Shown: positions 1-64,000 of the stretch, piece after piece
Layout: the number at the start of each line of letters is the position of its first letter
Position numbering within the stretch: the stretch's first letter is position 1
Assembly (NCBI RefSeq): GCF_002277955.1
Contig: NZ_CP018477.1
Span: 372,001-436,000 of the forward strand
Direction: 5' to 3'
Origin: Thermogutta terrifontis
GTDB lineage: Bacteria > Planctomycetota > Planctomycetia > Pirellulales > Thermoguttaceae
DNA: 64,000 nucleotides
Notes under the pieces: model-generated
Told to the model about the DNA's origin: nothing
The model's input: only the letters and a program-made list of their open reading frames with translations
The model's database searches: none
Made by a program: the position numbers and the translations under genes

Positions 1-2
1 AG

Positions 3-1433
3 GGGGCAGACAATCAGAATTGGCAGGTCATTCATCCGGCCGATAACGGCGCTGTTCTGGAGAACCCTGGAATGGGTTGGGTCCTCCACTATTACGACAA
101 TGTCCCCGCAAACTACGGCTCGCGGTTGGAACCGTCGGATACCGTGGACGAATTTCCCGGCCTTACCGTGGTCTATCTCCGCATCCCGTGGTCCTACCTG
201 GAACCTGCCGAAGGTCAGTACTGCTGGTCGGTCCTTGATACCCCCGCTCAACGCTGGATTTCCCGAGGTAAGAAAATCGCCCTGCGGATCAGTTGTTCTG
301 AATCCTGGACGCGTTACGCAACACCCGAATGGGTCGAGAAAGCCGGGGCCAAAGGGTATAACTTTCGTGTAGGCCAGGGAGTTACCGAAGATGGACCGTT
401 CTGGGAACCGGACTACAACGACCCTGTGTTTCTGGAAAAACTCGACCATTTTTTGGCGGCCCTGGCCGCCCGCTATGACGGCAATCCCGAGGTCGCGTTC
501 ATCGATGTGGGCTCGTTTGGTGTCTGGGGGGAAGGGCATACCTTCAGCAGCACGCGGATCAAATATCCGGCTGAAACCGTCATCCGTCATATTGACCTGT
601 ACCGCAAACATTTCAAACACACGCTGCTGGCCGCCAACGACGATTTTGTCATGACCGAAAATGGCGAACTGGCTATTGCCCATGCCCTGCAGAGCGGTCT
701 GACACTTCGAGATGACAGCATTCTTGTGCAAAAACGCCCCAACAGTTATTTCCATGCTGGGATGGCTCAGGATTTCTGGCCGCGATGGCCCGTCATTTTG
801 GAGTCCGAGCACTACGGCCCATCACGTGATCGTGGGGCGTGGGAGGACGGCACGCTCTACCTTCGCGCCATGCTGGAGTATCATGCGAGTTACGTTTCCA
901 TTCACTGGTGGCCGCACGAATTCCTGCAGGAGAACAGAACCCTCGTCGATCGCATGAATCGCTACCTGGGTTACCGGCTGGTGCCCACGGAGGTGCGTTT
1001 ACCCCAGACGGGCACCGTCCGGAAACCGCTGAGCTGGAGCGTCACATTTGAGAACCGTGGCGTTGCGCCCTGCTATTGCGGAGGTTTCCCCGCCCTGACC
1101 CTCAAGGACGCCCAGGGCGGCATCGTGGCCGTGCTTGTCAACACGCAGGCAAATGTCAGGGATCTTAAAGTGCGGGATGTGGCCATCAAAGGTCCCAAGG
1201 CGGAAGGAGACCCGGAGGCTGATCTGGGCCCGCCCATTCCAACCACCTGGGAAACCGCGAGTTGCCTGCCGTTTCAGCTTCGGCCGGGACGCTATCGCGT
1301 GTTTCTTTCGGTGGGAACCATGACGGGGACTCCGCAGATCGCGATGCCCCTCGATGGAGACGACGGCCAGCGCCGCTATTTCCTGGCTGAGGTGGAAATC
1401 ACTTCCGATGCGGAGCGATCAGAGGGAAAATAA
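3..1433 (+). CDS. DUF4832-type secreted glycoside-hydrolase-like protein, 5'-truncated
   Basis: The frame is open to the left edge, so the start lies outside the window; an ATG at 72 sits inside the conserved block ENPGMGWVLHYYDN and is not the start. That block, the TIM-barrel-like middle (PWSYLEPAEGQYCW, FIDVGSFGVWGEGH) and the C-terminal beta domain (residues about 330-450 from the ATG at 72, PLSWSVTFENRGVAPCY) match proteins annotated DUF4832 or beta-galactosidase-like in planctomycetes and Bacteroidetes. The W-G-E-G-H stretch could hold a catalytic Glu. A role in polysaccharide breakdown outside the cytoplasm is inferred. The reading frame ends with TAA before a T-run. Confidence 0.8.
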   Translation, partial: GADNQNWQVIHPADNGAVLENPGMGWVLHYYDNVPANYGSRLEPSDTVDEFPGLTVVYLRIPWSYLEPAEGQYCWSVLDTPAQRWISRGKKIALRISCSESWTRYATPEWVEKAGAKGYNFRVGQGVTEDGPFWEPDYNDPVFLEKLDHFLAALAARYDGNPEVAFIDVGSFGVWGEGHTFSSTRIKYPAETVIRHIDLYRKHFKHTLLAANDDFVMTENGELAIAHALQSGLTLRDDSILVQKRPNSYFHAGMAQDFWPRWPVILESEHYGPSRDRGAWEDGTLYLRAMLEYHASYVSIHWWPHEFLQENRTLVDRMNRYLGYRLVPTEVRLPQTGTVRKPLSWSVTFENRGVAPCYCGGFPALTLKDAQGGIVAVLVNTQANVRDLKVRDVAIKGPKAEGDPEADLGPPIPTTWETASCLPFQLRPGRYRVFLSVGTMTGTPQIAMPLDGDDGQRRYFLAEVEITSDAERSEGK

Positions 1434-1499
1434 GTTTTTTCACAATTACGTCCAAGACGGGTAAGCAAGGGTTTCAACCGACGCTGCAAACGAGGAACC

Positions 1500-2069
1500 A
1501 TGGACGAAGGCCGATTGCGGGATCTCATTTGGGCCCCCTGGCGCATGGCATACATCGAGGGGTGTGATCGGCCGGCGGAGCGGTCGATTCCCCCTGAGCG
1601 ATTACTCCCGGATGCCGACCCCGGCTGTTTTCTGTGCCAGGCCGTGGCCGATCCGGACAGCCCGGAACGCTACGTCGTGTATCGAGACGATCGGACCGTT
1701 GTGGTGCTGAACCGCTATCCCTACAACAATGGTCATCTTTTGGTTGCACCGCTGCGGCACGTGGGACATCCCTCCCAGTTGAGCACCGAGGAACACACGG
1801 CCCTGATGCTCACGTTGACCCGCATGATCCAGCTTCTGGAGAGCGTCATGCAACCGGAGGGGTTCAATGTGGGGCTCAATTTGGGTCGGGTGGCGGGAGC
1901 GGGCCTGCCGGGCCATCTTCACTGGCATGTGGTCCCCCGTTGGAACGGCGACACTAACTTCATGCCCGTGCTAGCGAATGTGAAAGTCATCCCTCAATCA
2001 CTGGAAGCATTGTGGGAGTTGCTCCGCCAGAAACTAGCCCAGCCGCCACAGGCGACGCCGTCACAGTAA
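1500..2069 (+). CDS. HIT family nucleotide hydrolase/transferase
   Basis: A 189-residue protein with the histidine-triad signature H139-L-H-W-H143-V-V, preceded by the glycine-rich GAGLPGHLHWH segment. The N-terminal CFLC pair (residues about 41-44) and the block YNNGHLLVAPLRHV are typical of the Ap4A-phosphorylase/FHIT-like branch. Members cleave or transfer nucleotidyl groups, often from dinucleoside polyphosphates; the real substrate is unknown. The ATG at 1500 follows a GAGGA ribosome-binding site closely. It stands 66 bp after the DUF4832 gene, with no obvious functional tie. Confidence 0.92.
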   Translation: MDEGRLRDLIWAPWRMAYIEGCDRPAERSIPPERLLPDADPGCFLCQAVADPDSPERYVVYRDDRTVVVLNRYPYNNGHLLVAPLRHVGHPSQLSTEEHTALMLTLTRMIQLLESVMQPEGFNVGLNLGRVAGAGLPGHLHWHVVPRWNGDTNFMPVLANVKVIPQSLEALWELLRQKLAQPPQATPSQ

Positions 2070-3057
2070 AAAATGCCGGGGTAGAAGGGAATGACTGTAT
2101 TGGTTCCCCACGGTGTGAGAGATGACAGTCCCATCGCCCGGGTGGAACTGGCCCCTCCAGCGGGCTTGGACCTTCTAGCCCTTTGAGGGGAGACCTTTCA
2201 CGGCGTCCGGTGAACCGTAGGGGGCGCGCTTGTCGTGCCTGGGGCAACGGAAAGCGTCTTTCCGTTGCATGGATTGCAGGATCGGGTTCCACCCCAACCG
2301 GTACTCCGTTTCCATCTGGACCAGCGCCAAGGTTGGTGAAGGCTAAAGCCTTCACCGAAAAGCGGCGATAAATCGCCGCACCGTATGGAGTGCGGGGCTT
2401 CAGCCCCGCTTTCCGCGTGGGACTTCAGTCCCCGCCGAAAGGCAATGGATTTTCCAACGCTGATAAGCGGACCCGACAAGCGGGTCCCTCCGGGAGGCGG
2501 ACGTGACAAGCACGTCCCTCCGATAGATCGGAGGGGCACGCTCGTCGTGCCCGGTGAGGCGGGATGGGTAATCAATAGGTGTTCTTCGGACGTGACAAGC
2601 ACGTCCCTCCGGAAAAGGTCCCTCCGGCGTTGTAGGGGCAATTCATGAATTGCCCCTACCGGTGAACAGCTTTCGTGGTCCCGGCAAAACGCGGGACAAC
2701 TCCAACCGACGTAACAAGTACCTCCTACCAAAGAGCTGTGGCGCGGTTGGAGCCGGGTCCTCCAGCAGAACCGGACCCTCCAACCCTTTGGGAAACCCCT
2801 TCCACGCCCTCCGTTGAACTGGGCAGGCTGTCATTGGATTCTGGTGGACGACCCGATCCCGGATTAAAGGCGATGCCCACACCCCCAGCGCCCCTCTCGT
2901 ACCCCGGGATCGTTCCTCAAACGTCCTTCCAAAAGCCGGGGTAAGGCAATCCGTTGTGGGATTGAGTAGCCGAATATCGTAGGCTACAATCATTAATAGC
3001 GCCCCACGGTGGCCCTCGATAAACCGATTCTTCCATCTCCAACCGAAATCCTCCCCC
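2070..3057. repeat. Intergenic palindrome mosaic, block A
   Basis: No gene seen. From about 2110 to 2950 it is a string of short palindromes: GAAGGCTAAAGCCTTC, a GCGGCGA/TCGCCGC stem with loop TAAA (2357-2374), GCGGGGCTTCAGCCCCGC, GGACCCGACAAGCGGGTCC at 2469-2487, GGACGTGACAAGCACGTCC at 2499-2517, GGGCACGCTCGTCGTGCCC at 2534-2552 and a perfect 28-bp palindrome at 2632-2659. The remainder up to the FHA gene is degenerate copies. Short ORFs here are by-products of the palindromes. Confidence 0.9.
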
Positions 3058-3948
3058 ATGTTGGTTCGCCTTCATGTCATCCGCGGCAAGGCCAACAAAG
3101 ACAGCGTGGCCATCACACTCCCGGCAGTCATTGGGCGAAGTCGCGAGGCGGATCTCACCATCATCCACCCGATGATCAGCCGTCGGCACTGCGAATTGTT
3201 TGAGGACGGCGGACTGGTGAAGATCCGGGATCTTGGCTCGCTCAACGGAACATACGTGGCCGGAGAACAAATCCAGGAAACATTTCTTCCTCCGGGGGCA
3301 GTCTTCAGTCTGGGGCCCCTTACGTTCCGGGTGGAGTACGATACCTCTCCTAAAGCCGTTTGTCACGAGCCCTCGGTGGTGTCCGGCGAAAGTGCCTCGA
3401 AGACGCCCTCAGACATTGTTGTTGCCCACGATCCAGCCTCTGCAGAAAAACCGGCGCCCGGTGAAGGATCAGCCCGACCCAGCCCCGCGGAGCCCGCCAC
3501 CGAACCGGATCCTTTTTTGAGCTCGCCTCCGACCACTGGGGCACCCAACGATCGGCAGAATACGCCGCCTGGTATCGCTCCGGCTGACGGTGCTCTGCCT
3601 GATTTCGGCGCCTGGCAAACCGGGGGAGTAGGCCCGTCAGCCCCGCCAGCGGAAGACCGGCCGGAAGAGAATCGCAGTGCTTTCGATTCGGTACAGCATC
3701 TCCGCCGTCCCGACTCATCGGGTGCTGATGCATGGTCGAACCTACCTCCCCCGTTCACCACGGTTGTTTCGCGGAGTGATCCGGAACCCGTGGCACCAAT
3801 TGTGCTAAACGGAAGCGACGAGAATGACGCGGCGAAAAGCCTGGCGAGTGACAAAGACCGTCCCACTTCGGCAGAAAGTGCCTCGACGCCTCCTCACGCC
3901 GCCAAGACCGCCAAATCACGAACCGGATGGTGGCCTTTCAGGCGGTGA
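3058..3948 (+). CDS. FHA-domain protein with long disordered tail
   Basis: Residues about 1-95 form a forkhead-associated domain: G26-R-S in the first loop, S41-R-R-H44 and N63-G-T, the canonical phosphothreonine-binding residues. Residues about 100-285 are Pro/Ser/Ala/Glu-rich and look disordered; the extreme C-terminus is basic with Trp (RTGWWPFRR). FHA domains bind phosphothreonine peptides made by Ser/Thr kinases; no kinase gene lies in the window, so the partner is unknown. Start ATG at 3058 begins directly with the first FHA strand (LVRLHVIRG). The gene converges on the next one with a 66-bp gap. Confidence 0.9.
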   Translation: MLVRLHVIRGKANKDSVAITLPAVIGRSREADLTIIHPMISRRHCELFEDGGLVKIRDLGSLNGTYVAGEQIQETFLPPGAVFSLGPLTFRVEYDTSPKAVCHEPSVVSGESASKTPSDIVVAHDPASAEKPAPGEGSARPSPAEPATEPDPFLSSPPTTGAPNDRQNTPPGIAPADGALPDFGAWQTGGVGPSAPPAEDRPEENRSAFDSVQHLRRPDSSGADAWSNLPPPFTTVVSRSDPEPVAPIVLNGSDENDAAKSLASDKDRPTSAESASTPPHAAKTAKSRTGWWPFRR

Positions 3949-4014
3949 GTCACCCCATGTAAGGGCGGGCGCTTAAGGTCCGAAGGGCGCTTCGAGGAAG
4001 ATCGTTCCCGGCGA

Positions 4015-4974
4015 CTATTCTTCCAGTTCGCGGAAAAATAATTGGACGGGCGGCCGAACCATCTCGCGATATCTTGCCCGATAGACCTCCGCAAGCTGAA
4101 GGAGGATCTCAATCACCAGCAGATCCGCCCGCGTGATCACATGCCGGGTGCTGCGCGATCCTAGTCCCTTCAGCAGATCGGCCGTCACATGGAGGTGGAG
4201 CTGCATCACTTCGCGTGCTGAGAGTCCGGCCGTCGCAAAGACTTCGGCCAGGTGACGGAGCTCGCTTCCGAGATGCCCACTGCCCATGATCACGTAAGCT
4301 CGCAGCAGCTCCCGGTAATGGACAATAAGCGTATGAGGGACCTGAGGCGGATCGTCTTCTTCCAGTTCGGAATTATGGGAAGAAAGCCCCTCGAGTGACT
4401 GGCGAGACTGTCGGGAAAGCTTATCCAGCTCACGAAGAACGGCTTTCTGATGCTGTAGGATGCGGAATGCCTCTTCGCGCTCTCGCTGGACCCGCTGCCG
4501 TTCAGCCTGGACAAACCGCCGATTCTGGCGAAGCAATTGGCAACGCTGAACAGCGCGAACGGTTGTCCAGATGAGGGCCTGCGTGGTGGCCGTGCTTACA
4601 CACAGGTAGCCGTCCGCCCCGGCTTCATAACACGCCACAGCGAGTTCTTGTTCGCTCGGTCGCCCCAGCACAATGAGCGGGTCGTCGGTGCCGCCTGTGC
4701 GGTAACCGGCGACCAGTTCGATCGCGTCCAGCTCTGGCGGCGCATGCGCGATGAAAATGGCCTCAAAAACCTCGTCGCGCAGTCGGGCAAGGCCCGAGAC
4801 ACTACCTGTCGCTTCATGGATTTCAATTTCCACGGGCGCTTCGACGGCCAGCCCTTCCACCAGCCACCCGCCTGTGCGCTGCCGGTCGCAGATGTAAAGT
4901 ACTCTCCACTGGAGGGGAACCCCCTGCCAGGAAGGTCCTTTACTGAGGTCACTGGTTTTAAGGCCGGCGCCCAT
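4015..4974 (-). CDS. Degenerate receiver-like domain plus coiled-coil and helical protein
   Basis: A 319-residue protein from the ATG at 4974 (a TTG nine codons upstream is possible). Residues about 25-145 have the alternating strand/helix order of a CheY-like receiver (WRVLYICDR, DPLIVLGR, EAGADGYLCVSTA), but the strand that should carry the phospho-acceptor Asp reads FEAIFIAHAPPELDAIEL, so no Asp is in place. Residues about 150-200 are a charged coiled coil rich in Gln, Arg and Glu; the C-terminal 100 residues are helical without a recognised family. Likely a phosphorylation-independent regulator or scaffold; function unknown. Confidence 0.7.
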   Translation of the reverse strand: MGAGLKTSDLSKGPSWQGVPLQWRVLYICDRQRTGGWLVEGLAVEAPVEIEIHEATGSVSGLARLRDEVFEAIFIAHAPPELDAIELVAGYRTGGTDDPLIVLGRPSEQELAVACYEAGADGYLCVSTATTQALIWTTVRAVQRCQLLRQNRRFVQAERQRVQREREEAFRILQHQKAVLRELDKLSRQSRQSLEGLSSHNSELEEDDPPQVPHTLIVHYRELLRAYVIMGSGHLGSELRHLAEVFATAGLSAREVMQLHLHVTADLLKGLGSRSTRHVITRADLLVIEILLQLAEVYRARYREMVRPPVQLFFRELEE

Positions 4975-5571
4975 CGATCTTCGCCACAACCAGCAGTCCA
5001 ACGCTTATTCCACCCCCTCGTGATTCGAGACGGCCAGAGGGTGGAGACTTCCCGCGGTTTTGGGACGGTAGCCAAATAGCGAACGCCCGTCAAGAGGAAT
5101 TTCTGAGCGTCCCATGGAGTGCGGGGCTTTAGCCCCGCTTTCCACGCGGGACTTCAGTCCCCGCCGAAAGGCAATGGATGATCAAACGTTGATAAGTGGA
5201 CCCGACAAGCGGGTCCCTCCGGGAGGCGGACCCGACAAGCACGTCCCTCCGAAAGGTCGGAGGGGCACGCTTCTCGTGCCCGGTGAGGCGGGATGGGTAA
5301 TCAATCGGTGTTCGTCGGACGTGACAAGCACGTTCCTCCATTTGCGGTAGGGGCAACTCATGAATTGCCCCTACCGTTCAACGCGCGGAATGCGGACGTG
5401 ATAAGCACCTACCTCCGAAACAAGCGGACCCGACGAGCGGGTCCCTCCGAAAGCAAACCTGACAAGTGCGTCCTACCGAAGATCCGTGGCCCCGGGTGAA
5501 ACCGGGCTTTCCAGTCGCTTGGAAGGACGCCTGCCACGGCGTTCCAGGGGCTGGGGATCTCGCCTACTCGC
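4975..5571. repeat. Intergenic palindrome mosaic, block B
   Basis: No gene seen. From about 5110 to 5480 it carries GCGGGGCTTTAGCCCCGC, GGGAC/GTCCC with loop TTCA, GGACCCGACAAGCGGGTCC, GGGCACGCTTCTCGTGCCC (loop changed from CTTGT to CTTCT), GGACGTGACAAGCACGTTCC (a broken arm), a GGGGCAA/TTGCCCC stem and GGACCCGACGAGCGGGTCC. The rest is degenerate. Confidence 0.88.
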
Positions 5572-5925
5572 TCAATTGCACTCGGCCTTGGCTGTTTCAG
5601 CCTTACCACCTGAAGAGGCGCCCACCTCAGATCCCACCGATGCCGGAGCCAGCGGGTGCAAGGTCGCATCACAGAGGAGGCCCGCAGGGTGGACCAGGGG
5701 TAGCTCCAACATAATGAGAATCCAGTTGATCAAGGTCCAGGGAAGCTTGGGATAGCGGCGGGACAGAATATCGCACAACCAAATCAAAATGTCCATGGGC
5801 AAGGGATCGCATATCAATCCGTTGAAAGAGGTGGCGCCTTGAATGGTCGGAGCGTTGGCGAGCAATTTTTGCAACTCGCTGCGATCAAGGTTCTGGCAGT
5901 TTTTCAGAAGTTCGGCGATATCCAT
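5572..5925 (-). CDS. Small hypothetical protein, 117 aa
   Basis: No family recognised. The ATG at 5925 follows a strong GGAGGT ribosome-binding site, which is the main reason to accept the gene. The N-terminus (MDIAELLKNCQNLDRSELQKLLANA) is helical and amphipathic; residues about 45-85 are hydrophobic with Trp and Ile (MDILIWLCDIL, WTLINWILIMLELPL) and could be two short membrane-associated helices; the last 30 residues are Ala/Ser/Gly-rich. It stands alone between two repeat blocks, and its 3' end runs into degenerate repeat DNA, so the C-terminus may have been altered by repeat insertion. Confidence 0.5.
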   Translation of the reverse strand: MDIAELLKNCQNLDRSELQKLLANAPTIQGATSFNGLICDPLPMDILIWLCDILSRRYPKLPWTLINWILIMLELPLVHPAGLLCDATLHPLAPASVGSEVGASSGGKAETAKAECN

Positions 5926-6809
5926 ACTTGACCTCCAGAAAAATCGACAGCGCGGTTAACAGGCTGTAGCCAGGGGTCTCTGCTTCTTGCGGCCCAAGAC
6001 CTATTCGTGGCTACCGGTTTGCTCTGACCAATACCCTCCTTCATTAATTAAGACGAATTCCAGGACCAATTCTTAACAAAGAATTCAAACGCCGCGGCGC
6101 CATGGTAACCGTCTCATGTGGTTTGTGAAGAGATTATTTGATAGGATTCGCTGATTAATATAGGCCATGCTAACTAGCGAGTTTTAGTTGTCAATCTAAG
6201 AAAACCGATCAGGTGAAGCGGCTCAGTCATCGCGACGTTTTCCAGACGTTATCGGAAGGGCAAAAGTGAGAACGTGTCGTAGCCGCGATTCATGAATCAC
6301 CCCCTACAAGGAGGGGCGCCCGCCGCGGCGTCCGGTGAACGTCGGAGGGGCACGCTTGTCGTGCCCGGTGAGGCGGGATGGGTAATCAATCGGTGTTCAT
6401 CGGACCCGACAAGCGGGTCCCTCCGGAAAAAACGGACGTGACAAGCACGTCCCTCCAGAACAACGGACCCGACGAGCGGGTCCCTCCGGAAAAAACGGAC
6501 GTGACAAGGACATCCCTCCAAAGGCGGACGTGGCAAGCGGGTCCCTCCAAAAGGCTGCGCCGTCGCGTCTCCAGCGGTTAATATTCTGTTAACGGCTTGA
6601 CTTCCTTGGGCGACCGATGAAAATGAATCGCTCGCTGTCTGCAAGCCCCAGTTTTGCGCGAACGGCGAAAACGAACCGAGTAATCATGCCATGTGACACT
6701 CCAAGCAAACACGTCTCCGCTGCATCTCAAAGCTGACAAAGAAACACGAATTCCCTGAAAAAGAGGAGTGAATCTACCCATGAAACGAATGCTTCCTGAG
6801 GAGCCTGCC
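5926..6809. repeat. AT-rich gap followed by palindrome mosaic, block C
   Basis: 5945-6285 is clearly more AT-rich than its surroundings and has no ORF; on the minus strand TTGACA at 6194-6189 followed by TAGCAT 16 nt later could serve the small gene at 5572-5925, but this is weak. 6285-6580 is a palindrome block with four or five ACAAG/ACGAG-loop units (GGACCCG, GGACGTG, GGACCCG and degenerate GGACGTG stems) and GGGCACGCTTGTCGTGCCC. 6580-6809 leads into alkaline phosphatase with no other feature. Confidence 0.8.
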
Positions 6810-8264
6810 ATGCGATTCGCGCTCAGCTTTGCAAAGCATCTGGCCGTCGTTGCCATTGTCGGGTGGTGTTTTTCTTTCACTGCCCACTTGGCTGCCAAGG
6901 AAGCCGCACCTTCAGCGGTTCGGGCGAAAAACGTCATCATCATGGTGGCCGATGGAGCCGGTTTCAACACCTGGCGGGCGACCAGCATGTATCGGGGCCA
7001 GTTGGGAAACGAAATCTATGACAAGCCCGGGTGGATTCAACTGGCCGTCACCACCTATCCCCTGACCACCAGCACGAAACCCGAAGGCAAGGAGAAGCAG
7101 AATGAGAACCTCGTGTACTCCCCGCAAAAGGCGTGGGATCCCAACAAGGGTTATGCCTGGCTGAAAAGCTCGGCCACGGATTCGGCGGCGGCAGCCACCG
7201 CCATGGCGACGGGCATCAAAACCTACAACAACGCCATCAATTGGGACGATCGTGATCGGCCATTAACGGGCAAAACGCTGCCCGAGATCGCCCACGAGTT
7301 GGGTAAGTCGGCGGGGGTCGTCACATCGGTCCAGTGGTCCCACGCCACGCCTGCCGGATTTGGTGGGGCCCATAATCGGGAGCGCGATCACTACGCGGAG
7401 ATCGCCCGGGAAATGCTGGCGGCTCCCTATCTGCAGGTCATCATGGGGGCAGGCCATCCGGAGTATGATAACAACGGCCAAAGGAAGTCGGGCGAGGCCA
7501 CTGACAAAGATTGCCGTTACGTGGGCGGGCTGGCCGAGTGGCAGTCGCTTACAGCAGGTAGGCATCCCGGGGGATGGACGCTCATTCAAACCAAGGAGCA
7601 GTTCGAAAAACTGACCCAGGGATCTACTCCTGCCAAGGTTGTGGGGACAGCCCAGGTGGCCACGACTCTTCAACAGGCTCGGGGAGGTCTCCTGGGAATC
7701 GTGGTTCGTAACGAGCCGTTCGCCACTCCCTTCAACGATAACGTGCCGACCCTGGCCACGATGGCCGTGGGAGCCATCAATGTCCTCGATAACAACCCGC
7801 AGGGATTTTACCTGATGATCGAAGGTGGGGCGGTGGACTGGGCCAACCATGCCAATCAGCTCCATCGGATGATCGAAGAACAGAGCGACTTCCTGGCCGC
7901 TGTGGAAGCAGTTGTCGACTGGATCGAGAAAAACAGTTCCTGGGATGAGACACTGCTGATTCTGACGGCGGATCACGAATGTGGGCTGCTCTGGGGACCC
8001 AATTCCGACAAGACGCCGTTTGATCCTGTCCGCGACCAGGGTCCTGGTAAGATGCCGGCCGCGCGGTACAACTCGACCGGCCATACCAATTCGCTGGTGC
8101 CTCTTTATGCCCGTGGTGCGGGTGCCGATCTGTTCCGGAAACTCATCCGCGGCAAAGATCCGCGGGCTGCCGAAGCGTGGGGCATCTCGGGCGAATTCGT
8201 GGACAACACGGACATTTTCCGCGTGAGTCGGGCGGTCCTGACCGGCCAGAATCTCGCCCCGTGA
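6810..8264 (+). CDS. Secreted alkaline phosphatase
   Basis: PhoA-type phosphomonoesterase acting outside the cytoplasm on phosphate esters. Motifs in order: metal-binding VADGAGF, nucleophile block TDSAAAATA with Ser125, GAVDWANHAN, LTADHECG and STGHTNSLVPL, which together supply the Zn/Mg ligands and the final His. The chosen ATG at 6810 has GAGGAG six bases upstream and gives a clean signal peptide (MRFALSFAKHLAVVAIVGW, then a cleavable AKEA region). In-frame starts at 6768 (GTG) and 6780 (ATG) would put an acidic PEEP stretch ahead of the signal and are less likely. The amidohydrolase gene follows after 45 bp on the same strand. Confidence 0.95.
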   Translation: MRFALSFAKHLAVVAIVGWCFSFTAHLAAKEAAPSAVRAKNVIIMVADGAGFNTWRATSMYRGQLGNEIYDKPGWIQLAVTTYPLTTSTKPEGKEKQNENLVYSPQKAWDPNKGYAWLKSSATDSAAAATAMATGIKTYNNAINWDDRDRPLTGKTLPEIAHELGKSAGVVTSVQWSHATPAGFGGAHNRERDHYAEIAREMLAAPYLQVIMGAGHPEYDNNGQRKSGEATDKDCRYVGGLAEWQSLTAGRHPGGWTLIQTKEQFEKLTQGSTPAKVVGTAQVATTLQQARGGLLGIVVRNEPFATPFNDNVPTLATMAVGAINVLDNNPQGFYLMIEGGAVDWANHANQLHRMIEEQSDFLAAVEAVVDWIEKNSSWDETLLILTADHECGLLWGPNSDKTPFDPVRDQGPGKMPAARYNSTGHTNSLVPLYARGAGADLFRKLIRGKDPRAAEAWGISGEFVDNTDIFRVSRAVLTGQNLAP

Positions 8265-8309
8265 CATGGTTTTCCGCTTCGCTTCTGTGGCCTCTCGGGA
8301 GATGCTGAG

Positions 8310-9329
8310 ATGAAGTGGACACGCCGTCGATTCCTGCAAGCGGCTGGTTTCATCGCGGGCGGCGTTGCGAGCGGTATGGGCCGATGGAGGGTGCCTGCCG
8401 GCTCGCTGGCCGGAGTATCCGTTCCACCCGATGTTGAGAAGATCCCCATTGTGGACACCCACCAGCATCTGTGGGATCTGTCGCGACTTCGTCTCCCGTG
8501 GCTGGCCGGGGACAGCCGGCTCAACCGCGATTATCTGCTCCGCGACTATCTGCAGGCCGTGGCCGGGCTGCCCGTCGTGAAAGCCGTGTATATGGAGGTG
8601 GCCGTTGTCGATGAAGACCTTGTAAAAGAAGCGGAGTGGATCATCGACATCTGTCACAGGGGCGAAGGTCCGACTGTGGCCGCTGTCATCGGGGGCCGCC
8701 CTGCCAGCGAGGAGTTTCCCGCCTATCTTGCCCGGTTCCGTGGCAACCCGGTTGTCAAGGGAGTGCGATGGATTCCGCCCGCGAGCAAACTCGGCCACAA
8801 GCTGTACTTCAGTCCTCAGATGCGTGCGAATTTACGGCTTCTGGGGGAGTGGGGAATGCGTTTCGACATCTGCATTCCGCCTGACTGGCTGGCCGATGCC
8901 GTGGAAATTGTGGACGCCTGCCCGGAAACCCGGTTCGTCCTCGACCACTGTGGCAACGCCGACCCCCAGCAGTTTGGGCGATGGGGCAAAGAACGGGGCG
9001 AAGAAGCCGTTCGGTATGTGGAACGGTGGAAACGGGGGATCGACACCCTGGCCGCCCGGCAGAACGTGGTGTGCAAAATCTCCGGGATTATCGCCCGCGT
9101 CAGACCGGACGACTGGGGCCCTGAAGACCTGGCTCCCATTGTGAACCACTGTCTGGCGGCGTTCGGTCCTGACCGCGTCATGTTTGCGGGGGATTGGCCG
9201 GTCTGCACGAAGGGGGCCTCGCTGCGCGAATGGATTCTGGCCCTTCACCAGATTGTGGCCGATCGACCGCTGGAAGAGCGGCGGAAGCTCTTCCACGACA
9301 ATGCCGTCCGCTTCTACCAGTTAGGCTGA
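8310..9329 (+). CDS. Tat-exported amidohydrolase (TIM-barrel metal-dependent hydrolase)
   Basis: A 339-residue protein of the amidohydrolase-2/COG3618 type. The N-terminus MKWTRRRFLQAAGFIAGG is a twin-arginine signal. Metal-binding and catalytic blocks: VDTHQHLWDL after the first strand, FVLDHCGN, and MFAGDWPVC near the end with the catalytic Asp. Relatives hydrolyse lactones such as L-fucono-, L-rhamnono- or related sugar lactones, or decarboxylate aromatic acids; the substrate cannot be told here. Its stop is seven bases from the end of the convergent alpha-2-macroglobulin gene. Confidence 0.9.
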   Translation: MKWTRRRFLQAAGFIAGGVASGMGRWRVPAGSLAGVSVPPDVEKIPIVDTHQHLWDLSRLRLPWLAGDSRLNRDYLLRDYLQAVAGLPVVKAVYMEVAVVDEDLVKEAEWIIDICHRGEGPTVAAVIGGRPASEEFPAYLARFRGNPVVKGVRWIPPASKLGHKLYFSPQMRANLRLLGEWGMRFDICIPPDWLADAVEIVDACPETRFVLDHCGNADPQQFGRWGKERGEEAVRYVERWKRGIDTLAARQNVVCKISGIIARVRPDDWGPEDLAPIVNHCLAAFGPDRVMFAGDWPVCTKGASLREWILALHQIVADRPLEERRKLFHDNAVRFYQLG

Positions 9330-9336
9330 TGCGGTC

Positions 9337-12300
9337 TCAGAACGCCTGGGATGCTTCCACTCCTTTGCGATTCTCGCGGTACATCCGTTGCAGATTTTCG
9401 ATCTGCTGTTGCTGGAAGAGTTGATTGCTTTCTCGAAGCCCTCGCAGCAGTTCGTCTTCCGGTCGGCGGCGTGGCAGTTCGCCCGGTTTGCCTGTCCGTC
9501 CCGGGACCGGCGCTCCCTGGGGAGCCTGGGCGGCTGGGAGAGCCTCCGGCAGAAGTTCGACTTTTCCGCGGTAGAAGGCATACTTGTCACCCTGGTAGCG
9601 GGCAATCACTGTGACCGTTCCGCGGATGCCGTCGGCCACAAACACGCCACGTAAATCGGTTTCGCCGGAGACGAAGTCCCCGTTGCGGCTGCCGATGACT
9701 TTCACTTCCACACCTTTCACGAAGTTGCCGGAACTATCCTTGATGGTCACCCGCACACGACCGGAGCTGGGATCTTCCTGGACTTCCAGGGTCAGCGGAG
9801 AGACGACAACCATCCCGCTGGTGTAGAGGGACTCGCCACGGCAGACGACCAAATAGGCCCCCTCTTTCTGGAAGGGCAACTTCAATGCCAGTTCCCGATC
9901 GCGGTAGTCCCGGCCGTCGCCGAGAGTAAGCGTTTCTTCGTACTCCGGACGGATGCCCGCCAGATTGATTTCCGTGATCCCGGCGAGATCTCGTTTGAGC
10001 AAAGCGAATTTGAACAGGTCCACGCGGTACGCCCGCACTTCACACGTGGCCAGATTGCGGAAATGAAGGGGTACCGTGACCGGTTTGCCGGGTGGGATGG
10101 TCGTCACCTCGGGAATCTCGATGGCCTTGCGGGTGAAGTACTCGATGGCCTCTCTGGCATCCGAGAATCGCTGGGCAACCATGCCGTAGTACTGGATGGC
10201 CTGGACGGGTTGTCCGAGACTGTGGTAGATCTGCCCGAGAATGTAGAGCGCCTGCCATTTGTTGGGACTTTCCACGGTTCGGCCAGTGGCGGGATCCGTT
10301 CGCTTCGTTTCGGCGACCTTCTTGCACATGTCGATAGCCTGCTGGTATTGTCCCATCGCGTACTGGCAATACCCGATCATGTACCAGAAGCTGTCCACGA
10401 GAGGACTCTTGGGGTAGCGCTGGGCGTATCGGGCGGCAGAAGCGGCGGCCTGTTCGTAGAAACGCCCGTCGAGGAGGGCATTGGCTGCGGCAAAGGCCGC
10501 CTGATCAGCCGCCGGATCCTCGGAGAATGCTGTCAAGAAGCGGTCAAGCATTTCCCACGCCAGATGGACCAGGTGGATGCGGTTGATTCGCGCCCTGCGG
10601 AGCCGAGGATCGTCTTCCCCTGACTTGGCGTAAATCCGCTGAGCCAGGGCATACCGAGCGGCCGCCGTGTACGGTTCGGGCGGATATTCCGCAAGCAGCC
10701 GGTTCATCACCTCCACGCTGCGGAGAAACTCCTTCTGATCATCGAGGAACCCCGCCACATTGCTGTCGGCGACAAACCGGCTTTCCAAGGTGGCGCGGAA
10801 GATGAGAAAACTTCGCTCGTATTCGCCCATCCGCTCGTAACAGGCGGCGATTTTGAGGATTTTTTCGAACGGGATCTCGAAATCCGGCCATTTGACTTTG
10901 AGGATTTCAAAATACTGGACCACCTCGTGCGGCTTGTCGAGCTGGAGATAAATGTCCACCATCATCGGGGCCAGCTCTTTGAGGACCTCATCCCGCACCC
11001 GCCAGTTTGTACTCGTCAGGAGCTGGCTGAGATACTTTTCTGCCTCCTGCCAGTTCTGTTTGTTGAAAGCAATCTTCCCCAGTTCATACATCTCCTGGGG
11101 CGAGAGGACGTACTGATCCTTACTGGGACTTCCCGATGGGAGCACTTCGAGCTTCATATTTCCTTCGGAAGATCGCCCGGGACGAATGACGCCGTAACCT
11201 GCAGGATCGTTGGCATCTCGCACGACCACGGCATCGAGGTCGTATTTGCCCGGTACCAATCCCACGATGCGGAAATTGAACGAGACGCCGACGGCAGGGT
11301 CCCGCCGATTGACGTAGAAGACGACTTCTCCCGGCCGGATTTCATAACGTTCGGATGTTGTCTGGATGGACTGCGGCACCACGGCCGCCCCACCGGGAAT
11401 TGGCACACTGACGATGAGCTGGGTGATCTGGTTGCTCTTTTGATCCCACCCGGGGAAGACATCCACCGATACAATCGCCTGCTTGCCCACGGCAAGCTGA
11501 GTGACGGTGTTCACGGGCATCGACCAGCCTGGCTTGGGGATCACCGGTGCAACCCCTGCCGGAATCTCACGTCCCTCCACCTCCAGCGGTGCCGCCCGGA
11601 GTATGTAACGGTAGGGCGTTTCCCGCGCCTGGGCCATGGGGACGAAGTGGCTGGCGAGGCACTGGTAGGTGTAACGGGCTCGTCCTTCCACACGAAACTG
11701 GATCCGCTGTTTTCCTTTTACGAGAAATTTTGGCGGAACCAGCACCGACTGCGTCGTCGACTGCGGATGGAGGGAAAGACTGGCTACCTGAAAATCGTTG
11801 ACGAACACCGTGATCCGGCAGCTTTCATTCTGAAATCCCTGGTTGGCGAACCACTGGGTGAGGGCGAAGGCAGCCGGGCCGGTGGCCCGATCGGGAATCC
11901 ATCGGTTCCCCACACGGTGCGCCATCAGCCAATCGATCTGCCGGGGCAATTCAGGGGATTGGGGTAGAACGGCTTCCAGAGCGAGGGCGTACAACGCATG
12001 GGCCTCGGCCGGGGAGAGAGTTCCCCAGGCAACCCGATCCTGCGGTTTCGCCTCAGCCAGGACGGCAGGGTCAATCAATTTGAGCACTTCCTCCGCCATC
12101 GGCTTTCGATCCATGGCAGCCAGGGCCAGGGTCAGGTACAGTTTGCCTTCCAGGGAGAGATTCTGTCTTTCCCGATGGAGCCGGTTAAGGAGAGCAAAAT
12201 CGGCCTGTTTTTGCTGGGCCAGCGCATGAACGAGGACCGCGCGGATTTCGTTATCCTCGGCCGGTGCCCTGGCAATAGCTTGGTTGAGGAACTCGGTCGC

Positions 12301-15300
12301 GCGATCCATGGTGGGTTGGGCAACTCCGTAGCCTGCCGCGCGCGCCAGGCACAGGGCCCAGAAGGTCAGAGCTGACGTCCGCGAATCGGAAGCGACTTTT
12401 CTTTTGGCTCTTTCTTCCGGCAACACACATCCGATCCAGGCCCATCCGCCGTCCTCCTGCTGGCTGGCCACCAATCCGGCAATAGCAGTACGGATCCGCG
12501 CATCGATAACCGGCATCATGGAAACGTCCTGCGGAACCGCTTTGCGGAGATAATCCTGGACGACCACTGCCGTCATCAACTCCGCCACCAGCTTTTCCGC
12601 AGGAGACGAGGTTTCGATGAGAGCCAATCTGACCTGTTGGGGTGAACCCGTCACAAGGTCGAGCAGGCTTCGCTCGACGCTCGGTCCGACGAGGATTTCC
12701 ATCAACCAGGGCGAACTTCCCGCGACATTTGCCAGTTCCAGCCACGTGGTCGTGTCGCCGGTTGCAGAACCGCCGCTCGTCAGATACTCCATCACGCCCT
12801 GCGGTCGCAGCGGGATGGACTGTGTGGTGCTGTCCAGCACCTCTTGGGAGCTCGGGTCGAGGACTGCCAGATGAAACTCCACACTCTGCCGCAGGAGTTC
12901 TTCCACCTGCTCGGGTTTCTCGGCCGCCTTGAGGGCTTCGTACCATTCGGCGGGCATCTCCACCGGTACGGTGAACGTCACCGATGCAGCCCCCTTTTGC
13001 TGGAAGGTGACCCGCCGCGTATCGGTGGTGCGACGGGCACCGACGAGCCGCGTCAGCGCGACTTCCACGATGCCTGAGTCAAAACGGCCGTTGTGGAGCA
13101 CGACGGGAATCTCGACTGTATCGCCCAGCCGCAACACCCCGGGCCATTTGACCTCGGCGAAGAAATCCTTCTTCGCCTGGATGGTGATATCGTCTTCACC
13201 CACCAGGGTATCGACGGTGACCCCCTGGGCGATGAGTCGCCATGTGGTGGCCCGATCGGGAAGGGGAATCGTGAGCGTGGCTTTGCCGTCCGGCCCTGTT
13301 TCCACGGCAGGGTCCCAGAAGGCCGTTTCTGCGGCGGACGACAGCGGATAAAGCAGCGATCCTTCCCTGGTGAGCCGCTCGGCGAGTGCCGCCAGATCGC
13401 CCTTCCGCAATTGCGAGGGTCCCAGCCATTGCAGTCGTCCTCGGGCGTCCAGGACCAGGAAGTCCTGAGTCGAAGTGGCACTGATTTGCTGGAGATTGCC
13501 CTGCGTGGGAGTGAGGAATCGGCCCGCCATTCCGGTTCTTTCTTCCGCCACGCCCGCAAAGAATTTATCCATCGCCTGCTTCAGTTGCCGCTCGCCTGCC
13601 GCGTTGACGGCGGCAGCTTTCTCCATCGCTTGCTGGATCTTCAGTTCCGGCAGAGCGGGTTTGCCGTCGGTGGGCAGGCCGCGGCGGGCACGGGTATCGG
13701 CCTTCTTGGCCATTTCGACCTCGGCCAGCGGCTCGTTTGCGGTTCTCCCCAATGCCTCCACTTCCGGGATGGCTGATTGCTCCGCCAGCGCCGCCGCATC
13801 CACTGGGACTCCACCGAAGCCACCTAGCGCACCGCCCACGGGCCCCAGGGCCAATCGCGTGGCAGCCTCGTCTGCCTCGAGCTGTTCTCGCTCTTCTTCA
13901 GCAAGGAGCAGGCGGTTGATCGGGCGGGTGATTGGTTGGTAGCGGAACTCAATGGTGCTGAACGTTCGGAATGCCCCCTCCCGGGTTTCGCCGCGGAACC
14001 ATTCCAGCAGCGACGGCCCACGGCCGAATCGTTCCAGAAGCAGTGATTCAACCAGCGCCACACTGACCTGCGCGGGGATCGGTCGTCCCTGAGCGTCGGT
14101 GGTGGTCAGTGTGACTTCCAACTCGTCGCCGGGGCTGGGTGTCTTCTTCGCGGGTTGGCCCTTGATCTTCCATTCCACCTTCACCCGCAGGTCGCGCTCG
14201 ACGTCAAATACGCTCACGGCTTCGAAAAATCGTCGTGGTCGAGGCGTCACATCGGCCACCGCGTCGCCCGAGTCGGCCGATGGTCCCCCCACGAGAGCGC
14301 GATCATCCCGAATGTCGCGCATGACGGCCACGCTCAAATCAAATCGCGGCGCCATTTCCGCCGTAATTGGAATTTCCAGCTCATTATCGCCCGTCTTCAA
14401 AGGCACCAGCCGATGTCCCAAAATGTGCGCCCCCTGGAAACACACGACTCCCAGGGTCGGTTGATCTTTCCAGTGGATCCGCACGCGGGCTGTATCGCCC
14501 ACGCGGAACGTGTGCTGATCGGCGAGAATGTGCAGGCGGTCGGCGTCTTTCTCGTCGGAAACTTTGACCGCGATTTCTCGCCAGATGGGATGCCCGAAGC
14601 GGTCGGTGCCTTCTGCCCGCAAGATGTACAGGCCCCCTTCTTCCAGCCGCACGACAACCCGTGCCGTTCCATCGGACGCGGTCTCGACGGGCGTCTCGCT
14701 GACCGTCACGGTTCCCTGGACACGGCCGGCATGGGTGCGACGCATCACTTTCAGAAGGAGCTTTTCGGCGGATGGTTTCCCGGCCGCATCTTTTGTCTCC
14801 ACGCGAACCTCGAAGCTTTCGCCGGGCAGATAGACCTCGCGCGGTGTGCTGAGATGGATCGAAAATCCCTGGACAGCCAGAACAAAATTGACACCGGTGG
14901 TGAGATTTCGCCGCGGCAACACGACCGCGAAGGGAAGGACTTGCGCCTCCGAGTAATCCCGCGTGTCGAGGCTGAATCGCACCTCGCCCTTTTCGTCGGT
15001 GATCGCCGTTTGGACCGGCTCACCCGCCAGCCGATAGCGGACCTCTTCCCGACCCAGCGGTGTGCCAAAACTGAACGCCACGCGAATTATTCCCTCAATC
15101 TTTTCACCCCGATAGTACACCTGCCGTGGTGTATCGATGGTGATTTGCACCGGATCAACCTCGAACGAGGCCACCTGAAAACCACCCTGGAAAACGTGGC
15201 CGTCGCCATCGTCGGCCACCACCCGATACTGGCCGAGCGGTGCTCCCTCGGGCAGGAGAAACTGGTCATGCAGGCAGCCGTAGGAATCAAGCGTGACATC

Positions 15301-17712
15301 AATCGCGTGCAGGGGACGATTGGCGGAATCCAGGACCTGAAGGTGGAACTTGCGTCCGACGGGGGCAATCAGCCGGTCTGCAGCTCCTTTGGAGCGATCG
15401 GCTTGGCTCTGATCTGGCGCACCTGCGGCTTCCGGGGCCGCTTCGGTCTTTTGCACACTGGCCAACCGGATAATACCTCGTACATTGACAACCTGCCCGG
15501 GACGGTAAATCGGGCGATCCGTGTAGATCAACCCCCGGTCGGTCAGTCCCCGCGCCGGCGCGATCCCATCGAGGCTCAACTCGTTGCTGGCGACATGCCC
15601 GTCCGCGATCGCCAGAACGCTCACATCCTGAGAAGAATGGCCTGGCAGCCGTCCCAGATAGACTCCTTCTTCGTTGGTCCGCACTTCCTGGAGCTGCCCG
15701 TCACCCGCGGCGACAAGCAGGCGGACCCCCGCCCAGGGCTTGGTTTCGCGCATGTTCTCGGCGAACACGAACAACTCATCGCGGGACGATTTAACGATGA
15801 GATCGAGGTCGCTCTGGAGCAGCAGGGTGGTGACCTCCAGCGTCTGACTGCTGATATTGACGGCGGCCACCCCGGCTTTCTCACCTCCAGAAAAGGCCAC
15901 GGGTATGAATGTTTCCAGCTCGACATACGGCTTGTAATTGGGAATTGTGACTTCGCGCTTCTCATCGGGATCGATGAGCGCCAAATCCAGGTGCTCGACT
16001 CCCTGCAAGCTGCGGTATTTGCGGAAATAGGCCTCCGGATCCAGCCGATAGATGCCCACGGTCACTTTTTCGATGTTGCGGGTGACGAGCCGGATCTTCG
16101 GTGTTTCATCGGACCGATACACCCGCACGGTCTCCGCCACCAAGGTCCGCGCTGTCAGCCTGGCAATGGCGTTTGTGGCCGCGGGCGCCATAGGTCCGGT
16201 GACTTTGCGATAATATTCGAGTGCCTTTTCGGCGTCGAGGAGTTTTTCCTCGTACACCTGAGCGATGGCGTAGATCGCATTTTGGCCCCATGTGTTTTCA
16301 GGATACTTGTCCGCCAGTTGCTGCCAGCGGCGGATAGCCTCCTCGTACTTCTTCTGTCTGAGGGCGATCGTCCCCAGCGTGAAGAGAATCTGCGGTGCCC
16401 GACTGTCGAGCGGATGCGCCGCCAGAAATTTGCGGAAAGCTTTTTCAGCCTCGGGATACTTTTCCGCCACGTACAGACTCGCTGCCTCCTGATATTCGGC
16501 GTCAATGATCAGCATTTGGGCCTCACTCCACCGGGGGTGTGTGGGAAACTGTTCAACGAAGGTTCGCCAGCTCTCGACGGCTTGGGCGAAACGCTGCTGG
16601 CGGAGATGCACCGTTCCCAAAAGAAAGATCGCCTCCGCCCGCTCGGGGCTTTTTTCCGCTCGGGGATCGGCTAGGAATTCCGTGAGGATTTTTTCCGCCT
16701 CGTCCCAGTGATGGAGGTGCGCGTATCCCTGAGCCATTTGCAGGTAGGCGGCTGGCACCCGCCTGTCCTTGGGAAAGCGCTCCAGAAACTGTCTCAGATA
16801 GTTGACGCCCTGACTGAGGTCCTCATCCGTGTTTGGTAACGGCATGTTCCGGGTTTCGGCCAGACGAAACGCCGCCGTGGCGACTTCCTCACTGGGTTGA
16901 TCGCCAAACTTGCTGAGTAAATCCTCCCAGACCCGGCGGGCCTCTACGCTGCTGCTCATCGCCAGCAGGACTTCGCCCAAATAGAGTCGCCCCTGGATCT
17001 CGCGCTCATCACCAGGAAATCGTTGGAGAAAGTCGCGATAAGCCGTCACCGCCTGCGGCCACTCCGACGCCAGATGGTGGCACCGGGCAATCTGAAAGAC
17101 AATCCGCGCCTGGAGAGACGGGCTGGGATTCACCTCCAGCGCCTTGGTGTAAAACTCCCGTGCTTTGTTATAATCCGGTTTTTCTTCCAACGGATTGGTG
17201 GGCTGAAAATACCGGTCGGCAAATTCAATATAGATGGTGGCCAGCTCTTCACTCCGCTCGGGCGACAGGACGCGCTGGGCCTCGTCGCGATAGATCGCCT
17301 GGGCCCCAGCAAAATCGCCCTTCCGCGCCAAAGCGAGGGCCTGCCCAAAGCGGAACCAGTACCGCCACGAACTTTTTGGGAAATCCTTTTCTGCCTGTTG
17401 AAAGACCTCCACGGCCGCGTCGTAGTGTTGCTGAAGATAGAGTGCCCGACCTTTTAAATACACGAGATAATCCGGTTGCGCGGGTTTTTGGGCCAGTTCC
17501 GCGTCGATGAGGTGTACCGCCTGATCGTAACGGTGGTCCTGGATCGCTTCGGCGATGGCACGCGGCACCGTGGGCAATCCGACAAGACGTTCCAGCCGCA
17601 CCTCGGGAGCTTCCGAAGAGGGGGACTCGGCCCCAAGAAGAATGGTTGCTCCAAACAGCACCAGCACACTGAACAGCAGACCACCGGCCGGATAAGAGTT
17701 CATCCGCAGCAT
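9337..17712 (-). CDS. Giant alpha-2-macroglobulin-like protein with N- and C-terminal TPRs, no thioester Cys
   Basis: 2791 residues from the ATG at 17712, which has AAGGGAG eight bases upstream; the open frame extends 23 codons further to a TTG. Residues 1-30 are a signal peptide. About 40-560 are TPRs (repeated A..YL.MA, A..FRKF, LGTIAL.). About 570-1960 are macroglobulin domains: the MG2 hallmark YTDRPIYRPGQ, an Ala-rich bait-like stretch, the alpha-2-macroglobulin core with DRATTWRLIAQG, and a thioester-type alpha/alpha toroid. Where thioester proteins have CGEQ this one reads LVTGSPQQ, so it cannot form the bond. About 2290-2560 are more TPRs, then a carboxypeptidase-regulatory-like Ig domain and a Gln/Arg-rich tail. 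Presumably a periplasmic protease trap or scaffold. Confidence 0.93.
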   Translation of the reverse strand: MLRMNSYPAGGLLFSVLVLFGATILLGAESPSSEAPEVRLERLVGLPTVPRAIAEAIQDHRYDQAVHLIDAELAQKPAQPDYLVYLKGRALYLQQHYDAAVEVFQQAEKDFPKSSWRYWFRFGQALALARKGDFAGAQAIYRDEAQRVLSPERSEELATIYIEFADRYFQPTNPLEEKPDYNKAREFYTKALEVNPSPSLQARIVFQIARCHHLASEWPQAVTAYRDFLQRFPGDEREIQGRLYLGEVLLAMSSSVEARRVWEDLLSKFGDQPSEEVATAAFRLAETRNMPLPNTDEDLSQGVNYLRQFLERFPKDRRVPAAYLQMAQGYAHLHHWDEAEKILTEFLADPRAEKSPERAEAIFLLGTVHLRQQRFAQAVESWRTFVEQFPTHPRWSEAQMLIIDAEYQEAASLYVAEKYPEAEKAFRKFLAAHPLDSRAPQILFTLGTIALRQKKYEEAIRRWQQLADKYPENTWGQNAIYAIAQVYEEKLLDAEKALEYYRKVTGPMAPAATNAIARLTARTLVAETVRVYRSDETPKIRLVTRNIEKVTVGIYRLDPEAYFRKYRSLQGVEHLDLALIDPDEKREVTIPNYKPYVELETFIPVAFSGGEKAGVAAVNISSQTLEVTTLLLQSDLDLIVKSSRDELFVFAENMRETKPWAGVRLLVAAGDGQLQEVRTNEEGVYLGRLPGHSSQDVSVLAIADGHVASNELSLDGIAPARGLTDRGLIYTDRPIYRPGQVVNVRGIIRLASVQKTEAAPEAAGAPDQSQADRSKGAADRLIAPVGRKFHLQVLDSANRPLHAIDVTLDSYGCLHDQFLLPEGAPLGQYRVVADDGDGHVFQGGFQVASFEVDPVQITIDTPRQVYYRGEKIEGIIRVAFSFGTPLGREEVRYRLAGEPVQTAITDEKGEVRFSLDTRDYSEAQVLPFAVVLPRRNLTTGVNFVLAVQGFSIHLSTPREVYLPGESFEVRVETKDAAGKPSAEKLLLKVMRRTHAGRVQGTVTVSETPVETASDGTARVVVRLEEGGLYILRAEGTDRFGHPIWREIAVKVSDEKDADRLHILADQHTFRVGDTARVRIHWKDQPTLGVVCFQGAHILGHRLVPLKTGDNELEIPITAEMAPRFDLSVAVMRDIRDDRALVGGPSADSGDAVADVTPRPRRFFEAVSVFDVERDLRVKVEWKIKGQPAKKTPSPGDELEVTLTTTDAQGRPIPAQVSVALVESLLLERFGRGPSLLEWFRGETREGAFRTFSTIEFRYQPITRPINRLLLAEEEREQLEADEAATRLALGPVGGALGGFGGVPVDAAALAEQSAIPEVEALGRTANEPLAEVEMAKKADTRARRGLPTDGKPALPELKIQQAMEKAAAVNAAGERQLKQAMDKFFAGVAEERTGMAGRFLTPTQGNLQQISATSTQDFLVLDARGRLQWLGPSQLRKGDLAALAERLTREGSLLYPLSSAAETAFWDPAVETGPDGKATLTIPLPDRATTWRLIAQGVTVDTLVGEDDITIQAKKDFFAEVKWPGVLRLGDTVEIPVVLHNGRFDSGIVEVALTRLVGARRTTDTRRVTFQQKGAASVTFTVPVEMPAEWYEALKAAEKPEQVEELLRQSVEFHLAVLDPSSQEVLDSTTQSIPLRPQGVMEYLTSGGSATGDTTTWLELANVAGSSPWLMEILVGPSVERSLLDLVTGSPQQVRLALIETSSPAEKLVAELMTAVVVQDYLRKAVPQDVSMMPVIDARIRTAIAGLVASQQEDGGWAWIGCVLPEERAKRKVASDSRTSALTFWALCLARAAGYGVAQPTMDRATEFLNQAIARAPAEDNEIRAVLVHALAQQKQADFALLNRLHRERQNLSLEGKLYLTLALAAMDRKPMAEEVLKLIDPAVLAEAKPQDRVAWGTLSPAEAHALYALALEAVLPQSPELPRQIDWLMAHRVGNRWIPDRATGPAAFALTQWFANQGFQNESCRITVFVNDFQVASLSLHPQSTTQSVLVPPKFLVKGKQRIQFRVEGRARYTYQCLASHFVPMAQARETPYRYILRAAPLEVEGREIPAGVAPVIPKPGWSMPVNTVTQLAVGKQAIVSVDVFPGWDQKSNQITQLIVSVPIPGGAAVVPQSIQTTSERYEIRPGEVVFYVNRRDPAVGVSFNFRIVGLVPGKYDLDAVVVRDANDPAGYGVIRPGRSSEGNMKLEVLPSGSPSKDQYVLSPQEMYELGKIAFNKQNWQEAEKYLSQLLTSTNWRVRDEVLKELAPMMVDIYLQLDKPHEVVQYFEILKVKWPDFEIPFEKILKIAACYERMGEYERSFLIFRATLESRFVADSNVAGFLDDQKEFLRSVEVMNRLLAEYPPEPYTAAARYALAQRIYAKSGEDDPRLRRARINRIHLVHLAWEMLDRFLTAFSEDPAADQAAFAAANALLDGRFYEQAAASAARYAQRYPKSPLVDSFWYMIGYCQYAMGQYQQAIDMCKKVAETKRTDPATGRTVESPNKWQALYILGQIYHSLGQPVQAIQYYGMVAQRFSDAREAIEYFTRKAIEIPEVTTIPPGKPVTVPLHFRNLATCEVRAYRVDLFKFALLKRDLAGITEINLAGIRPEYEETLTLGDGRDYRDRELALKLPFQKEGAYLVVCRGESLYTSGMVVVSPLTLEVQEDPSSGRVRVTIKDSSGNFVKGVEVKVIGSRNGDFVSGETDLRGVFVADGIRGTVTVIARYQGDKYAFYRGKVELLPEALPAAQAPQGAPVPGRTGKPGELPRRRPEDELLRGLRESNQLFQQQQIENLQRMYRENRKGVEASQAF

Positions 17713-18056
17713 GGCCGACACTCCCTTCTGCACTCGGGCGAATGTGTTTTCCGGAAAGGAAAAGCGGCTGACATTACTCAATTATGGCACACAGGTGGAC
17801 AGGGCAGATGCACCTACCCCCGCGTCCTTCGACCTATGGGAAACCCCTTGGGTGTTCGCTTCCGCGCAAACCGATCACCGTGGCCCCGATGATGGCGAAT
17901 GAACCGTGTCTTGTGACGATTCTTCTTGCGGTTTTGGTGATGCAGCCAGCTCGGCCGCGGCTCGACATCGTTTAGACGCAAAGAGTTCGCTGCTCGTTCC
18001 CGCTGACTGCGACGCGGGAAGACGTTCCCGGCCCGGGGGTTCTCTCGGGAGGGGAA
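17713..18056. other. Gap of 344 bp without a gene
   Basis: Holds the ribosome-binding site of the alpha-2-macroglobulin gene at its left edge and a short degenerate repeat remnant near 17835 (GGGAAACCCCTTGGG). Nothing else recognised. Confidence 0.7.
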
Positions 18057-19184
18057 TCACTCCTGCGGTTTGGGACGAAACGGGACGGACCACCCGGGGG
18101 CTTTGCGGACGAACTTCTGCACCCGCTTGCCGATAATATCGCAGGCATAAATGTTGCCCTGCGAGTCGAGGGCGATTCCATGGACCCAGTTCAGTTCGCC
18201 GGGTTTTTCTTTGCCATCTTCGCCCTTGGGAACCGTCCAGAGCTGGCGCAATCGGCCGCTGGGATCAAATCGCATGAAAAGCTGGTCCTTGGGGGGACAG
18301 CTCAGCACTTCGTCGGTTTCCCGCCATTCCATGGGTGAACAGCCGCACACCCAGATCTGGTCATCCGCGGTGACCCAGAAACCCCAGGGAACAAGGAGGT
18401 CCTGCCATACGTCGAGCAACTTCCCCGACTGGTCGAAGACCTGTACCCGGGCGTTGTTGCGATCCGCCACGTAGAGTCGGCCTTGGGAATCCACAACGAT
18501 GGCGTGAGGGAGATTAAATTCTCCCGGCTGCGTGCCCATCTTGCCCCACTCGCCCACATATTGGCCTTCGGCATCGAAGTGGACTACCCGCGCGTTCCCG
18601 TAACCGTCCGTCACGAAGACATGGCCTTCCGGCGTGATGGCCATATCGGTGGGCTTGTAGAAATGAGTCTTGTCGCAACCGGGCTCGCCGGGGGTTCCCA
18701 GGATGCGGAGGATCTTGCCCTTTTGATCCAGTTCATAGACCGCATGATTGCCCACATCGCACAACCACACGTGTCCGCGATGGTCGATCTTGATGCTGTG
18801 GGCGAGCATTCCTTGGAGATACTTGCCGAAGACTTCCTCTCCCCAGGTGAAAAGCAATTTTCCCGTTGCCGCGTCATAAACGTGGACAGGGGGAATGGCT
18901 CGGGTGTACACCCACACCCGATCTTGTTTGTCCACAAAGACGGATGGCGTTTGCCCCCATACCAGACTTTCCGGTTTCTGGGGCCAGGTGGGATCGACAA
19001 AGTAGCATGTGGAGAGCGTGACCCGCGGATAGGGGACCTGCTGGGCCAGATTGGGGACGTTCTGTTCGCGAGAGGCGGTCTGTTCAGCGGCAGGGGTCGC
19101 ACCGATTCCGCTCAATAAAATGATCAGTCCCAGAGTAGTGGCGGCCTTCCGGACGCAGCGCAACAGGGTAGGGGCACATCTCAT
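18057..19184 (-). CDS. Secreted NHL-repeat beta-propeller protein
   Basis: 375 residues. Signal peptide at 1-33 (TTLGLIILLSGIGATPAAEQ). From about 75 to 360 there are six NHL blades, seen as repeated [IV]..D..G.[VIL][WYF][VAL].D..N.R[VI] units: DKQDRVWVYTR, DHRGHVWLCDVGNHAVYEL, TPEGHVFVTDGYGNARVVHF, DSQGRLYVADRNNARVQVF, TADDQIWVCG, DSQGNIYACDIIGKRVQKF. NHL propellers act in binding or, in the peptidyl-alpha-hydroxyglycine lyase branch, in catalysis; no lyase residues could be assigned. ATG at 19184 follows AGGGAG by eight bases. It is divergent from the cytochrome gene across repeat block D. Confidence 0.88.
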   Translation of the reverse strand: MRCAPTLLRCVRKAATTLGLIILLSGIGATPAAEQTASREQNVPNLAQQVPYPRVTLSTCYFVDPTWPQKPESLVWGQTPSVFVDKQDRVWVYTRAIPPVHVYDAATGKLLFTWGEEVFGKYLQGMLAHSIKIDHRGHVWLCDVGNHAVYELDQKGKILRILGTPGEPGCDKTHFYKPTDMAITPEGHVFVTDGYGNARVVHFDAEGQYVGEWGKMGTQPGEFNLPHAIVVDSQGRLYVADRNNARVQVFDQSGKLLDVWQDLLVPWGFWVTADDQIWVCGCSPMEWRETDEVLSCPPKDQLFMRFDPSGRLRQLWTVPKGEDGKEKPGELNWVHGIALDSQGNIYACDIIGKRVQKFVRKAPGWSVPFRPKPQE

Positions 19185-20154
19185 GGCACAAGCTCCCTGA
19201 AAACCGACTTATTGTTCCGCGGTCGTTTCCAAAGTTGCCGTCATTGTGGTGGAATTGAAAGGAAAAGTAAAGCGCGGGAAGAAGGAACCTATCCCCACTT
19301 TTTGGAAGGATGGTGAGAAGCGATCACGGGCCGCGAGCCTGGCGGTGTTGGGATGGTGGGTGTGTGGCGTAGGCCATGGAGTGCGGGGCTTTAGCCCCGC
19401 TTTCCGCGCGGGACTTCAGTCCCCGCCGAAGGAAAATGGTTGATCGAACGTTAAACGGTGGACGTGACAAGCACGTCCCTCCGAGAAGCGGATCGGAGGG
19501 GCACGCCGGTCCTGCCCGATGAGGAAGGATGGGGCATCAATCGGTGTTCATCGGACCTGACAAGCAGGTCCCTCCGAGAGGCGGACCTGACAAGCAGGTC
19601 CCTCCGGTATAGGTCGGAGGGGCACGCTTGTCGTGCCGGGTGAAGGCAAATGGAACATCGAACGTGGATAAGCGGACCTGACAAGCGGGTCCCTTCGAAA
19701 AAGGTCCCACCGAGAGGCGGATATATGCGGTAGGGGCAATTCATGAATTGCCCCTACCGGGGGTGCGCTTTCGTGGTTGTGGCAAAACATCGCCAACGGC
19801 AAGGTGGTGAAGGCTAAAGCCTTCACCGAAAAGCGGCGATGAATCGCCGCACTCCATGGAGTGCGGGGCTTTAGCCCCGCTTTCGGCGCGGGACTTCAGT
19901 GCCCGCCGAAGGCAATGGAACATCGAATGTTGACAAACGGACCTGACAAGCACGTCCCTCCGGAATTTTTTCGGAGGGGCATGCCTGTCCTTCCCCTGGG
20001 TCCGCTGGCGGACACTCGATGCGTTGCCTTCTGTCTCGGGCTGCGATAAAATGCGGGCAACTTTCCAGGGAGGTGCTTGTCGGTTGGCTGAGTTGATCGG
20101 GACGGGATCAGAACGGGAATGGCAGTCTCTTCTTCAGAAAGGAGGACGCAAGTC
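19185..20154. repeat. Intergenic palindrome mosaic, block D
   Basis: No gene seen. Between about 19375 and 20000: GCGGGGCTTTAGCCCCGC twice, two GGACCTGACAAGCAGGTCC units, one GGACGTG/CACGTCC unit, a mixed unit GGACCTGACAAGCGGGTCC with one mismatched pair, GGGCACGCTTGTCGTGCC, a perfect 32-bp palindrome at 19728-19759, GAAGGCTAAAGCCTTC and a GCGGCGA/TCGCCGC stem with loop TGAA. Bases 19616-19909 recur almost unchanged at 21681-21974. The ribosome-binding site AAAGGAGG for the next gene is at 20138-20144. Confidence 0.92.
19616..19909 (+). repeat. 294-bp near-identical direct repeat, copy 1
   Basis: Matches 21681-21974 with three mismatches by eye (19800, 19805, 19901). It contains five to six palindrome modules including the 32-bp palindrome and lies upstream of the cytochrome c peroxidase-like gene. 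Confidence 0.95.
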
Positions 20155-21564
20155 ATGAAACGAGTGGCCATCTCTGTGGGAATCGGGGTATTCGGTGCGA
20201 TAGGCGTTTTCCTGTTGTGTTTAAGGGCAACCGCTCTGGCGGAATCGTCTCAAAAGAAGAGCAGCTATTCGCCTGTTGTCATCGAAGAAGACTTCGAGAC
20301 GATCGTCAAACGCAAACAGGCAGAAAAACCCAAGATCCGCGAAGAACACATGCGGCTTTTGGAAGAACGTTATGACCTGAGCAACCGTCCGGTGCCCGGT
20401 GTTACAATGTCCCGCGGAAAACCGGTGCAGGGTGGTGTACGGGTCAAGTTGCCGCCGGGAGTTAACTCCTGGGAAGAGCTGGCGGCCATGTCTCCGGAAG
20501 AAATCCGCAAACGCGGCCTGTATCCGAAGGGTTTCCTCCCGCTTCCGCATCCCAATCATCGGGAAGGTGGCATGGTCTTCCCGCAGCACCACATCAACGA
20601 AATTCTCAAGCAGGAAGGCCGGGACCTCACACGGTTTGATCTCGACTTTGATTTGCCGGAACACTTCCTGCCCGAGTATCCGCCGGCGATTTATTTGACA
20701 ACGCGTCCCGATCTCGGAGACGTGTCTCAGGGCAAAGTGGTGACACTTCAGAACTACTTTGAGCTGTTCAACGGCATTCTCAATCCTAAACAGCTCGAAG
20801 GGTTGCGACTGCTCCTGACCCCCTTCCCGCAACAGCAGTTCAATGCGACCGACGACCGCAGGAGTCTCAAACCGAGCATGGGTGTCACATGTTTCGATTG
20901 CCATGTCAACGGGCACACGAATGGCGCCACGCATCTTGTCGGCGATATTCGCCCGCAGGAATTTCGGCACCGTCTGGACACGCCGTCTTTGCGGGGTGTG
21001 AACATTCAGCGGTTGTTTGGCTCGCAGCGGGCCCTTAAAACCGTGGAAGATTTCACGGAATTCGAACAGCGTGCCGCCTACTTCGATGGTGATCCAGTGA
21101 TTGCCACCAAGAAAGGTGTCAACGTTCTGGAACGCGGAAGCCAGGTCCACTTCATGGCGGAATTCATGGCCATCCTGGACTTTCCGCCAGCGCCCAAGCT
21201 CAATGTCTTCGGGTTACTTGATCCGGAAAAAGCCACGCCTTTGGAACTGCGAGGACAGGAAGTATTCTTCGGCAAGGGACGCTGCGCCACCTGTCACCTG
21301 CCGCCCTACTACACGGACAACCTCATGCACAATTTCCGTACCGAGCGATTCTTTGAGCCGCATATGGTCAATGGCCACATGATGACCGGAGACGGACCGA
21401 TCAAGACATTCCCGCTGCGAGGTCTGAAGGACTCGCCGCCGTATCTGCACGACGGTCGTCTCCTGACCATCGAGGATACGGTCGAATTCCACAATCTCGT
21501 GCTGGGCACAAAACTGACCAAGGAGGAGAAAGAGGCCTTGACGGCCTTTCTCCGATGCCTGTGA
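20155..21564 (+). CDS. Di-haem cytochrome c peroxidase/MauG-like protein
   Basis: 469 residues from the ATG at 20155, which has a very strong AAAGGAGG site; an upstream ATG at 20119 lacks one. Residues 1-30 are a signal peptide or anchor (VAISVGIGVFGAIGVFLLCL). Two c-type haem motifs, C246-FDC-H and C377-ATC-H, lie 131 residues apart, followed by Met-rich HMVNGHMMTGDG (possible distal ligand) and the family ending TFPLRGLKDSPPYLHDGR. About 210 residues before the first haem are extra compared with ordinary bacterial CcpA (about 330 residues) and match no domain I know. Role: periplasmic peroxide reduction or protein oxidation, by family. Confidence 0.9.
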   Translation: MKRVAISVGIGVFGAIGVFLLCLRATALAESSQKKSSYSPVVIEEDFETIVKRKQAEKPKIREEHMRLLEERYDLSNRPVPGVTMSRGKPVQGGVRVKLPPGVNSWEELAAMSPEEIRKRGLYPKGFLPLPHPNHREGGMVFPQHHINEILKQEGRDLTRFDLDFDLPEHFLPEYPPAIYLTTRPDLGDVSQGKVVTLQNYFELFNGILNPKQLEGLRLLLTPFPQQQFNATDDRRSLKPSMGVTCFDCHVNGHTNGATHLVGDIRPQEFRHRLDTPSLRGVNIQRLFGSQRALKTVEDFTEFEQRAAYFDGDPVIATKKGVNVLERGSQVHFMAEFMAILDFPPAPKLNVFGLLDPEKATPLELRGQEVFFGKGRCATCHLPPYYTDNLMHNFRTERFFEPHMVNGHMMTGDGPIKTFPLRGLKDSPPYLHDGRLLTIEDTVEFHNLVLGTKLTKEEKEALTAFLRCL

Positions 21565-22708
21565 TCCAGTATGCTGGTCACCTCGCTAGGACTCACCTAT
21601 ACACCCGGCCAAAGTTGTGGATTATTCACACGTTGTCGGTAAAGCGGACCTGACAAGCAGGTCCCTCCGAGAAATCGTTTGGAGGGGCACGCTTGTCGTG
21701 CCGGGTGAAGGCAAATGGAACATCGAACGTGGATAAGCGGACCTGACAAGCGGGTCCCTTCGAAAAAGGTCCCACCGAGAGGCGGATATATGCGGTAGGG
21801 GCAATTCATGAATTGCCCCTACCGGGGGTGCGCTTTCGTGGTTGTGGCAAAACATCGCCAACGGTAAGGCGGTGAAGGCTAAAGCCTTCACCGAAAAGCG
21901 GCGATGAATCGCCGCACTCCATGGAGTGCGGGGCTTTAGCCCCGCTTTCGGCGCGGGACTTCAGTCCCCGCCGAAAGGCAATGGATGATCAAAGGTTAAA
22001 CGATGGACCTGACAAGCAGGTCCCTTCGGTATAGGTCGGAGGGGCACGCTTGTCGTACCCGGTGAATGGGACGGGTGATTGATCGATGTTGATCGGACCT
22101 GACAAGCAGGTCCCTCCGATCAGAGAAACGGCCCTGATAGGTCGGTCCCTCCGCGAGGTGTCTCCCAGAATCCCGGCGGGGCACGCTTGTCGTGCCTGAT
22201 GAGGAAGGATGGGGCATCAATCGGTGTTCATCGGACCCGAGAAGCAGGTCCCTCCGAAAAAGGTCCCACCGAGAGGCGAACACATGCGGTAGGGGCGATT
22301 CATGAAATACCCCTGTAAGACATTGCGCTCGGGGTAGGTCACGGGTTTTTCCAAAAGCGCGGCGGGGTCGGAAAAGCAACCGGTTGACAGTCGCCGTACT
22401 CTGTGTAAACTTGCCCATAGTTTCCGCCGTGCATCTTTTCCGATGCAAATCAGTTTGACCATTGCACGGTATGAGGGGAATAAAATATTGAGTTTGCGAC
22501 GGGGAATGAAACGTATCGATGAAGGGGCCATTCTGATATTGCCTCTTCTATTGACGAATGCAAGATAGCGTGCGGCCCGAGGGGCTTTTTGAGGGAAATT
22601 CGTTGATAAACATGGGCTGAAAGTTGCTGGACTATCCAGTGACGTTGTTTTTGCAACGGGAGCGTCTGCTTGAGTGCTAAAAGTTGATAAGCGCGATAGG
22701 AGATACCG
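21565..22708. repeat. Intergenic palindrome mosaic, block E, plus 380 bp of unique sequence
   Basis: 21640-22320 is repeat mosaic, including the 294-bp copy, several GGACCTGACAAGCAGGTCC units and a decayed version of the TTCATGAA palindrome at about 22290-22312. 22330-22708 is unique, less GC-rich and without an ORF; TTGACA at 22384-22389 followed after 16 nt by TAAACT could be a promoter for the CD225 gene, though it lies about 300 bp from the start. TAGGAG before 22709 is the ribosome-binding site. Confidence 0.85.
21681..21974 (+). repeat. 294-bp near-identical direct repeat, copy 2
   Basis: Second copy, offset 2065 bp from the first, downstream of the cytochrome c peroxidase-like gene. 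Same orientation; the three differences fall outside the main stems of the 32-bp palindrome. Confidence 0.95.
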
Positions 22709-23110
22709 ATGTACTGTTCGAAATGTGGTGCCCTCAACGCCGATAATGCTGTTGTGTGCACGCAGTGCGGCCAGCTCCTGCAAAATTATTCAGCGCAGCA
22801 GCGGGTACCCCCTTATCCGCCGCCTTATGCCCAGGCCTATCCACCGCCCACCTACCAACATGTTCCCAATTATCTTCCGTGGGCCATCCTGGTGACCCTC
22901 TTGTGCTGTCTGCCATTTGGTATTGTGGCGATCGTCTATTCGGTGCAGGCAAACAGCGCGGCCAAGAGTGGCAATTATGCCCAGGCCATGGAAAATGTTA
23001 AAAAGGCCAGCTTCTGGACGTGGCTTTCCTTCGGAATCGGGCTTGCAGCAACGCTGGCTTATTTGTTTCTCGTCGTCCTTGCTCAGATGGCTCAGGGCCA
23101 TGGGGGTTGA
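22709..23110 (+). CDS. Zinc-ribbon CD225/dispanin-like membrane protein
   Basis: 133 residues. MYCSKCGALNADNAVVCTQCGQ is a four-Cys zinc ribbon; residues 30-55 are Pro/Tyr-rich (PPYPPPYAQAYPPP). Residues 57-125 match the CD225 (interferon-induced transmembrane, dispanin) layout: first membrane segment AILVTLLCCLPFGIVAIVY, the cytoplasmic loop NSAAKSGNYAQAMENVKKASFW with the conserved G-x-Y-x-x-A, and a second membrane segment. Bacterial members are of unknown function. The stop overlaps the start of the DUF2752 gene by 11 bases, which suggests translational coupling. Confidence 0.9.
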   Translation: MYCSKCGALNADNAVVCTQCGQLLQNYSAQQRVPPYPPPYAQAYPPPTYQHVPNYLPWAILVTLLCCLPFGIVAIVYSVQANSAAKSGNYAQAMENVKKASFWTWLSFGIGLAATLAYLFLVVLAQMAQGHGG

Positions 23111-23501
23111 GCACCACGGCGGTCCGTTCTCATTTCTGCCATTGCCCGCGCGCGTTGCCGTCGGGTTTTCTGTTGCTGGGGCAGGAGTATTTCTCCTTTA
23201 CCACTTCGACCCGGCGAAGAGTGGGCTCTTTCCACCGTGTCCTTTTCACTATCTCACCGGCATGTACTGTCCGGGATGCGGTTCGCTAAGAGCCACGCAT
23301 GCCCTGCTCCATGCGCAGTTTCTTCGCGCTGTGGATCTCAACCCACTCATGGTACTTATGTTGCCCGTCGTGGTCCTTTTGTTCCTGCGGCCGAACTGGT
23401 TCAAACAACCGTGGCGGGGCTGGGGATTGCTGGGGCTCATCACAGCCTATTGGGTTCTGCGTAATATTCCAGTGTTTCCCTTTTCCCTGCTTGCGCCATG
23501 A
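23100..23501 (+). CDS. DUF2752 membrane protein
   Basis: 133 residues from the ATG at 23100, which overlaps the upstream stop. The open frame continues further left but the domain begins here. After a first membrane helix, the conserved DUF2752 core CPFHYLTGMYCPGCGSLRA-H-LLH is present, with a second helix (MVLMLPVVVLLFL) and a third (WGLLGLITAYWVL). The CPGCG motif resembles a metal site but no biochemical role is known for the family. The overlap with the CD225-like gene points to a joint membrane role. Confidence 0.9.
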   Translation: MGVEHHGGPFSFLPLPARVAVGFSVAGAGVFLLYHFDPAKSGLFPPCPFHYLTGMYCPGCGSLRATHALLHAQFLRAVDLNPLMVLMLPVVVLLFLRPNWFKQPWRGWGLLGLITAYWVLRNIPVFPFSLLAP

Positions 23502-24369
23502 GCCACGGCGACACGCACCCGGGCACCCGGCGAAAGGGTGCGGATTGTCCAAATGTTATTGATAGAAGACGCCCGACGAGCGGGGCCCTGCGAGATATGG
23601 AGTGCGGGGCTTTAGCCCCGCTTTCGGCGCGGGACTTTAGTCCCCGCCGAAAGGCCACGGATGATCCAACGTTGAAAGACGGACGTGACGAGCACGTCCC
23701 TCCGATTTTGTTGGGCCATTCATGAATTGCCCCTACCAGGGGCGCGCTTCCGTGGTTGCGGCAAAACACCGCCATCGGCAAGGTGGTGAAGGCTGAAGCC
23801 TTCACCGGAAAGCGGCGATAAATCGCCGCACTCCATATGGAGTGCGGGGCTTTAGCCCCGCTTTCGCCGCGGGACTTCAGTCCCCGCCGAAAGGCAATGG
23901 AACATCGAATGTTGACAAACGGACCTGACAAGCGGGTCCCTCCGAAAAAGGTGCCTCCGAAAAGCGGACCTGACAAGCAGGCCCCTCCGGAAAAGGTCTT
24001 TTCGGGAAGAACGGACCCGACGAGCGGGTCCCTCCGAAGCGGGTCCCGTCGAAAAAGGTCTCTCCGAAGCTCGGAGGGGCACGCTTGTCGTGCCCGGGGA
24101 GAGGGAATGGGCCATCGAGCGGTGTTGATCGGACCTGACAAGCGGGTCCCACCGGAAAAGGTCTTTTCGGAAAGAACGGACGTGACAAGCACGTCCCTCC
24201 GATGTTGTCGGGGCCATTCGTGAATTGTCCCTACCGGGGCCCGGGTGTCGCGGAGCGCGGCTTTTCGTAACCAGCTCCAAGAGTTGGCCATGCAGCATCG
24301 CGCGGCCGCGTGTTCCGGCCTTCATGCCCGGTGCGAAGGTGCGGGAGCACGTAATTTTGAAAAGCGAGG
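23502..24369. repeat. Intergenic palindrome mosaic, block F
   Basis: No gene seen. About 23575-24245 contains GCGGGGCTTTAGCCCCGC twice, GAAGGCTGAAGCCTTC, a GCGGCGA/TCGCCGC stem with loop TAAA, units with GGACGTG, GGACCTG and GGACCCG stems and ACAAG/ACGAG loops, GGGCACGCTTGTCGTGCCC, and two decayed TTCATGAA palindromes. 24246-24369 is unique sequence leading to the end of the TolC-like gene. Confidence 0.9.
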
Positions 24370-27300
24370 TTATCTCAACTTCGCGGGTGACTCATCCTGG
24401 ACGGTGGCCACCCCCTCTTCTTCCATCTCCAGAAGAGCCTGGAGAGGAGGGAGAAGCTCCTCCGGCAGCTTGTCTTTTCCATCCCCAAACATAGCCTGAA
24501 TCAACTGGGATTCGTCATGGTTGGGTGGTGAATGAGCCCGGCGATCCTGCACGGACAAAATGCTGGAATCTCCCGGGGGTTGGGCACTGGTGGAGGAAGA
24601 GGAAGTGTCGGGAATATTTTGGCGATAAGCGGCCAGCCGTTCCCGAAGCCTCTCCATGGCCGGGGAAAGTTTACCCGACGAAGGGGCGACTTCGTTCGGG
24701 GAGGTCGCCATCGGAGTCGATGGACCGGCCGAACCTTGCGGAGCCTGCGCCAGCCGGTCGCTTTCCTGTCGATTTCCCATGGCCGCGCGAAGGGCCGTCA
24801 GGCCGCCTTCTTCGCCTTGCAATTGGCGATTTGCGCGTGCCACCTGCTGGGAACTGCCACTTTCACCGGTACTGTTCTGGGGGTTGTGCGTCATGGAGGG
24901 AAGCGGCTGGACGCCGGTTTGCGGTTGATTGGCGGGAGCCGCCTCGGGTTGGAAGGGTGAACCCTCGAGGGCGGACTGTCCGCGGATCGGCCCGGGGTCG
25001 ATCCACTGACCGCGCTCATCCAGTTGCATGGTTCCCATCTGGAAGTCGAGAATCATCCGTTGCACCTCGTAATCCACCCAGGCGCCGAGGAAGGCGTTCT
25101 CGGCATCCAGCAGAGAGGAGAGCGCCTGGACCAGGTCGCGAGCGGTGTTCACACCGAATTGGGAAGTTTCGCCGGGTCGGGGAGGGGCCCGCAGACGTTC
25201 TCGCGCCAGGTCCACCTGGGCGATGGACACCAGCACCGCCGAGCGTCGCAGCTCGAACGTGTTTTGCCCCAGCCGAATGTTCCGCAGCGTGTCGCGGAGG
25301 CTCTGGGCGATCTGGTCTTCGAAGGCCATGTAGTCGCGGCGCGCCCGCTGAAAATTGATGAGCGCTGTCCGGTACTGGTTGCGCTCCAGCAAGCGCGTGA
25401 AGGGGGCATCAAAGCGGAAACCGACTCGCAACTCGCCCGTGTTACTGTTGAAGCCGAAGGGATTATCACCGATCGTCCGCAGGTCGCCACTGAATGTGAC
25501 GTCCAGGTCACTGCGCAGCCGGTTGGCCGCAATCTGAATCTGCCGCCATTGATCCACCAGCGCAGCCCGGGCATTCATCCAGTCGAGCCGATTTTCCCTG
25601 GCAATTTCCAGGGCTTCCTCGGGTGTGATATCGACCGGGGTGAGCATCACACAATCCAATCGTGCCCTCGCCTGCACAAGCGAGAGATCGGAGATCTGGA
25701 GGAGAAGTGGTTCCAGAATTTGCAAAGCGACCTGCTCTTTGGGGGCCTTCTTCAGTTGCGCCAGGTTTTCCTGGAGGGAATCGAGTTGCGATTGCAGGGT
25801 CTGCATCTGAGCGCGTGCGTCGGCATATTTGCTTTGCAGGGCCGACGCCTCCTCGGCAGTCGCGTGCGCCATCTGCTCGGAGAGCTTGCTCAGGTCGCTT
25901 TCGGCTGCTTGAAGCCGGGCCTGGACATCCGCCACCTGCTTTTCCAGTTCTGCGATCCTGGCATTGGCCACCCCATCCGGGTCGTCGATGAATTTCTTGA
26001 ACTCATCGAGGAGATCCTTCATGGGACGGCGTTCCACGCGCCGTTCTCCCCGCGCAGCCGGCAGTTTTCCTTCCAGGAGTAGCTGGAAGTCTTCATTGAT
26101 GGCGCGAGCCCGCTCATCGAGATCGGCGATGGCTTTTTCGGCCTGCGTGAGGCCTTCCATTGTCTCCTCACCCGAGACGGGTTTGGAATAGAATTCCCGC
26201 AGTCGGGCGCGTCGCTCGGGAAGCAGCTTGTTGAGGCGGTCGATATCTCCCCGCACGATTTCCACCTGCCGGCTCACGCGGTCGTGGATGCTTCGCAGGC
26301 GATCAAGCCAATCTGGCGGCTCGGGCGTTGCGGGGTCTCTCAGGGCCCGATTCAGGAGCGTCGCCTCGCGCTGCAAATTGAGCAATTTGGGATCGATGAA
26401 GTCGAACTGTTCGAGGAGATTGTCGGAGATTTCGACGGGCAAATCCGGGGGCAAACCGAGCGTCAGTTTGAAGCTGTCCAGTTGCGACTGGTAGGCTGTT
26501 CGCAGGGAAAGAAGTCGGCTCTGTGCGTTGTACAGGGACTGTAAGGCCAGGTCCACCTGATAGCGGTCGATGCGGTCGGCCTGGTGGGCGGCCAGAAGTT
26601 GTTCGTAGCTGTCTTCCAAGCCCAGCACGTTCTGTTCCTGATTGCGGATCTGGACCTGGCTTTGGAGCAGTCCGAGGACACCACCCCGGCCGGGACTCAC
26701 ACCCGGAGAAAGCGACCCGATGGAAAGACCTCCCGGGCTGGGGCCGGTTCCGGGATTCGTCCCGGTGACGATCTGCAAATAAAATCCGCGCTGATAGTGG
26801 GCCATCTGGCGGATGTTGGCCAGGAGATTGCGTTCGGCCTGGGTGAGGCTTTCCAAAACGACATGACGTCCTCCGGCACGGAGCAACGGTTGCACGAGGG
26901 AGAAATTCAGGATGGAAGCCGACGCATAGCTGTCGCTCCCGGAGTACTGCCACACCAGGGAGTTGGCAAAACCGATGAGCAACTCCGCACCGGTTGCTCC
27001 CAGTTTTGTCGCCTGGGCGTCGGTGTCGAGCTGGAGAAGGCTCTGCGGTCCTCCCGCCCGCCGGGGACCGTCGGCGGTGAAAAATGTCGAATGCCCGCCG
27101 AAGAACTGCACGTCGAAACGAAAACGTTCCGCCGTGACGTTCAACGCCGAGAGATACAGGTTTTCAAGCTGCCGCTGATATTCCCGAGAATGGACGAGGG
27201 CGATATCGACGGCCCTGGCCCGATCGAGCACCACAATCCCGCGCTCATCGCGCGGCAGATACGCCCGCCAGAAAGGGTTTTCCACGTAAAAGGTGTCGCC

Positions 27301-27666
27301 ATTGTCATGCCAGTGGGGCCAGCCCTTCTTTCCGTCCACATAGTGCATGAGCTGATGAGAAACCGGATCATCCGGCGGCATCGGTTCGGCGTCCGGACAA
27401 TAGGGATCATAAAATCGGGCCTCGCGCTGGGGATAGACGGAACTTTTGCGGAGCTTCCACCGGGGGTCCACCTGACCCCGCTGAATGAGCGCAGCCACTT
27501 CGCTGTCGGCCTGCTGCCGATAAGCCGCGCGATGGCAACCCGAACTTACCACCAGCACGAAAAGCGTAAGGACAAACACCTGCCGTAAGCAGTCAGGAAG
27601 AAACACCCCCAGGGGGACTTTCGCTCGCAAGATCCCAATTGGCTGACGAAGGATGGGTGCAAACAT
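24370..27666 (-). CDS. Oversized TolC-like outer-membrane efflux protein
   Basis: 1098 residues from the ATG at 27666; the frame stays open another 91 codons, but that part has no signal and no domain. A hydrophobic segment ending VVSSGC about 40 residues in suggests a lipoprotein signal. Two OEP-type halves are recognisable: the first with LERARAVDIALVHSREYQRQ-like helices and LVQPLLRAGGRHVVLE, the second with PEEALEIARENRLDWMNARAAL and ...RLLERNQYRTALINFQRARRDY. Between them lie about 200 residues of charged coiled coil, and after them a 150-residue Ser/Gln/Pro-rich tail. Usual TolC length is about 450-500. It probably forms an export duct; no membrane-fusion or pump gene is adjacent. Confidence 0.87.
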   Translation of the reverse strand: MFAPILRQPIGILRAKVPLGVFLPDCLRQVFVLTLFVLVVSSGCHRAAYRQQADSEVAALIQRGQVDPRWKLRKSSVYPQREARFYDPYCPDAEPMPPDDPVSHQLMHYVDGKKGWPHWHDNGDTFYVENPFWRAYLPRDERGIVVLDRARAVDIALVHSREYQRQLENLYLSALNVTAERFRFDVQFFGGHSTFFTADGPRRAGGPQSLLQLDTDAQATKLGATGAELLIGFANSLVWQYSGSDSYASASILNFSLVQPLLRAGGRHVVLESLTQAERNLLANIRQMAHYQRGFYLQIVTGTNPGTGPSPGGLSIGSLSPGVSPGRGGVLGLLQSQVQIRNQEQNVLGLEDSYEQLLAAHQADRIDRYQVDLALQSLYNAQSRLLSLRTAYQSQLDSFKLTLGLPPDLPVEISDNLLEQFDFIDPKLLNLQREATLLNRALRDPATPEPPDWLDRLRSIHDRVSRQVEIVRGDIDRLNKLLPERRARLREFYSKPVSGEETMEGLTQAEKAIADLDERARAINEDFQLLLEGKLPAARGERRVERRPMKDLLDEFKKFIDDPDGVANARIAELEKQVADVQARLQAAESDLSKLSEQMAHATAEEASALQSKYADARAQMQTLQSQLDSLQENLAQLKKAPKEQVALQILEPLLLQISDLSLVQARARLDCVMLTPVDITPEEALEIARENRLDWMNARAALVDQWRQIQIAANRLRSDLDVTFSGDLRTIGDNPFGFNSNTGELRVGFRFDAPFTRLLERNQYRTALINFQRARRDYMAFEDQIAQSLRDTLRNIRLGQNTFELRRSAVLVSIAQVDLARERLRAPPRPGETSQFGVNTARDLVQALSSLLDAENAFLGAWVDYEVQRMILDFQMGTMQLDERGQWIDPGPIRGQSALEGSPFQPEAAPANQPQTGVQPLPSMTHNPQNSTGESGSSQQVARANRQLQGEEGGLTALRAAMGNRQESDRLAQAPQGSAGPSTPMATSPNEVAPSSGKLSPAMERLRERLAAYRQNIPDTSSSSTSAQPPGDSSILSVQDRRAHSPPNHDESQLIQAMFGDGKDKLPEELLPPLQALLEMEEEGVATVQDESPAKLR

Positions 27667-28067
27667 GGGTAACCTGCTCACTCCACCAAGAGTGCATGCC
27701 GAGCGACATCGGGCGGCGATATGATCCCCTCGCACGTCGGTTGAGTCCGCCGCCGCTTGAATTGGTTCGACAGAAAAAACGGGTAAACTTAAACGATTGT
27801 TTGAGATATTCTGTGGATAACAGATTTGACACCACATCTCCCCGTAGGTGGGGGTTGTTGCGTCGCATTGTGGGAGAGAATGGCTAAAGCTTGACACGGG
27901 CGGGGGGGCTAAATACCATCGAGCATAACGGAGGGCCATCGGCCAACGGGGCCTGAAGCCTCACATGAATGGGGGAGGGAATAACATCGGCTCATCCAGG
28001 GAAGGAGCACGCAGTCTTCGATCGTGTCAACCGAGGTGAGAAATCTCCGGTCACTGGTGGAAGCCCA
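27667..28067. other. Gap of 401 bp between divergent genes
   Basis: Must hold promoters for the TolC-like and the coiled-coil gene. A locally AT-rich stretch at about 27775-27830 is the likeliest place. No repeat modules and no RNA gene seen. Confidence 0.6.
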
Positions 28068-29195
28068 ATGAGCATTTGGAATAAAGTTCTCATCTGCCTG
28101 CTGCTGCTCGCCTCGCTGGCCATGTGGTATCTGGGGATGCGGGCGCTCGCCACCCATCGGGCATGGCGATCCGCGGCCGAAAAACTCCGTAACGAGCTTG
28201 CCCAGCTCGAAAAGGACCGCGAACGTCTGATCAACGGCGATGCCAATACCAAGGGCCTGCGGCAGCTCCAGGTGGAACTGGCCAAGTACACCTTGCAGCG
28301 GGGCCGTAAGTGGCATGGGTGCCGTCCCATGCAGGTTAATGTCCGGCAGGATCCCCAGGCCGGGTTTGTCGTCCAGGTGAGTGTGACCGTCGATCAACTG
28401 GGGTTAAGCGGCCTTCAAAACGTCCAGGAACTGCCTGTCGATTCCGCCGTCTATCTTTTCGACGAACGGGACATCCGCCAGGGGGGAAGTTACCTGGGGG
28501 CCTTTCGCGTGGCCGCCATCAACCCCCGACAGGGCGATCAACCGGCCATGGTCCAGCTTGAATCGACGGGCTTTTTGACCAACCGCGAAGTTCAGCGAAT
28601 TCAGGGAGCGGTGCAGGCTGCTCAGCAGGGTCAACTCGGCTGGACCATCTGTGAGCTTTTGCCCACCGATGATCATGAGATCTTTGCCGGCTTGGACGCT
28701 CAAACGTTGGCGGCGATTCTCCCCAAAGACGTGGTGGACGAGTACGTTCGCGACGGCAAGCCAGCCGATCCCAACAACCCGCAGTCGCCTCCGTACTGGC
28801 GGAAACTTCGGGACTACGAAGTGGCCCTGCGGAATCTTTCCCTCAAACGGGCGGAGCTCCTGGATCAAATCGCTTCGCTCACCGCCGACAAGAATCGGCT
28901 CGATGCCAGTCTGGCCGACGCCAAACGGGAAGAGCAGGCACGGGATCAGGAGATCGCCCAGCTCAAGCAGGAGCTCAGCCGGAAGGAGCAGGAACGTGAC
29001 CTCGCCCAAAATCACCTGAAAGCCGTGGAAGACACCCTTGCCCGCGTTACAGCGGCACGGGATCGTCTGATTCAGGAAAATCTCAAGACCGCCGAGGAAC
29101 TTGCCCGAACCCAGTTGAAGGCGCGCGATCTCATCGAACAACGAGTTCGCAGCATGGCCCAGGGGGAAACACCCCTCCAGACGGCTGCCCGGTGA
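28068..29195 (+). CDS. Membrane-anchored coiled-coil protein
   Basis: 375 residues from the ATG at 28068 (GTGGAAG just upstream; the open frame begins 33 codons earlier without a site). Residues 5-27 are one membrane helix (VLICLLLLASLAMWYLGM), followed by a short coiled coil (about 30-75), a compact beta-rich region (about 85-195, VQVSVTVDQLGLSG, AVYLFDE, YLGAFRV) and a long heptad-rich coiled coil from about 255 to 365. No family recognised. It is divergent from the TolC-like gene, so a joint role at the cell envelope is possible but only inferred. Confidence 0.8.
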   Translation: MSIWNKVLICLLLLASLAMWYLGMRALATHRAWRSAAEKLRNELAQLEKDRERLINGDANTKGLRQLQVELAKYTLQRGRKWHGCRPMQVNVRQDPQAGFVVQVSVTVDQLGLSGLQNVQELPVDSAVYLFDERDIRQGGSYLGAFRVAAINPRQGDQPAMVQLESTGFLTNREVQRIQGAVQAAQQGQLGWTICELLPTDDHEIFAGLDAQTLAAILPKDVVDEYVRDGKPADPNNPQSPPYWRKLRDYEVALRNLSLKRAELLDQIASLTADKNRLDASLADAKREEQARDQEIAQLKQELSRKEQERDLAQNHLKAVEDTLARVTAARDRLIQENLKTAEELARTQLKARDLIEQRVRSMAQGETPLQTAAR

Positions 29196-29501
29196 AAAGA
29201 TGTCTGGCGGGCATCAACCGCCTGGCGGCATCGCCGCGAATTTCTGATTTGGGGGAACCATCGCCAGCCTGGATTTCCGCTGCTTTCGCTGCGGTGAGCG
29301 TGCATCTGCAGTTGCTGGGAGCGCTCACTTCGAGGGATGGTTTTTCGCCGCCCTGTGTGGTCCCCTCTGAACCATCCCAGGTCTGCCCAGTCTGAATAAA
29401 CACGCCTGTGCCCTCCACGTCCGGAAATCGAACACGTTACACTGGAGGGACGCGATTCCTTTTAGTGGTGATCAAGATGCTTTAATTCCGAGGTGCAGAG
29501 A
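29196..29501. other. Gap of 306 bp without a gene
   Basis: No ORF, repeat module or RNA recognised. GAGGTG at 29492-29497 is the ribosome-binding site that decides the mntP start. Confidence 0.6.
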
Positions 29502-30065
29502 GTGGATCTGCTTTCGATATTTGGTGTGGCCCTGGCACTGGCGATGGACGCGCTGGCGGTGTCGGTGGCGGTGGGGCTGCGACTGGCCCACGTGACCGCC
29601 CGACATACCTTCCGCGTTTCCTTCCACTTTGGCTTTTTTCAGTTTCTCATGCCTGTGGTGGGATGGCTGGGGGGTGCCCAGTTTGCGTCTGCCATAGCGG
29701 GCTGGGATCACTGGTTGGTGTTCGCTCTGCTGGGTGTGCTGGGCGGGAAAATGATCTGGCAGGCCCTGACAGGAAAAGTGGATTCCCTGACGGACGATCC
29801 CACCCGCGGTTGGAGTCTTGTGAGCCTTTCTGTCGCCACCAGCCTGGATGCTCTGGCCATTGGCGTATCGCTGGCATTTTTGGGAGAATCAATCTGGCTG
29901 GCCGCCGTGATTATCGGCCTCGTCGCGGGGATATTGAGTCTCATTGGGATTCGGGCGGGAAACCGGCTGGGACGCCATTTTTCTCAATGGGCCGAGATCG
30001 CAGGTGGCTGCGTCCTCCTCCTGGTGGGACTGCGAATTCTTCTGACCCATCTGAAGTTTCTCTGA
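29502..30065 (+). CDS. mntP: Manganese efflux pump MntP
   Basis: 187 residues, six membrane helices in two inverted halves. Each half has the MntP signature: AMDALAVSVAVG near residue 15-25 and SLDALAIGVSLA near 110-120, whose Asp residues bind Mn2+. Gly-rich helices GWLGGAQFA and GLVAGILSLIG also fit. GTG at 29502 is chosen because GAGGTG lies six bases ahead; the GTG at 29493 has none. No yybP-ykoY manganese riboswitch was recognised in the 300 bp upstream. Convergent with the next gene, gap 31 bp. Confidence 0.92.
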   Translation: MDLLSIFGVALALAMDALAVSVAVGLRLAHVTARHTFRVSFHFGFFQFLMPVVGWLGGAQFASAIAGWDHWLVFALLGVLGGKMIWQALTGKVDSLTDDPTRGWSLVSLSVATSLDALAIGVSLAFLGESIWLAAVIIGLVAGILSLIGIRAGNRLGRHFSQWAEIAGGCVLLLVGLRILLTHLKFL

Positions 30066-30096
30066 TCGATGGGCAGGCGCCGCGTGGCGACGAGGT

Positions 30097-30453
30097 TTAC
30101 CACCAGCCGCTCAGCCGGACCCAATGGATGAGCACCCAGCCAATCAGACCACCCACCACGGTCAGAATGGCTTGGACCCTCCAGTCCCGCATGGTGGCGG
30201 GCTGGCCGTCCGTCCGCGTACCGTGGTAACGGCTGATGTCCACCCATCGAGCCAGCAGGACACCCCCCAGCGCCGCCCAGTAAATCACGTCGACAAAAGA
30301 AAAATCGCCGTGATGATTGATAATCGACACCCCGCAGAGAACCGCCACCAGGTACCCGAAGATCATCCAGTACAATCGCAGAAGACAGCCAGCTGGAGAT
30401 TGGGTTTGTTCGGGGGTTGGCTGGCCTTGGGAGGGATTGTCGGGCTGAACCAT
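30097..30453 (-). CDS. Small membrane protein of unknown function
   Basis: 118 residues from the ATG at 30453, placed by GGAGG six bases upstream (a second ATG at 30456 is three bases closer). The first 25 residues are Pro/Gln-rich and polar, then three membrane helices: LYWMIFGYLVAVLCGVSII, VDVIYWAALGGVLLARWV and QAILTVVGGLIGWVLIHWV. The open frame runs 119 codons further upstream into non-coding DNA and should not be used. No family recognised. Confidence 0.7.
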   Translation of the reverse strand: MVQPDNPSQGQPTPEQTQSPAGCLLRLYWMIFGYLVAVLCGVSIINHHGDFSFVDVIYWAALGGVLLARWVDISRYHGTRTDGQPATMRDWRVQAILTVVGGLIGWVLIHWVRLSGWW

Positions 30454-30651
30454 CATGGTCCTCCGTTCGGAAAACTGTCGATTCCGACTCGGATGGCGGC
30501 CCGACCACCCGCAAAAAACCTGCAGTTTTGCAACTGCACCCTTCGAGATGTTATCCCACAGCGTGATCCAATGAGGAAAAACTGATAGGCTTATTTTAAA
30601 AGTATCGCTGTTTGGACACAACCCAAGCCAGATGGAAAGGCTTTCCTCTTT

Positions 30652-32640
30652 ATGTCGGAAGCATCCCATTTCGGTTCGTTTGACGTGAATGCTGAAGATC
30701 CCCTCCATTCCGGCGATCACATTCCGGAACCGCTCCGCATCCACAGTCCGGGACCGGAGGGAGAACTTCCCTTCGACGATGCCCTTCTCCGCTACAGCCC
30801 CAGCGGACATTTATTTGGAATGTCCCAGGACGTGGGAATGGGCTGGGCTCCCGAAGACACGGTCCGGCCACGCTTCGTCATTCTCAGTACGCTGGGTGGG
30901 CTGCGCGATTCCGACGGTCGTCCCATCGCATTGGGCTACCACACCGGGCATTTTGAGCTCGATGACGCGGTGCGCCAGGCTGCTGAAGAGATCAAACGGT
31001 GTGGCGGGATTCCTTACGCGGGATACTGTTCTGATCCCTGTGACGGCCGCACACAGGGTACTCCCGGCATGTTTGACAGCCTTCCCTACCGCAACGACGC
31101 GGCCATCATTTTTCGCCGCCTTGCCCGGTCTATTCCCAACGCGGTGGGCGTCCTGGGCGTGGCCACGTGTGATAAAGGCCTTCCCGCCATGATGATGGCA
31201 CTGGCGGGCCTGGGGCATCTTCCCTCGGCCATCATTCCCGGGGGCGTCATGCTGCCCACCTCACGCGGCGAGGACACGGCCAAGGTTCAATCCATCGGCG
31301 CCCGGTATGCGCAGGGGGAAATCAGCCTGGAGTACGCGAGAGACGTGGCGTGCCATTCGTGTGCATCGCCCGGTGGAGGATGTCAGTTTCTTGGCACCGC
31401 CGCCACTTCTCAGGTTGTGGCGGAGGCCCTCGGCCTGACTTTGCCCCACGCCGCGCTGGCACCGTCGGGTCAGGAAATCTGGCGTGATCTTGCGCGACGA
31501 ACGGCGCGGGCCCTCATGCGGATGGTCAACCAAAAGCTCACGGTTCGCGATATCCTCACCGAAGCCTCCGCCCACAATGCCATGGTGGTTCATGCGGCCT
31601 TCGGTGGCTCGACCAATCTCATCCTCCATCTGCCCGCCGTTCTCTTTTCCGCGGGGTTGCCCCGGCCGACGATTGAGGACTGGGAACGCATCAACCGCCG
31701 GGTGCCGCGGCTGGTGGACGTGCTGCCCAATGGCCCGCGAAATTTCCCCACCCTTTACGTCTACCTGGCCGGCGGTGTCCCGGAGGTCATGCTTCACCTG
31801 CGGCGACTCAACTTGCTCCGTCTTGACGCGCGGACCATCGCCGGCAAAACCTGGGGTGAAATTTTGGAGTGGTGGGAACACTCACCGCGGAGGCAGCGGG
31901 TGAGGGAAATCCTCCGCCAGCAGGCCGGAGTCGATCCTGACGATGTGATCCTTTCTCCCGAAAAAGCCGAGGCGGCGGGCATCACAAGCACCACGTGCTT
32001 TCCACGCGGAAACCTTGCCCCCGGCGGCTCGATCGTCAAGAGTACGGCGATTGATCGGCAACTGCTTGATGCGCATGGCGTTTACGATCGCACTTTGCGT
32101 GCCCGGGTGTTTGTCAGTGAGGCCGATGCCGTTGCGGCGGTGAAGGGGCAGCTTGGTCCGCCGGTTCAGCCCGGGGATGTGGTGGTGCTTATCGGGCGGG
32201 GGCCACTTGGCTCCGGGATGGAAGAGACATATCAGCTCACGTCGGCCCTGCGGTATTTACCCTGGGGGCGAGAGGTGGCCGTGCTCACCGACGCTCGATT
32301 CTCCGGTGTCAGTACGGGGGCGTGCATCGGGTGGATCACGCCGGAAGCGCTGGCCGACGGGCCCATTGCCCGGGTTCGCGACGGCGATCGGATCCGCATC
32401 CGAATAGATACAAAACGTCTGGAAGGTTCCGTGGATTGGGTGGGCGACGGCGAGCGGGAGTATTCTCCGGAGGAAGCCGCCCAAGTCCTCGCCCGGCGGT
32501 CGCCTCATCCGCAGCTCCGGCCTGATCCGCGGCTCTCCCAAGACACCCAACTGTGGGCGATCCTCCAGGCGGTCAGCGGCGGCGCATGGGGTGGATGTGT
32601 GTTTGACCTGGATGCCATCCGGCGTCGGCTGAGCGGTTGA
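30652..32640 (+). CDS. YjhG/YagF-type sugar-acid dehydratase (IlvD/Edd family)
   Basis: 662 residues, the usual length of the YjhG/YagF branch (about 650). Key blocks: [20 protein letters not shown] and [15 protein letters not shown] with the iron-sulfur ligand Cys residues, [19 protein letters not shown] with a further Cys, [10 protein letters not shown], and the C-terminal [22 protein letters not shown]. coli YjhG and YagF dehydrate D-xylonate to 2-keto-3-deoxy-xylonate. Here the exact aldonate is not known. The altronate-dehydratase-like pair at 57-59 kb hints at wider sugar-acid use but is 25 kb away. Confidence 0.92.
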
Positions 32641-33150
32641 TGGCGTGCCTCGGACGTATGGAAGAATTCGCACCGGGCCCTGGGCAAAAACCGTGTGGTT
32701 AGGAACGTGTTTTTAGTAATGTGCTGAAGCGGTGTGTTGAAAAGACGGATATGACAGGCATGTCCCTCCCAAGCACGTCCTGTCGAAAAAGGTTTTTCCG
32801 AAAGGCGGAGGGCCACGCTCATCGTGCCCCACGTCAGCTGCGCATATGACGTCAGAGTCGGTAGGGGCAATTCATGAATTGCCCCTACCGGTGGACAGTC
32901 TTCGTGGTCGCGGCAAAGCACGGGAAACCGCCATGGCCTGGGTGGAACTGGGCCCTCGATTCGGTTTGGGGAACGCCTTCCACGGCGTCCGTTAAACTTC
33001 GGAGGGGCACGCTTGTCGTGCCCGTAAGACGAAGGCGAAATGGATGGTCCAATGTTGACAAGCGGACCTGACAAGCAGGTCCCTCCGGAAAAGGGCCCTC
33101 CGATGTTGTCGGGCAATTCCTGCATCGCCCCGACCGCGTCCGATAAATTT
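32641..33150. repeat. Intergenic palindrome mosaic, block G
   Basis: No gene seen. Contains a degenerate ACAAG-type unit near 32745, a perfect 32-bp palindrome at 32859-32890, GGGCACGCTTGTCGTGCCC near 33007 and GGACCTGACAAGCAGGTCC near 33063. The last 20 bp reach the end of rsmE. Confidence 0.9.
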
Positions 33151-33906
33151 TCACGCCCAGCGTGTGACCTGGTGGCTTGTACCGAACAAAGCGGCCAGGG
33201 CGATCGCAGCGGTCTCCACCCGCAGGATCCGCGGCCCCAAATCCAACAGGTGCCAGCCTCGGGTGCGGGCGGCCTCCACTTCGGCATCAGTGAATCCCCC
33301 TTCTGGCCCCACCGCGATCACAATCGGCACGCTTTCCTGTTTTTTGTCAGCCAAAAGTGTCCCTTTCTGAAATGCTTCGAGGCGCTCGCGCTCTCCAGAT
33401 TCCACCGGATGAGCCAGGTACTTCGCGGCGGTCGGGTCCACCGCCTCCAGAAACGACGACCACGACTCAGGTTCGGCTACCATCATCAAGCGGTTGCGAC
33501 CGCATTGTTTGCTGGCCTCGATAACAATGCGGGTCAGTCGGGCCACCACGTCTTTCTCCGGCCGAACCACTGTGCGCTCGGTGACTAGCGGCACAAACCT
33601 TGTCACGCCCAACTCGGTGAGCTTTTCCAAAAGCACCCGCTGCCGGTCCCCCTTAGGCAAAGGAGCGGCCACCGTCAGTGAGAACGGGAGTTCCCGCTCG
33701 ACGGTACGTCGCTCCAGAACTTTGAGAGTCGCGTCGCGCCTGCTTATTTTCTCCACCTTGCAGAGGTACTCATGTCCCTGACCGTCAAAAACGATGACGT
33801 GATCGCCCGCCGCCGCCCGCATCACGTGGATGAGGTGGTGCGCTTCTGATCCCTCCAGGACGGCACGTTCTCCGGTGACTGTGGGGCAGTAAAATCGCTC
33901 GGCCAT
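33151..33906 (-). CDS. rsmE: 16S rRNA (uracil-1498-N3)-methyltransferase RsmE
   Basis: 251 residues. The N-terminal PUA-like part (HHLIHVMRAAAGDHVIVFDG) is followed by the SPOUT methyltransferase domain with its trefoil-knot motifs: AAPLPKGDRQRVLLEKLTELG, EASKQCGRNRLM, AVGPEGGFTDAEVEAA and LGPRILRVETAAI. It methylates U1498 of 16S rRNA in the assembled 30S subunit using S-adenosylmethionine. Confidence 0.95.
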   Translation of the reverse strand: MAERFYCPTVTGERAVLEGSEAHHLIHVMRAAAGDHVIVFDGQGHEYLCKVEKISRRDATLKVLERRTVERELPFSLTVAAPLPKGDRQRVLLEKLTELGVTRFVPLVTERTVVRPEKDVVARLTRIVIEASKQCGRNRLMMVAEPESWSSFLEAVDPTAAKYLAHPVESGERERLEAFQKGTLLADKKQESVPIVIAVGPEGGFTDAEVEAARTRGWHLLDLGPRILRVETAAIALAALFGTSHQVTRWA

Positions 33907-34050
33907 GGCTGTTTGTTTCCAGTTAACACTAATGGAAATTAAGAAACCTTGTCGATTTTACCGAAGAGTCTCACGTGACGGGTTTTGCCCAGGGCGGAGA
34001 TTTTGTCTCGATCTGTCCGCCCGGACTGTCCTTCCCCTGGAGAGACGTTT

Positions 34051-34926
34051 ATGAGCGGTCCTAAAACTCGGACCGGTATAGCCGCACGCTATCTGGCCTA
34101 TTGGGGATTTAGCTTTCCCCCGTTTGGCCCGGATTGGGTGCAAGACCGCTTTTTTCAGACGGCCACCGCTGAAGAGGCACTCGCCCGAGTCGAGTTTGCC
34201 GTCACCCGCGGTTATGCGGCGGTTCTGGTTTCCGGCCCGGCGGGCGTCGGCAAAAGTTGGTTTCTGCGGTGGATGATCGAACAGTGGAGGAGCCCCCGGG
34301 CACTGGGGATTTATCTTTCCGCTTTGGGCCGTTCTCGGGAAATCTGGCTAGAGGAACTTGCCGTTCAACTGGGTGTCACCCGGCCACCCGGTCCGCCCGG
34401 CCGATTGTGGCGAGTGATCTCACAGCACATTCTTGCTGCATGCCTATCGGACCAGCCGTGCGTTCTGGCAGTGGATGATGCGTCTCTGGCGGAGCCGTCG
34501 CTCATCCACATCTTGTGGGCACTGACCCAGCTCACAGCCAGGGGGCGCCATCCCACCCTGGTGCTGGCCGGTCGATGGGAAAACCATCTTTTAAGCAGGG
34601 GGCACTTCGCCGACTGGATCGACCTGCGGATTCCGCTTGAACCGTGGTCCGAGGAGGACGTGATTGGATTCTTGTGCTGCCGACTTGAGAATGCGGGGCG
34701 AAAGCCAGACGAGGTGTTCACACCAGAGGCGAGGGAGGCCATCGCGCGCCTGACGGGGGGCGTTCCGCGGGATGTCAACCGACTGGCGGAGTGGTGCCTG
34801 GTAGCCGCCGCGGGAGCCAACGTCCGTCCCGTCGATGGGGAATTCGTGAAGGAGGTTTACGACGAATTCTACCGCCATCTGGACACCGAATGGGAAACGA
34901 GTAAAAGCGTCTCTGCAGCGCCGTGA
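34051..34926 (+). CDS. ExeA-like AAA ATPase
   Basis: 291 residues from the ATG at 34051 (GGAGAG upstream; the open frame extends 22 codons further). YWGFSFPPFGPDW near the N-terminus is the typical ExeA/TniB-like opening (F-x-x-x-PF). Walker A is G62-PAGVG-K68-S, Walker B is CVLAVDDA, and a C-terminal LTGGVPRDVNRLAEWCL block is the usual sensor region. Such ATPases energise secretion-system assembly or serve transposition; neither a secretin nor a transposase is near, and no peptidoglycan-binding domain follows. Genuine role unknown. Confidence 0.85.
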   Translation: MSGPKTRTGIAARYLAYWGFSFPPFGPDWVQDRFFQTATAEEALARVEFAVTRGYAAVLVSGPAGVGKSWFLRWMIEQWRSPRALGIYLSALGRSREIWLEELAVQLGVTRPPGPPGRLWRVISQHILAACLSDQPCVLAVDDASLAEPSLIHILWALTQLTARGRHPTLVLAGRWENHLLSRGHFADWIDLRIPLEPWSEEDVIGFLCCRLENAGRKPDEVFTPEAREAIARLTGGVPRDVNRLAEWCLVAAAGANVRPVDGEFVKEVYDEFYRHLDTEWETSKSVSAAP

Positions 34927-35155
34927 CGGAGTTCCCGCCACGGTTGGAAGAAAATCAGCATGCGGCGAGACATCGTACTTACCTCTGGAAGTTGCAAGTT
35001 TCGCGAGGACTTAGGGGCATCCAGGAAGCAGGCGGGACGTGTGGACATGGCACCTGATTTTGCCGCCACACCCTGCCTCAGCCAGTTATGGAGGGAGATT
35101 TGGTCGTCTGATGAATTGAGCTCTTCGAGGGAAAATCTACTCTGTCGCTTTTAAT

Positions 35156-35887
35156 TCACCACAGGCTCGGGCCGCGGAGCAACTGATAATTCATGTAGGC
35201 GAAATAACCGAAGAGGACGGCCAGGAAAAAGTTGCTGGAGAGAGCGGCCCAAAACGCGATGCCGGCCCCGACCAGAAAAGAAACCTGGGCGGCGCGAAAT
35301 GTTCCCCAACTTGGATCACGGAGACCGAGAACCTCGCGGAGGATTTGGCCGCCGTCGAGGGGAAGCACCGGAAGGAGGTTGAGAATCCCCCAGCCCACCG
35401 TCACAAAAAACAGGGAATTCACGAAGTCGGTCATCCAGGGATGACCCAGATTGGTGACGACGTACAGGCCGATTGGCCAGCCGACAAACGCGGCCACCGG
35501 TCGCCCCAGCGCCAAAAGCACGGCTGCCAGCACCGCCGCGAGAAGGAAACCCGTGCCAGGACCGGCCGCCAGAATGAGAATTCGTCCCAGGGCCCGGGGC
35601 GGGCGGACAAACGCGTCCCGCATTCCGTACTCGGTGTATCCACCCAGGCCGTAAAGCGTGATGCGGGGATAATATCCAAAAGCCCGCATCGTCAGGGCAT
35701 GACCCAGTTCGTGGACGAGCACCGCCACAAAGACCGCCAGGACCCAGCCGACCAAAGTGAAAAGGTCGCCCGAACTAATTCCCAGGAAGGCCGCCATCAC
35801 CCAAAAGAACGGATGAACCCGGACCGGGATTCCTGCAAGCGTAAAGTACAGGTCGTAGGGTGTTTCACGAGGTTGAAAGGAATTCAC
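35156..35887 (-). CDS. Site-2 protease family membrane metalloprotease (M50)
   Basis: 243 residues from the GTG at 35887, which has GAGGAG four bases upstream and starts just before the first conserved strand (GIPVRVHPFFWV). Zinc site H59-E-L-G-H63 lies in a membrane helix; the second motif NLLPVLPLDGGQIL gives the third ligand Asp. About six membrane helices; no PDZ or CBS domain, so this is a minimal S2P (Rip-like type). It would cleave membrane-embedded substrates such as anti-sigma factors. The open frame extends 40 codons further upstream without a convincing start. Confidence 0.9.
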   Translation of the reverse strand: MNSFQPRETPYDLYFTLAGIPVRVHPFFWVMAAFLGISSGDLFTLVGWVLAVFVAVLVHELGHALTMRAFGYYPRITLYGLGGYTEYGMRDAFVRPPRALGRILILAAGPGTGFLLAAVLAAVLLALGRPVAAFVGWPIGLYVVTNLGHPWMTDFVNSLFFVTVGWGILNLLPVLPLDGGQILREVLGLRDPSWGTFRAAQVSFLVGAGIAFWAALSSNFFLAVLFGYFAYMNYQLLRGPSLW

Positions 35888-36347
35888 AACGCTCCTCGAA
35901 CAGGAAACTTTGCAAAGGGACGTGGGACCAACCACGCTTCGAAAGTCGTGATGGAAAGGATACGTCATTTTACTCATTTCATCTTGGGCGACCCAGCCGT
36001 GCATCACGTGACTTGTCGCTGCCTTTTCTTTGCCGCTGGAACAGGGCCCAGACCTTGACGACGGGATGCGCGTATGGGAGATTCAGCCCGAAGTGAAAGG
36101 ACGGGCTTGCAGGTCCGCTCCTCAACGTTGGATGTTCCAATCCGGAGTAGGGGCGATTCATGACTCGCCCTTGGAACACGTAAGCCCAGGTCAAAATCAT
36201 CGCATTTCGGTAGGGACTTTATGAATTGCCCCTAAACATGAATTGCCCCTAGCGGAGGCTGAACGATTCGCCTGCGATGAAGAGGATCTGCCCGCACGTG
36301 CCCGCTTTGATTCAACCGACTGCTGGACATCCGCGAGCGCCGTAACC
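35888..36347. repeat. Gap with decayed palindrome block H
   Basis: No gene. Around 36145-36170 and 36205-36252 there are decayed copies of the TTCATGAA palindrome; one at 36220-36252 looks like a tandem half-duplication (two runs of TGAATTGCCCCTA). Otherwise unremarkable. Confidence 0.75.
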
Positions 36348-37988
36348 TTAATACGGCAACTCTTCTTCACCCTCGACTTCCGGCAGAAGGGCCTGGTGGC
36401 GGTCGTGACGGGTTTCGTTGGTGGTGATCACCCGAATACCGGGGGCATCGTCAAGCGGACACACATATTCGCAAACACCGCAGCCGATGCATTTCTCCGG
36501 GTCCACTTTGGGAAGCTTGATCCGACGTTTTTTTCCGTCGCGGAGTTCGACCTCGGTTTCCACGCAGTAGATGGCCTTTTCGGGGATGGGGCAGTGCTCT
36601 TCGCACACCACGCAGTTCCGGCCATACACGTAGGGAATACAGCGTGTCACATCGAAGGCGGCCAGACCGATCTTGATCTGGTGTTTTTCCTCCTCTGTAA
36701 GCGGCCGAATGGCCTCTGTGGGGCAGACGTGACCGCAGGCCGTGCAGGTGTAATCGCAGTACCCGATGATCGGCACCAGGTGGGGTGTGAAAAGGCCTTC
36801 CAGGCCGGCTTCCGTGATGGCAGGCTGCAGGCCGCCGGTGGGACATACTTTCATGCACATGCCGCAGGCGGTACAGCGGGCGAGGAAATCCGGCTCGGGC
36901 CTGGACCCGGGTGGGCGGATGAGCCGGGGATGATAGACCGAGCCGCGTCCCTGTGGGGTCGCCCGCAGAAACGCAAAACCCACCAGACCTCCCGCCGCCG
37001 CCCAAAGTACGCCCCGACGCGTCAGGCCCACCGGCTGAACGGCAGGTTCCTTTCGCCAGATCACCGGCTGGAAGGTGAACTCGCACGCATCACGGGGACA
37101 GGTTGTGGAGCAATTCAGGCACACAAAGCACTCGCTGGGCTTCCAGCCGGTTCCCAATCCACTCGCCGAGGCCCCATGACACGCCGTGGTGCACAGTCCG
37201 CATTCATTGCAGCTCTCCGAAGTGACCTTCCTGCGGAGCAACGGTCGTTTGGCCAGCAGTCCCAGCAGGGCCCCCAGCGGACAGACATATCGGCACCAGA
37301 ACCGCCGCCGGTAAGCGTTGGCCGCCACAATGGCAATGAAAAAGGCGAGAATCAGACCCGTGCCCAGGAACGCCTGCTTGGGAAGCACAAACACGTGATT
37401 GCGGAGATATTGATAAGCCGGCTCCGTGACGCTCGTCAGCTTGAAACCGCCAATTCGGGGATCCGCCTGATAAACCGCGTTGGCTCCCGTCTCGATTCCC
37501 CATTGGGCCGCCGGCAGGAGAGAGGTCGTCACCGTGCGGTAGAGGAGGACCAGCGGATCAAAAATGGTGATCCAGTGTCCACCCACCAGGGCCATGACGA
37601 GTGCCCCGCCCAGGATGTAATACTTCGCTTTTTGCCACGGTGAAAAGGTATCACGGCGCTTGGCAGGTTTCTGGACTTTGTCCAGCGCCCAGCCTGTCAG
37701 GGCGTGAACGGTGCCCAGCGGGCAGATCCACCCACAGAAAACGCGACCCAGAATGAGGGTCAGCAGGACCGTCACGAGCGAAAAAAGAGCCAGCAGCGGC
37801 ACAGCGTGCGCCGCCAGGACCGTCATCACCAGGATGAGCGGATCGGCCAGAAAATACGCCTTAAGCCACCAGGAGGGTGTTTCTCCGGGAACAGGGCGGG
37901 TGGCGAGAATGAGCCCTACAAAAGCCAGCAGAAAAGCAATCTGCACCACCCGCCGTATCCACCGGCGAAAGGGCAGACGCCGTTTCAT
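36348..37988 (-). CDS. NapH-like membrane polyferredoxin
   Basis: 546 residues. The N-terminal half has about five membrane helices and the NapH/RnfA-type motifs CGWICPLG and CRYVCPLG on either side. Then at least six cysteine clusters: CNECGLCTTACHG, CFVCLNCSTTCPRDAC, CTACGMCMKVCPTG, CTACGHVCPTEA, CVVCEEHCP and CIGCGVCEYVCP, enough for several 4Fe-4S clusters. A mid-protein helix follows LTRRGVLWAAAGGL, which resembles an embedded Tat motif, as if NapH and NapG/MauM were fused. It likely carries electrons from the quinone pool. Its ATG overlaps the DUF362 stop (ATGA). Confidence 0.92.
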   Translation of the reverse strand: MKRRLPFRRWIRRVVQIAFLLAFVGLILATRPVPGETPSWWLKAYFLADPLILVMTVLAAHAVPLLALFSLVTVLLTLILGRVFCGWICPLGTVHALTGWALDKVQKPAKRRDTFSPWQKAKYYILGGALVMALVGGHWITIFDPLVLLYRTVTTSLLPAAQWGIETGANAVYQADPRIGGFKLTSVTEPAYQYLRNHVFVLPKQAFLGTGLILAFFIAIVAANAYRRRFWCRYVCPLGALLGLLAKRPLLRRKVTSESCNECGLCTTACHGASASGLGTGWKPSECFVCLNCSTTCPRDACEFTFQPVIWRKEPAVQPVGLTRRGVLWAAAGGLVGFAFLRATPQGRGSVYHPRLIRPPGSRPEPDFLARCTACGMCMKVCPTGGLQPAITEAGLEGLFTPHLVPIIGYCDYTCTACGHVCPTEAIRPLTEEEKHQIKIGLAAFDVTRCIPYVYGRNCVVCEEHCPIPEKAIYCVETEVELRDGKKRRIKLPKVDPEKCIGCGVCEYVCPLDDAPGIRVITTNETRHDRHQALLPEVEGEEELPY

Positions 37989-38920
37989 GAAAGGGTGATC
38001 TCCTTGGGTTGCAGTGAACGGTAATCCATGGTCCCGAGACCCACCTGATGCCCTTTCACTATGGAGCCAATGTCCGACGGCTTGCGTCCCAGCATTTCCG
38101 CCCCGAAAGCATCCAGGGCGACAATGTCCGTTCCGGCGGCCAGCGTGAGCCGAACCGCCACGTCCTCAATGTTGCCGCCTTTGGGACCATGGGCAAGCAT
38201 CACCCGCGTGCAATCCAGCAAGCACAAACTTGGCCGCATAAACCGCGTAATGTCGGCAAGGCAGGTGGGAATGTCCTGGTGGAAAACGCGGCGGTTCTCG
38301 ATGACGCCCATGTAGTTTTTCATGCACAGCGTGGCCGTGGCCAGCACGTGGTGCTTAGCGATGGGGACGTTGATAACCACGTCGCTTTCCACAATCTCCG
38401 GATAAACGGGGATGGTTTTTACCCGCTCGCCTTTGATGTCCATCTCCCGGAAGCGATCGCGGTCGAGAAAGACGACCTGCGCACCGGCCTTGCGAGCGGC
38501 GTCGGCGATCCCGCTTGAAGCGTAGGCCTTCTGGGGCAGGTCACAGGGATTGTCGCCCACCTTGACAACCTTGGCCCCCGCGTCCAGGCAGAGGCGAACG
38601 AGGGTGGCGACGACATCGGGGTTGGTGTTGGCGCCCAGCTCTGGTGTGCGGTCCCACCCGATGTTCGGCTTGATCCACACCACATCGCCCCGCTTAACGA
38701 ACCGAGACATTCCCCCGAGAGCCGCCACAGCCTGCTCGGTGAGTTGCGTGGCGATCTTCGCAAATTCGGTGGGTGATTGTGGGGATGGTCCCGTCCATTT
38801 CGTGATGACCATCTTGGTTTCCGATGGGGCGGCCCAGCTCAACTGGGCGGGCAGAAGGAGTCCTCCCGTAGCGACCGCGGATTGCCACAAAAACTCCCGG
38901 CGAGTCGATTTCGCGTGCAT
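37985..38920 (-). CDS. Tat-exported DUF362 protein
   Basis: 311 residues from the ATG at 38920 (GGGGGAT upstream); a frame start 20 codons earlier is less likely because the Tat signal STRREFLWQSAVATGGLLLPA starts here. DUF362 blocks: VWIKPNIGWDRTPELGANTNPDVV, KVVKVGDNP, DVVINVPIAKHHVLATATLCMKNYMGVI and LLDCTRVMLAHGP. The family is often linked or fused to ferredoxins; its reaction is unknown. The stop shares ATGA with the polyferredoxin start, so the two are translationally coupled and probably form one exported redox unit. Confidence 0.9.
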   Translation of the reverse strand: MHAKSTRREFLWQSAVATGGLLLPAQLSWAAPSETKMVITKWTGPSPQSPTEFAKIATQLTEQAVAALGGMSRFVKRGDVVWIKPNIGWDRTPELGANTNPDVVATLVRLCLDAGAKVVKVGDNPCDLPQKAYASSGIADAARKAGAQVVFLDRDRFREMDIKGERVKTIPVYPEIVESDVVINVPIAKHHVLATATLCMKNYMGVIENRRVFHQDIPTCLADITRFMRPSLCLLDCTRVMLAHGPKGGNIEDVAVRLTLAAGTDIVALDAFGAEMLGRKPSDIGSIVKGHQVGLGTMDYRSLQPKEITLS

Positions 38921-39466
38921 TGGTGATCCCCCCATGCAAAAGCAATCGTGCGAGACTTTGGCGAGCCGAACCGTTGACAACCTGTTTTCCGTAGGCGGAG
39001 TGATTTGAGGTATTTCGGCACGGAGAATCTTGTTTGATAGGATATCCGGCCCGGCGAGATTTTACAAGCGCGTATGTCAAAAAATTAAAAACTCGCTTGA
39101 CAGGCAGAGGCGTCTTGCGATTCCAGGGTCTGCACGCAGTCGCTGGGGCTTCCGGACTCCGCGGTGAGCGATCCTGTTCGTCCCGGATGATGATATGTAG
39201 CTGGTTTCCAAAAAAATCGATAGCGGTTGAACCGCTTGGCCCGCGGCGGAGAAAAGCCTTCGGCGCTCGCGGTGCCGAACCTGGGATACAATACAAACGG
39301 CACGCGGGGGACAATGAGCGGCAATAAAGTCTTGGGGTATTGCAGAGAGAATCCCAAACACAGTCGCACCCTCGCGGGTTGCGTTTGTGCCTACGGAAAC
39401 GGCCCAGCCACGTTCGGCAGGCCTCCGAGGTGATCGCTTTTTGTCTAAAGATTTGGGAAACCTTTC
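38921..39466. other. Gap of 546 bp upstream of the radical SAM gene
   Basis: Contains the short ORF at 39314-39433 described separately, and TACAAT at 39287-39292 as a possible -10 box 22 bp before it. GCTTGACA at about 39092 could be a -35 element but has no partner. No repeat module. Confidence 0.6.
39314..39433 (+). CDS. Candidate small peptide (39 aa) before the RiPP radical SAM gene
   Basis: ATG at 39314 follows GGGGGACA; stop at 39431. The peptide starts MSGNKVLGYCRENPK and ends GNGPATFGRPPR, with Cys at three positions (one at 10, and a C-V-C pair in the middle). Its stop lies 33 bases before the radical SAM start and a TACAAT box stands ahead of it. It could be the enzyme's precursor. 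Against this, no known leader family is seen and an ORF of this size can arise by chance; the frame is open 29 codons further upstream. Confidence is low. Confidence 0.28.
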   Translation: MSGNKVLGYCRENPKHSRTLAGCVCAYGNGPATFGRPPR

Positions 39467-41455
39467 ATGGACCAGACTCGGGAAGTCGTTCTCGTCAATA
39501 TGCCTTTTGCCAATCTCCGCTGGCCCAATTTGGGACTGAGTTTGCTCAAAGCGGCGGTCCAGCGAAAGGGAATTCCCTGCCGAATTCTGTACCTTAACTA
39601 CGATTTCGCCGAGCAAATTGGCTACGACCTCTATCAGTGGATTGCCGACCACTTCGCCTTCACACTGGGAGGAGAACGGCTGTTTTCTCGCCACTACTTT
39701 GGACGGTTTCCCACGACCAACCAGGAGTACATCCAGGAGGTCCTGCGAGCGGCCGATCCCGACTTCTCGCCCAGGGACGAAGATGAATTTTTACGGTTGA
39801 CGAAAGAGGCGAAGACCTTTCTGGAAAGGGCGGCGGCTGCTTACCCGTGGCAACAGGCCCTGGTGATCGGCTTTGCGACCACGTTTCAGCAGACGATGCC
39901 GTCTCTGGCCCTGGCCAAGCGAATCAAGGCCGTTTGCCCTACGGTGACCATCGTCTTCGGCGGGGCCGCCTGCGAAGGGGAAATGGGAGTCACCCTGGCG
40001 GAGGAATTCCCGGAAATTGACTATGTGTTTCTAGGGGAGGCCGATCACATCTTCCCTGAATTTGTCGCCCAATTGCAATCAGGGCAGTTCCACGGTCCGC
40101 TTCCACGAGGGGTTATCTCGCGGCAGGATGTGCAGAAGTTCACGCAGCGTCGGGCCGCTTCTTCTGAGTTCACGTCCGCGATCACGTTACCTGTGGTGAA
40201 CGGGCCGAAAGCCGAGGCTTCGCTGGACACCACGCTTGTTGATGATTTGGATAATTTGCCCTATCCAGATTTTGACGATTTCTTTGCCCGTTATGAAGCC
40301 AGCGGCTTGAAGAGATTCTTCGAGCCGGTGCTGTTTTTTGAAATGTCTCGGGGTTGCTGGTGGGGGCAAAAACATCACTGTGCCTTCTGTGGCTTGAACG
40401 GCCGATCGATGCGCTATCGCAGCAAGTCGCCCGAGCGAATTTTGGCCGAGCTCAAGTTTCTCACCCAGCGCTATCCTGCGACGCGGGGATGTGCCGCGGA
40501 TAACATTCTGGATTTTCGGGCTTTTGAATCGCTTCTTCCTCAACTCGAAGCCGCCCAGTTGCCATTCCATTTTGCGTGTGAACTGAAAGTCAATCTGACC
40601 AGGGAAGAGGTGGGACAGCTTCTCCGCGCGGGATTGGGGGCCGCACAACTGGGGATTGAAACGTTTGACAGTGATCTCCTCAAACGCATTGACAAAGGTG
40701 CTCTGGGGGTTCAGAACCTGCAGACCCTCAAGTGGTTCACCGAGGCCGGTATCGACGTGGAGTGGAACTGGCTTTATGGATTGCCGGGTGAAACCCCACT
40801 CACTTACGAGCGTCTGGTCCAGCTCATCCCGCGGATCGTCCATCTCGCACCGCCGCTGGGTGTGGGGCGGGTCCGCATGGACCGATTTTCGCCCTTCTTT
40901 GAACATCCCGAGCGATTTGGAATGATTCGGCCCCGGCCGTTCCGGGCATTTCACCATGTTTACCCATTCAGCGACAAGGTTCTCCAGCGACTCGCCTACT
41001 ATTTTGAATTCGACCTTATCGAGGGGCTGAATCCAGACATCGAGGCACGTCCACTGCTCACAGCCATTTCCCAGTGGCGAGAAGATCACGCCTCGGCGCG
41101 CTTGACGATGCGACGCCATGACGACGGCACGCTGCTCATCACGGACAACCGGCCGAAATTCGGCTTTCGACAGCACCGTCTGCGCGGATGGGAGGCCCAG
41201 CTCTATCTGTTCTGCGACACGGCACGTGGCCCCGGCGCGATTCGGGATTGGCTCGCCTCGCACCCAGACGTGGGCGGCGACGAATGTGATGATACGCTGA
41301 GGCGCTGGCAGCAGGAAGGCATCCTGCTGTGCTGGGATGATCGTTATCTCGCCCTTGCCGTTTGGGTTCCGGAACAGTCAGATCTGTATCAGGCGGCCCG
41401 CCGCGTGGAAGCGCGAATCGAGCGACATCGGGCGGAACGGCACGCCCACGTCTGA
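39467..41455 (+). CDS. RiPP maturation B12-type radical SAM protein
   Basis: 662 residues, the length and layout of the RiPP maturation radical SAM protein 1 family (TIGR03975 type). Residues about 1-250 form a cobalamin-binding-like Rossmann domain (IGFATTFQQTMPSLALAKRIK, IVFGGAACEGEMG, DYVFLGEAD). The radical SAM core begins SRGCWWGQKHHCAFCGLNG with cluster ligands C297, C305 and C308, the family's Cx7CxxC spacing. GIETFDSDLLKRIDKG and NWLYGLPGE are further core motifs. Relatives C-methylate or otherwise modify ribosomal peptides. No peptidase, transporter or known precursor is adjacent apart from the tentative 39-aa ORF. Convergent with the next gene, gap 10 bp. Confidence 0.92.
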   Translation: MDQTREVVLVNMPFANLRWPNLGLSLLKAAVQRKGIPCRILYLNYDFAEQIGYDLYQWIADHFAFTLGGERLFSRHYFGRFPTTNQEYIQEVLRAADPDFSPRDEDEFLRLTKEAKTFLERAAAAYPWQQALVIGFATTFQQTMPSLALAKRIKAVCPTVTIVFGGAACEGEMGVTLAEEFPEIDYVFLGEADHIFPEFVAQLQSGQFHGPLPRGVISRQDVQKFTQRRAASSEFTSAITLPVVNGPKAEASLDTTLVDDLDNLPYPDFDDFFARYEASGLKRFFEPVLFFEMSRGCWWGQKHHCAFCGLNGRSMRYRSKSPERILAELKFLTQRYPATRGCAADNILDFRAFESLLPQLEAAQLPFHFACELKVNLTREEVGQLLRAGLGAAQLGIETFDSDLLKRIDKGALGVQNLQTLKWFTEAGIDVEWNWLYGLPGETPLTYERLVQLIPRIVHLAPPLGVGRVRMDRFSPFFEHPERFGMIRPRPFRAFHHVYPFSDKVLQRLAYYFEFDLIEGLNPDIEARPLLTAISQWREDHASARLTMRRHDDGTLLITDNRPKFGFRQHRLRGWEAQLYLFCDTARGPGAIRDWLASHPDVGGDECDDTLRRWQQEGILLCWDDRYLALAVWVPEQSDLYQAARRVEARIERHRAERHAHV

Positions 41456-41465
41456 GACTCGCCCT

Positions 41466-42767
41466 TTAATCCTGCGAGACTTTTTCCACATTCGACCACA
41501 GGAAGGGCTGGGGATTTGTCGGTTTGGCTTCCACGTGGTGGAGATGGATCTCCCGGCCGTCCCGTGCCCGCAAAACCGGCTGTTTGCCGCTGTTCTGGAG
41601 GACGACATTTTCCAGGTTGAGCCGTCCGAACTGCGCGATATCGAGAACCGGCTGATCGGCTCGATCGTCTCTCAGGGCAATCAAGACATTTTTCAGGGTG
41701 AGGTCAAATTGACGGTCTTTATCGCCCAGAACACGAAGGGGAAGGGCAATATTTTGGGCACGGATGTTTTCAAACACCAGGCGCTTGGCCGGCTGACCGG
41801 TCTGCCACACGCCTTTTTCAAAATCATACAGATAGACGGCATCGACGGTGTCCATTGTACAGTTCTGGATGAGCCAGTCATCGCTGGGCAACTTGGGATT
41901 GCGATCGGTGGGGGCGAAGTGAACAAACGCCGACAGCATATTGGTGCGGGGCTTGCCCTTTTTGATCGTGATCCGATGGGGATACTCGCCCGGCCCCCAG
42001 AAGCGACAATCATGAACCCGTAAATGCACGCACCCCAGGCGAAAGCCGTTGCAGGAGGAGTTGATTTGACATCGGGCGACCTCAAAGTCCACATTGTCGC
42101 AGCCGGCCAGGCAGTCGTCTCCTGTACGGAAGTCACAGTCCACCACGCGAAATCGCCGGCACGCCTGAGCGTGAACGCCGTCGTGGCCGCCGCGGAATTT
42201 CACGCCACTGATCAGGAAGTCTTCCGAGTCGTTGCACAGGACCGCGTAATTGCCCGCCCGGGTGATTGTTACGTCACGAATCGTGACATTCCGGCAGCGG
42301 ACAAAACGAATAGCGTGTGGGCCACGGAAACCCTCTTCTCCGCCGGGAATTTCGCAGTCCGCACCGTCAAGGGTGCCAGGGCCCTCGATGGTGATCCGTT
42401 CCGCATTTTCTGCGAACAGGAACGAATCCGTCCACCGTCCCTGGCCGTAATCCCGAAAATCGGCACTGCCCTGGAGCACGGCACCTTCTTCCAGAAACAA
42501 TCGCACACCGGATGGCAACTGGAGACGGCCGGTGATGAATCGCCCTTTGGGAACGCGGACCGTGCCGCCGTGCCTGGCCGCCACATCGATGGCCTTTTGA
42601 AAGGCCTGTGTGTCCAGAACGTCATCGTCCGCGGTGGCTCCAAACTCCGTCACCAAATAGGTGTCCTTTTCCTGTGTCATGGCTCCGCTACTGGCAAAAC
42701 ATGCAAAGGCCGTTGCCGTGGTCAACCTAAACAGGACTTGCCACGTAAAATGATGCTGAAGGACCAT
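41466..42767 (-). CDS. Secreted GH28-like right-handed beta-helix protein
   Basis: 433 residues from the ATG at 42767, set by AAAGGAG six bases upstream; the open frame continues 67 codons but without a site. Signal peptide at about 10-32. The entry motif YLVTEFGATADDDVLDTQAFQKAIDVA is that of pectate-lyase/polygalacturonase-fold proteins. The GH28 catalytic pair survives as RTGDDCLAG; the usual NTDG and GHG blocks read GGHDGVHAQ and SCNGFRLG, so classic polygalacturonase activity is doubtful. Repeated N-x-x-I/V-x-N coils follow. Likely acts on a plant or algal acidic polysaccharide, by inference only. Confidence 0.87.
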   Translation of the reverse strand: MVLQHHFTWQVLFRLTTATAFACFASSGAMTQEKDTYLVTEFGATADDDVLDTQAFQKAIDVAARHGGTVRVPKGRFITGRLQLPSGVRLFLEEGAVLQGSADFRDYGQGRWTDSFLFAENAERITIEGPGTLDGADCEIPGGEEGFRGPHAIRFVRCRNVTIRDVTITRAGNYAVLCNDSEDFLISGVKFRGGHDGVHAQACRRFRVVDCDFRTGDDCLAGCDNVDFEVARCQINSSCNGFRLGCVHLRVHDCRFWGPGEYPHRITIKKGKPRTNMLSAFVHFAPTDRNPKLPSDDWLIQNCTMDTVDAVYLYDFEKGVWQTGQPAKRLVFENIRAQNIALPLRVLGDKDRQFDLTLKNVLIALRDDRADQPVLDIAQFGRLNLENVVLQNSGKQPVLRARDGREIHLHHVEAKPTNPQPFLWSNVEKVSQD

Positions 42768-42932
42768 GGGAGGCTCCTTTCCAGACGACTGCCGGGAATG
42801 GATGGGCCGCAGGATCGACCGACGCCATCCATCTCGCACGGTATCCGCGAAGGAATTTCGGAAAACATGCTCCATGGTATAAACAATCGCATCGCGTAGA
42901 AACTGCCACCTACCAGAATCCATATTGCCATC

Positions 42933-44423
42933 ATGGTTGATACTCTTCCGCCGACACAGTTTGAACATCGGGCCCCATCACGCGTTGCCGTTTTGGGAGC
43001 GGGAATCAGTGGGCTGGCCGCCGCGCTGAAAATCCGGGAGCTTTCTCCCCAGACCGACGTGGTCATTTTCGATCAGCAGAGTCGGCCGGGCGGCGTGCTG
43101 GGCACGGTTCGAGAGGACGGATTCCAGGTGGAACGCAGTGCCGACAACTTCATCACCACGCTCCCCTGGGCGATGGACCTGTGCCGTCAGTTGGAGCTTG
43201 GCGAGCACCTGGTGAGCACGCATCCCGAGCATCGCCGGGCATTCGTGGTATGGCGACGCCGCTTGCACCCGCTCCCGGATGGATTTCTCATGATGGCCCC
43301 CTCTGAATTTTGGCCGCTGGCCACCACGCCGCTCCTTTCACCGTGGGGCAAACTCCGCGCGGCGATGGAGTATGTTTTGCCGCCGCGTTTGGATGAAGAC
43401 GACGAAAGCCTCGCTGCGTTCGCACGACGGCGGCTGGGGCGGGAAGTCTTCGAGCGCCTCGTGGAACCCCTCGTCACCGCCGTTTATGGTGCGGACACCG
43501 AACGGCTCAGCGTCCTCGCCACCCTTGCCCGCTTTCGAGAAATGGAAAAAAAGTATGGCAGCCTGATCCGTGCCATGCGAGCCCAAAAAGGAGCGCGAAG
43601 AGGGGGCACGCACTCGGGGGCGAAAACCCCGCGGGAAAGTGGCGCCCGGTACAGCATGTTTGCCACGCTCCGCTTCGGACTGGAACAGCTTGTCGAAGAA
43701 ATTGTGGCGCGATTGCCCCAGGACGCACTCCGCCTCGGAACCCAGGTCACAGGTCTTGCCCGAAAAGACTCGGGCTGGCTGGTGACGCTCGATAATGGAA
43801 AGGCCTTTCCCTGCGATGCGGTCGTGCTGGCGGTCCCCGCGTATGCCGCGGCTCGCGTCATCGAACAGTTGGATCAACAGCTCTCGCAGGAACTGGCCGG
43901 TATCACATATACCGGGAGCGTGATTCTAGCCCTGGCCTACCGGCGAGAAGACGTGGGCCATCCGTTGGACGGGTCGGGGTGCGTCATCCCCGCCGTGGAA
44001 CAAAGTCCCCTTCTGGCGGTCAGTTTCAGCAGTCAGAAGTATCCGCATCTGTCCCCTGAGGGAACCGTTTTACTGCGGGTATTTGCCGGTGGGGCACGGC
44101 GGCCCGACCTGGTGGCCGAAGAGGAGGGGCGGTTGCGGACTCTCCTGCGATCGGAGGTGGAGAAGTTGCTTCACATCCGGGGCAAGCCCGTGCGAGAGTG
44201 GCTGTTCCGCTGGCCCGCCGCCATGCCGCAGTACGAGGTGGGCCATCTCGAACGACTGCGTCGCATCGAAGAGCGGTTGCAGCGCTGGCCGGGCCTGGCC
44301 CTGGCGGGCAACGCCTATCGCGGCGTCGGCATCCCGCACTGTATTCGCAGTGGTTGGCGGGCAGCCGGACGGGTCCTGGGACTGCCCGTGGAAGACCGCG
44401 AGTTCGGCAGCTCGCCATTCTGA
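42933..44423 (+). CDS. hemG: Protoporphyrinogen oxidase
   Basis: 496 residues, the usual length of the FAD-dependent oxygen-using enzyme (HemY/HemG). VAVLGAGISGLAAALKI is the dinucleotide-binding motif, followed by SRPGGVLGTVREDGFQVERSADNFIT, FERLVEPLVTAVYGADTERLSV and, near the end, WPAAMPQYEVGH and LALAGNAYRGVGIPHCIRSG, all family signatures. It oxidises protoporphyrinogen IX to protoporphyrin IX in haem synthesis. A 20-residue stretch at about 215-235 (KGARRGGTHSGAKTPRES) looks like a lineage insertion. No clear ribosome-binding site precedes the ATG. Confidence 0.93.
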   Translation: MVDTLPPTQFEHRAPSRVAVLGAGISGLAAALKIRELSPQTDVVIFDQQSRPGGVLGTVREDGFQVERSADNFITTLPWAMDLCRQLELGEHLVSTHPEHRRAFVVWRRRLHPLPDGFLMMAPSEFWPLATTPLLSPWGKLRAAMEYVLPPRLDEDDESLAAFARRRLGREVFERLVEPLVTAVYGADTERLSVLATLARFREMEKKYGSLIRAMRAQKGARRGGTHSGAKTPRESGARYSMFATLRFGLEQLVEEIVARLPQDALRLGTQVTGLARKDSGWLVTLDNGKAFPCDAVVLAVPAYAAARVIEQLDQQLSQELAGITYTGSVILALAYRREDVGHPLDGSGCVIPAVEQSPLLAVSFSSQKYPHLSPEGTVLLRVFAGGARRPDLVAEEEGRLRTLLRSEVEKLLHIRGKPVREWLFRWPAAMPQYEVGHLERLRRIEERLQRWPGLALAGNAYRGVGIPHCIRSGWRAAGRVLGLPVEDREFGSSPF

Positions 44424-45410
44424 CAGGCAGTGGATTTACCCCAGGGCCGGGGTGGGGTCCGCTTTTCTGGACGGCCTGGTTCCACCCGGGCCGACAGCCG
44501 ACGTGGAAGTCGGCCCTCGATTGGATGCGGTCGAGGGTCGGTTTCCACCGCGACCGGTAGTCGGTTTCGGATCGGATCAACGCCAAGGTGGTGAAGGCTC
44601 AAGCCTTCACCGAAAAGCGGCGATGAATCGCCGCACTCCATGGAGTGCGGGGCTTCCGCCCCGCTTTCCGCGCGGGACTTCAGTTCCCGCCGGAGCCAAA
44701 TGGATCATCGAATGTTGATAAACGGACCTGACGAGCGGGTCCCTCCGAGAAATCGTCCGGAGGGGCACGCTTGTCGTGCCCGCAAGACGAAGACGAAATG
44801 GATATTCCAGCGCTGACAAGCGGACCTGACGAGCAGGTCCCTCCGAGCAATCGTTCGGAGGGGCACGCTTGTCGTGCCCGGAGAACCGAGGTGGATGATC
44901 CAACGTCAAACGGCGGACGTGACAAGCACGTCCCTCCGAATACGCACCCGACAAACACGTCCCTCCGAAAACGGACCGCACTCGCCGGCTGAGGTCGGGG
45001 AGGCCAAACTGAAACGTGGACGCCGTCAAGAAAACAAATCACCCCGGCTGACCGTTTCTGACTTCCTGTCGAGTCATCTCGCGTGAAACCTGGGAGCGGC
45101 GTCGGTCGGTTGGTGGCGTGGAGGATGTCGGTTCCTCTGGGCTCCCGATGATTTCCGTCAGTGACTCGGCAAGGCGTCTTTCAGGTAACCGGGGTGATCA
45201 CACTGGGGCTTTTCTGTCAGGTGGGACGAACCGTTGGACTGAGTTGCTTATCTCACAGGTTGCATCGGGCAGGCTCGTCGTTTGCTCTTCGATGCTGTTG
45301 ACTCAAGGTGGGAATTTCTCAGGCAGGAATTTTCAGGTGGGCAATTGAGGTAGGATTTGGAGGTGGGATTGAGGAAGGTTGTTGTTGCAGGGGATCGGTC
45401 TTGACTTGAC
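44424..45410. repeat. Palindrome mosaic block I, then 400 bp of G/T-rich stem-rich sequence
   Basis: 44455-44975: GAAGGCTCAAGCCTTC (loop TCAA, an off-type), a GCGGCGA/TCGCCGC stem with loop TGAA, GCGGGGCTTCCGCCCCGC, units GGACCTGACGAGCGGGTCC (one mismatched pair), GGACCTGACGAGCAGGTCC and GGACGTGACAAGCACGTCC, and two GGGCACGCTTGTCGTGCCC. 45090-45400 has no ORF and is G/T-rich on the plus strand; it holds stems GGGAGC 45092-45097 with 45141-45146, GAGG 45121-45124 with 45134-45137, TGAGT 45240-45244 with 45301-45305, and GCATCG 45262-45267 with 45290-45295. Confidence 0.8.
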
Positions 45411-46151
45411 TCAGTTGTTCATGGCCACGTTGTTCATTTGCGGCGGGTAGAGGGCCTCGTTCCGCAGACCGTCCAGGAATTTTTTGCCGGCCAGGTATTC
45501 CGCAGGGCTGACCCTGGTGATCTCTTCTCGGAGCATGCTGCTGAGGATCTCCACATTCTTGCGGACCTGGCTGTAGAAGGGGCTGGCGGCGCCATGGTCG
45601 CTGGGTTGTCGGGCGGCGAACAGTTCCTCAATTGCCGCTCGGTACTGGGCATAGCGCTCACCCTGGAGGACGGCAGGCCAGTGGATCGTGTGAGTCACAG
45701 GATCCAGTTCAGCAGCGGTGAGACGTTGGGGCTTGACCTGAACGGCGGCCGTTTGCTGGGCAGGATGCTTGCTTTCGCCCGGGCTGGGAGTGGGCTTGTT
45801 CTGCAGCGCCAGATAGGTATCCCGAGCTTGCTTGCGATCCCAGTACGCCTTGGCATATTTCAGCGAGTTGTCGATCTGGACGGCGTTGCCTTCCAGATGA
45901 ACCTTGCGAGCCTGGGCAAGACTTACCTGGGCATCGGCCTGCGCTTTCACCATGGCCGCCTGGGCCTGGAGAAGGGTTGCATACGCCTGAATGAGGGCCG
46001 CCTGACCTTTGGACAGTTCCATCTGGGACGCGGCATAGACGTAGGTCTCGTTTTGCCACGCCTGGGGCACGGCTGCCTGACCGAATGCCTTGCCCGCAAC
46101 CATTCCGAACACGCACACACAAACGGCGGAGAGGGTGACGAAACGTGTCAT
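45411..46151 (-). CDS. Secreted Ala/Gln-rich helical protein of unknown function
   Basis: 246 residues, signal peptide at 1-25 (FVTLSAVCVCVFGMVAGKAFGQ). Residues 30-125 are a long helix with heptad-like Ala and Gln (GQAALIQAYATLLQAQAAMVKAQADAQVSLAQA), then a Pro-rich linker and a second domain from about 150 (LTAAELDPVTHTIHWPAVLQGERYAQYR). I have the impression of similar planctomycete hypothetical proteins but cannot name the family. ATG at 46151 has AGGAG eight bases upstream. It is isolated: stem-rich non-coding DNA lies on both sides. Confidence 0.8.
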   Translation of the reverse strand: MTRFVTLSAVCVCVFGMVAGKAFGQAAVPQAWQNETYVYAASQMELSKGQAALIQAYATLLQAQAAMVKAQADAQVSLAQARKVHLEGNAVQIDNSLKYAKAYWDRKQARDTYLALQNKPTPSPGESKHPAQQTAAVQVKPQRLTAAELDPVTHTIHWPAVLQGERYAQYRAAIEELFAARQPSDHGAASPFYSQVRKNVEILSSMLREEITRVSPAEYLAGKKFLDGLRNEALYPPQMNNVAMNN

Positions 46152-46250
46152 GGTACAGACTCCTTATCCTGGAAGGTTCCACAAACACCGAGACGTAACT
46201 TCACACAACCAAAAACCAGTGGTTCCGGAAAATTCGCTGCAGTCTTGACA

Positions 46251-46270
46251 TCTAGGGTGAATACCCTAGA
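46251..46270. promoter_or_regulatory. Perfect 8-bp inverted repeat upstream of the secreted helical protein
   Basis: TCTAGGGT, four-base centre GAAT, ACCCTAGA, about 100 bp before the start of the minus-strand gene ending at 46151. A regulator-binding site is possible. TTGACA at 46245-46250 lies next to it on the plus strand but no -10 box follows at the right distance. Confidence 0.4.
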
Positions 46271-46365
46271 TCTGCCGCGCACTTTTTCTAGGGGAGGGTG
46301 AGCGTACTGCTCAAATGTGTTTCAGGGGGGACTTCTTGGAAGGATCGCAGGTGGGACTTCTACTT

Positions 46366-46989
46366 GGTGGGTGCGAGGGTACTTCCTCACTGATGATGTG
46401 GGGGGCCTTTATCACGGTAGGTTCAGGCACACCCTGGGTTGGAACATGTCATCGCTTCTACCGCTGTGGTGGTCACCTCCTTTCTACCATCAGTTAAGAG
46501 ACTCCGCTTTTGGCCTTCTCACGAGGCCCTGCCATCGAGCGGCAATCAGGGGCTCATCTCTCGGCAGGGACTGGTTGTCTCACATAGGGGTTAAGTGTTC
46601 GTGTGTTCACTATTGCGGGTCGGCCGTCGGCATCTGGGAAACGGCCTGGTTTTGTTTCGAGCGTCGACCTGGGAGGCCGCCGGACCCACGACAGCCTCCC
46701 AGGGCGGAGGCGGTGCCTCAGGGGGTCGGTCCTGGGCGGGACTTTGTTTGACCGACCGGCGGGAAGCGGATGCTCTTCGCATCCTGTGGCATGGAACGTG
46801 TTTTCACACTGATCTGGTGGGTTGGTCTCGCACACACGGGCAGATTCTTTGCGGCGAGACCTGCTGTCTCCAACTTGCTTCAGGTGGGCTTCTGCGGATA
46901 GGTTACCATTTTCAACCGCAGAACGTGTGTAACTGGTGGGTCAGGGGGGAAAGGTTTTTTGGCGGGAGCCACGCCTTTGAGGTCGTGGC
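46366..46989 (+). ncRNA. Candidate large structured RNA, family unknown
   Basis: At least twelve stems by eye: 46375-46378/46385-46388; 46390-46395/46488-46493 enclosing 46415-46420/46458-46463; 46512-46515/46525-46528; 46529-46533/46563-46567; 46622-46627/46641-46646; 46668-46677/46694-46703 (10 bp, CCTGGGAGGC); 46707-46711/46715-46719; 46724-46731/46750-46757 (GGTCGGTC); 46768-46773/46779-46784; 46824-46831/46854-46861 (GGTCTCGC); 46890-46897/46916-46923 (TTCTGCGG); 46968-46973/46984-46989. The plus strand is chosen because it is G/T-rich and T-runs follow at about 47090. RNase P, tmRNA, SRP and 6S signatures were looked for and not seen. No start or end is fixed. Confidence 0.45.
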
Positions 46990-48131
46990 CGGTTCTTGTA
47001 TTGGTGTAAACTGTTGAGGGTTGTCGTGTTCACCGTTGCGAGGCGATGGAGGATTTACAGGATCACGAGCTTTGCCGCAAGCCCAATTTTTCGTTTTTTG
47101 CTGCCAGGGCTTATTTCGGCGTTCCTCGATTTCAACCCTCCATCCATATTTATCGGCAAGATCGATTCAGGCGTTTCGTCTTTTGTTTTCGGCGGGTTCG
47201 TCTTTTCCCGTCGTCCTTCTATCGTACAACCGGCCGGAACTTTTACCGAAACTTGTCTTTGGCCGCAACAGCAGTTTTTCGAGAAATCGCCGTATGCCGT
47301 GCCTGTTGTCTTGTAAGGGCCATTCATGAATTGCCCCTGCCGAGACGCGAGTGAATTGGGTTGATTATCCAAGGTTGAATGCGGACCTGACAAGCAGGTC
47401 CCTCCGAGAAATCGTTTGGAGGGGCACGCTTGTCGTGCCCGCCGAAAGCGAATCCATGATCCGATTCTGGAAAGCGGACCTGACAAACTGGTCCCTCCGA
47501 ATGAATACGGACGTGACAAGCACGTCCCTCCGGGCTGATGAGAAGGTCCGCGACCCCGTCGGTAGAGGAACAGGGGGTGACTTGCACGCGGGCGCGTTTC
47601 GGCGGAACATCGCTTTTTCGACGATCGGGTTGCAGCCGACCGGCCAATGCGCGCCTCGAGACACATGCGTTGTGGACGGTATCAGCTTTAGCAAATTGCA
47701 GGCCAAATGTCCGTAATTCCCCCCACGCTGGTGGACCTGATTGGCTCAAAACTCGGAAAAAGGGCTGACTTTTGCGTCACAACCGGTAAAATTGAACGGC
47801 GAGGGACGATACAATGGTGAAGCAAGCAGACACAAAAATTACCCCGCCTCAAACAATCCCGCCCTGGTTCAGCACCATTGACGGATGCGACACGGTGCTA
47901 TCATTAGGGTCCATCGCCAGCAGTGAGAACGGAGCGGTGCGACGGACCATCGGATAAGTCGGTTGAGTGAAGTCAGAAGGGGAAATCGGGCTAAATCAGT
48001 TGGCTCAATGAGGAGTTGCCCACGCTGCCTCAAGAGAGATTGACCCTCCGTCACGGACGACGCTGAATGGCTGGATGCCAGCCCGCCGGGTTGTCACAAC
48101 CCACCATGGTCCGAGCGAGAGGAGTCATACC

Positions 48132-48707
48132 ATGGGAGCCGTCGCCGATTATATTTCCGAAGTGCGGGGTTGGACCGAGTCTTCTACTTCGCAGGCGACC
48201 AGGGACCGGACAGAAGAATTTCTGGGGTATTTCACCCAATATCATGGGCGGATATTCGGATACATCTTCAGTATGGTGCCAAACGAGCAGGACGCACGGG
48301 ACATTTTTCAGAAGGTGTGTCTTTTGCTCTGGCAGAAATTTGAGAGTTTCGATCGGGAAGCGGATTTCTTCGCCTGGGCCTGTGGCATGGCCTACAATGA
48401 GGTGAGGAATTACTTCCGCGTCAATTCGCGTTCGCGCCTCTCGTTTAGCCAGGAACTCCTGGATACAATGGCGCAAGAGCGCGAAGATCCCGAAGAAAGC
48501 GACCGACGCCTGGAAGTCCTCCGCCGCTGCCTGGCGGAACTTCCGCAGCATGAGCGGGACCTGCTGCTGGAAGTCTATGCGGAAGGTCGCTCAATCCGGG
48601 AAATCGCGGAGCGACGCGGGAAGGCAGCGCAAACGCTGTACAACCGCCTCAACCTCATCCGTCGGAAACTGTTCGCTGAGGTTCAACAGGCCCTGGCCGA
48701 AAACTGA
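48132..48707 (+). CDS. ECF-type sigma-70 factor
   Basis: 191 residues from the ATG at 48132 (GAGAGGAG seven bases ahead; frame open 19 codons further). Region 2: FTQYHGRIFGYIFSMVPNEQDARDIFQKVCLLLWQKFESFD with ACGMAYNEVRNYFR. Region 4: LAELPQHERDLLLEVYAEGRSIREIAERRGKAAQTLYNRLNLIRRKL, a helix-turn-helix. The phrasing fits the Rhodopirellula/Verrucomicrobium-type ECF group. It probably works with the membrane protein encoded next. Confidence 0.93.
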   Translation: MGAVADYISEVRGWTESSTSQATRDRTEEFLGYFTQYHGRIFGYIFSMVPNEQDARDIFQKVCLLLWQKFESFDREADFFAWACGMAYNEVRNYFRVNSRSRLSFSQELLDTMAQEREDPEESDRRLEVLRRCLAELPQHERDLLLEVYAEGRSIREIAERRGKAAQTLYNRLNLIRRKLFAEVQQALAEN

Positions 48708-48820
48708 CGTGGATGCTCACTCTGCTGGATGAGCCATTTGCGAGAGGACACCGCGCTTGTGAAGCACGCAGCAGAGGGTGATCTCGTCGGTCGGCCAATT
48801 TGAAAGATCCCGATCGAGCC

Positions 48821-49270
48821 ATGCTCTCCAGCAAAATCCGCGATGAACTTCTGACTCTTCTGGATGCCCTCGTGAATGAGACAATCACCCCCGAGGAGCA
48901 CCGTCGGCTGGAAAGTCTGCTGCTGGCAGACGGGGAGGCCCGCGAGTTGTTCCGGCAATATGTGGGCCTGCACTGCCAGCTCCGCCAGTTGGCCCAGAGT
49001 TGGGCAGAGGAAAAACTGTTGCGACTGACCGAGGCGATCGAGACGTCGGCCAATTCATCGGCCCCCATGCCCACCCCGGATAGCCCACGGCCCGGCCTCA
49101 TCTACGGAGTGATTCTCAGTCTGCTGGTGGGCTTCGCAGCGGGAGTCCTCTGGTTCCGACACCTCACTGCGGACAATCCAGTTGTCTCGCCAGAGAATTG
49201 CTCCCGATCAGCCTCTCCGGCGAGTCACATCCCTCCGCCACCAGAGCGTCTTCCCCATGATCGCCCGTGA
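48821..49270 (+). CDS. Probable membrane anti-sigma partner
   Basis: 149 residues from the ATG at 48821; a TTG at 48800 is in frame. The first 65 residues (LLTLLDALVNETITPEEHRRLESLLLADGEARELFRQYVGLHCQLRQL) match the N-terminal helical region seen in planctomycete FecR-like proteins next to ECF sigma genes. One membrane helix at about 93-113 (LIYGVILSLLVGFAAGVLWF) is followed by only 35 residues, Pro/Ser-rich, so the FecR/lectin-like outer domain usually present is missing. It starts 113 bp after the sigma gene. Anti-sigma action is inferred from position and architecture. Confidence 0.75.
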   Translation: MLSSKIRDELLTLLDALVNETITPEEHRRLESLLLADGEARELFRQYVGLHCQLRQLAQSWAEEKLLRLTEAIETSANSSAPMPTPDSPRPGLIYGVILSLLVGFAAGVLWFRHLTADNPVVSPENCSRSASPASHIPPPPERLPHDRP

Positions 49271-49299
49271 CCTGTTCCGCTCCATGCACGGCAGCCGCT

Positions 49300-49521
49300 C
49301 TAGGGGATAAACCCGACCGCCTGAAGATCACTGATAATCCCGGACCACAGCCCGTTCGTCTGGCTTCCCACCTGACTGATAGCGCCAATCATCACGGCCA
49401 GGAGTAGGGCCAGCATAACGGCGTACTCGACCGTCGTGGCGCCGTGCTCCTCGCAAATGAATTGGCTTTCTCGCCGGAACAAGGGAGGTTTTTGCCAAAG
49501 TGGAAGACGAGATTGACGCAT
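49300..49521 (-). CDS. Flp/Fap type IVb prepilin
   Basis: 73 residues. The prepilin motif is CEEHG27-A28-T-T-V-E32-Y33 followed by a hydrophobic helix (AVMLALLLAVMIGAISQVG): cleavage after Gly27 leaves Glu at +5 and Tyr at +6, the Flp hallmark. The leader is 27 residues, longer than usual. No tad assembly gene (CpaA/TadV peptidase, TadA ATPase, secretin) lies in the window, so assembly must depend on genes elsewhere. Confidence 0.88.
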   Translation of the reverse strand: MRQSRLPLWQKPPLFRRESQFICEEHGATTVEYAVMLALLLAVMIGAISQVGSQTNGLWSGIISDLQAVGFIP

Positions 49522-50234
49522 GGGATTGTCTCACCAGGTCGTGATTTACGTCGTGATGCTGACAGTTCCCGCGTGCCGCCTCACGGCGCGCCGCCCGATA
49601 TTCTGGCACACCGTCGAGGGAGTTCGAAAAGCCGTCGGCACACGGGTTTCCCCAGGAAAAAGGCTCTATAAGAAACCTAGTTTTTTCTGGAAGGAACGTC
49701 AAATAATGGGAGTGGTGGTTCCTGAAAACAGCGGGGCACCGACGATTGTGCGGCCAAAAACGGAGTCCGTGGGGTATTGCATCGACATGGGTGACGACCC
49801 CTCGCGGGCCCCTGCATCATCCCTGATTATCTGCGCCGCCGGAAAGGGAACGCGACCCTCGACAGGGCCCTGGGCAGGAGTCGGACTCAGCCTGGTTGGA
49901 CCTAAGTCTCAGGTTCGTATTTTGAACTTGGCTTTCCCCGTTTCACCGATCGGGCCCCCTCCAGTTCGTACAGTCCTCATATTCAGGCAGGGGCGACTTG
50001 TGAATCGCCCCTACAAGACGGCGTTCTGGCCATTGACGGATCATTACAAAACGGCCGATTGGTCAGACAGGACGCTGCTTTGACCCTGCGCAACGCTCTT
50101 CCCGCCAGTATTTAACCCCCTCCATAATGGAGGAAAGAATGCTTGTGCTTCGTTGCGTGGAGCAATCTCAAGGAGACTGACTGAAAAACCGCCAGAAGTT
50201 CGTTCCTCGAACTACGAGAAAGCAGGCCGGAGTT
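49522..50234. other. Gap of 713 bp, no accepted gene, single decayed palindrome K
   Basis: A decayed member of the GGGGC/GCCCC palindrome group is at about 49988-50013. A 187-codon plus-strand ORF covers 49520-50083 but runs through the palindrome and has no domain or ribosome-binding site. GGTTCGTATTTTGAAC near 49914 looks like a T-arm but has no acceptor stem. Confidence 0.65.
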
Positions 50235-50513
50235 ATGGAACAGCGGGAGATTTTCTTTTCGGGAATGGTTCAGGGAGTGGGTTTCCGCTACACGACGCAG
50301 AGAATTGCCGCCCGATATCAGGTCACGGGATATGTGGAGAATCTTCCGGATGGGCGGGTCCATCTGGTGGTGGAAGGGGATCCTCAAGAGATTGATCGTT
50401 TCGTGAGCGAGATTTACCAACATTTGGGAGGTTTCATTCGCTCGGCGGATGTGAATCGGGGGCCGGCCACGCAGAAATTCCAGCGGTTCTCCATCCGTTA
50501 TGGCGGGACGTGA
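50235..50513 (+). CDS. acyP: Acylphosphatase
   Basis: 92 residues, the normal length. Catalytic motif GMVQGVGFR18 binds the phosphate, and N36 in GYVENLPDGRV orients the water; EGDPQEIDRFVSEI is the second helix. It hydrolyses acyl phosphates such as carbamoyl or acetyl phosphate in the cytoplasm. Stand-alone, preceded by GGCCGGAG. Confidence 0.95.
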   Translation: MEQREIFFSGMVQGVGFRYTTQRIAARYQVTGYVENLPDGRVHLVVEGDPQEIDRFVSEIYQHLGGFIRSADVNRGPATQKFQRFSIRYGGT

Positions 50514-50686
50514 GACCGCCCGCTCGGCGAGAGACGGGGCAGTCGCCAAAATCTGGCAAAATTGCTTCCCGTGAACCACAATAAAAAGAAGAACGTAACG
50601 CGAAGCACGCAGTTGCCCATTGTCAAAAGTGTGTCTCTGGTTATGGATCGGGGTATAATCCCCCCGAGTAGGTGTATTCTTCGCCT

Positions 50687-51667
50687 ATGTGGACCGTAAA
50701 CCCAAACTTTCCCGTAGCGGACTGGTTGAGCTCGCTTCAGACGCTCCTCGCGATGCTTCCCGTATGGATCAAACCTTTGTGGATCGTCGCGGTGGGCGTC
50801 TTGGCGGCGGTGGTTGGACTGTGGGTGGCGCTGGCCCTATTAGGACGGCTGGCGCCGCGGGTGGCCGCCATTTTGCGGACAACCAGTAAAGAGGCAACGT
50901 CTCAGCCCCTGTTCTACATTCTCCTGTCGCTGGGGATTGTGATGCTGCTTCTGTCGCCGATTCTCCCTTACAACACGTTTGGCGAAGACATCAAACTCCT
51001 CAAAGCCGAGGGATTGACGTTCATCAAGTTGCTGGCCATTGTCATGGCGGTGTGGACTGCCAGTGTGTCCATCGCCGAAGAGATCGAAGGTCGCACCGCT
51101 CTTACCGTGCTCAGCAAGCCGGTGGCGCGGTGGAAGATGCTGATCGGAAAGTTCCTGGGTGTGATGCTCCCTGTGACGGTGATGTTCATCGTGCTGGGAG
51201 CACTGTTTCTGTGTGCCGTTTCTTACAAAGTGAAATACGATGCCCGGGAAGTCTCCCGTCCTGACCCCACCGTCGAGGAGTGTCAGGGGGAGATTCTCCA
51301 GAGCGTCCCCGGGCTGGCACTGGCCTACCTGGAGGCGCTTGTGATGGCCTCCGTCGCGGCTGCCATTTCCACCCGATTTCCGCTGCTTCCCAATCTTCTG
51401 GTGTGCGCGTCGATTTACGCGCTGGGCCATCTTTTGCCGACAGTGGTCATCGAAACCGCGGATCGCCTGGAGTTTGTAGCATTTGCGGCAAAACTTCTGG
51501 CCGTGGTTCTGCCGGGACTGGAATACTTCAGCATGGAGACGGCGATCGCCACCGGACGGCCGGTCTCTTGGGATTATCTGGCCCTGGCTGGGCTGTACAG
51601 CCTCGTGTACATGGGGCTGAGCATGGTCCTGGGGTTGCTCCTGTTTGAGGACCGTGACCTCGCCTGA
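50687..51667 (+). CDS. ABC-2-type transporter permease
   Basis: 326 residues from the ATG at 50687 (a GTG at 50672 is possible; neither has a strong site). About seven membrane helices. The block VSIAEEIEGRTALTVLSKPVARWKMLIGKFLGVMLPV is the ABC-2 permease signature (as in NosY/GldF-type proteins), preceded by a helix and an exposed loop PYNTFGEDIKLLKAEGLT. No ATP-binding partner gene is next to it, so the ATPase must be encoded elsewhere. Substrate unknown. Confidence 0.87.
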   Translation: MWTVNPNFPVADWLSSLQTLLAMLPVWIKPLWIVAVGVLAAVVGLWVALALLGRLAPRVAAILRTTSKEATSQPLFYILLSLGIVMLLLSPILPYNTFGEDIKLLKAEGLTFIKLLAIVMAVWTASVSIAEEIEGRTALTVLSKPVARWKMLIGKFLGVMLPVTVMFIVLGALFLCAVSYKVKYDAREVSRPDPTVEECQGEILQSVPGLALAYLEALVMASVAAAISTRFPLLPNLLVCASIYALGHLLPTVVIETADRLEFVAFAAKLLAVVLPGLEYFSMETAIATGRPVSWDYLALAGLYSLVYMGLSMVLGLLLFEDRDLA

Positions 51668-51895
51668 AAAGCGGCGATCCCAGGGTTCGGCTTGCCGGCC
51701 GGGTGTTGCTTTTGGGCAGCACAAAACGCTGGGATGTACTCTTCTGGAACAATTCGCCCACGTCCCCGTAAGCGTTTTGGCCGCCTTTCATCGCGATTTG
51801 CCCCGTCTTTTTCCACAGGCATGGGACTTGCGGCCAAGTAGAGGTGCGGTTAGCTTTCTCTGTTAGGTTCGCGGCCCTGAAGGATATCCCGTGCC

Positions 51896-53029
51896 ATGGT
51901 CCATGTCGCCGAAATCACGCGGTGGGACGAGCTCGCCTCGCTCCAGCTTGTCTGGCGGGAACTTTGGGGAAAGACCCGCCGGACCTCGTTCTTTCAGAGT
52001 TTCGAGTGGTTCGCGACCGCGTGGAAGCACTTCGGCGACACGCAGACTTTTCGCGTGCTCGTGGTTTCCGACGGTAATGAAGTCATCGGCCTTTTGCCGC
52101 TGGTCCTTCGTCGGGAGTCTTCCCGCCTGGGGGCATTTCATGTTCTGACGTATCCTCTGGACAACTGGGGTGACTTTTTTGGGCCGATCGGACCACATCC
52201 CACAGCGACGCTGCTGGTCGCGCTGCGACATCTTGCCGAGTCCCGACGAGACTGGGACGTCCTCGACCTGCGATGGGTCGATCGGGACCGCTGCGATCAG
52301 CTTCGTACGCCGATGGCCATGAAGCAGATCGGTTTGGTCCCCCTGGCGCAGATCTGGGACCGGTCCGCGGTGATCGACGGGCGTATGGGATGGGAGGAAT
52401 ACTGGGCCACCCGTAGCAGCAAGTTTCGTAATAATCTGCGGCGGGCGGAAAAACGGCTGCTGGCACGGGGTCGCGTGGAGTTGGTACGCTATCGTCCCGC
52501 CGGCGCCACCTGGGGCGACGATGATCCGCGGTGGGACCTTTTCGATGCCTGCGTGAATTTGGCGTCCCGCAGTTGGCAAGCTCACCAGGATCACGGCACA
52601 ACACTCTCGCACGAATCCGTGTACGGCTTTCTTCGTGATGTCCACGAGGCCGCGGTCAAGCTGGGCTGCCTCGACCTCAATCTATTAACCGTGGATGATC
52701 AGCCCGTCGCCTTCGCCTACAACTACGTTTACGAGGGGCGTGTCTTCGGTCTGCGGACCGGATACGATCCCGATTGGGCCGATGCAAGCCCGGGGAACGT
52801 GCTCAAGTTCTGGATGATCCGGGATTCTTTTGAGCGAAAGGACGAAGAATTTGATCTTGGACCCGGGTCGCTTGCCAGCAAAGAGGCGTGGGCTACCGGT
52901 TTCGTGGAAAGTTACCGCTACACGTACTTTTCGCCCCGGTCTCCGCGAGCCCAGCTCCTCCGCTGGAAGCGCTGGTGGGATACGCGGCTGTTCTCGACCG
53001 AGCAGCTTCTCGCCCGGCGCTCAGCGTGA
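51896..53029 (+). CDS. GNAT/FemAB-like acyltransferase (CelD/BcsL type)
   Basis: 377 residues. TSFFQSFEWFATAWKHFG and VIGLLPLVLRR near the N-terminus and the second half, with KFRNNLRRAEKRLLARG, AFAYNYVYEGRVFGLRTGYDPDWADASPGNVLKFWMIRDSF and EFDLGPGSLASKEAWATG, match the GNAT-fold proteins annotated CelD/BcsL, often linked with exopolysaccharide genes. It presumably transfers an acyl group to a sugar or amino group. Convergent with the next gene; gap 49 bp. No polysaccharide genes are adjacent. Confidence 0.88.
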   Translation: MVHVAEITRWDELASLQLVWRELWGKTRRTSFFQSFEWFATAWKHFGDTQTFRVLVVSDGNEVIGLLPLVLRRESSRLGAFHVLTYPLDNWGDFFGPIGPHPTATLLVALRHLAESRRDWDVLDLRWVDRDRCDQLRTPMAMKQIGLVPLAQIWDRSAVIDGRMGWEEYWATRSSKFRNNLRRAEKRLLARGRVELVRYRPAGATWGDDDPRWDLFDACVNLASRSWQAHQDHGTTLSHESVYGFLRDVHEAAVKLGCLDLNLLTVDDQPVAFAYNYVYEGRVFGLRTGYDPDWADASPGNVLKFWMIRDSFERKDEEFDLGPGSLASKEAWATGFVESYRYTYFSPRSPRAQLLRWKRWWDTRLFSTEQLLARRSA

Positions 53030-53078
53030 CAATTTTTTCCAGCGATTCTGGTCGTCTCGCCCGATGGAAAAGCGCAGA

Positions 53079-53549
53079 TCAAGTGCCTGGAGATGACAGG
53101 TTGATCTCCAGGGTTTGCTGCCCCTGGTTGGTGATGGTCACCTTCTGATTGTTCCCCTTGGCATTGGGAGGAATTTGCGGGGCCGCCTGGATTTGCTGTC
53201 CTTGGGCGGCCATTTGCGCCATCTCTTCACTGCTCTTGGGGAACTCTATTTTGCCACCGCCTGTGACGGAGACGATCTTTTCTCCGGGGAGGACGCCGGA
53301 AATCGAGAATTTCCCCTGCTTGATGGGCCCCCCTGCACTGGGACCTTTTCCGTCGGCGGGCGAGAGCGTGATGTAACCTTCCTCCACGGGACGGCCGTCA
53401 AATGTGACCGTTCCAGAGACCGTCACCCCGTCCGACTTGCTGCATCCTGGCAAGCTGACCAGCGCGAATCCCAGGAAAGCGATCAGTCCCAGGATCAAAG
53501 CGCGCAAAGGATCTCCCGTGTTGGAGCGTGAGTGCTGTGAACTTCTCAT
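53079..53549 (-). CDS. Planctomycete lipoprotein with carboxypeptidase-regulatory-like fold
   Basis: 156 residues. Lipobox LVSLPGC36 after a basic N-terminus. VTVSGTVTFDGRPVEEGYITLSPADGKGPSAGGPIKQGKFSISGVLPGEKIVSV is the opening of an Ig-like carboxypeptidase regulatory domain common in planctomycete short lipoproteins. The region 105-135 is Gln/Ala/Pro-rich. It is transcribed in the same direction as the DUF1559 gene and starts 71 bp after it, a common pairing in planctomycetes. Confidence 0.87.
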   Translation of the reverse strand: MRSSQHSRSNTGDPLRALILGLIAFLGFALVSLPGCSKSDGVTVSGTVTFDGRPVEEGYITLSPADGKGPSAGGPIKQGKFSISGVLPGEKIVSVTGGGKIEFPKSSEEMAQMAAQGQQIQAAPQIPPNAKGNNQKVTITNQGQQTLEINLSSPGT

Positions 53550-53620
53550 AATGCCATCCGTTCTCCTCTAATATTGTGGACTCAGCCGAGGCACCATTCG
53601 GATCAAAAACATTTCCGCCG

Positions 53621-54652
53621 TCAGAACGCTTGCACGGACTCCTGCCCATTGCGGGTACCCAGGTAGCGCCAGGTGAGCAGGTCGATGGTGTTGCTGAAAA
53701 ACCGGACAGAACCGTCCGCCATACCCACGTTGACACCGCCGGGATGACGGCTACGCGCTCCAGCATACGCCCGGGCAGCGCTGGGGGTCCACCATGCGTT
53801 GCCGCCAATACTCACGCAGGGTTCGGTGTAAATGGTATCGCCCTGGTTTTGCGGGCAGGGGCCGATGATTCGGTCGGGGGCAGTGGAGTTGGGGGTGATC
53901 GCGTTGCTGTACAGCGCTCCGCCCATGTTGCCGTAAATGATACTCCCGATGGGCCCGCCCCACCAGGTCACAGTGGGCATGATTCCTTCGGAAATCATGG
54001 TTGTGTTGGACGTGCCGTCAATGATCTCGGCAATTCGCACACCTCGCGTTTCCACACCTGCCCCTGTATCAAAGCTCTGGTTGTGCCGGACAGCGAAGAC
54101 ACCCGGCTTCCAGGGGCCACTGGTTCCGTCCTGCACATCCTCACCGTACATGTCCCCCGAGCCCACACATCCGCGATAGTTTCCCCGATAGAATCCGTAG
54201 GCATTCGTGTTGAGTTCATTTCCCCACGGACCACCATCGCTGGGGCAATTGAACACGGGAATACGCGTATGGCGGGCTGTGCGAAGTCGCGTGTCATCAC
54301 CAATCGGTCCGTTTGGGCCAGGATAGCTGGTCACATAGCCCCGCTGCGGGAGGGTCCAGTAATTCTCATACACGGCCTGCTGCTCGATGTAGGGAAGAAT
54401 CAATTGCGTCCAGGTATAGGTGTCCCAGATGTCGTACTTTCGGGCGTAGGGGAATTCGTTGAACTTGTCATGAAAATTGTGGCAGCCCAGCACGAGTTGC
54501 TTGATGTTGTTAACGCACTGGGAACGCCGCGCTGCCTCTCTGGCAGCCTGGACCGCCGGTAAAAGCAACGCAATAAGAATCCCAATGATGGCGATCACCA
54601 CAAGGAGCTCCACCAGCGTGAATCCACTTCTTGTCGGATGATGGGCGGACAT
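53621..54652 (-). CDS. DUF1559 prepilin-like protein
   Basis: 343 residues from the ATG at 54652 (AAGGAGGG eight bases ahead). RSG10-FTLVELLVVIAIIGILIALLLPAVQAAREAARRSQC is a type IV prepilin leader; cleavage before F11 leaves E15 at +5. The rest is the DUF1559 domain: NNIKQLVLGCHNFHD near the start and the C-terminal SRHPGGVNVGMADGSVRFFSNTID motif (H-x-G-G-x-N-x-x-x-x-D-G-S). The family is greatly expanded in planctomycetes and probably forms pseudopilin-like surface assemblies. Confidence 0.95.
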   Translation of the reverse strand: MSAHHPTRSGFTLVELLVVIAIIGILIALLLPAVQAAREAARRSQCVNNIKQLVLGCHNFHDKFNEFPYARKYDIWDTYTWTQLILPYIEQQAVYENYWTLPQRGYVTSYPGPNGPIGDDTRLRTARHTRIPVFNCPSDGGPWGNELNTNAYGFYRGNYRGCVGSGDMYGEDVQDGTSGPWKPGVFAVRHNQSFDTGAGVETRGVRIAEIIDGTSNTTMISEGIMPTVTWWGGPIGSIIYGNMGGALYSNAITPNSTAPDRIIGPCPQNQGDTIYTEPCVSIGGNAWWTPSAARAYAGARSRHPGGVNVGMADGSVRFFSNTIDLLTWRYLGTRNGQESVQAF

Positions 54653-55089
54653 ACGAGGACCCTCCTTTTGAGAAGAACCCACACATTGAAAAAGCTGACT
54701 GCGACCAGCCTCCCCGAAGTTATGCTACTCCGGTGACACACCCAGTGCAAACCACTTTTGCGCAAATCCATTGTCATTTTGCGCAAACGCTGTGGCCGAC
54801 GATTTTCAGAACCAAGATCCTTCGACCGTGGTCGTTTCCGGCGGTGGCACAATCTGCATCAGTGATACGTTCGGCAAAAAACGCGTGAAAATTGGCCTGT
54901 CCGAGGGCGCAAAACGGTTGACGATCATCCTCACGGTCAAGAAAAACCTATGTTTTTGTGGGAGGTCCGCGCATCCTTTTTGCATTGGTTGGCCATTTCC
55001 AGTGCCATCGAGGGAAGAGACGAGCACCATTGACTGCGATACATCAGCACAGCAACCAGCCCTTCGCGAAGGCGGAAACAGCAGACGTG
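54653..55089. other. Gap of 437 bp between divergent genes
   Basis: Must hold promoters for the DUF1559 and kinase genes. TTTTGCGCAAA occurs twice with the same core (about 54751 and 54778: TTTTGCGCAAA with flanking CAT/TCC), so a regulator site is possible. No ORF accepted; the kinase frame is open from 54958 but has no convincing start before 55090. Confidence 0.55.
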
Positions 55090-57093
55090 ATGCCGAGTCT
55101 CAGACGGCATCACCTGCAGCGCGCCGTGTGGTTGGTGGCACTCGTGTGGTCGAGTGCCATACTGGCGGCTCTGTGGGGAACGTTCCTGGCCGATCCGCAC
55201 ATCCGGTCTCCCGGCGTGGTCCTCGGACTGGGGCTCCTGTGGGTGGCCGGAATCTCTGCGATCGTCCTCGCTGGCTATCGTCTGCTGCGAGTTTACGCCG
55301 TTCCTGAAGCCGATACTGGTAAACAATTCATCTACCGGCTCATCACAAAACAAACGAAGGCCGCCATCGGCGTTGTGGATCCTACCGGCAGGTTTTCCCT
55401 GGTGAACGAAAGTTTCTGTGAGATCTTTGGCCGATCGGAAGAAGAAATAGTCGGTCAGAAACTGCTGCGTTTTGTTCATCCAGAGGATCACCAGCTTGTC
55501 CGAGAGCAGCTTCGATTACGGCGTCAGGGGCTTTCTTCCACTTATCAACTCCGCATCGTGCGGAAAAATGGAGAGGTACGCTGGATCCTGGCGGCTGTGG
55601 CGCCGGTGTACGATCAGACCGGTCGATACTGCGGGGGCATGGGGTTGGTCACCGACATTACCGAACAAAAACAGGCCGAAATCGCCCTCCGTGATCACGC
55701 CGCCAAGCTCGAACAGTTGGTCCGGGAACTGGAAGAAGCCCGGCAGGAAGCCCAGGCTGCCCTGCGGGCCAAAGACCGATTCCTGGCCAGCGTGACGCAC
55801 GAACTGCGAACGCCCCTGACGGCCATTCTCGGATATGCCGAGACGCTTCTGATCGAAGGCGATCTCAACCGCGCTCCACCCACCCGAATTGCCGCCATTC
55901 AAACAATCCTGCGCAATGGCCAGTATCTGCTTCAGATCGTCAACGATTTGCTGGAGCTTGCCAAGTCCGAATCGGGACGCCTGGAAATCAACCCTCGGGA
56001 TTGCTCTCTGGTGGAACTCGCTGAAGATGTCATCCGGTTGATGGAGATCCGCGCGCGGACCAAAGGATTGCCGCTTCGCCTGGAAATTCGCGGCCGTGTC
56101 CCACGCCGCATCCGCATTGATCCGGTGCGTGTCCGACAGATCCTCATCAATCTCCTCAGCAACGCGATCAAATTCACCGAATCGGGCTCGGTACGGCTTG
56201 TGGTCCAGGTGCCGCAAACCGACGACGGCCAGTGCTCCCTCCTGTTTGAAGTTATTGACACCGGCATTGGCATTCCCGCCAAAATATGCGAAAAAATCTT
56301 TGAGCCTTTCCACCGTGGCGATCCCAGCGTCAATGCCCGATTTCCTGGCACCGGCCTGGGCCTGGCCTTCAGCCGCAGTCTGGCCCGGCGTCTGGGCGGC
56401 GACATCACGGTTGTCAGCGAGGTGGGGCTGGGAAGTAATTTCCGCGTAACGATTCCTCTCGGCCCCGCCGATCAGTTTGAGTGGGTCGACCCGGCCGAGT
56501 TACGCACGGAGGGAAAAATTCAGGAACACACTTTATCGGAAAGCCCCCAAGGTCTGTCGCGAAGCTGTCGTATTCAGGCACGCGCTCTCCTCGTGGAAGA
56601 CGCAATTGAAACCAGGCGCCTTTTCCAACACATTTTGCAGTCGGCCGGGGTCGAGGTATCCACCGCAGAGACCGGCCGCGACGCGGTGCGGATGGCCCTG
56701 GAGAATCATAGGGAGGGAAGACCATTCGACTGCATTCTTCTCGATATCAATCTTCCCGACATGGAGGGATACCGGGTCGTCCGGCTATTGCGGGAATCCG
56801 GTTACACAGCGCCGATTATCGCTCTCACAGCCGGCACTGAACCTGGCGAGCGTGAGCGGTGCTTTCTGGCTGGATGCGACGATTTCGCCACCAAACCGCT
56901 CGATCGGTGCACGCTCCTCAAACTGGTTGCCAAATACGCCCCGCGGGTTTCCGGAATTCCCTGCGAATGTGGGGCCGCAACCGGTGATACGTGTTTTCGC
57001 GCCGCCAAAGTCGGGGCTCGCTGTCTCAACGCCGAGCTTGCGCGGCAGGGCGCGGTCGTTTCGGGCGGCTCTGACGCCAATCAATTGCAGTAG
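55090..57093 (+). CDS. PAS-containing hybrid sensor histidine kinase
   Basis: 667 residues from the ATG at 55090. Two membrane helices at about 13-33 and 42-62; a PAS domain with PAC tail at about 78-195 (GVVDPTGRFSLVNESFCEIFGRSEEEIVG to GLVTDITEQKQAE); a short coiled coil; a HisKA box with H237-ELRTPL; catalytic boxes QILINLLSNAIKFTE, DTGIGIPAKICEKIF and GTGLGLAFSR; then a receiver domain with D552 in LLDINLPDMEG and the late Lys in DDFATKPLD. A C-terminal 50-residue Cys-bearing tail (CECGAATGDTCF) is unusual. No separate response regulator is adjacent. Convergent with the next gene, 17-bp gap. Confidence 0.93.
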   Translation: MPSLRRHHLQRAVWLVALVWSSAILAALWGTFLADPHIRSPGVVLGLGLLWVAGISAIVLAGYRLLRVYAVPEADTGKQFIYRLITKQTKAAIGVVDPTGRFSLVNESFCEIFGRSEEEIVGQKLLRFVHPEDHQLVREQLRLRRQGLSSTYQLRIVRKNGEVRWILAAVAPVYDQTGRYCGGMGLVTDITEQKQAEIALRDHAAKLEQLVRELEEARQEAQAALRAKDRFLASVTHELRTPLTAILGYAETLLIEGDLNRAPPTRIAAIQTILRNGQYLLQIVNDLLELAKSESGRLEINPRDCSLVELAEDVIRLMEIRARTKGLPLRLEIRGRVPRRIRIDPVRVRQILINLLSNAIKFTESGSVRLVVQVPQTDDGQCSLLFEVIDTGIGIPAKICEKIFEPFHRGDPSVNARFPGTGLGLAFSRSLARRLGGDITVVSEVGLGSNFRVTIPLGPADQFEWVDPAELRTEGKIQEHTLSESPQGLSRSCRIQARALLVEDAIETRRLFQHILQSAGVEVSTAETGRDAVRMALENHREGRPFDCILLDINLPDMEGYRVVRLLRESGYTAPIIALTAGTEPGERERCFLAGCDDFATKPLDRCTLLKLVAKYAPRVSGIPCECGAATGDTCFRAAKVGARCLNAELARQGAVVSGGSDANQLQ

Positions 57094-57110
57094 GTGCGGT
57101 GGGGAAAACC

Positions 57111-58367
57111 TCAACGGGAAACGGGAAGGCACGCGGGACCAAGTGGTTCGAAGTATTTGTAGGTGAGAATGTACTCCCGATGACCCAGTTTCTCCGAAGC
57201 GGTCTGCTGACCGCCAGCCACTTCGAGGAGGAGTTTGAAAATGCGGTCCGCAACCTCTTCCACGGTGGCCTTGCCCGAGAGCACCTCGCCCGCGTTGATG
57301 TCCATGTCGCCTTTCATGCGGAGGTACGTTTCGGGATTCGCACAGATCTTGATAACGGGTGAAATCACGGATCCCACCACGGAACCTCGGCCCGTGGTGA
57401 AGAGGATCAGATGACATCCACAGGCGATGAGCTCGATGATTTCCGCGTTGTCGGCGATGTTGGGAAACCCGAAACGCACCTCGCCATCGGGGACGACGTC
57501 CAGGAGGTACAGGCCGGGTTGTGGCGGAACGTCACCCGGCTTGAGGATTCCGACGATGGGGCGATGGCCGCTCTTCAAATAAGCGCCGAGCGATTTTTCT
57601 TCAATTGTCGTTAAGCCGCCTTCGGTGTTTCCTGGAGCGAAACTGGCATGACCCAGGGTGGCGTAGTAGCGCGCAGCTTTTTCCACAGTTGCCCGCAGAA
57701 GCTCCGCCAGTTCCGGTCGGGCAGCCCGTTCTGCCAGGAGGGACTCGCACCCCAGAAGTTCGCCGGTTTCCTCGAAGATGGCCGTCGCTCCGGCGTCCAC
57801 CAGCCGATCAAACACCAGCCCACACGCAGGATTGGCTGTCAAGGAACTGGTGGCATCGGAGCCTCCGCAAATCGTTCCCACCACCAGGTCAGAGATAGAC
57901 ATGGCACAGCGGGGAACATCCGCGAGTTGGCGGAGGGTGTTTTTCACCCATTGGCGCCCCAGTTTGATACTTCTTGCCGTACCACCGCTTTCCTGGATAA
58001 CGATGGTTTCCACGGGCCGACCTGATTCGGCGATGGCCGCGGCCAGCCCATCGCGGTCGAAACTCTCACACCCCAGGGAAACAAGCAGGGCACCGCCGAC
58101 GTTGGGATGGGTGGTCAATTGACGGAGGATCCGCTCGGCATACGCACTGGGGTAACAACCAGGAAACCCCACCACCTCCACATCCTGCCGTCGGAAGGGG
58201 GCCGCAATCTCCTCCGCCACATGTCGGGCACATTCAACCAGGTAGACGACGAGCAGTCGGTTGCGGATGCCCTTACGACCATCCGCCCTGGCATATCCCT
58301 GCCAGGTGTGTTGCTCGGCGAGCCTTTGAGCAGGGGTCTGGTGTTGATCGACGGGGCTGGACGCCAT
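57111..58367 (-). CDS. UxaA-family altronate dehydratase, large (C-terminal) part
   Basis: 418 residues from the ATG at 58367 (GGAG eight bases upstream). It covers the second UxaA domain without the SAF domain: YARADGRKGIRNRLLVVYLVEC, GALLVSLGCESFD, ICGGSDATSSLTANPACG, and GYHLILFTTGRGSVVGS-like block near 340. Family members dehydrate D-altronate or other aldarates/aldonates to 2-keto-3-deoxy acids using iron. The SAF subunit is encoded 73 bp upstream on the same strand, so the enzyme is split. Exact substrate unknown. Confidence 0.9.
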   Translation of the reverse strand: MASSPVDQHQTPAQRLAEQHTWQGYARADGRKGIRNRLLVVYLVECARHVAEEIAAPFRRQDVEVVGFPGCYPSAYAERILRQLTTHPNVGGALLVSLGCESFDRDGLAAAIAESGRPVETIVIQESGGTARSIKLGRQWVKNTLRQLADVPRCAMSISDLVVGTICGGSDATSSLTANPACGLVFDRLVDAGATAIFEETGELLGCESLLAERAARPELAELLRATVEKAARYYATLGHASFAPGNTEGGLTTIEEKSLGAYLKSGHRPIVGILKPGDVPPQPGLYLLDVVPDGEVRFGFPNIADNAEIIELIACGCHLILFTTGRGSVVGSVISPVIKICANPETYLRMKGDMDINAGEVLSGKATVEEVADRIFKLLLEVAGGQQTASEKLGHREYILTYKYFEPLGPACLPVSR

Positions 58368-58440
58368 GGCTTTTTCTCCTATATCCAATATCCAAGCGCG
58401 GGTCGCGCCGCAGTATTCCGCGTGAGGTCCTGAGAGTCAC

Positions 58441-59028
58441 TCAACCCGGGGAAGCACCACCGCGTTCAGAAGTCGCCTCCGACTCGCCCGTCCCTTCTGA
58501 GCTGATTTCGCCCGGGACTGCGGTGCTTTCCTCAGCAGGCGGTGCCGGAACGCTGTTATCTGGAGTGGGGGCGGTATCGGTTTCTTGAAATGCCGCGGGT
58601 GGGGACGCGGTGGTTTCCTCGCTCAACTCCAGGTCGGCGCTCAGTTCCAGACCTTCCGTTACTTCGGCTGCTGGTGAGCCCGTGTCCAAATCTTCCTCTG
58701 GAAAAGCAGAGACGGCCACCTCTGCCTGCTCCCTTGCAGCCTTCGCTGAAGCGCGCTTTGGCGTGGGCAGATAGTCACTGGCCAGATTGTGCGTGTGAAC
58801 CCACTCCCCCGGCTCAATATTTCGTGTCGCGTGGCCAATGGGATGCCCAAATTTGATGATCTTTTCACCTTCCGCGATGGGGCGCGTGGCGATCTTGCCC
58901 GCCATGGGGACATTCGAAATGACCTGCAATTTGATGCGGTCCAACCGCAGGGTTGTCCCCGCCCTGATCGCCGCGGTCGCAATCACGACGTTGTCCTGGG
59001 GATGCAACCGGAGGAGTTTCGGTTTCAT
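58441..59028 (-). CDS. SAF-domain UxaA small subunit with acidic low-complexity tail
   Basis: 195 residues from the ATG at 59028 (GAGGAC upstream). Residues 1-90 are the SAF domain of altronate dehydratase: RLHPQDNVVIATAAIRAGTTL, GKIATRPIAEGEKIIKFGHPIG, EPGEWVHTHNL. Ordinary small subunits end near residue 100; here a further 95 residues of Glu, Ser, Ala, Thr and Pro follow (EVTEGLELSADLELSEETTAS and similar), with no fold expected. The SAF domain likely completes the active site of the protein encoded next. Confidence 0.88.
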   Translation of the reverse strand: MKPKLLRLHPQDNVVIATAAIRAGTTLRLDRIKLQVISNVPMAGKIATRPIAEGEKIIKFGHPIGHATRNIEPGEWVHTHNLASDYLPTPKRASAKAAREQAEVAVSAFPEEDLDTGSPAAEVTEGLELSADLELSEETTASPPAAFQETDTAPTPDNSVPAPPAEESTAVPGEISSEGTGESEATSERGGASPG

Positions 59029-59392
59029 CGCGATGTCCTCACTTTCCCACAAGCCAACGCCCCAACCGGGTTTTTGCTTCGCGGCAGCGTTGGACCGAGA
59101 TAAAAGGCCACCGCAACCTGTGGCGGCTCAGCCGAAAAAAGCACCCTGATCCGCCAACACCGTTGGGACGCGTGTTTCATTCAGTGAATGTCGATGGGAA
59201 ACCAGATCGCCGGCACCGCCTTCACGCGGCACCTGGTCCTTTGCCATTAGCAGCAATAACACGGAATACCCGGCGGCAGGCCCCACCAGCGCGTTATTGT
59301 AGCCTTTAGAGTAGTGATGGGCTACAAGTCGGGATCGACATCGTGAAGTTTGGTCGACACGCATCAGCCGTGTGAAGAGCTCGCTCCGCGCG
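59029..59392. other. Gap of 364 bp without a gene
   Basis: Ribosome-binding site for the SAF gene at its left edge; no repeat module, RNA or ORF recognised otherwise. Confidence 0.6.
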
Positions 59393-59797
59393 TCAACCGT
59401 AGCCCAACTCTTCCAGTTCGTCCTCCGTCATCCCGAAGTAATGCCCATATTCGTGCAGAATCGTTTTGCGGATCTGTTCCTTCAGTTTTTCTGGATCGAT
59501 TGTCCCCTCGGGGGTGACCGCCGACCATAATAATCCTTCGCGATAAATGGTTACCCGATCGGGCAAACGAGGAGGACCGCCCAGCCAGTGGCTTTCCTTC
59601 TCTTGAATCGGGACGCCGGTGAAAAGGCCCCAGAGGTCGCGCGGATCGGAAATGTTCAACTCTTCCATGACTTTCCTCGACGGATGATCCTCGACGTACA
59701 GGGCAACCTCGTTCATGGCGTTGCGAACCAGTCGAGGAAGGGTCTCGATAACCTCTTCCAGGAGGGAATCAAACCATTTCCGGGTGTCTTTATCCAT
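59393..59797 (-). CDS. Zincin-like metallopeptidase family protein
   Basis: 134 residues, typical for the small possibly zinc-dependent peptidase family (Zincin_1, PF06262 type). The zinc site is H115-E116-Y-G-H119 in ILHEYGHYFGMTEDELEELG, with the downstream Glu/Asp as in relatives. The N-terminal helix (FDSLLEEVIETLPRLVRNAMNEVALYVED) is conserved in the family. Often encoded beside translation or tRNA genes; here next to an RlmM-like gene. Activity not demonstrated for most members. Confidence 0.9.
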   Translation of the reverse strand: MDKDTRKWFDSLLEEVIETLPRLVRNAMNEVALYVEDHPSRKVMEELNISDPRDLWGLFTGVPIQEKESHWLGGPPRLPDRVTIYREGLLWSAVTPEGTIDPEKLKEQIRKTILHEYGHYFGMTEDELEELGYG

Positions 59798-59971
59798 CGT
59801 GAATTACTTGCGAGCGCTTCTAAACTGCTGGGGCGCCAAACTTTGTAAACTGGTGCCATAGTGTGCGGGGGTTGGTCTTAACCTCATCGAGGGATTGTCC
59901 GCCGGAACCTTCAGATGTCAGAACGGGCATCCGGTCCTCCCCCTGGGCTGCGATCCCCGTATGCTTAAAGT

Positions 59972-61090
59972 ATGACAACTCTGCCGCCCTTTATTTTTGC
60001 GACGTGTCAATCAGGGGTCGAGAACGTTCTCAAACGGGAAGCCGCTCGGCAGTATCCCTTTTTACGACCGGCATTCAGCCGTCGCGGTTTCGTCACGTTT
60101 AAATTCGCTGACGCCACCCAACCTCTGGAGGGGTTTCGGTTCGAGGCCGTTTTTGCGCGGGCATGGGGCTTCACGCTGGGACGTGTTGAGGTTGGTGATC
60201 AGGCGGAAGCGGCGCGGCAGGTCTGGAAGCTGATTGGGGAAATCCCCGTTCGGATGGTACATGTTTGGCCACGGGATTCGGCACCCCCCGGCCGAAGCGA
60301 TCCGGACACCCCCTGGCCGGACGAGGTTGAGCAGATTCGCTCGCTCATCTCCGCCGCTGCTCCTGAGTCCGTCAATCTTGTCGCGCCGGACACGACTCCT
60401 CGTAGGGGACTTCGCGGGCAGTGGGTTCTCGACTGCATCATCGTGGACCCCGACGAATGGTGGGTGGGGATTCATCGCCTGGAAGGTCCGGAAACCTTCT
60501 ATCCCGGCGGAAGATTTCCACTCTGTTTGCCAGAGCATGCCGTTTCTCGTGCATATCTCAAAATGGAAGAGGCCTTGAGGTGGTCGCAGTTTCCTGTACC
60601 GCCCAATGCCCGGTGGGCGGAGCTGGGCAGTGCACCCGGCGGGGCCAGTCAGGCCCTTCTCGATCGCGGTTATGAGGTCCTCGGTGTGGACCCGGCCGAG
60701 ATGCACCCGGCTGTTCTAAAACATCCCAAATTCACCCACCTGCGCCGTCGGACGACGCAGGCACCACGTCGCGCGTTCAGGAAAATTCGCTGGCTCGCCG
60801 CCGACATCAACGCCGCTCCTAATTACACCCTCGATGCTGTGGAAAGTCTTGTCACCTACCCCCAGATCAATATCCGGGGCATGATTCTCACGTTAAAGTT
60901 GCCCGAGTGGACCCTGGCGGACAGAATCCCCGAATATCTGGAACGCATCCGCAGTTGGGGGTACAACGTGGTTCGGGCACGACATCTGTGGTATAACAAG
61001 CAGGAGATCTGCGTCGCGGCTCTGATGCGGCCGTTCAAACGTAAGCCTGTTGTCGTGCGGCAGAAAGCCAGGCGAAAACGACCTACCTGA
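59972..61090 (+). CDS. RlmM-like FtsJ-fold ribose 2'-O-methyltransferase
   Basis: 372 residues. An N-terminal THUMP-like region (FIFATCQSGVENVLKREAARQYPFLRPAFSRRGFVTFK) is followed by the catalytic Rossmann domain: WAELGSAPGGASQALLDRGYEVLGVDPAEM (SAM site), WLAADINAAPN, GMILTLKLPEW and a C-terminal EICVAALM strand. The K-D-K-E-type tetrad of FtsJ methyltransferases is supplied by D in ADIN, K in LTLKLPEW and E in QEICVA. E. coli RlmM methylates C2498 of 23S rRNA; whether this one does is inferred. The C-terminus is very basic. Confidence 0.85.
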   Translation: MTTLPPFIFATCQSGVENVLKREAARQYPFLRPAFSRRGFVTFKFADATQPLEGFRFEAVFARAWGFTLGRVEVGDQAEAARQVWKLIGEIPVRMVHVWPRDSAPPGRSDPDTPWPDEVEQIRSLISAAAPESVNLVAPDTTPRRGLRGQWVLDCIIVDPDEWWVGIHRLEGPETFYPGGRFPLCLPEHAVSRAYLKMEEALRWSQFPVPPNARWAELGSAPGGASQALLDRGYEVLGVDPAEMHPAVLKHPKFTHLRRRTTQAPRRAFRKIRWLAADINAAPNYTLDAVESLVTYPQINIRGMILTLKLPEWTLADRIPEYLERIRSWGYNVVRARHLWYNKQEICVAALMRPFKRKPVVVRQKARRKRPT

Positions 61091-61295
61091 GCGCGGACCG
61101 GGATCCGATACAAATTGCCCAAATTCGGATCTTCGCCTATTGGGTTAGCGTGTTTTCCCTCGGTATTTCCTTCCGATAAAGAGATAGTCGCCCTCCTGTG
61201 GTTCCGGGGAGATTCTTTTTTCATCAGCCGTCACTGCTGGCCCCGGACTCCGTGGAGAACCCATCGAGCCAACCAGCGTTCCGAAGGAGTCCCAG

Positions 61296-63773
61296 ATGAA
61301 ACTCAAATGCCTCGACATGGTGAAGTGGTGCACTGTTTTGGGGTTCTTTGGGGTGTGCGGGATGAGTGGTATCGGGTTGGTCCTCGCTGGGCCTGGCGAC
61401 GGGAAAGATTTTCAGCCGGACAGTCGCGCTGCCGCAGTGGAAGTGACCTCATTAGACTTGGCGGTTTTCGCGGACGACCCGGATAAAATGGAAGGTCCAG
61501 AGCTGGACCTGGGAAGCGGATCGGGCTCGGCTGGCGCACCTCCCGGAGCAGAGGCAAACGAGATCCCCGGTAGCGCAAACCCGGCTCGTCAAGAAGCTAA
61601 GTCCGAGCCTTCAGAAGGCTCTGCCGCCGACAAACAGAATATGTCCCCGCCGTCCGGGGCGGAAACCGAAGGCCCATCCGCTGAACCGAAAGCACCCCGG
61701 CCAAAGGAATCGGCAGAATCGGTTAGCCCCAAAAAAGACCGGGAAGGGGAACCATCTCCACAGAAAGGGAACGCACCCAAGATCGACCCCTCGGCGGTCG
61801 GCCATCCCCTGGCATCGGGGATCGTCAAGCTTTTGGCCCCGGAAACAGTTGGTCAAATGCATTCCACTGGCGTGGACAGCCGATTCCAGCAGTTCCTTAG
61901 CTACACGGCATCGCGGCTGGCCGCCACCCGAGGGGTGTATACAGGGAATGAAATCAACGGGCTGGCCCGGCTGAGTTGGTTCGACCATCTTCTCCGCGAG
62001 CCACTTCGTGTCCCTCAGGAAGCGGAGGAGTTCACACGGTACCTCCATGCGGGTGCGCTTTCTGACAGGGCGGCGGGACTTCGTTTCCTGCTGCGAACCG
62101 CGCGGGCCCGAATGGACGTGCCCCCCTCCACGATCGAGCTCGATGAGCATTCGAACGATCCGGTTGAGTTCCTTCAGAGAACCCTTGTCCAGGCCTACAA
62201 CCTGTACGCACAAACTGTCAAGCCGCTTTCACAGGCTGAATTCACCGAACTCGCGCGACGCATCAATTACGTGATGACCACCAACACCGTTGTGGGGCAC
62301 ACCGTCAACGACCGCGGTAGTGCGAGGCGGCTTGTGCAGCTTTTGGAAAAAATGGATCGGGCGGCGCAATGGGACATGGCCGAAGTGCTGGCTGGCCTCA
62401 ACGACCGCTTGTTCCTCGAGAGCCTCCGGCAAGCACTCGGCGGCTCGGCAGGTCACGGAACGCAAACAGCCGTGCCCGGCGTCAGCGGCACTGTCGTACG
62501 GAAGATCGAGACCTCTGTGGGAACAATTGTGGTGGGGGGAACGGGCATTAACGAGTACCGCCTTGAAGAGATGAAAGGTGTCGTTGCGATTGTCGATTTG
62601 GGGGGCGACGACGTGTATTGGGAGGGCACGGTCTCCGTCGATCGCCCGTTGCTGCTCATCCTCGATTATTCGGGGAACGACCGTTATCAGGGTAAACTGC
62701 CGGGAATTCAGGGGGCCGCGATCCTCGGTGGTTCGCTGCTCATCGACTTGGCGGGAAACGACATCTACTGGGCGCAGGATGTGGCCCAGGGAAGCACTTT
62801 GGGCGGTGTGGGGATTCTTGTGGATTGGGCTGGAAACGACCAGTATTTGGGGCTTCGCCGCGTGCAGGGTCAGGCCATCGGAGGTGTGGGGGTGCTCATT
62901 GACCGGGAAGGGCAAGACGATTATCACGCTGCGATGTGGGCCCAGGGATTCGGTGGCCCACTCGGTTTCGGCCTGATTGACGACCTTGCCGGGGACGACC
63001 ACTACTACGTGGGCGGTCGCTGGTACGACTCGTATCCCGAGACGCCGGGTTACGAAGGGTGGGGCCAGGGCGTTGGCTCAGGGATTCGGGGAGCTGCCAA
63101 CGGCGGGATTGGTGTGCTCCTCGAAGGAGCGGGGGATGACACCTACGAGTTCGACTATTTCGGCCAGGGTGGTGGTTACTGGCTTGCCATCGGCTTCGCC
63201 CGGGATTTTGCTGGCAATGACCGTCGGCTGGGGGCCACACTCAAGGCCTATGATGGCTCCGCGCGAACGCAGCAGCGGTTTCAGCGTTTTGGCAATGGCT
63301 GGGGATGCCACATGGGTGTGGGGGCCCTCATCGACGATGGAGGTGACGATGAGTACCACGGTTCCATCATGGGGACCGGGTTTGGTTGGGACCTCTCGGT
63401 GGGCTATCTGCTGGAACTGAGCGGCGACGATCACTATCTCGCCCGGGTGGGAGGAGTTCAGGGGCAGGGTGCCCAGGCTAGCCTGGGGGTTCTCTATGAC
63501 TTCGAAGGGGCCGATGAATACAGTGGCACAAGCCAGGGATATGCGTCGAGCGCTATCACCTACCACCCGTATCCCACCTGCGGCGGTAATTTCAGTTTTG
63601 TGGTGGATTACGGCGGGATGGACCGCTACGGTTCGGGCGCGAAAAACAACGCGATCACCCGACGGGGGACGGGCGGATTCATCGTTGATCGTCCCAAAGA
63701 GGAAGAGTTGCAAGCCGCCCAGGTCGAATCGTCCGATTCGCGTGACACGCTCAGCGCTGGCAATTCGCGATAG
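61296..63773 (+). CDS. Secreted protein with twelve G-x-D-x-Y repeats
   Basis: 825 residues. Signal peptide at 1-31 (WCTVLGFFGVCGMSGIGLVLAG). Residues 60-165 are disordered and Pro/Glu/Ser-rich. Residues about 165-415 are helical, unrecognised. From about 430 to 790 there are twelve units of the form [DE]-x-x-G-x-D-x-Y: DLGGDDVYWEG, DYSGNDRYQG, DLAGNDIYWA, DWAGNDQYLG, DREGQDDYHA, DLAGDDHYYV, EGAGDDTYEF, DFAGNDRRLG, DDGGDDEYHG, ELSGDDHYLA, DFEGADEYSG, DYGGMDRYGS. They suggest a Ca2+-binding beta solenoid, different from RTX nonapeptides in spacing. Function unknown. ATG follows AAGGAG. Confidence 0.85.
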   Translation: MKLKCLDMVKWCTVLGFFGVCGMSGIGLVLAGPGDGKDFQPDSRAAAVEVTSLDLAVFADDPDKMEGPELDLGSGSGSAGAPPGAEANEIPGSANPARQEAKSEPSEGSAADKQNMSPPSGAETEGPSAEPKAPRPKESAESVSPKKDREGEPSPQKGNAPKIDPSAVGHPLASGIVKLLAPETVGQMHSTGVDSRFQQFLSYTASRLAATRGVYTGNEINGLARLSWFDHLLREPLRVPQEAEEFTRYLHAGALSDRAAGLRFLLRTARARMDVPPSTIELDEHSNDPVEFLQRTLVQAYNLYAQTVKPLSQAEFTELARRINYVMTTNTVVGHTVNDRGSARRLVQLLEKMDRAAQWDMAEVLAGLNDRLFLESLRQALGGSAGHGTQTAVPGVSGTVVRKIETSVGTIVVGGTGINEYRLEEMKGVVAIVDLGGDDVYWEGTVSVDRPLLLILDYSGNDRYQGKLPGIQGAAILGGSLLIDLAGNDIYWAQDVAQGSTLGGVGILVDWAGNDQYLGLRRVQGQAIGGVGVLIDREGQDDYHAAMWAQGFGGPLGFGLIDDLAGDDHYYVGGRWYDSYPETPGYEGWGQGVGSGIRGAANGGIGVLLEGAGDDTYEFDYFGQGGGYWLAIGFARDFAGNDRRLGATLKAYDGSARTQQRFQRFGNGWGCHMGVGALIDDGGDDEYHGSIMGTGFGWDLSVGYLLELSGDDHYLARVGGVQGQGAQASLGVLYDFEGADEYSGTSQGYASSAITYHPYPTCGGNFSFVVDYGGMDRYGSGAKNNAITRRGTGGFIVDRPKEEELQAAQVESSDSRDTLSAGNSR

Positions 63774-63902
63774 CCGTCCTGAACAGAACGCATCGGGCAG
63801 CACGGTGCGTTTGCACCGCCTTTCCCAGAGCAACGCGGTCCTGATCCATGCTGGTAGGCACTCATAAGCAAGCGGGAAAAAGCCTATCCCCCGAGTGAAA
63901 AG

Positions 63903-63932
63903 AACAGGGACGACCAGCCAGTCGTCCCTGTT
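63903..63932 (+). terminator. Perfect 12-bp stem-loop, likely terminator
   Basis: AACAGGGACGAC, loop CAGCCA, GTCGTCCCTGTT followed by TCTGTTCT, 130 bp past the stop of the GxDxY protein. The stem is long and GC-rich; the T-run after it is imperfect, so rho-independent termination is probable but not certain. Confidence 0.6.
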
Positions 63933-64000
63933 TCTGTTCTGGCGGATTGTCATCGGCCAGAAGGCCGTAATTTAGACATATTCAATTAAAAGAAGTGGGC

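Follow-up and report, generated by a model that had tools for sequence, protein, structure and literature searches.

The window, by which we mean the whole stretch of 64,000 nt that was analysed, lies in the genome of the hot-spring planctomycete Thermogutta terrifontis R1 (G000; one contig, 4,810,751 bases). The interval under study, 46366-46989, falls within a 1.2-kb gap upstream of a minus-strand gene for a secreted-type protein, and a plus-strand gene for an ECF sigma factor lies on the far side of the gap. This gene order is common to G000 and two draft genomes of the same genus, G001, which is the sister species, and G003. The 246-aa protein belonged to no Pfam or NCBIfam family and had matches in 22 of 37 genomes, its own included; the gene was not matched in the incomplete congener G002 (87%). 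Next to the ECF sigma factor gene, an ORF without known family in 48800-49521 of the window contains a hydrophobic stretch and was judged by eye to be a possible anti-sigma protein, and a small minus-strand ORF at 49300-49521 appeared, also by eye, Flp-type pilin-like. None of the top-ranked papers in literature searches, supplementary tables aside, concerned the locus. The features described below are collected in Table 1.

Table 1. Positions of the features at the locus, in window coordinates
Feature	Position	Strand	Remark
Promoter-like TTGTCA-18-GATAAT	47364..47393	-	would start a minus-strand transcript near 47357; both hexamers also in G001
Putative leader RNA of 1.2 kb, same sense as the gene	46152..47357	-	extent inferred; encloses 46366-46989
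Hairpins	46968-46989, 46824-46861	-	consensus-chosen stems
Motif copies (TCCYACCTGAA-like)	46940-46950, 46879-46889, 46812-46822	-	
Hairpin	46890-46923	-	consensus-chosen stem; one double compensatory change and one broken pair in G001
Segment of 171 nt	46640..46810	-	identical in G000 and G001
Hairpins in the 171-nt segment	46798-46809, 46768-46784, 46724-46757, 46707-46719, 46657-46667	-	
15-bp hairpin within the 171-nt segment	46668-46703	-	
Hairpins	46622-46646, 46527-46569	-	consensus-chosen stems
AGAAAGGAGGTGA, 13-nt perfect complement of the 16S rRNA 3' tail	46473..46485	-	
Motif copies	46346-46356, 46321-46331	-	
Palindrome TCTAGGGTGAATACCCTAGA	46251..46270	.	TCTAGTGTAAACACACTAGA in G003; DNA operator or RNA hairpin
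Gene for 246-aa protein	45411..46151	-	apparent signal peptide (judged by eye)
Six motif copies in a tandem-like array past the gene	45303..45379	-	5' ends 45379, 45368, 45355, 45342, 45328, 45313
Further motif copy	45216..45226	-	
Non-coding segment of 183 nt, downstream of the gene	45026..45208	-	identical in G000 and G001 (identity runs)
Further, weak motif copy	44989..44999	-	
Terminator-like hairpin with T-run	44617..44634	-	possible transcript end

Coding status was examined by comparison with G001, whose alignment to G000 at this locus falls into two main pieces (89.5% and 84.9% identity). The minus-strand frame 45414-46163 showed coding-type substitutions, with 8, 8 and 45 changes at the three codon positions and 40 synonymous and 17 non-synonymous codons. 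None of the other frames of at least 50 codons in 44950-47407 did so: they contained indels or stops in G001, had no third-position bias, mirrored the gene or had too few changes, and the minus-strand frame 45197-45042, with zero changes, was uninformative. A protein-coding reading of 46366-46989 was therefore unsupported by the codon-position and frame tests, and the preliminary description, which had seen no credible ORF there, was borne out. The longest runs identical between G000 and G001 were both non-coding, the 183-nt and 171-nt segments, and they adjoined blocks of 66-80% identity. The 183-nt segment was unchanged, compared with differences at 61 of 750 sites in the gene, and over 44970-45410 a fold signal was absent on both strands. 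The G003 blastn alignment comprised only the two genes and 39 nt of the trailer array (45329-45367), and the upstream gap was unaligned. These results indicate that the locus is a real, conserved and unusual non-coding element.

The plus strand had been taken for the RNA strand, partly from its G/T-richness, which equals A/C-richness of the minus strand. Folding did not support this choice. The plus-strand RNA of 46366-46989 was like its dinucleotide-preserving shuffles (z -0.03; 9 of 20 at least as stable), whereas the minus-strand RNA gave a z of -3.17, with 0 of 20 shuffles as stable. In 200-nt windows starting at 46550, 46650 and 46750, the minus-strand z was -2.6, -3.3 and -3.4 in G000 and -3.5, -4.5 and -1.4 in G001, and the plus-strand z lay between -1.2 and 0.7. 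Such a z by itself is, however, no rarity in this repeat-rich region: a value below -3 was reached by 13 of 256 sampled 200-nt windows, with the locus among them at rank 12. Two-species consensus folding of G000 and G001, with 48 column shuffles per region and strand, gave a z for 46366-46989 of -5.66 on the minus strand (0 of 48 shuffles as stable) versus -1.73 on the plus strand. The corresponding values were -4.30 and -1.74 for 46811-47050, in which the identical core is left out, and -3.30 and -1.53 for 47051-47357; the part 46366-46640, which contains the 16S-tail complement, gave a weak signal (-1.12 and -0.17), and the gene, used as control, gave -0.74 and 0.81. Two G-U pairs of the 15-bp stem on the minus strand are C-A mismatches on the plus strand. 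These results suggest that the strand first proposed is wrong and that the element probably works from the minus strand, where the locus likely forms hairpins.

The support for individual stems was more limited. Among the 85 pairs of 12 consensus-drawn hairpins, 80 were unchanged in G001, two had one-sided and two had two-sided changes, and one was broken, a conservation that arises partly by selection because the stems were picked from the two-species consensus. A stem-versus-loop test on consensus-chosen stems (3/72 versus 36/90 sites changed, p 2.7e-8) was likewise rejected as circular. With stems taken from G000 only, paired and unpaired sites in 46366-46989 did not differ significantly in conservation on either strand (p>0.05 in six of six tests; on the minus strand at span 80, 30/162 paired versus 53/226 unpaired sites changed, p 0.26); over 46160-47357, some tests gave p<0.05 on both strands. 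Covariation on the minus strand of 46366-46989 did not rise above column shuffles (3 double changes versus a shuffled mean of 4.4), which leaves the hairpins unproven, and power was low with two alignable sequences. The nested plus-strand stems named in the preliminary description are present in the sequence, but they lose 3/6 and 2/6 pairs in G001, so the multi-branched plus-strand fold built on them is not conserved. In the G003 leader, the sense strand reached a z of -2.0 at best and the opposite strand -3.7 and -3.0 in two windows (L066 2950-3149 and 4150-4349, respectively), the second of which holds the palindrome.

A covariance model of the 155-nt core (R1) matched 3 of 60 relatives, and the matches in G000 and G001 were accepted. 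The third, in G016 (30.8 bits, E 1.5e-4 by a rough calibration), depends chiefly on a single 19-nt resemblance and was rejected, and an R1 match at 14468-14582 of the window (15.9 bits) looks like chance. As DNA, the core matched 4 of 119 family genomes, G063 and G005 with pieces of 27-30 nt. Its distribution is demonstrable to one genus-level group at most. No Rfam 15 family reached its cut-off in 46366-46989, and when the limit was relaxed to E<=5 for 44900-47450, the one match, to a microRNA family (E=3.2), was taken as chance; with the conservation in G001, this upholds the earlier view as far as a sizeable, conserved non-coding element without an Rfam match is concerned. The likeness to OLE, GOLLD and ROOL drawn at the same time fared worse. 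GOLLD and ROOL usually neighbour a tRNA, phage or plasmid, and OLE a membrane-protein partner gene. The window contains no tRNA, and blastn at E<=1e-5 matched it to neither phage nor plasmid; the lack of such blastn matches also led us to reject a mobile element. Membership of the OLE/GOLLD/ROOL class is not supported.

Two other features were noted in the window. An nhaA-I riboswitch-type RNA (RF03057, 50.5 bits, cut-off 37) lies at 30491-30541 on the minus strand; the accessible text of the T. terrifontis genome paper lists c-di-GMP-I, cobalamin and fluoride riboswitches only (PMC5673643). Dispersed hairpin repeats (GGACCTGACAAGCAGGTCCCTCCG, GGGGCAATTCATGAATTGCCCC, gtgcggggctttagccccgctttc unit) occupy many intergenic gaps (6401-6551, 19460-24220, 44620-44990 and 47380-47540), and windows in them also gave the strongest fold z-scores. 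In a search of the genome, 39 of 40 scored matches (259 candidates) were short dispersed pieces from the low-hundreds end of the query.

The 16S-tail complement, AGAAAGGAGGTGA, constitutes an extended Shine-Dalgarno (SD) sequence. It was present at this locus in all three genomes searched (G000 and the drafts G001 and G003), and its other exact copies were in the 16S gene of each genome, as identified by Rfam, and at one further G000 site, the sole other non-16S copy there (C1:527009-527021, L087). It precedes the start codon by 322, 322 and 358 nt in G000, G001 and G003, respectively, the G003 start codon being taken as L066 4351. In G000 and G001, the next ATG, GTG or TTG follows 23 nt past the AGGAGG of AGAAAGGAGGTGA. 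In G003, an ATG stands 3 nt past the AGGAGG and opens 16 codons, so the SD of this genome may simply serve a short ORF. The SD was predicted to be inaccessible in all three genomes; its predicted partner in G000 is 46496-46502 (7 pairs, of which, in G001, one shows a compatible double change, two show a compatible single change and none is broken).

Closer to the gene lies the palindrome, which precedes the start codon by 100, 100 and 104 nt in G000, G001 and G003. The form TCTAGNGTNNNNACNCTAGA was found in 3 of 60 genomes, at a single place in each and always at this locus, and a plus-strand TTGACA (46245-46250) directly adjoins it. G003 has a second near-copy at about L066 3948-3968 (G003:C115), just upstream of its 16S-tail complement.

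The third shared signal is a TCCYACCTGAA-like motif, with 13 sense sites in each of G000, G001 and G003, distributed over both gene flanks, versus one site on the opposite strand of each and 1.8-2.5 sense sites expected per locus from the rest of the window (134 matches in 121.8 kb of background strand length), figures that are descriptive because motif and threshold were derived from these same loci. At a stricter threshold, 10, 11 and 10 sense sites versus 0, 0 and 1 opposite sites were found in G000, G001 and G003. The heptamer CCCACCT occurred 6, 9 and 5 times in these genomes' loci versus 0.2-0.3 expected. Among the 30 protein-family loci, which are those obtained for 30 of 39 protein matches, only the three of the genus were rich in the motif when the stricter threshold was applied, and 0-3 sites per strand were counted in the remaining 27, some of which had truncated flanks. 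Part of the trailer array was also called by TRF (45306-45346, period 15), and the array is present in G003 too. The motif sites were predicted to be more accessible in the sense RNA than equally C-rich control sites, with mean percentiles of 0.80/0.79/0.86 versus 0.67/0.67/0.61; the antisense values were 0.39/0.59/0.69. Pairs of the form AGGTRGGN{3,10}AGGTRGG numbered 2 versus 7 for the backwards control in G000, 3 versus 4 in G001 and 5 versus 2 in G003, and are notable for concentration alone, with 2/2, 2/3 and 4/5 of the places at this locus. Complementarity of the motif to rRNA, AGGTRGG occurring once in 16S and at four places in 23S, was dropped, a 7-mer being weak evidence. The apparent isolation of the interval is not supported: the element stands upstream of a conserved protein gene, in the same sense, and the shared signals occur in both gene flanks.

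The ends of a putative transcript were sought in 44500-48200. Promoter-like sites numbered 2 versus 1.1 expected in shuffles, which is weak evidence by itself, and terminator-like sites 7 versus 4.5, also weak. In this region, the minus strand carries no terminator-like site from the structured part up to the gene; farther downstream there is a single one, listed in Table 1. The signals share the gene's strand and position, and no terminator-like site intervenes; a single long mRNA that begins with a structured leader would account for this most simply. We favour, with a probability of roughly 0.45, the reading that the interval forms the central part of a long minus-strand 5' leader of the mRNA for the secreted-type 246-aa protein, and the element is probably cis-acting. 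The non-coding status, the conservation and the better predicted folding of the minus strand are directly supported, as is the presence in three genomes of the SD, the palindrome and the motif array.

Under the leader reading, a minus-strand transcript would start near 47357 and pass through the hairpin string, an SD without a nearby start codon, the palindrome, the gene and a trailer rich in motif copies. The 13-nt SD, predicted to be enclosed in a small hairpin, would on opening pair with the 16S tail and retain a 30S subunit within the leader, where the docking could serve as a standby or protection site. The motif array suggests that a single factor binds at many places: the ~13 mostly single-stranded UCCYACCUGAA-like sites in leader and trailer might bind a single protein or small RNA, and binding of this factor and of 30S could couple the expression or stability of the mRNA to both. 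A bolder proposal, which we consider rather unlikely, is a Thermogutta-specific multivalent mRNA in which ~13 motif copies in both UTRs and the near-unique 16S-tail complement would gather 30S subunits and an RNA-binding factor, acting as an mRNA-embedded sponge or translation hub.

The main rival, unlikely in our judgement but ahead of the other alternatives, is a stand-alone minus-strand RNA that would act in trans by titrating, in the manner of CsrB-type sponges, a motif-binding protein or a small RNA, or else 30S subunits, with the gene merely downstream. The predicted hairpin string with motif copies in its linkers, the identical 171-nt core, the minus-strand fold and the 16S-tail complement are in keeping with it. 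However, no minus-strand terminator-like site separates the structured part from the gene, the motif copies continue past the gene in G000, G001 and G003, and the SD and palindrome hold their distance from the start codon. A further rival is a DNA-level element, in which the palindrome would be an operator, the AGGTRGG repeats sites for a DNA-binding protein and the RNA fold incidental. We find this more doubtful than the trans-acting RNA, even with a perfect palindrome found at this locus only, next to the plus-strand TTGACA, and repeats nearly all in one orientation in both gene flanks: the fold signal is strand-specific, the SD is an RNA signal on the same strand, the array copies, spaced 11-15 nt apart, are not in helical phase, and the ECF sigma factor is the sole transcription regulator among the neighbouring genes looked at.

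Of slimmer probability still is fast-evolving intergenic filler, whose identical patches would stem from recent recombination between G000 and G001 and whose repeats from drift or replication slippage. The juxtaposition of the identical 171- and 183-nt runs with blocks of 66-80% identity, a genome rich in dispersed repeats and the weak covariation would all agree with such an origin, but recombination between G000 and G001 leaves unexplained the SD, palindrome and motif array of G003, in which blastn left the upstream gap unaligned. The plus-strand giant RNA of the OLE/GOLLD/ROOL kind, as originally proposed, appears very improbable. Size, non-coding status and the plus-strand TTGACA are compatible with it, and against these stand the plus-strand z-scores (-0.03 for the single sequence and -1.73 for the consensus), the named stems broken in G001, the lack of an Rfam match and the very narrow distribution.

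If the leader reading is true, the locus would represent a Planctomycetota regulatory leader with an extended SD off the start codon, a locus-specific palindrome and a motif in both gene flanks. It offers precise, testable sites in a cultivated thermophile for which RNA-seq of trehalose and xanthan cultures has been published (PMC5673643, in its accessible text). Ordinary homology searches would miss such a leader because its signals persist while the sequence between them turns over.

Several known systems resemble parts of the element. The OLE, GOLLD and ROOL RNAs, which as a class are described as forming homo-oligomeric complexes by cryo-EM (PMC12286853, in the text available), are like it large, non-coding and rich in predicted stems. 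The Thermogutta element differs from them in having no Rfam match, a better predicted fold on the other strand and a core in two genomes only (2 of 60 relatives and 2 of 119 family genomes). It shares with sponge RNAs of the CsrB/RsmZ type a string of hairpins and many copies of a short motif, 13 in Thermogutta, accessible by prediction. In CsrB-type sponge RNAs, GGA motifs in hairpin loops bind CsrA; the Thermogutta motif, in contrast, is UCCYACCUGAA-like, mostly unpaired and located in both gene flanks.

The closest parallels to the SD are found in mRNA leaders. In the cry3A 5' mRNA stabiliser (STAB-SD) of Bacillus thuringiensis, as described in the available part of the source, a leader SD pairs with the 16S tail without a translation start, and the bound 30S subunit blocks RNase J1 (PMC4113751). 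The likeness lies in an SD-like sequence within a long 5' leader, which in Thermogutta is putative; the absence of a start codon at normal spacing is seen in G000 and G001 and not in G003. Compared with the cry3A SD near -129, that of Thermogutta lies 322-358 nt upstream, is base-paired by prediction and occurs together with a motif array. RNase J (TIGR00649), the enzyme in the best-known mechanism of an SD lacking a start codon, was found in none of the three genomes, whereas 13 of 14 control genomes were matched, 9 of them over the cut-off. The RNase J version of STAB-SD was thus rejected, and the benefit of the SD, if it docks 30S, would be another, namely standby, shielding from an endonuclease or a hairpin-melting switch. 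The first of these recalls tisB, in which, according to the accessible text of PMC7708055, standby docking takes place upstream of the translated start, at a distance of about 100 nt or more. Both would place a ribosome docking site far upstream, that of Thermogutta being putative; tisB does so with a single-stranded standby region and 5' structure, and Thermogutta, if the SD has this function, with an extended SD.
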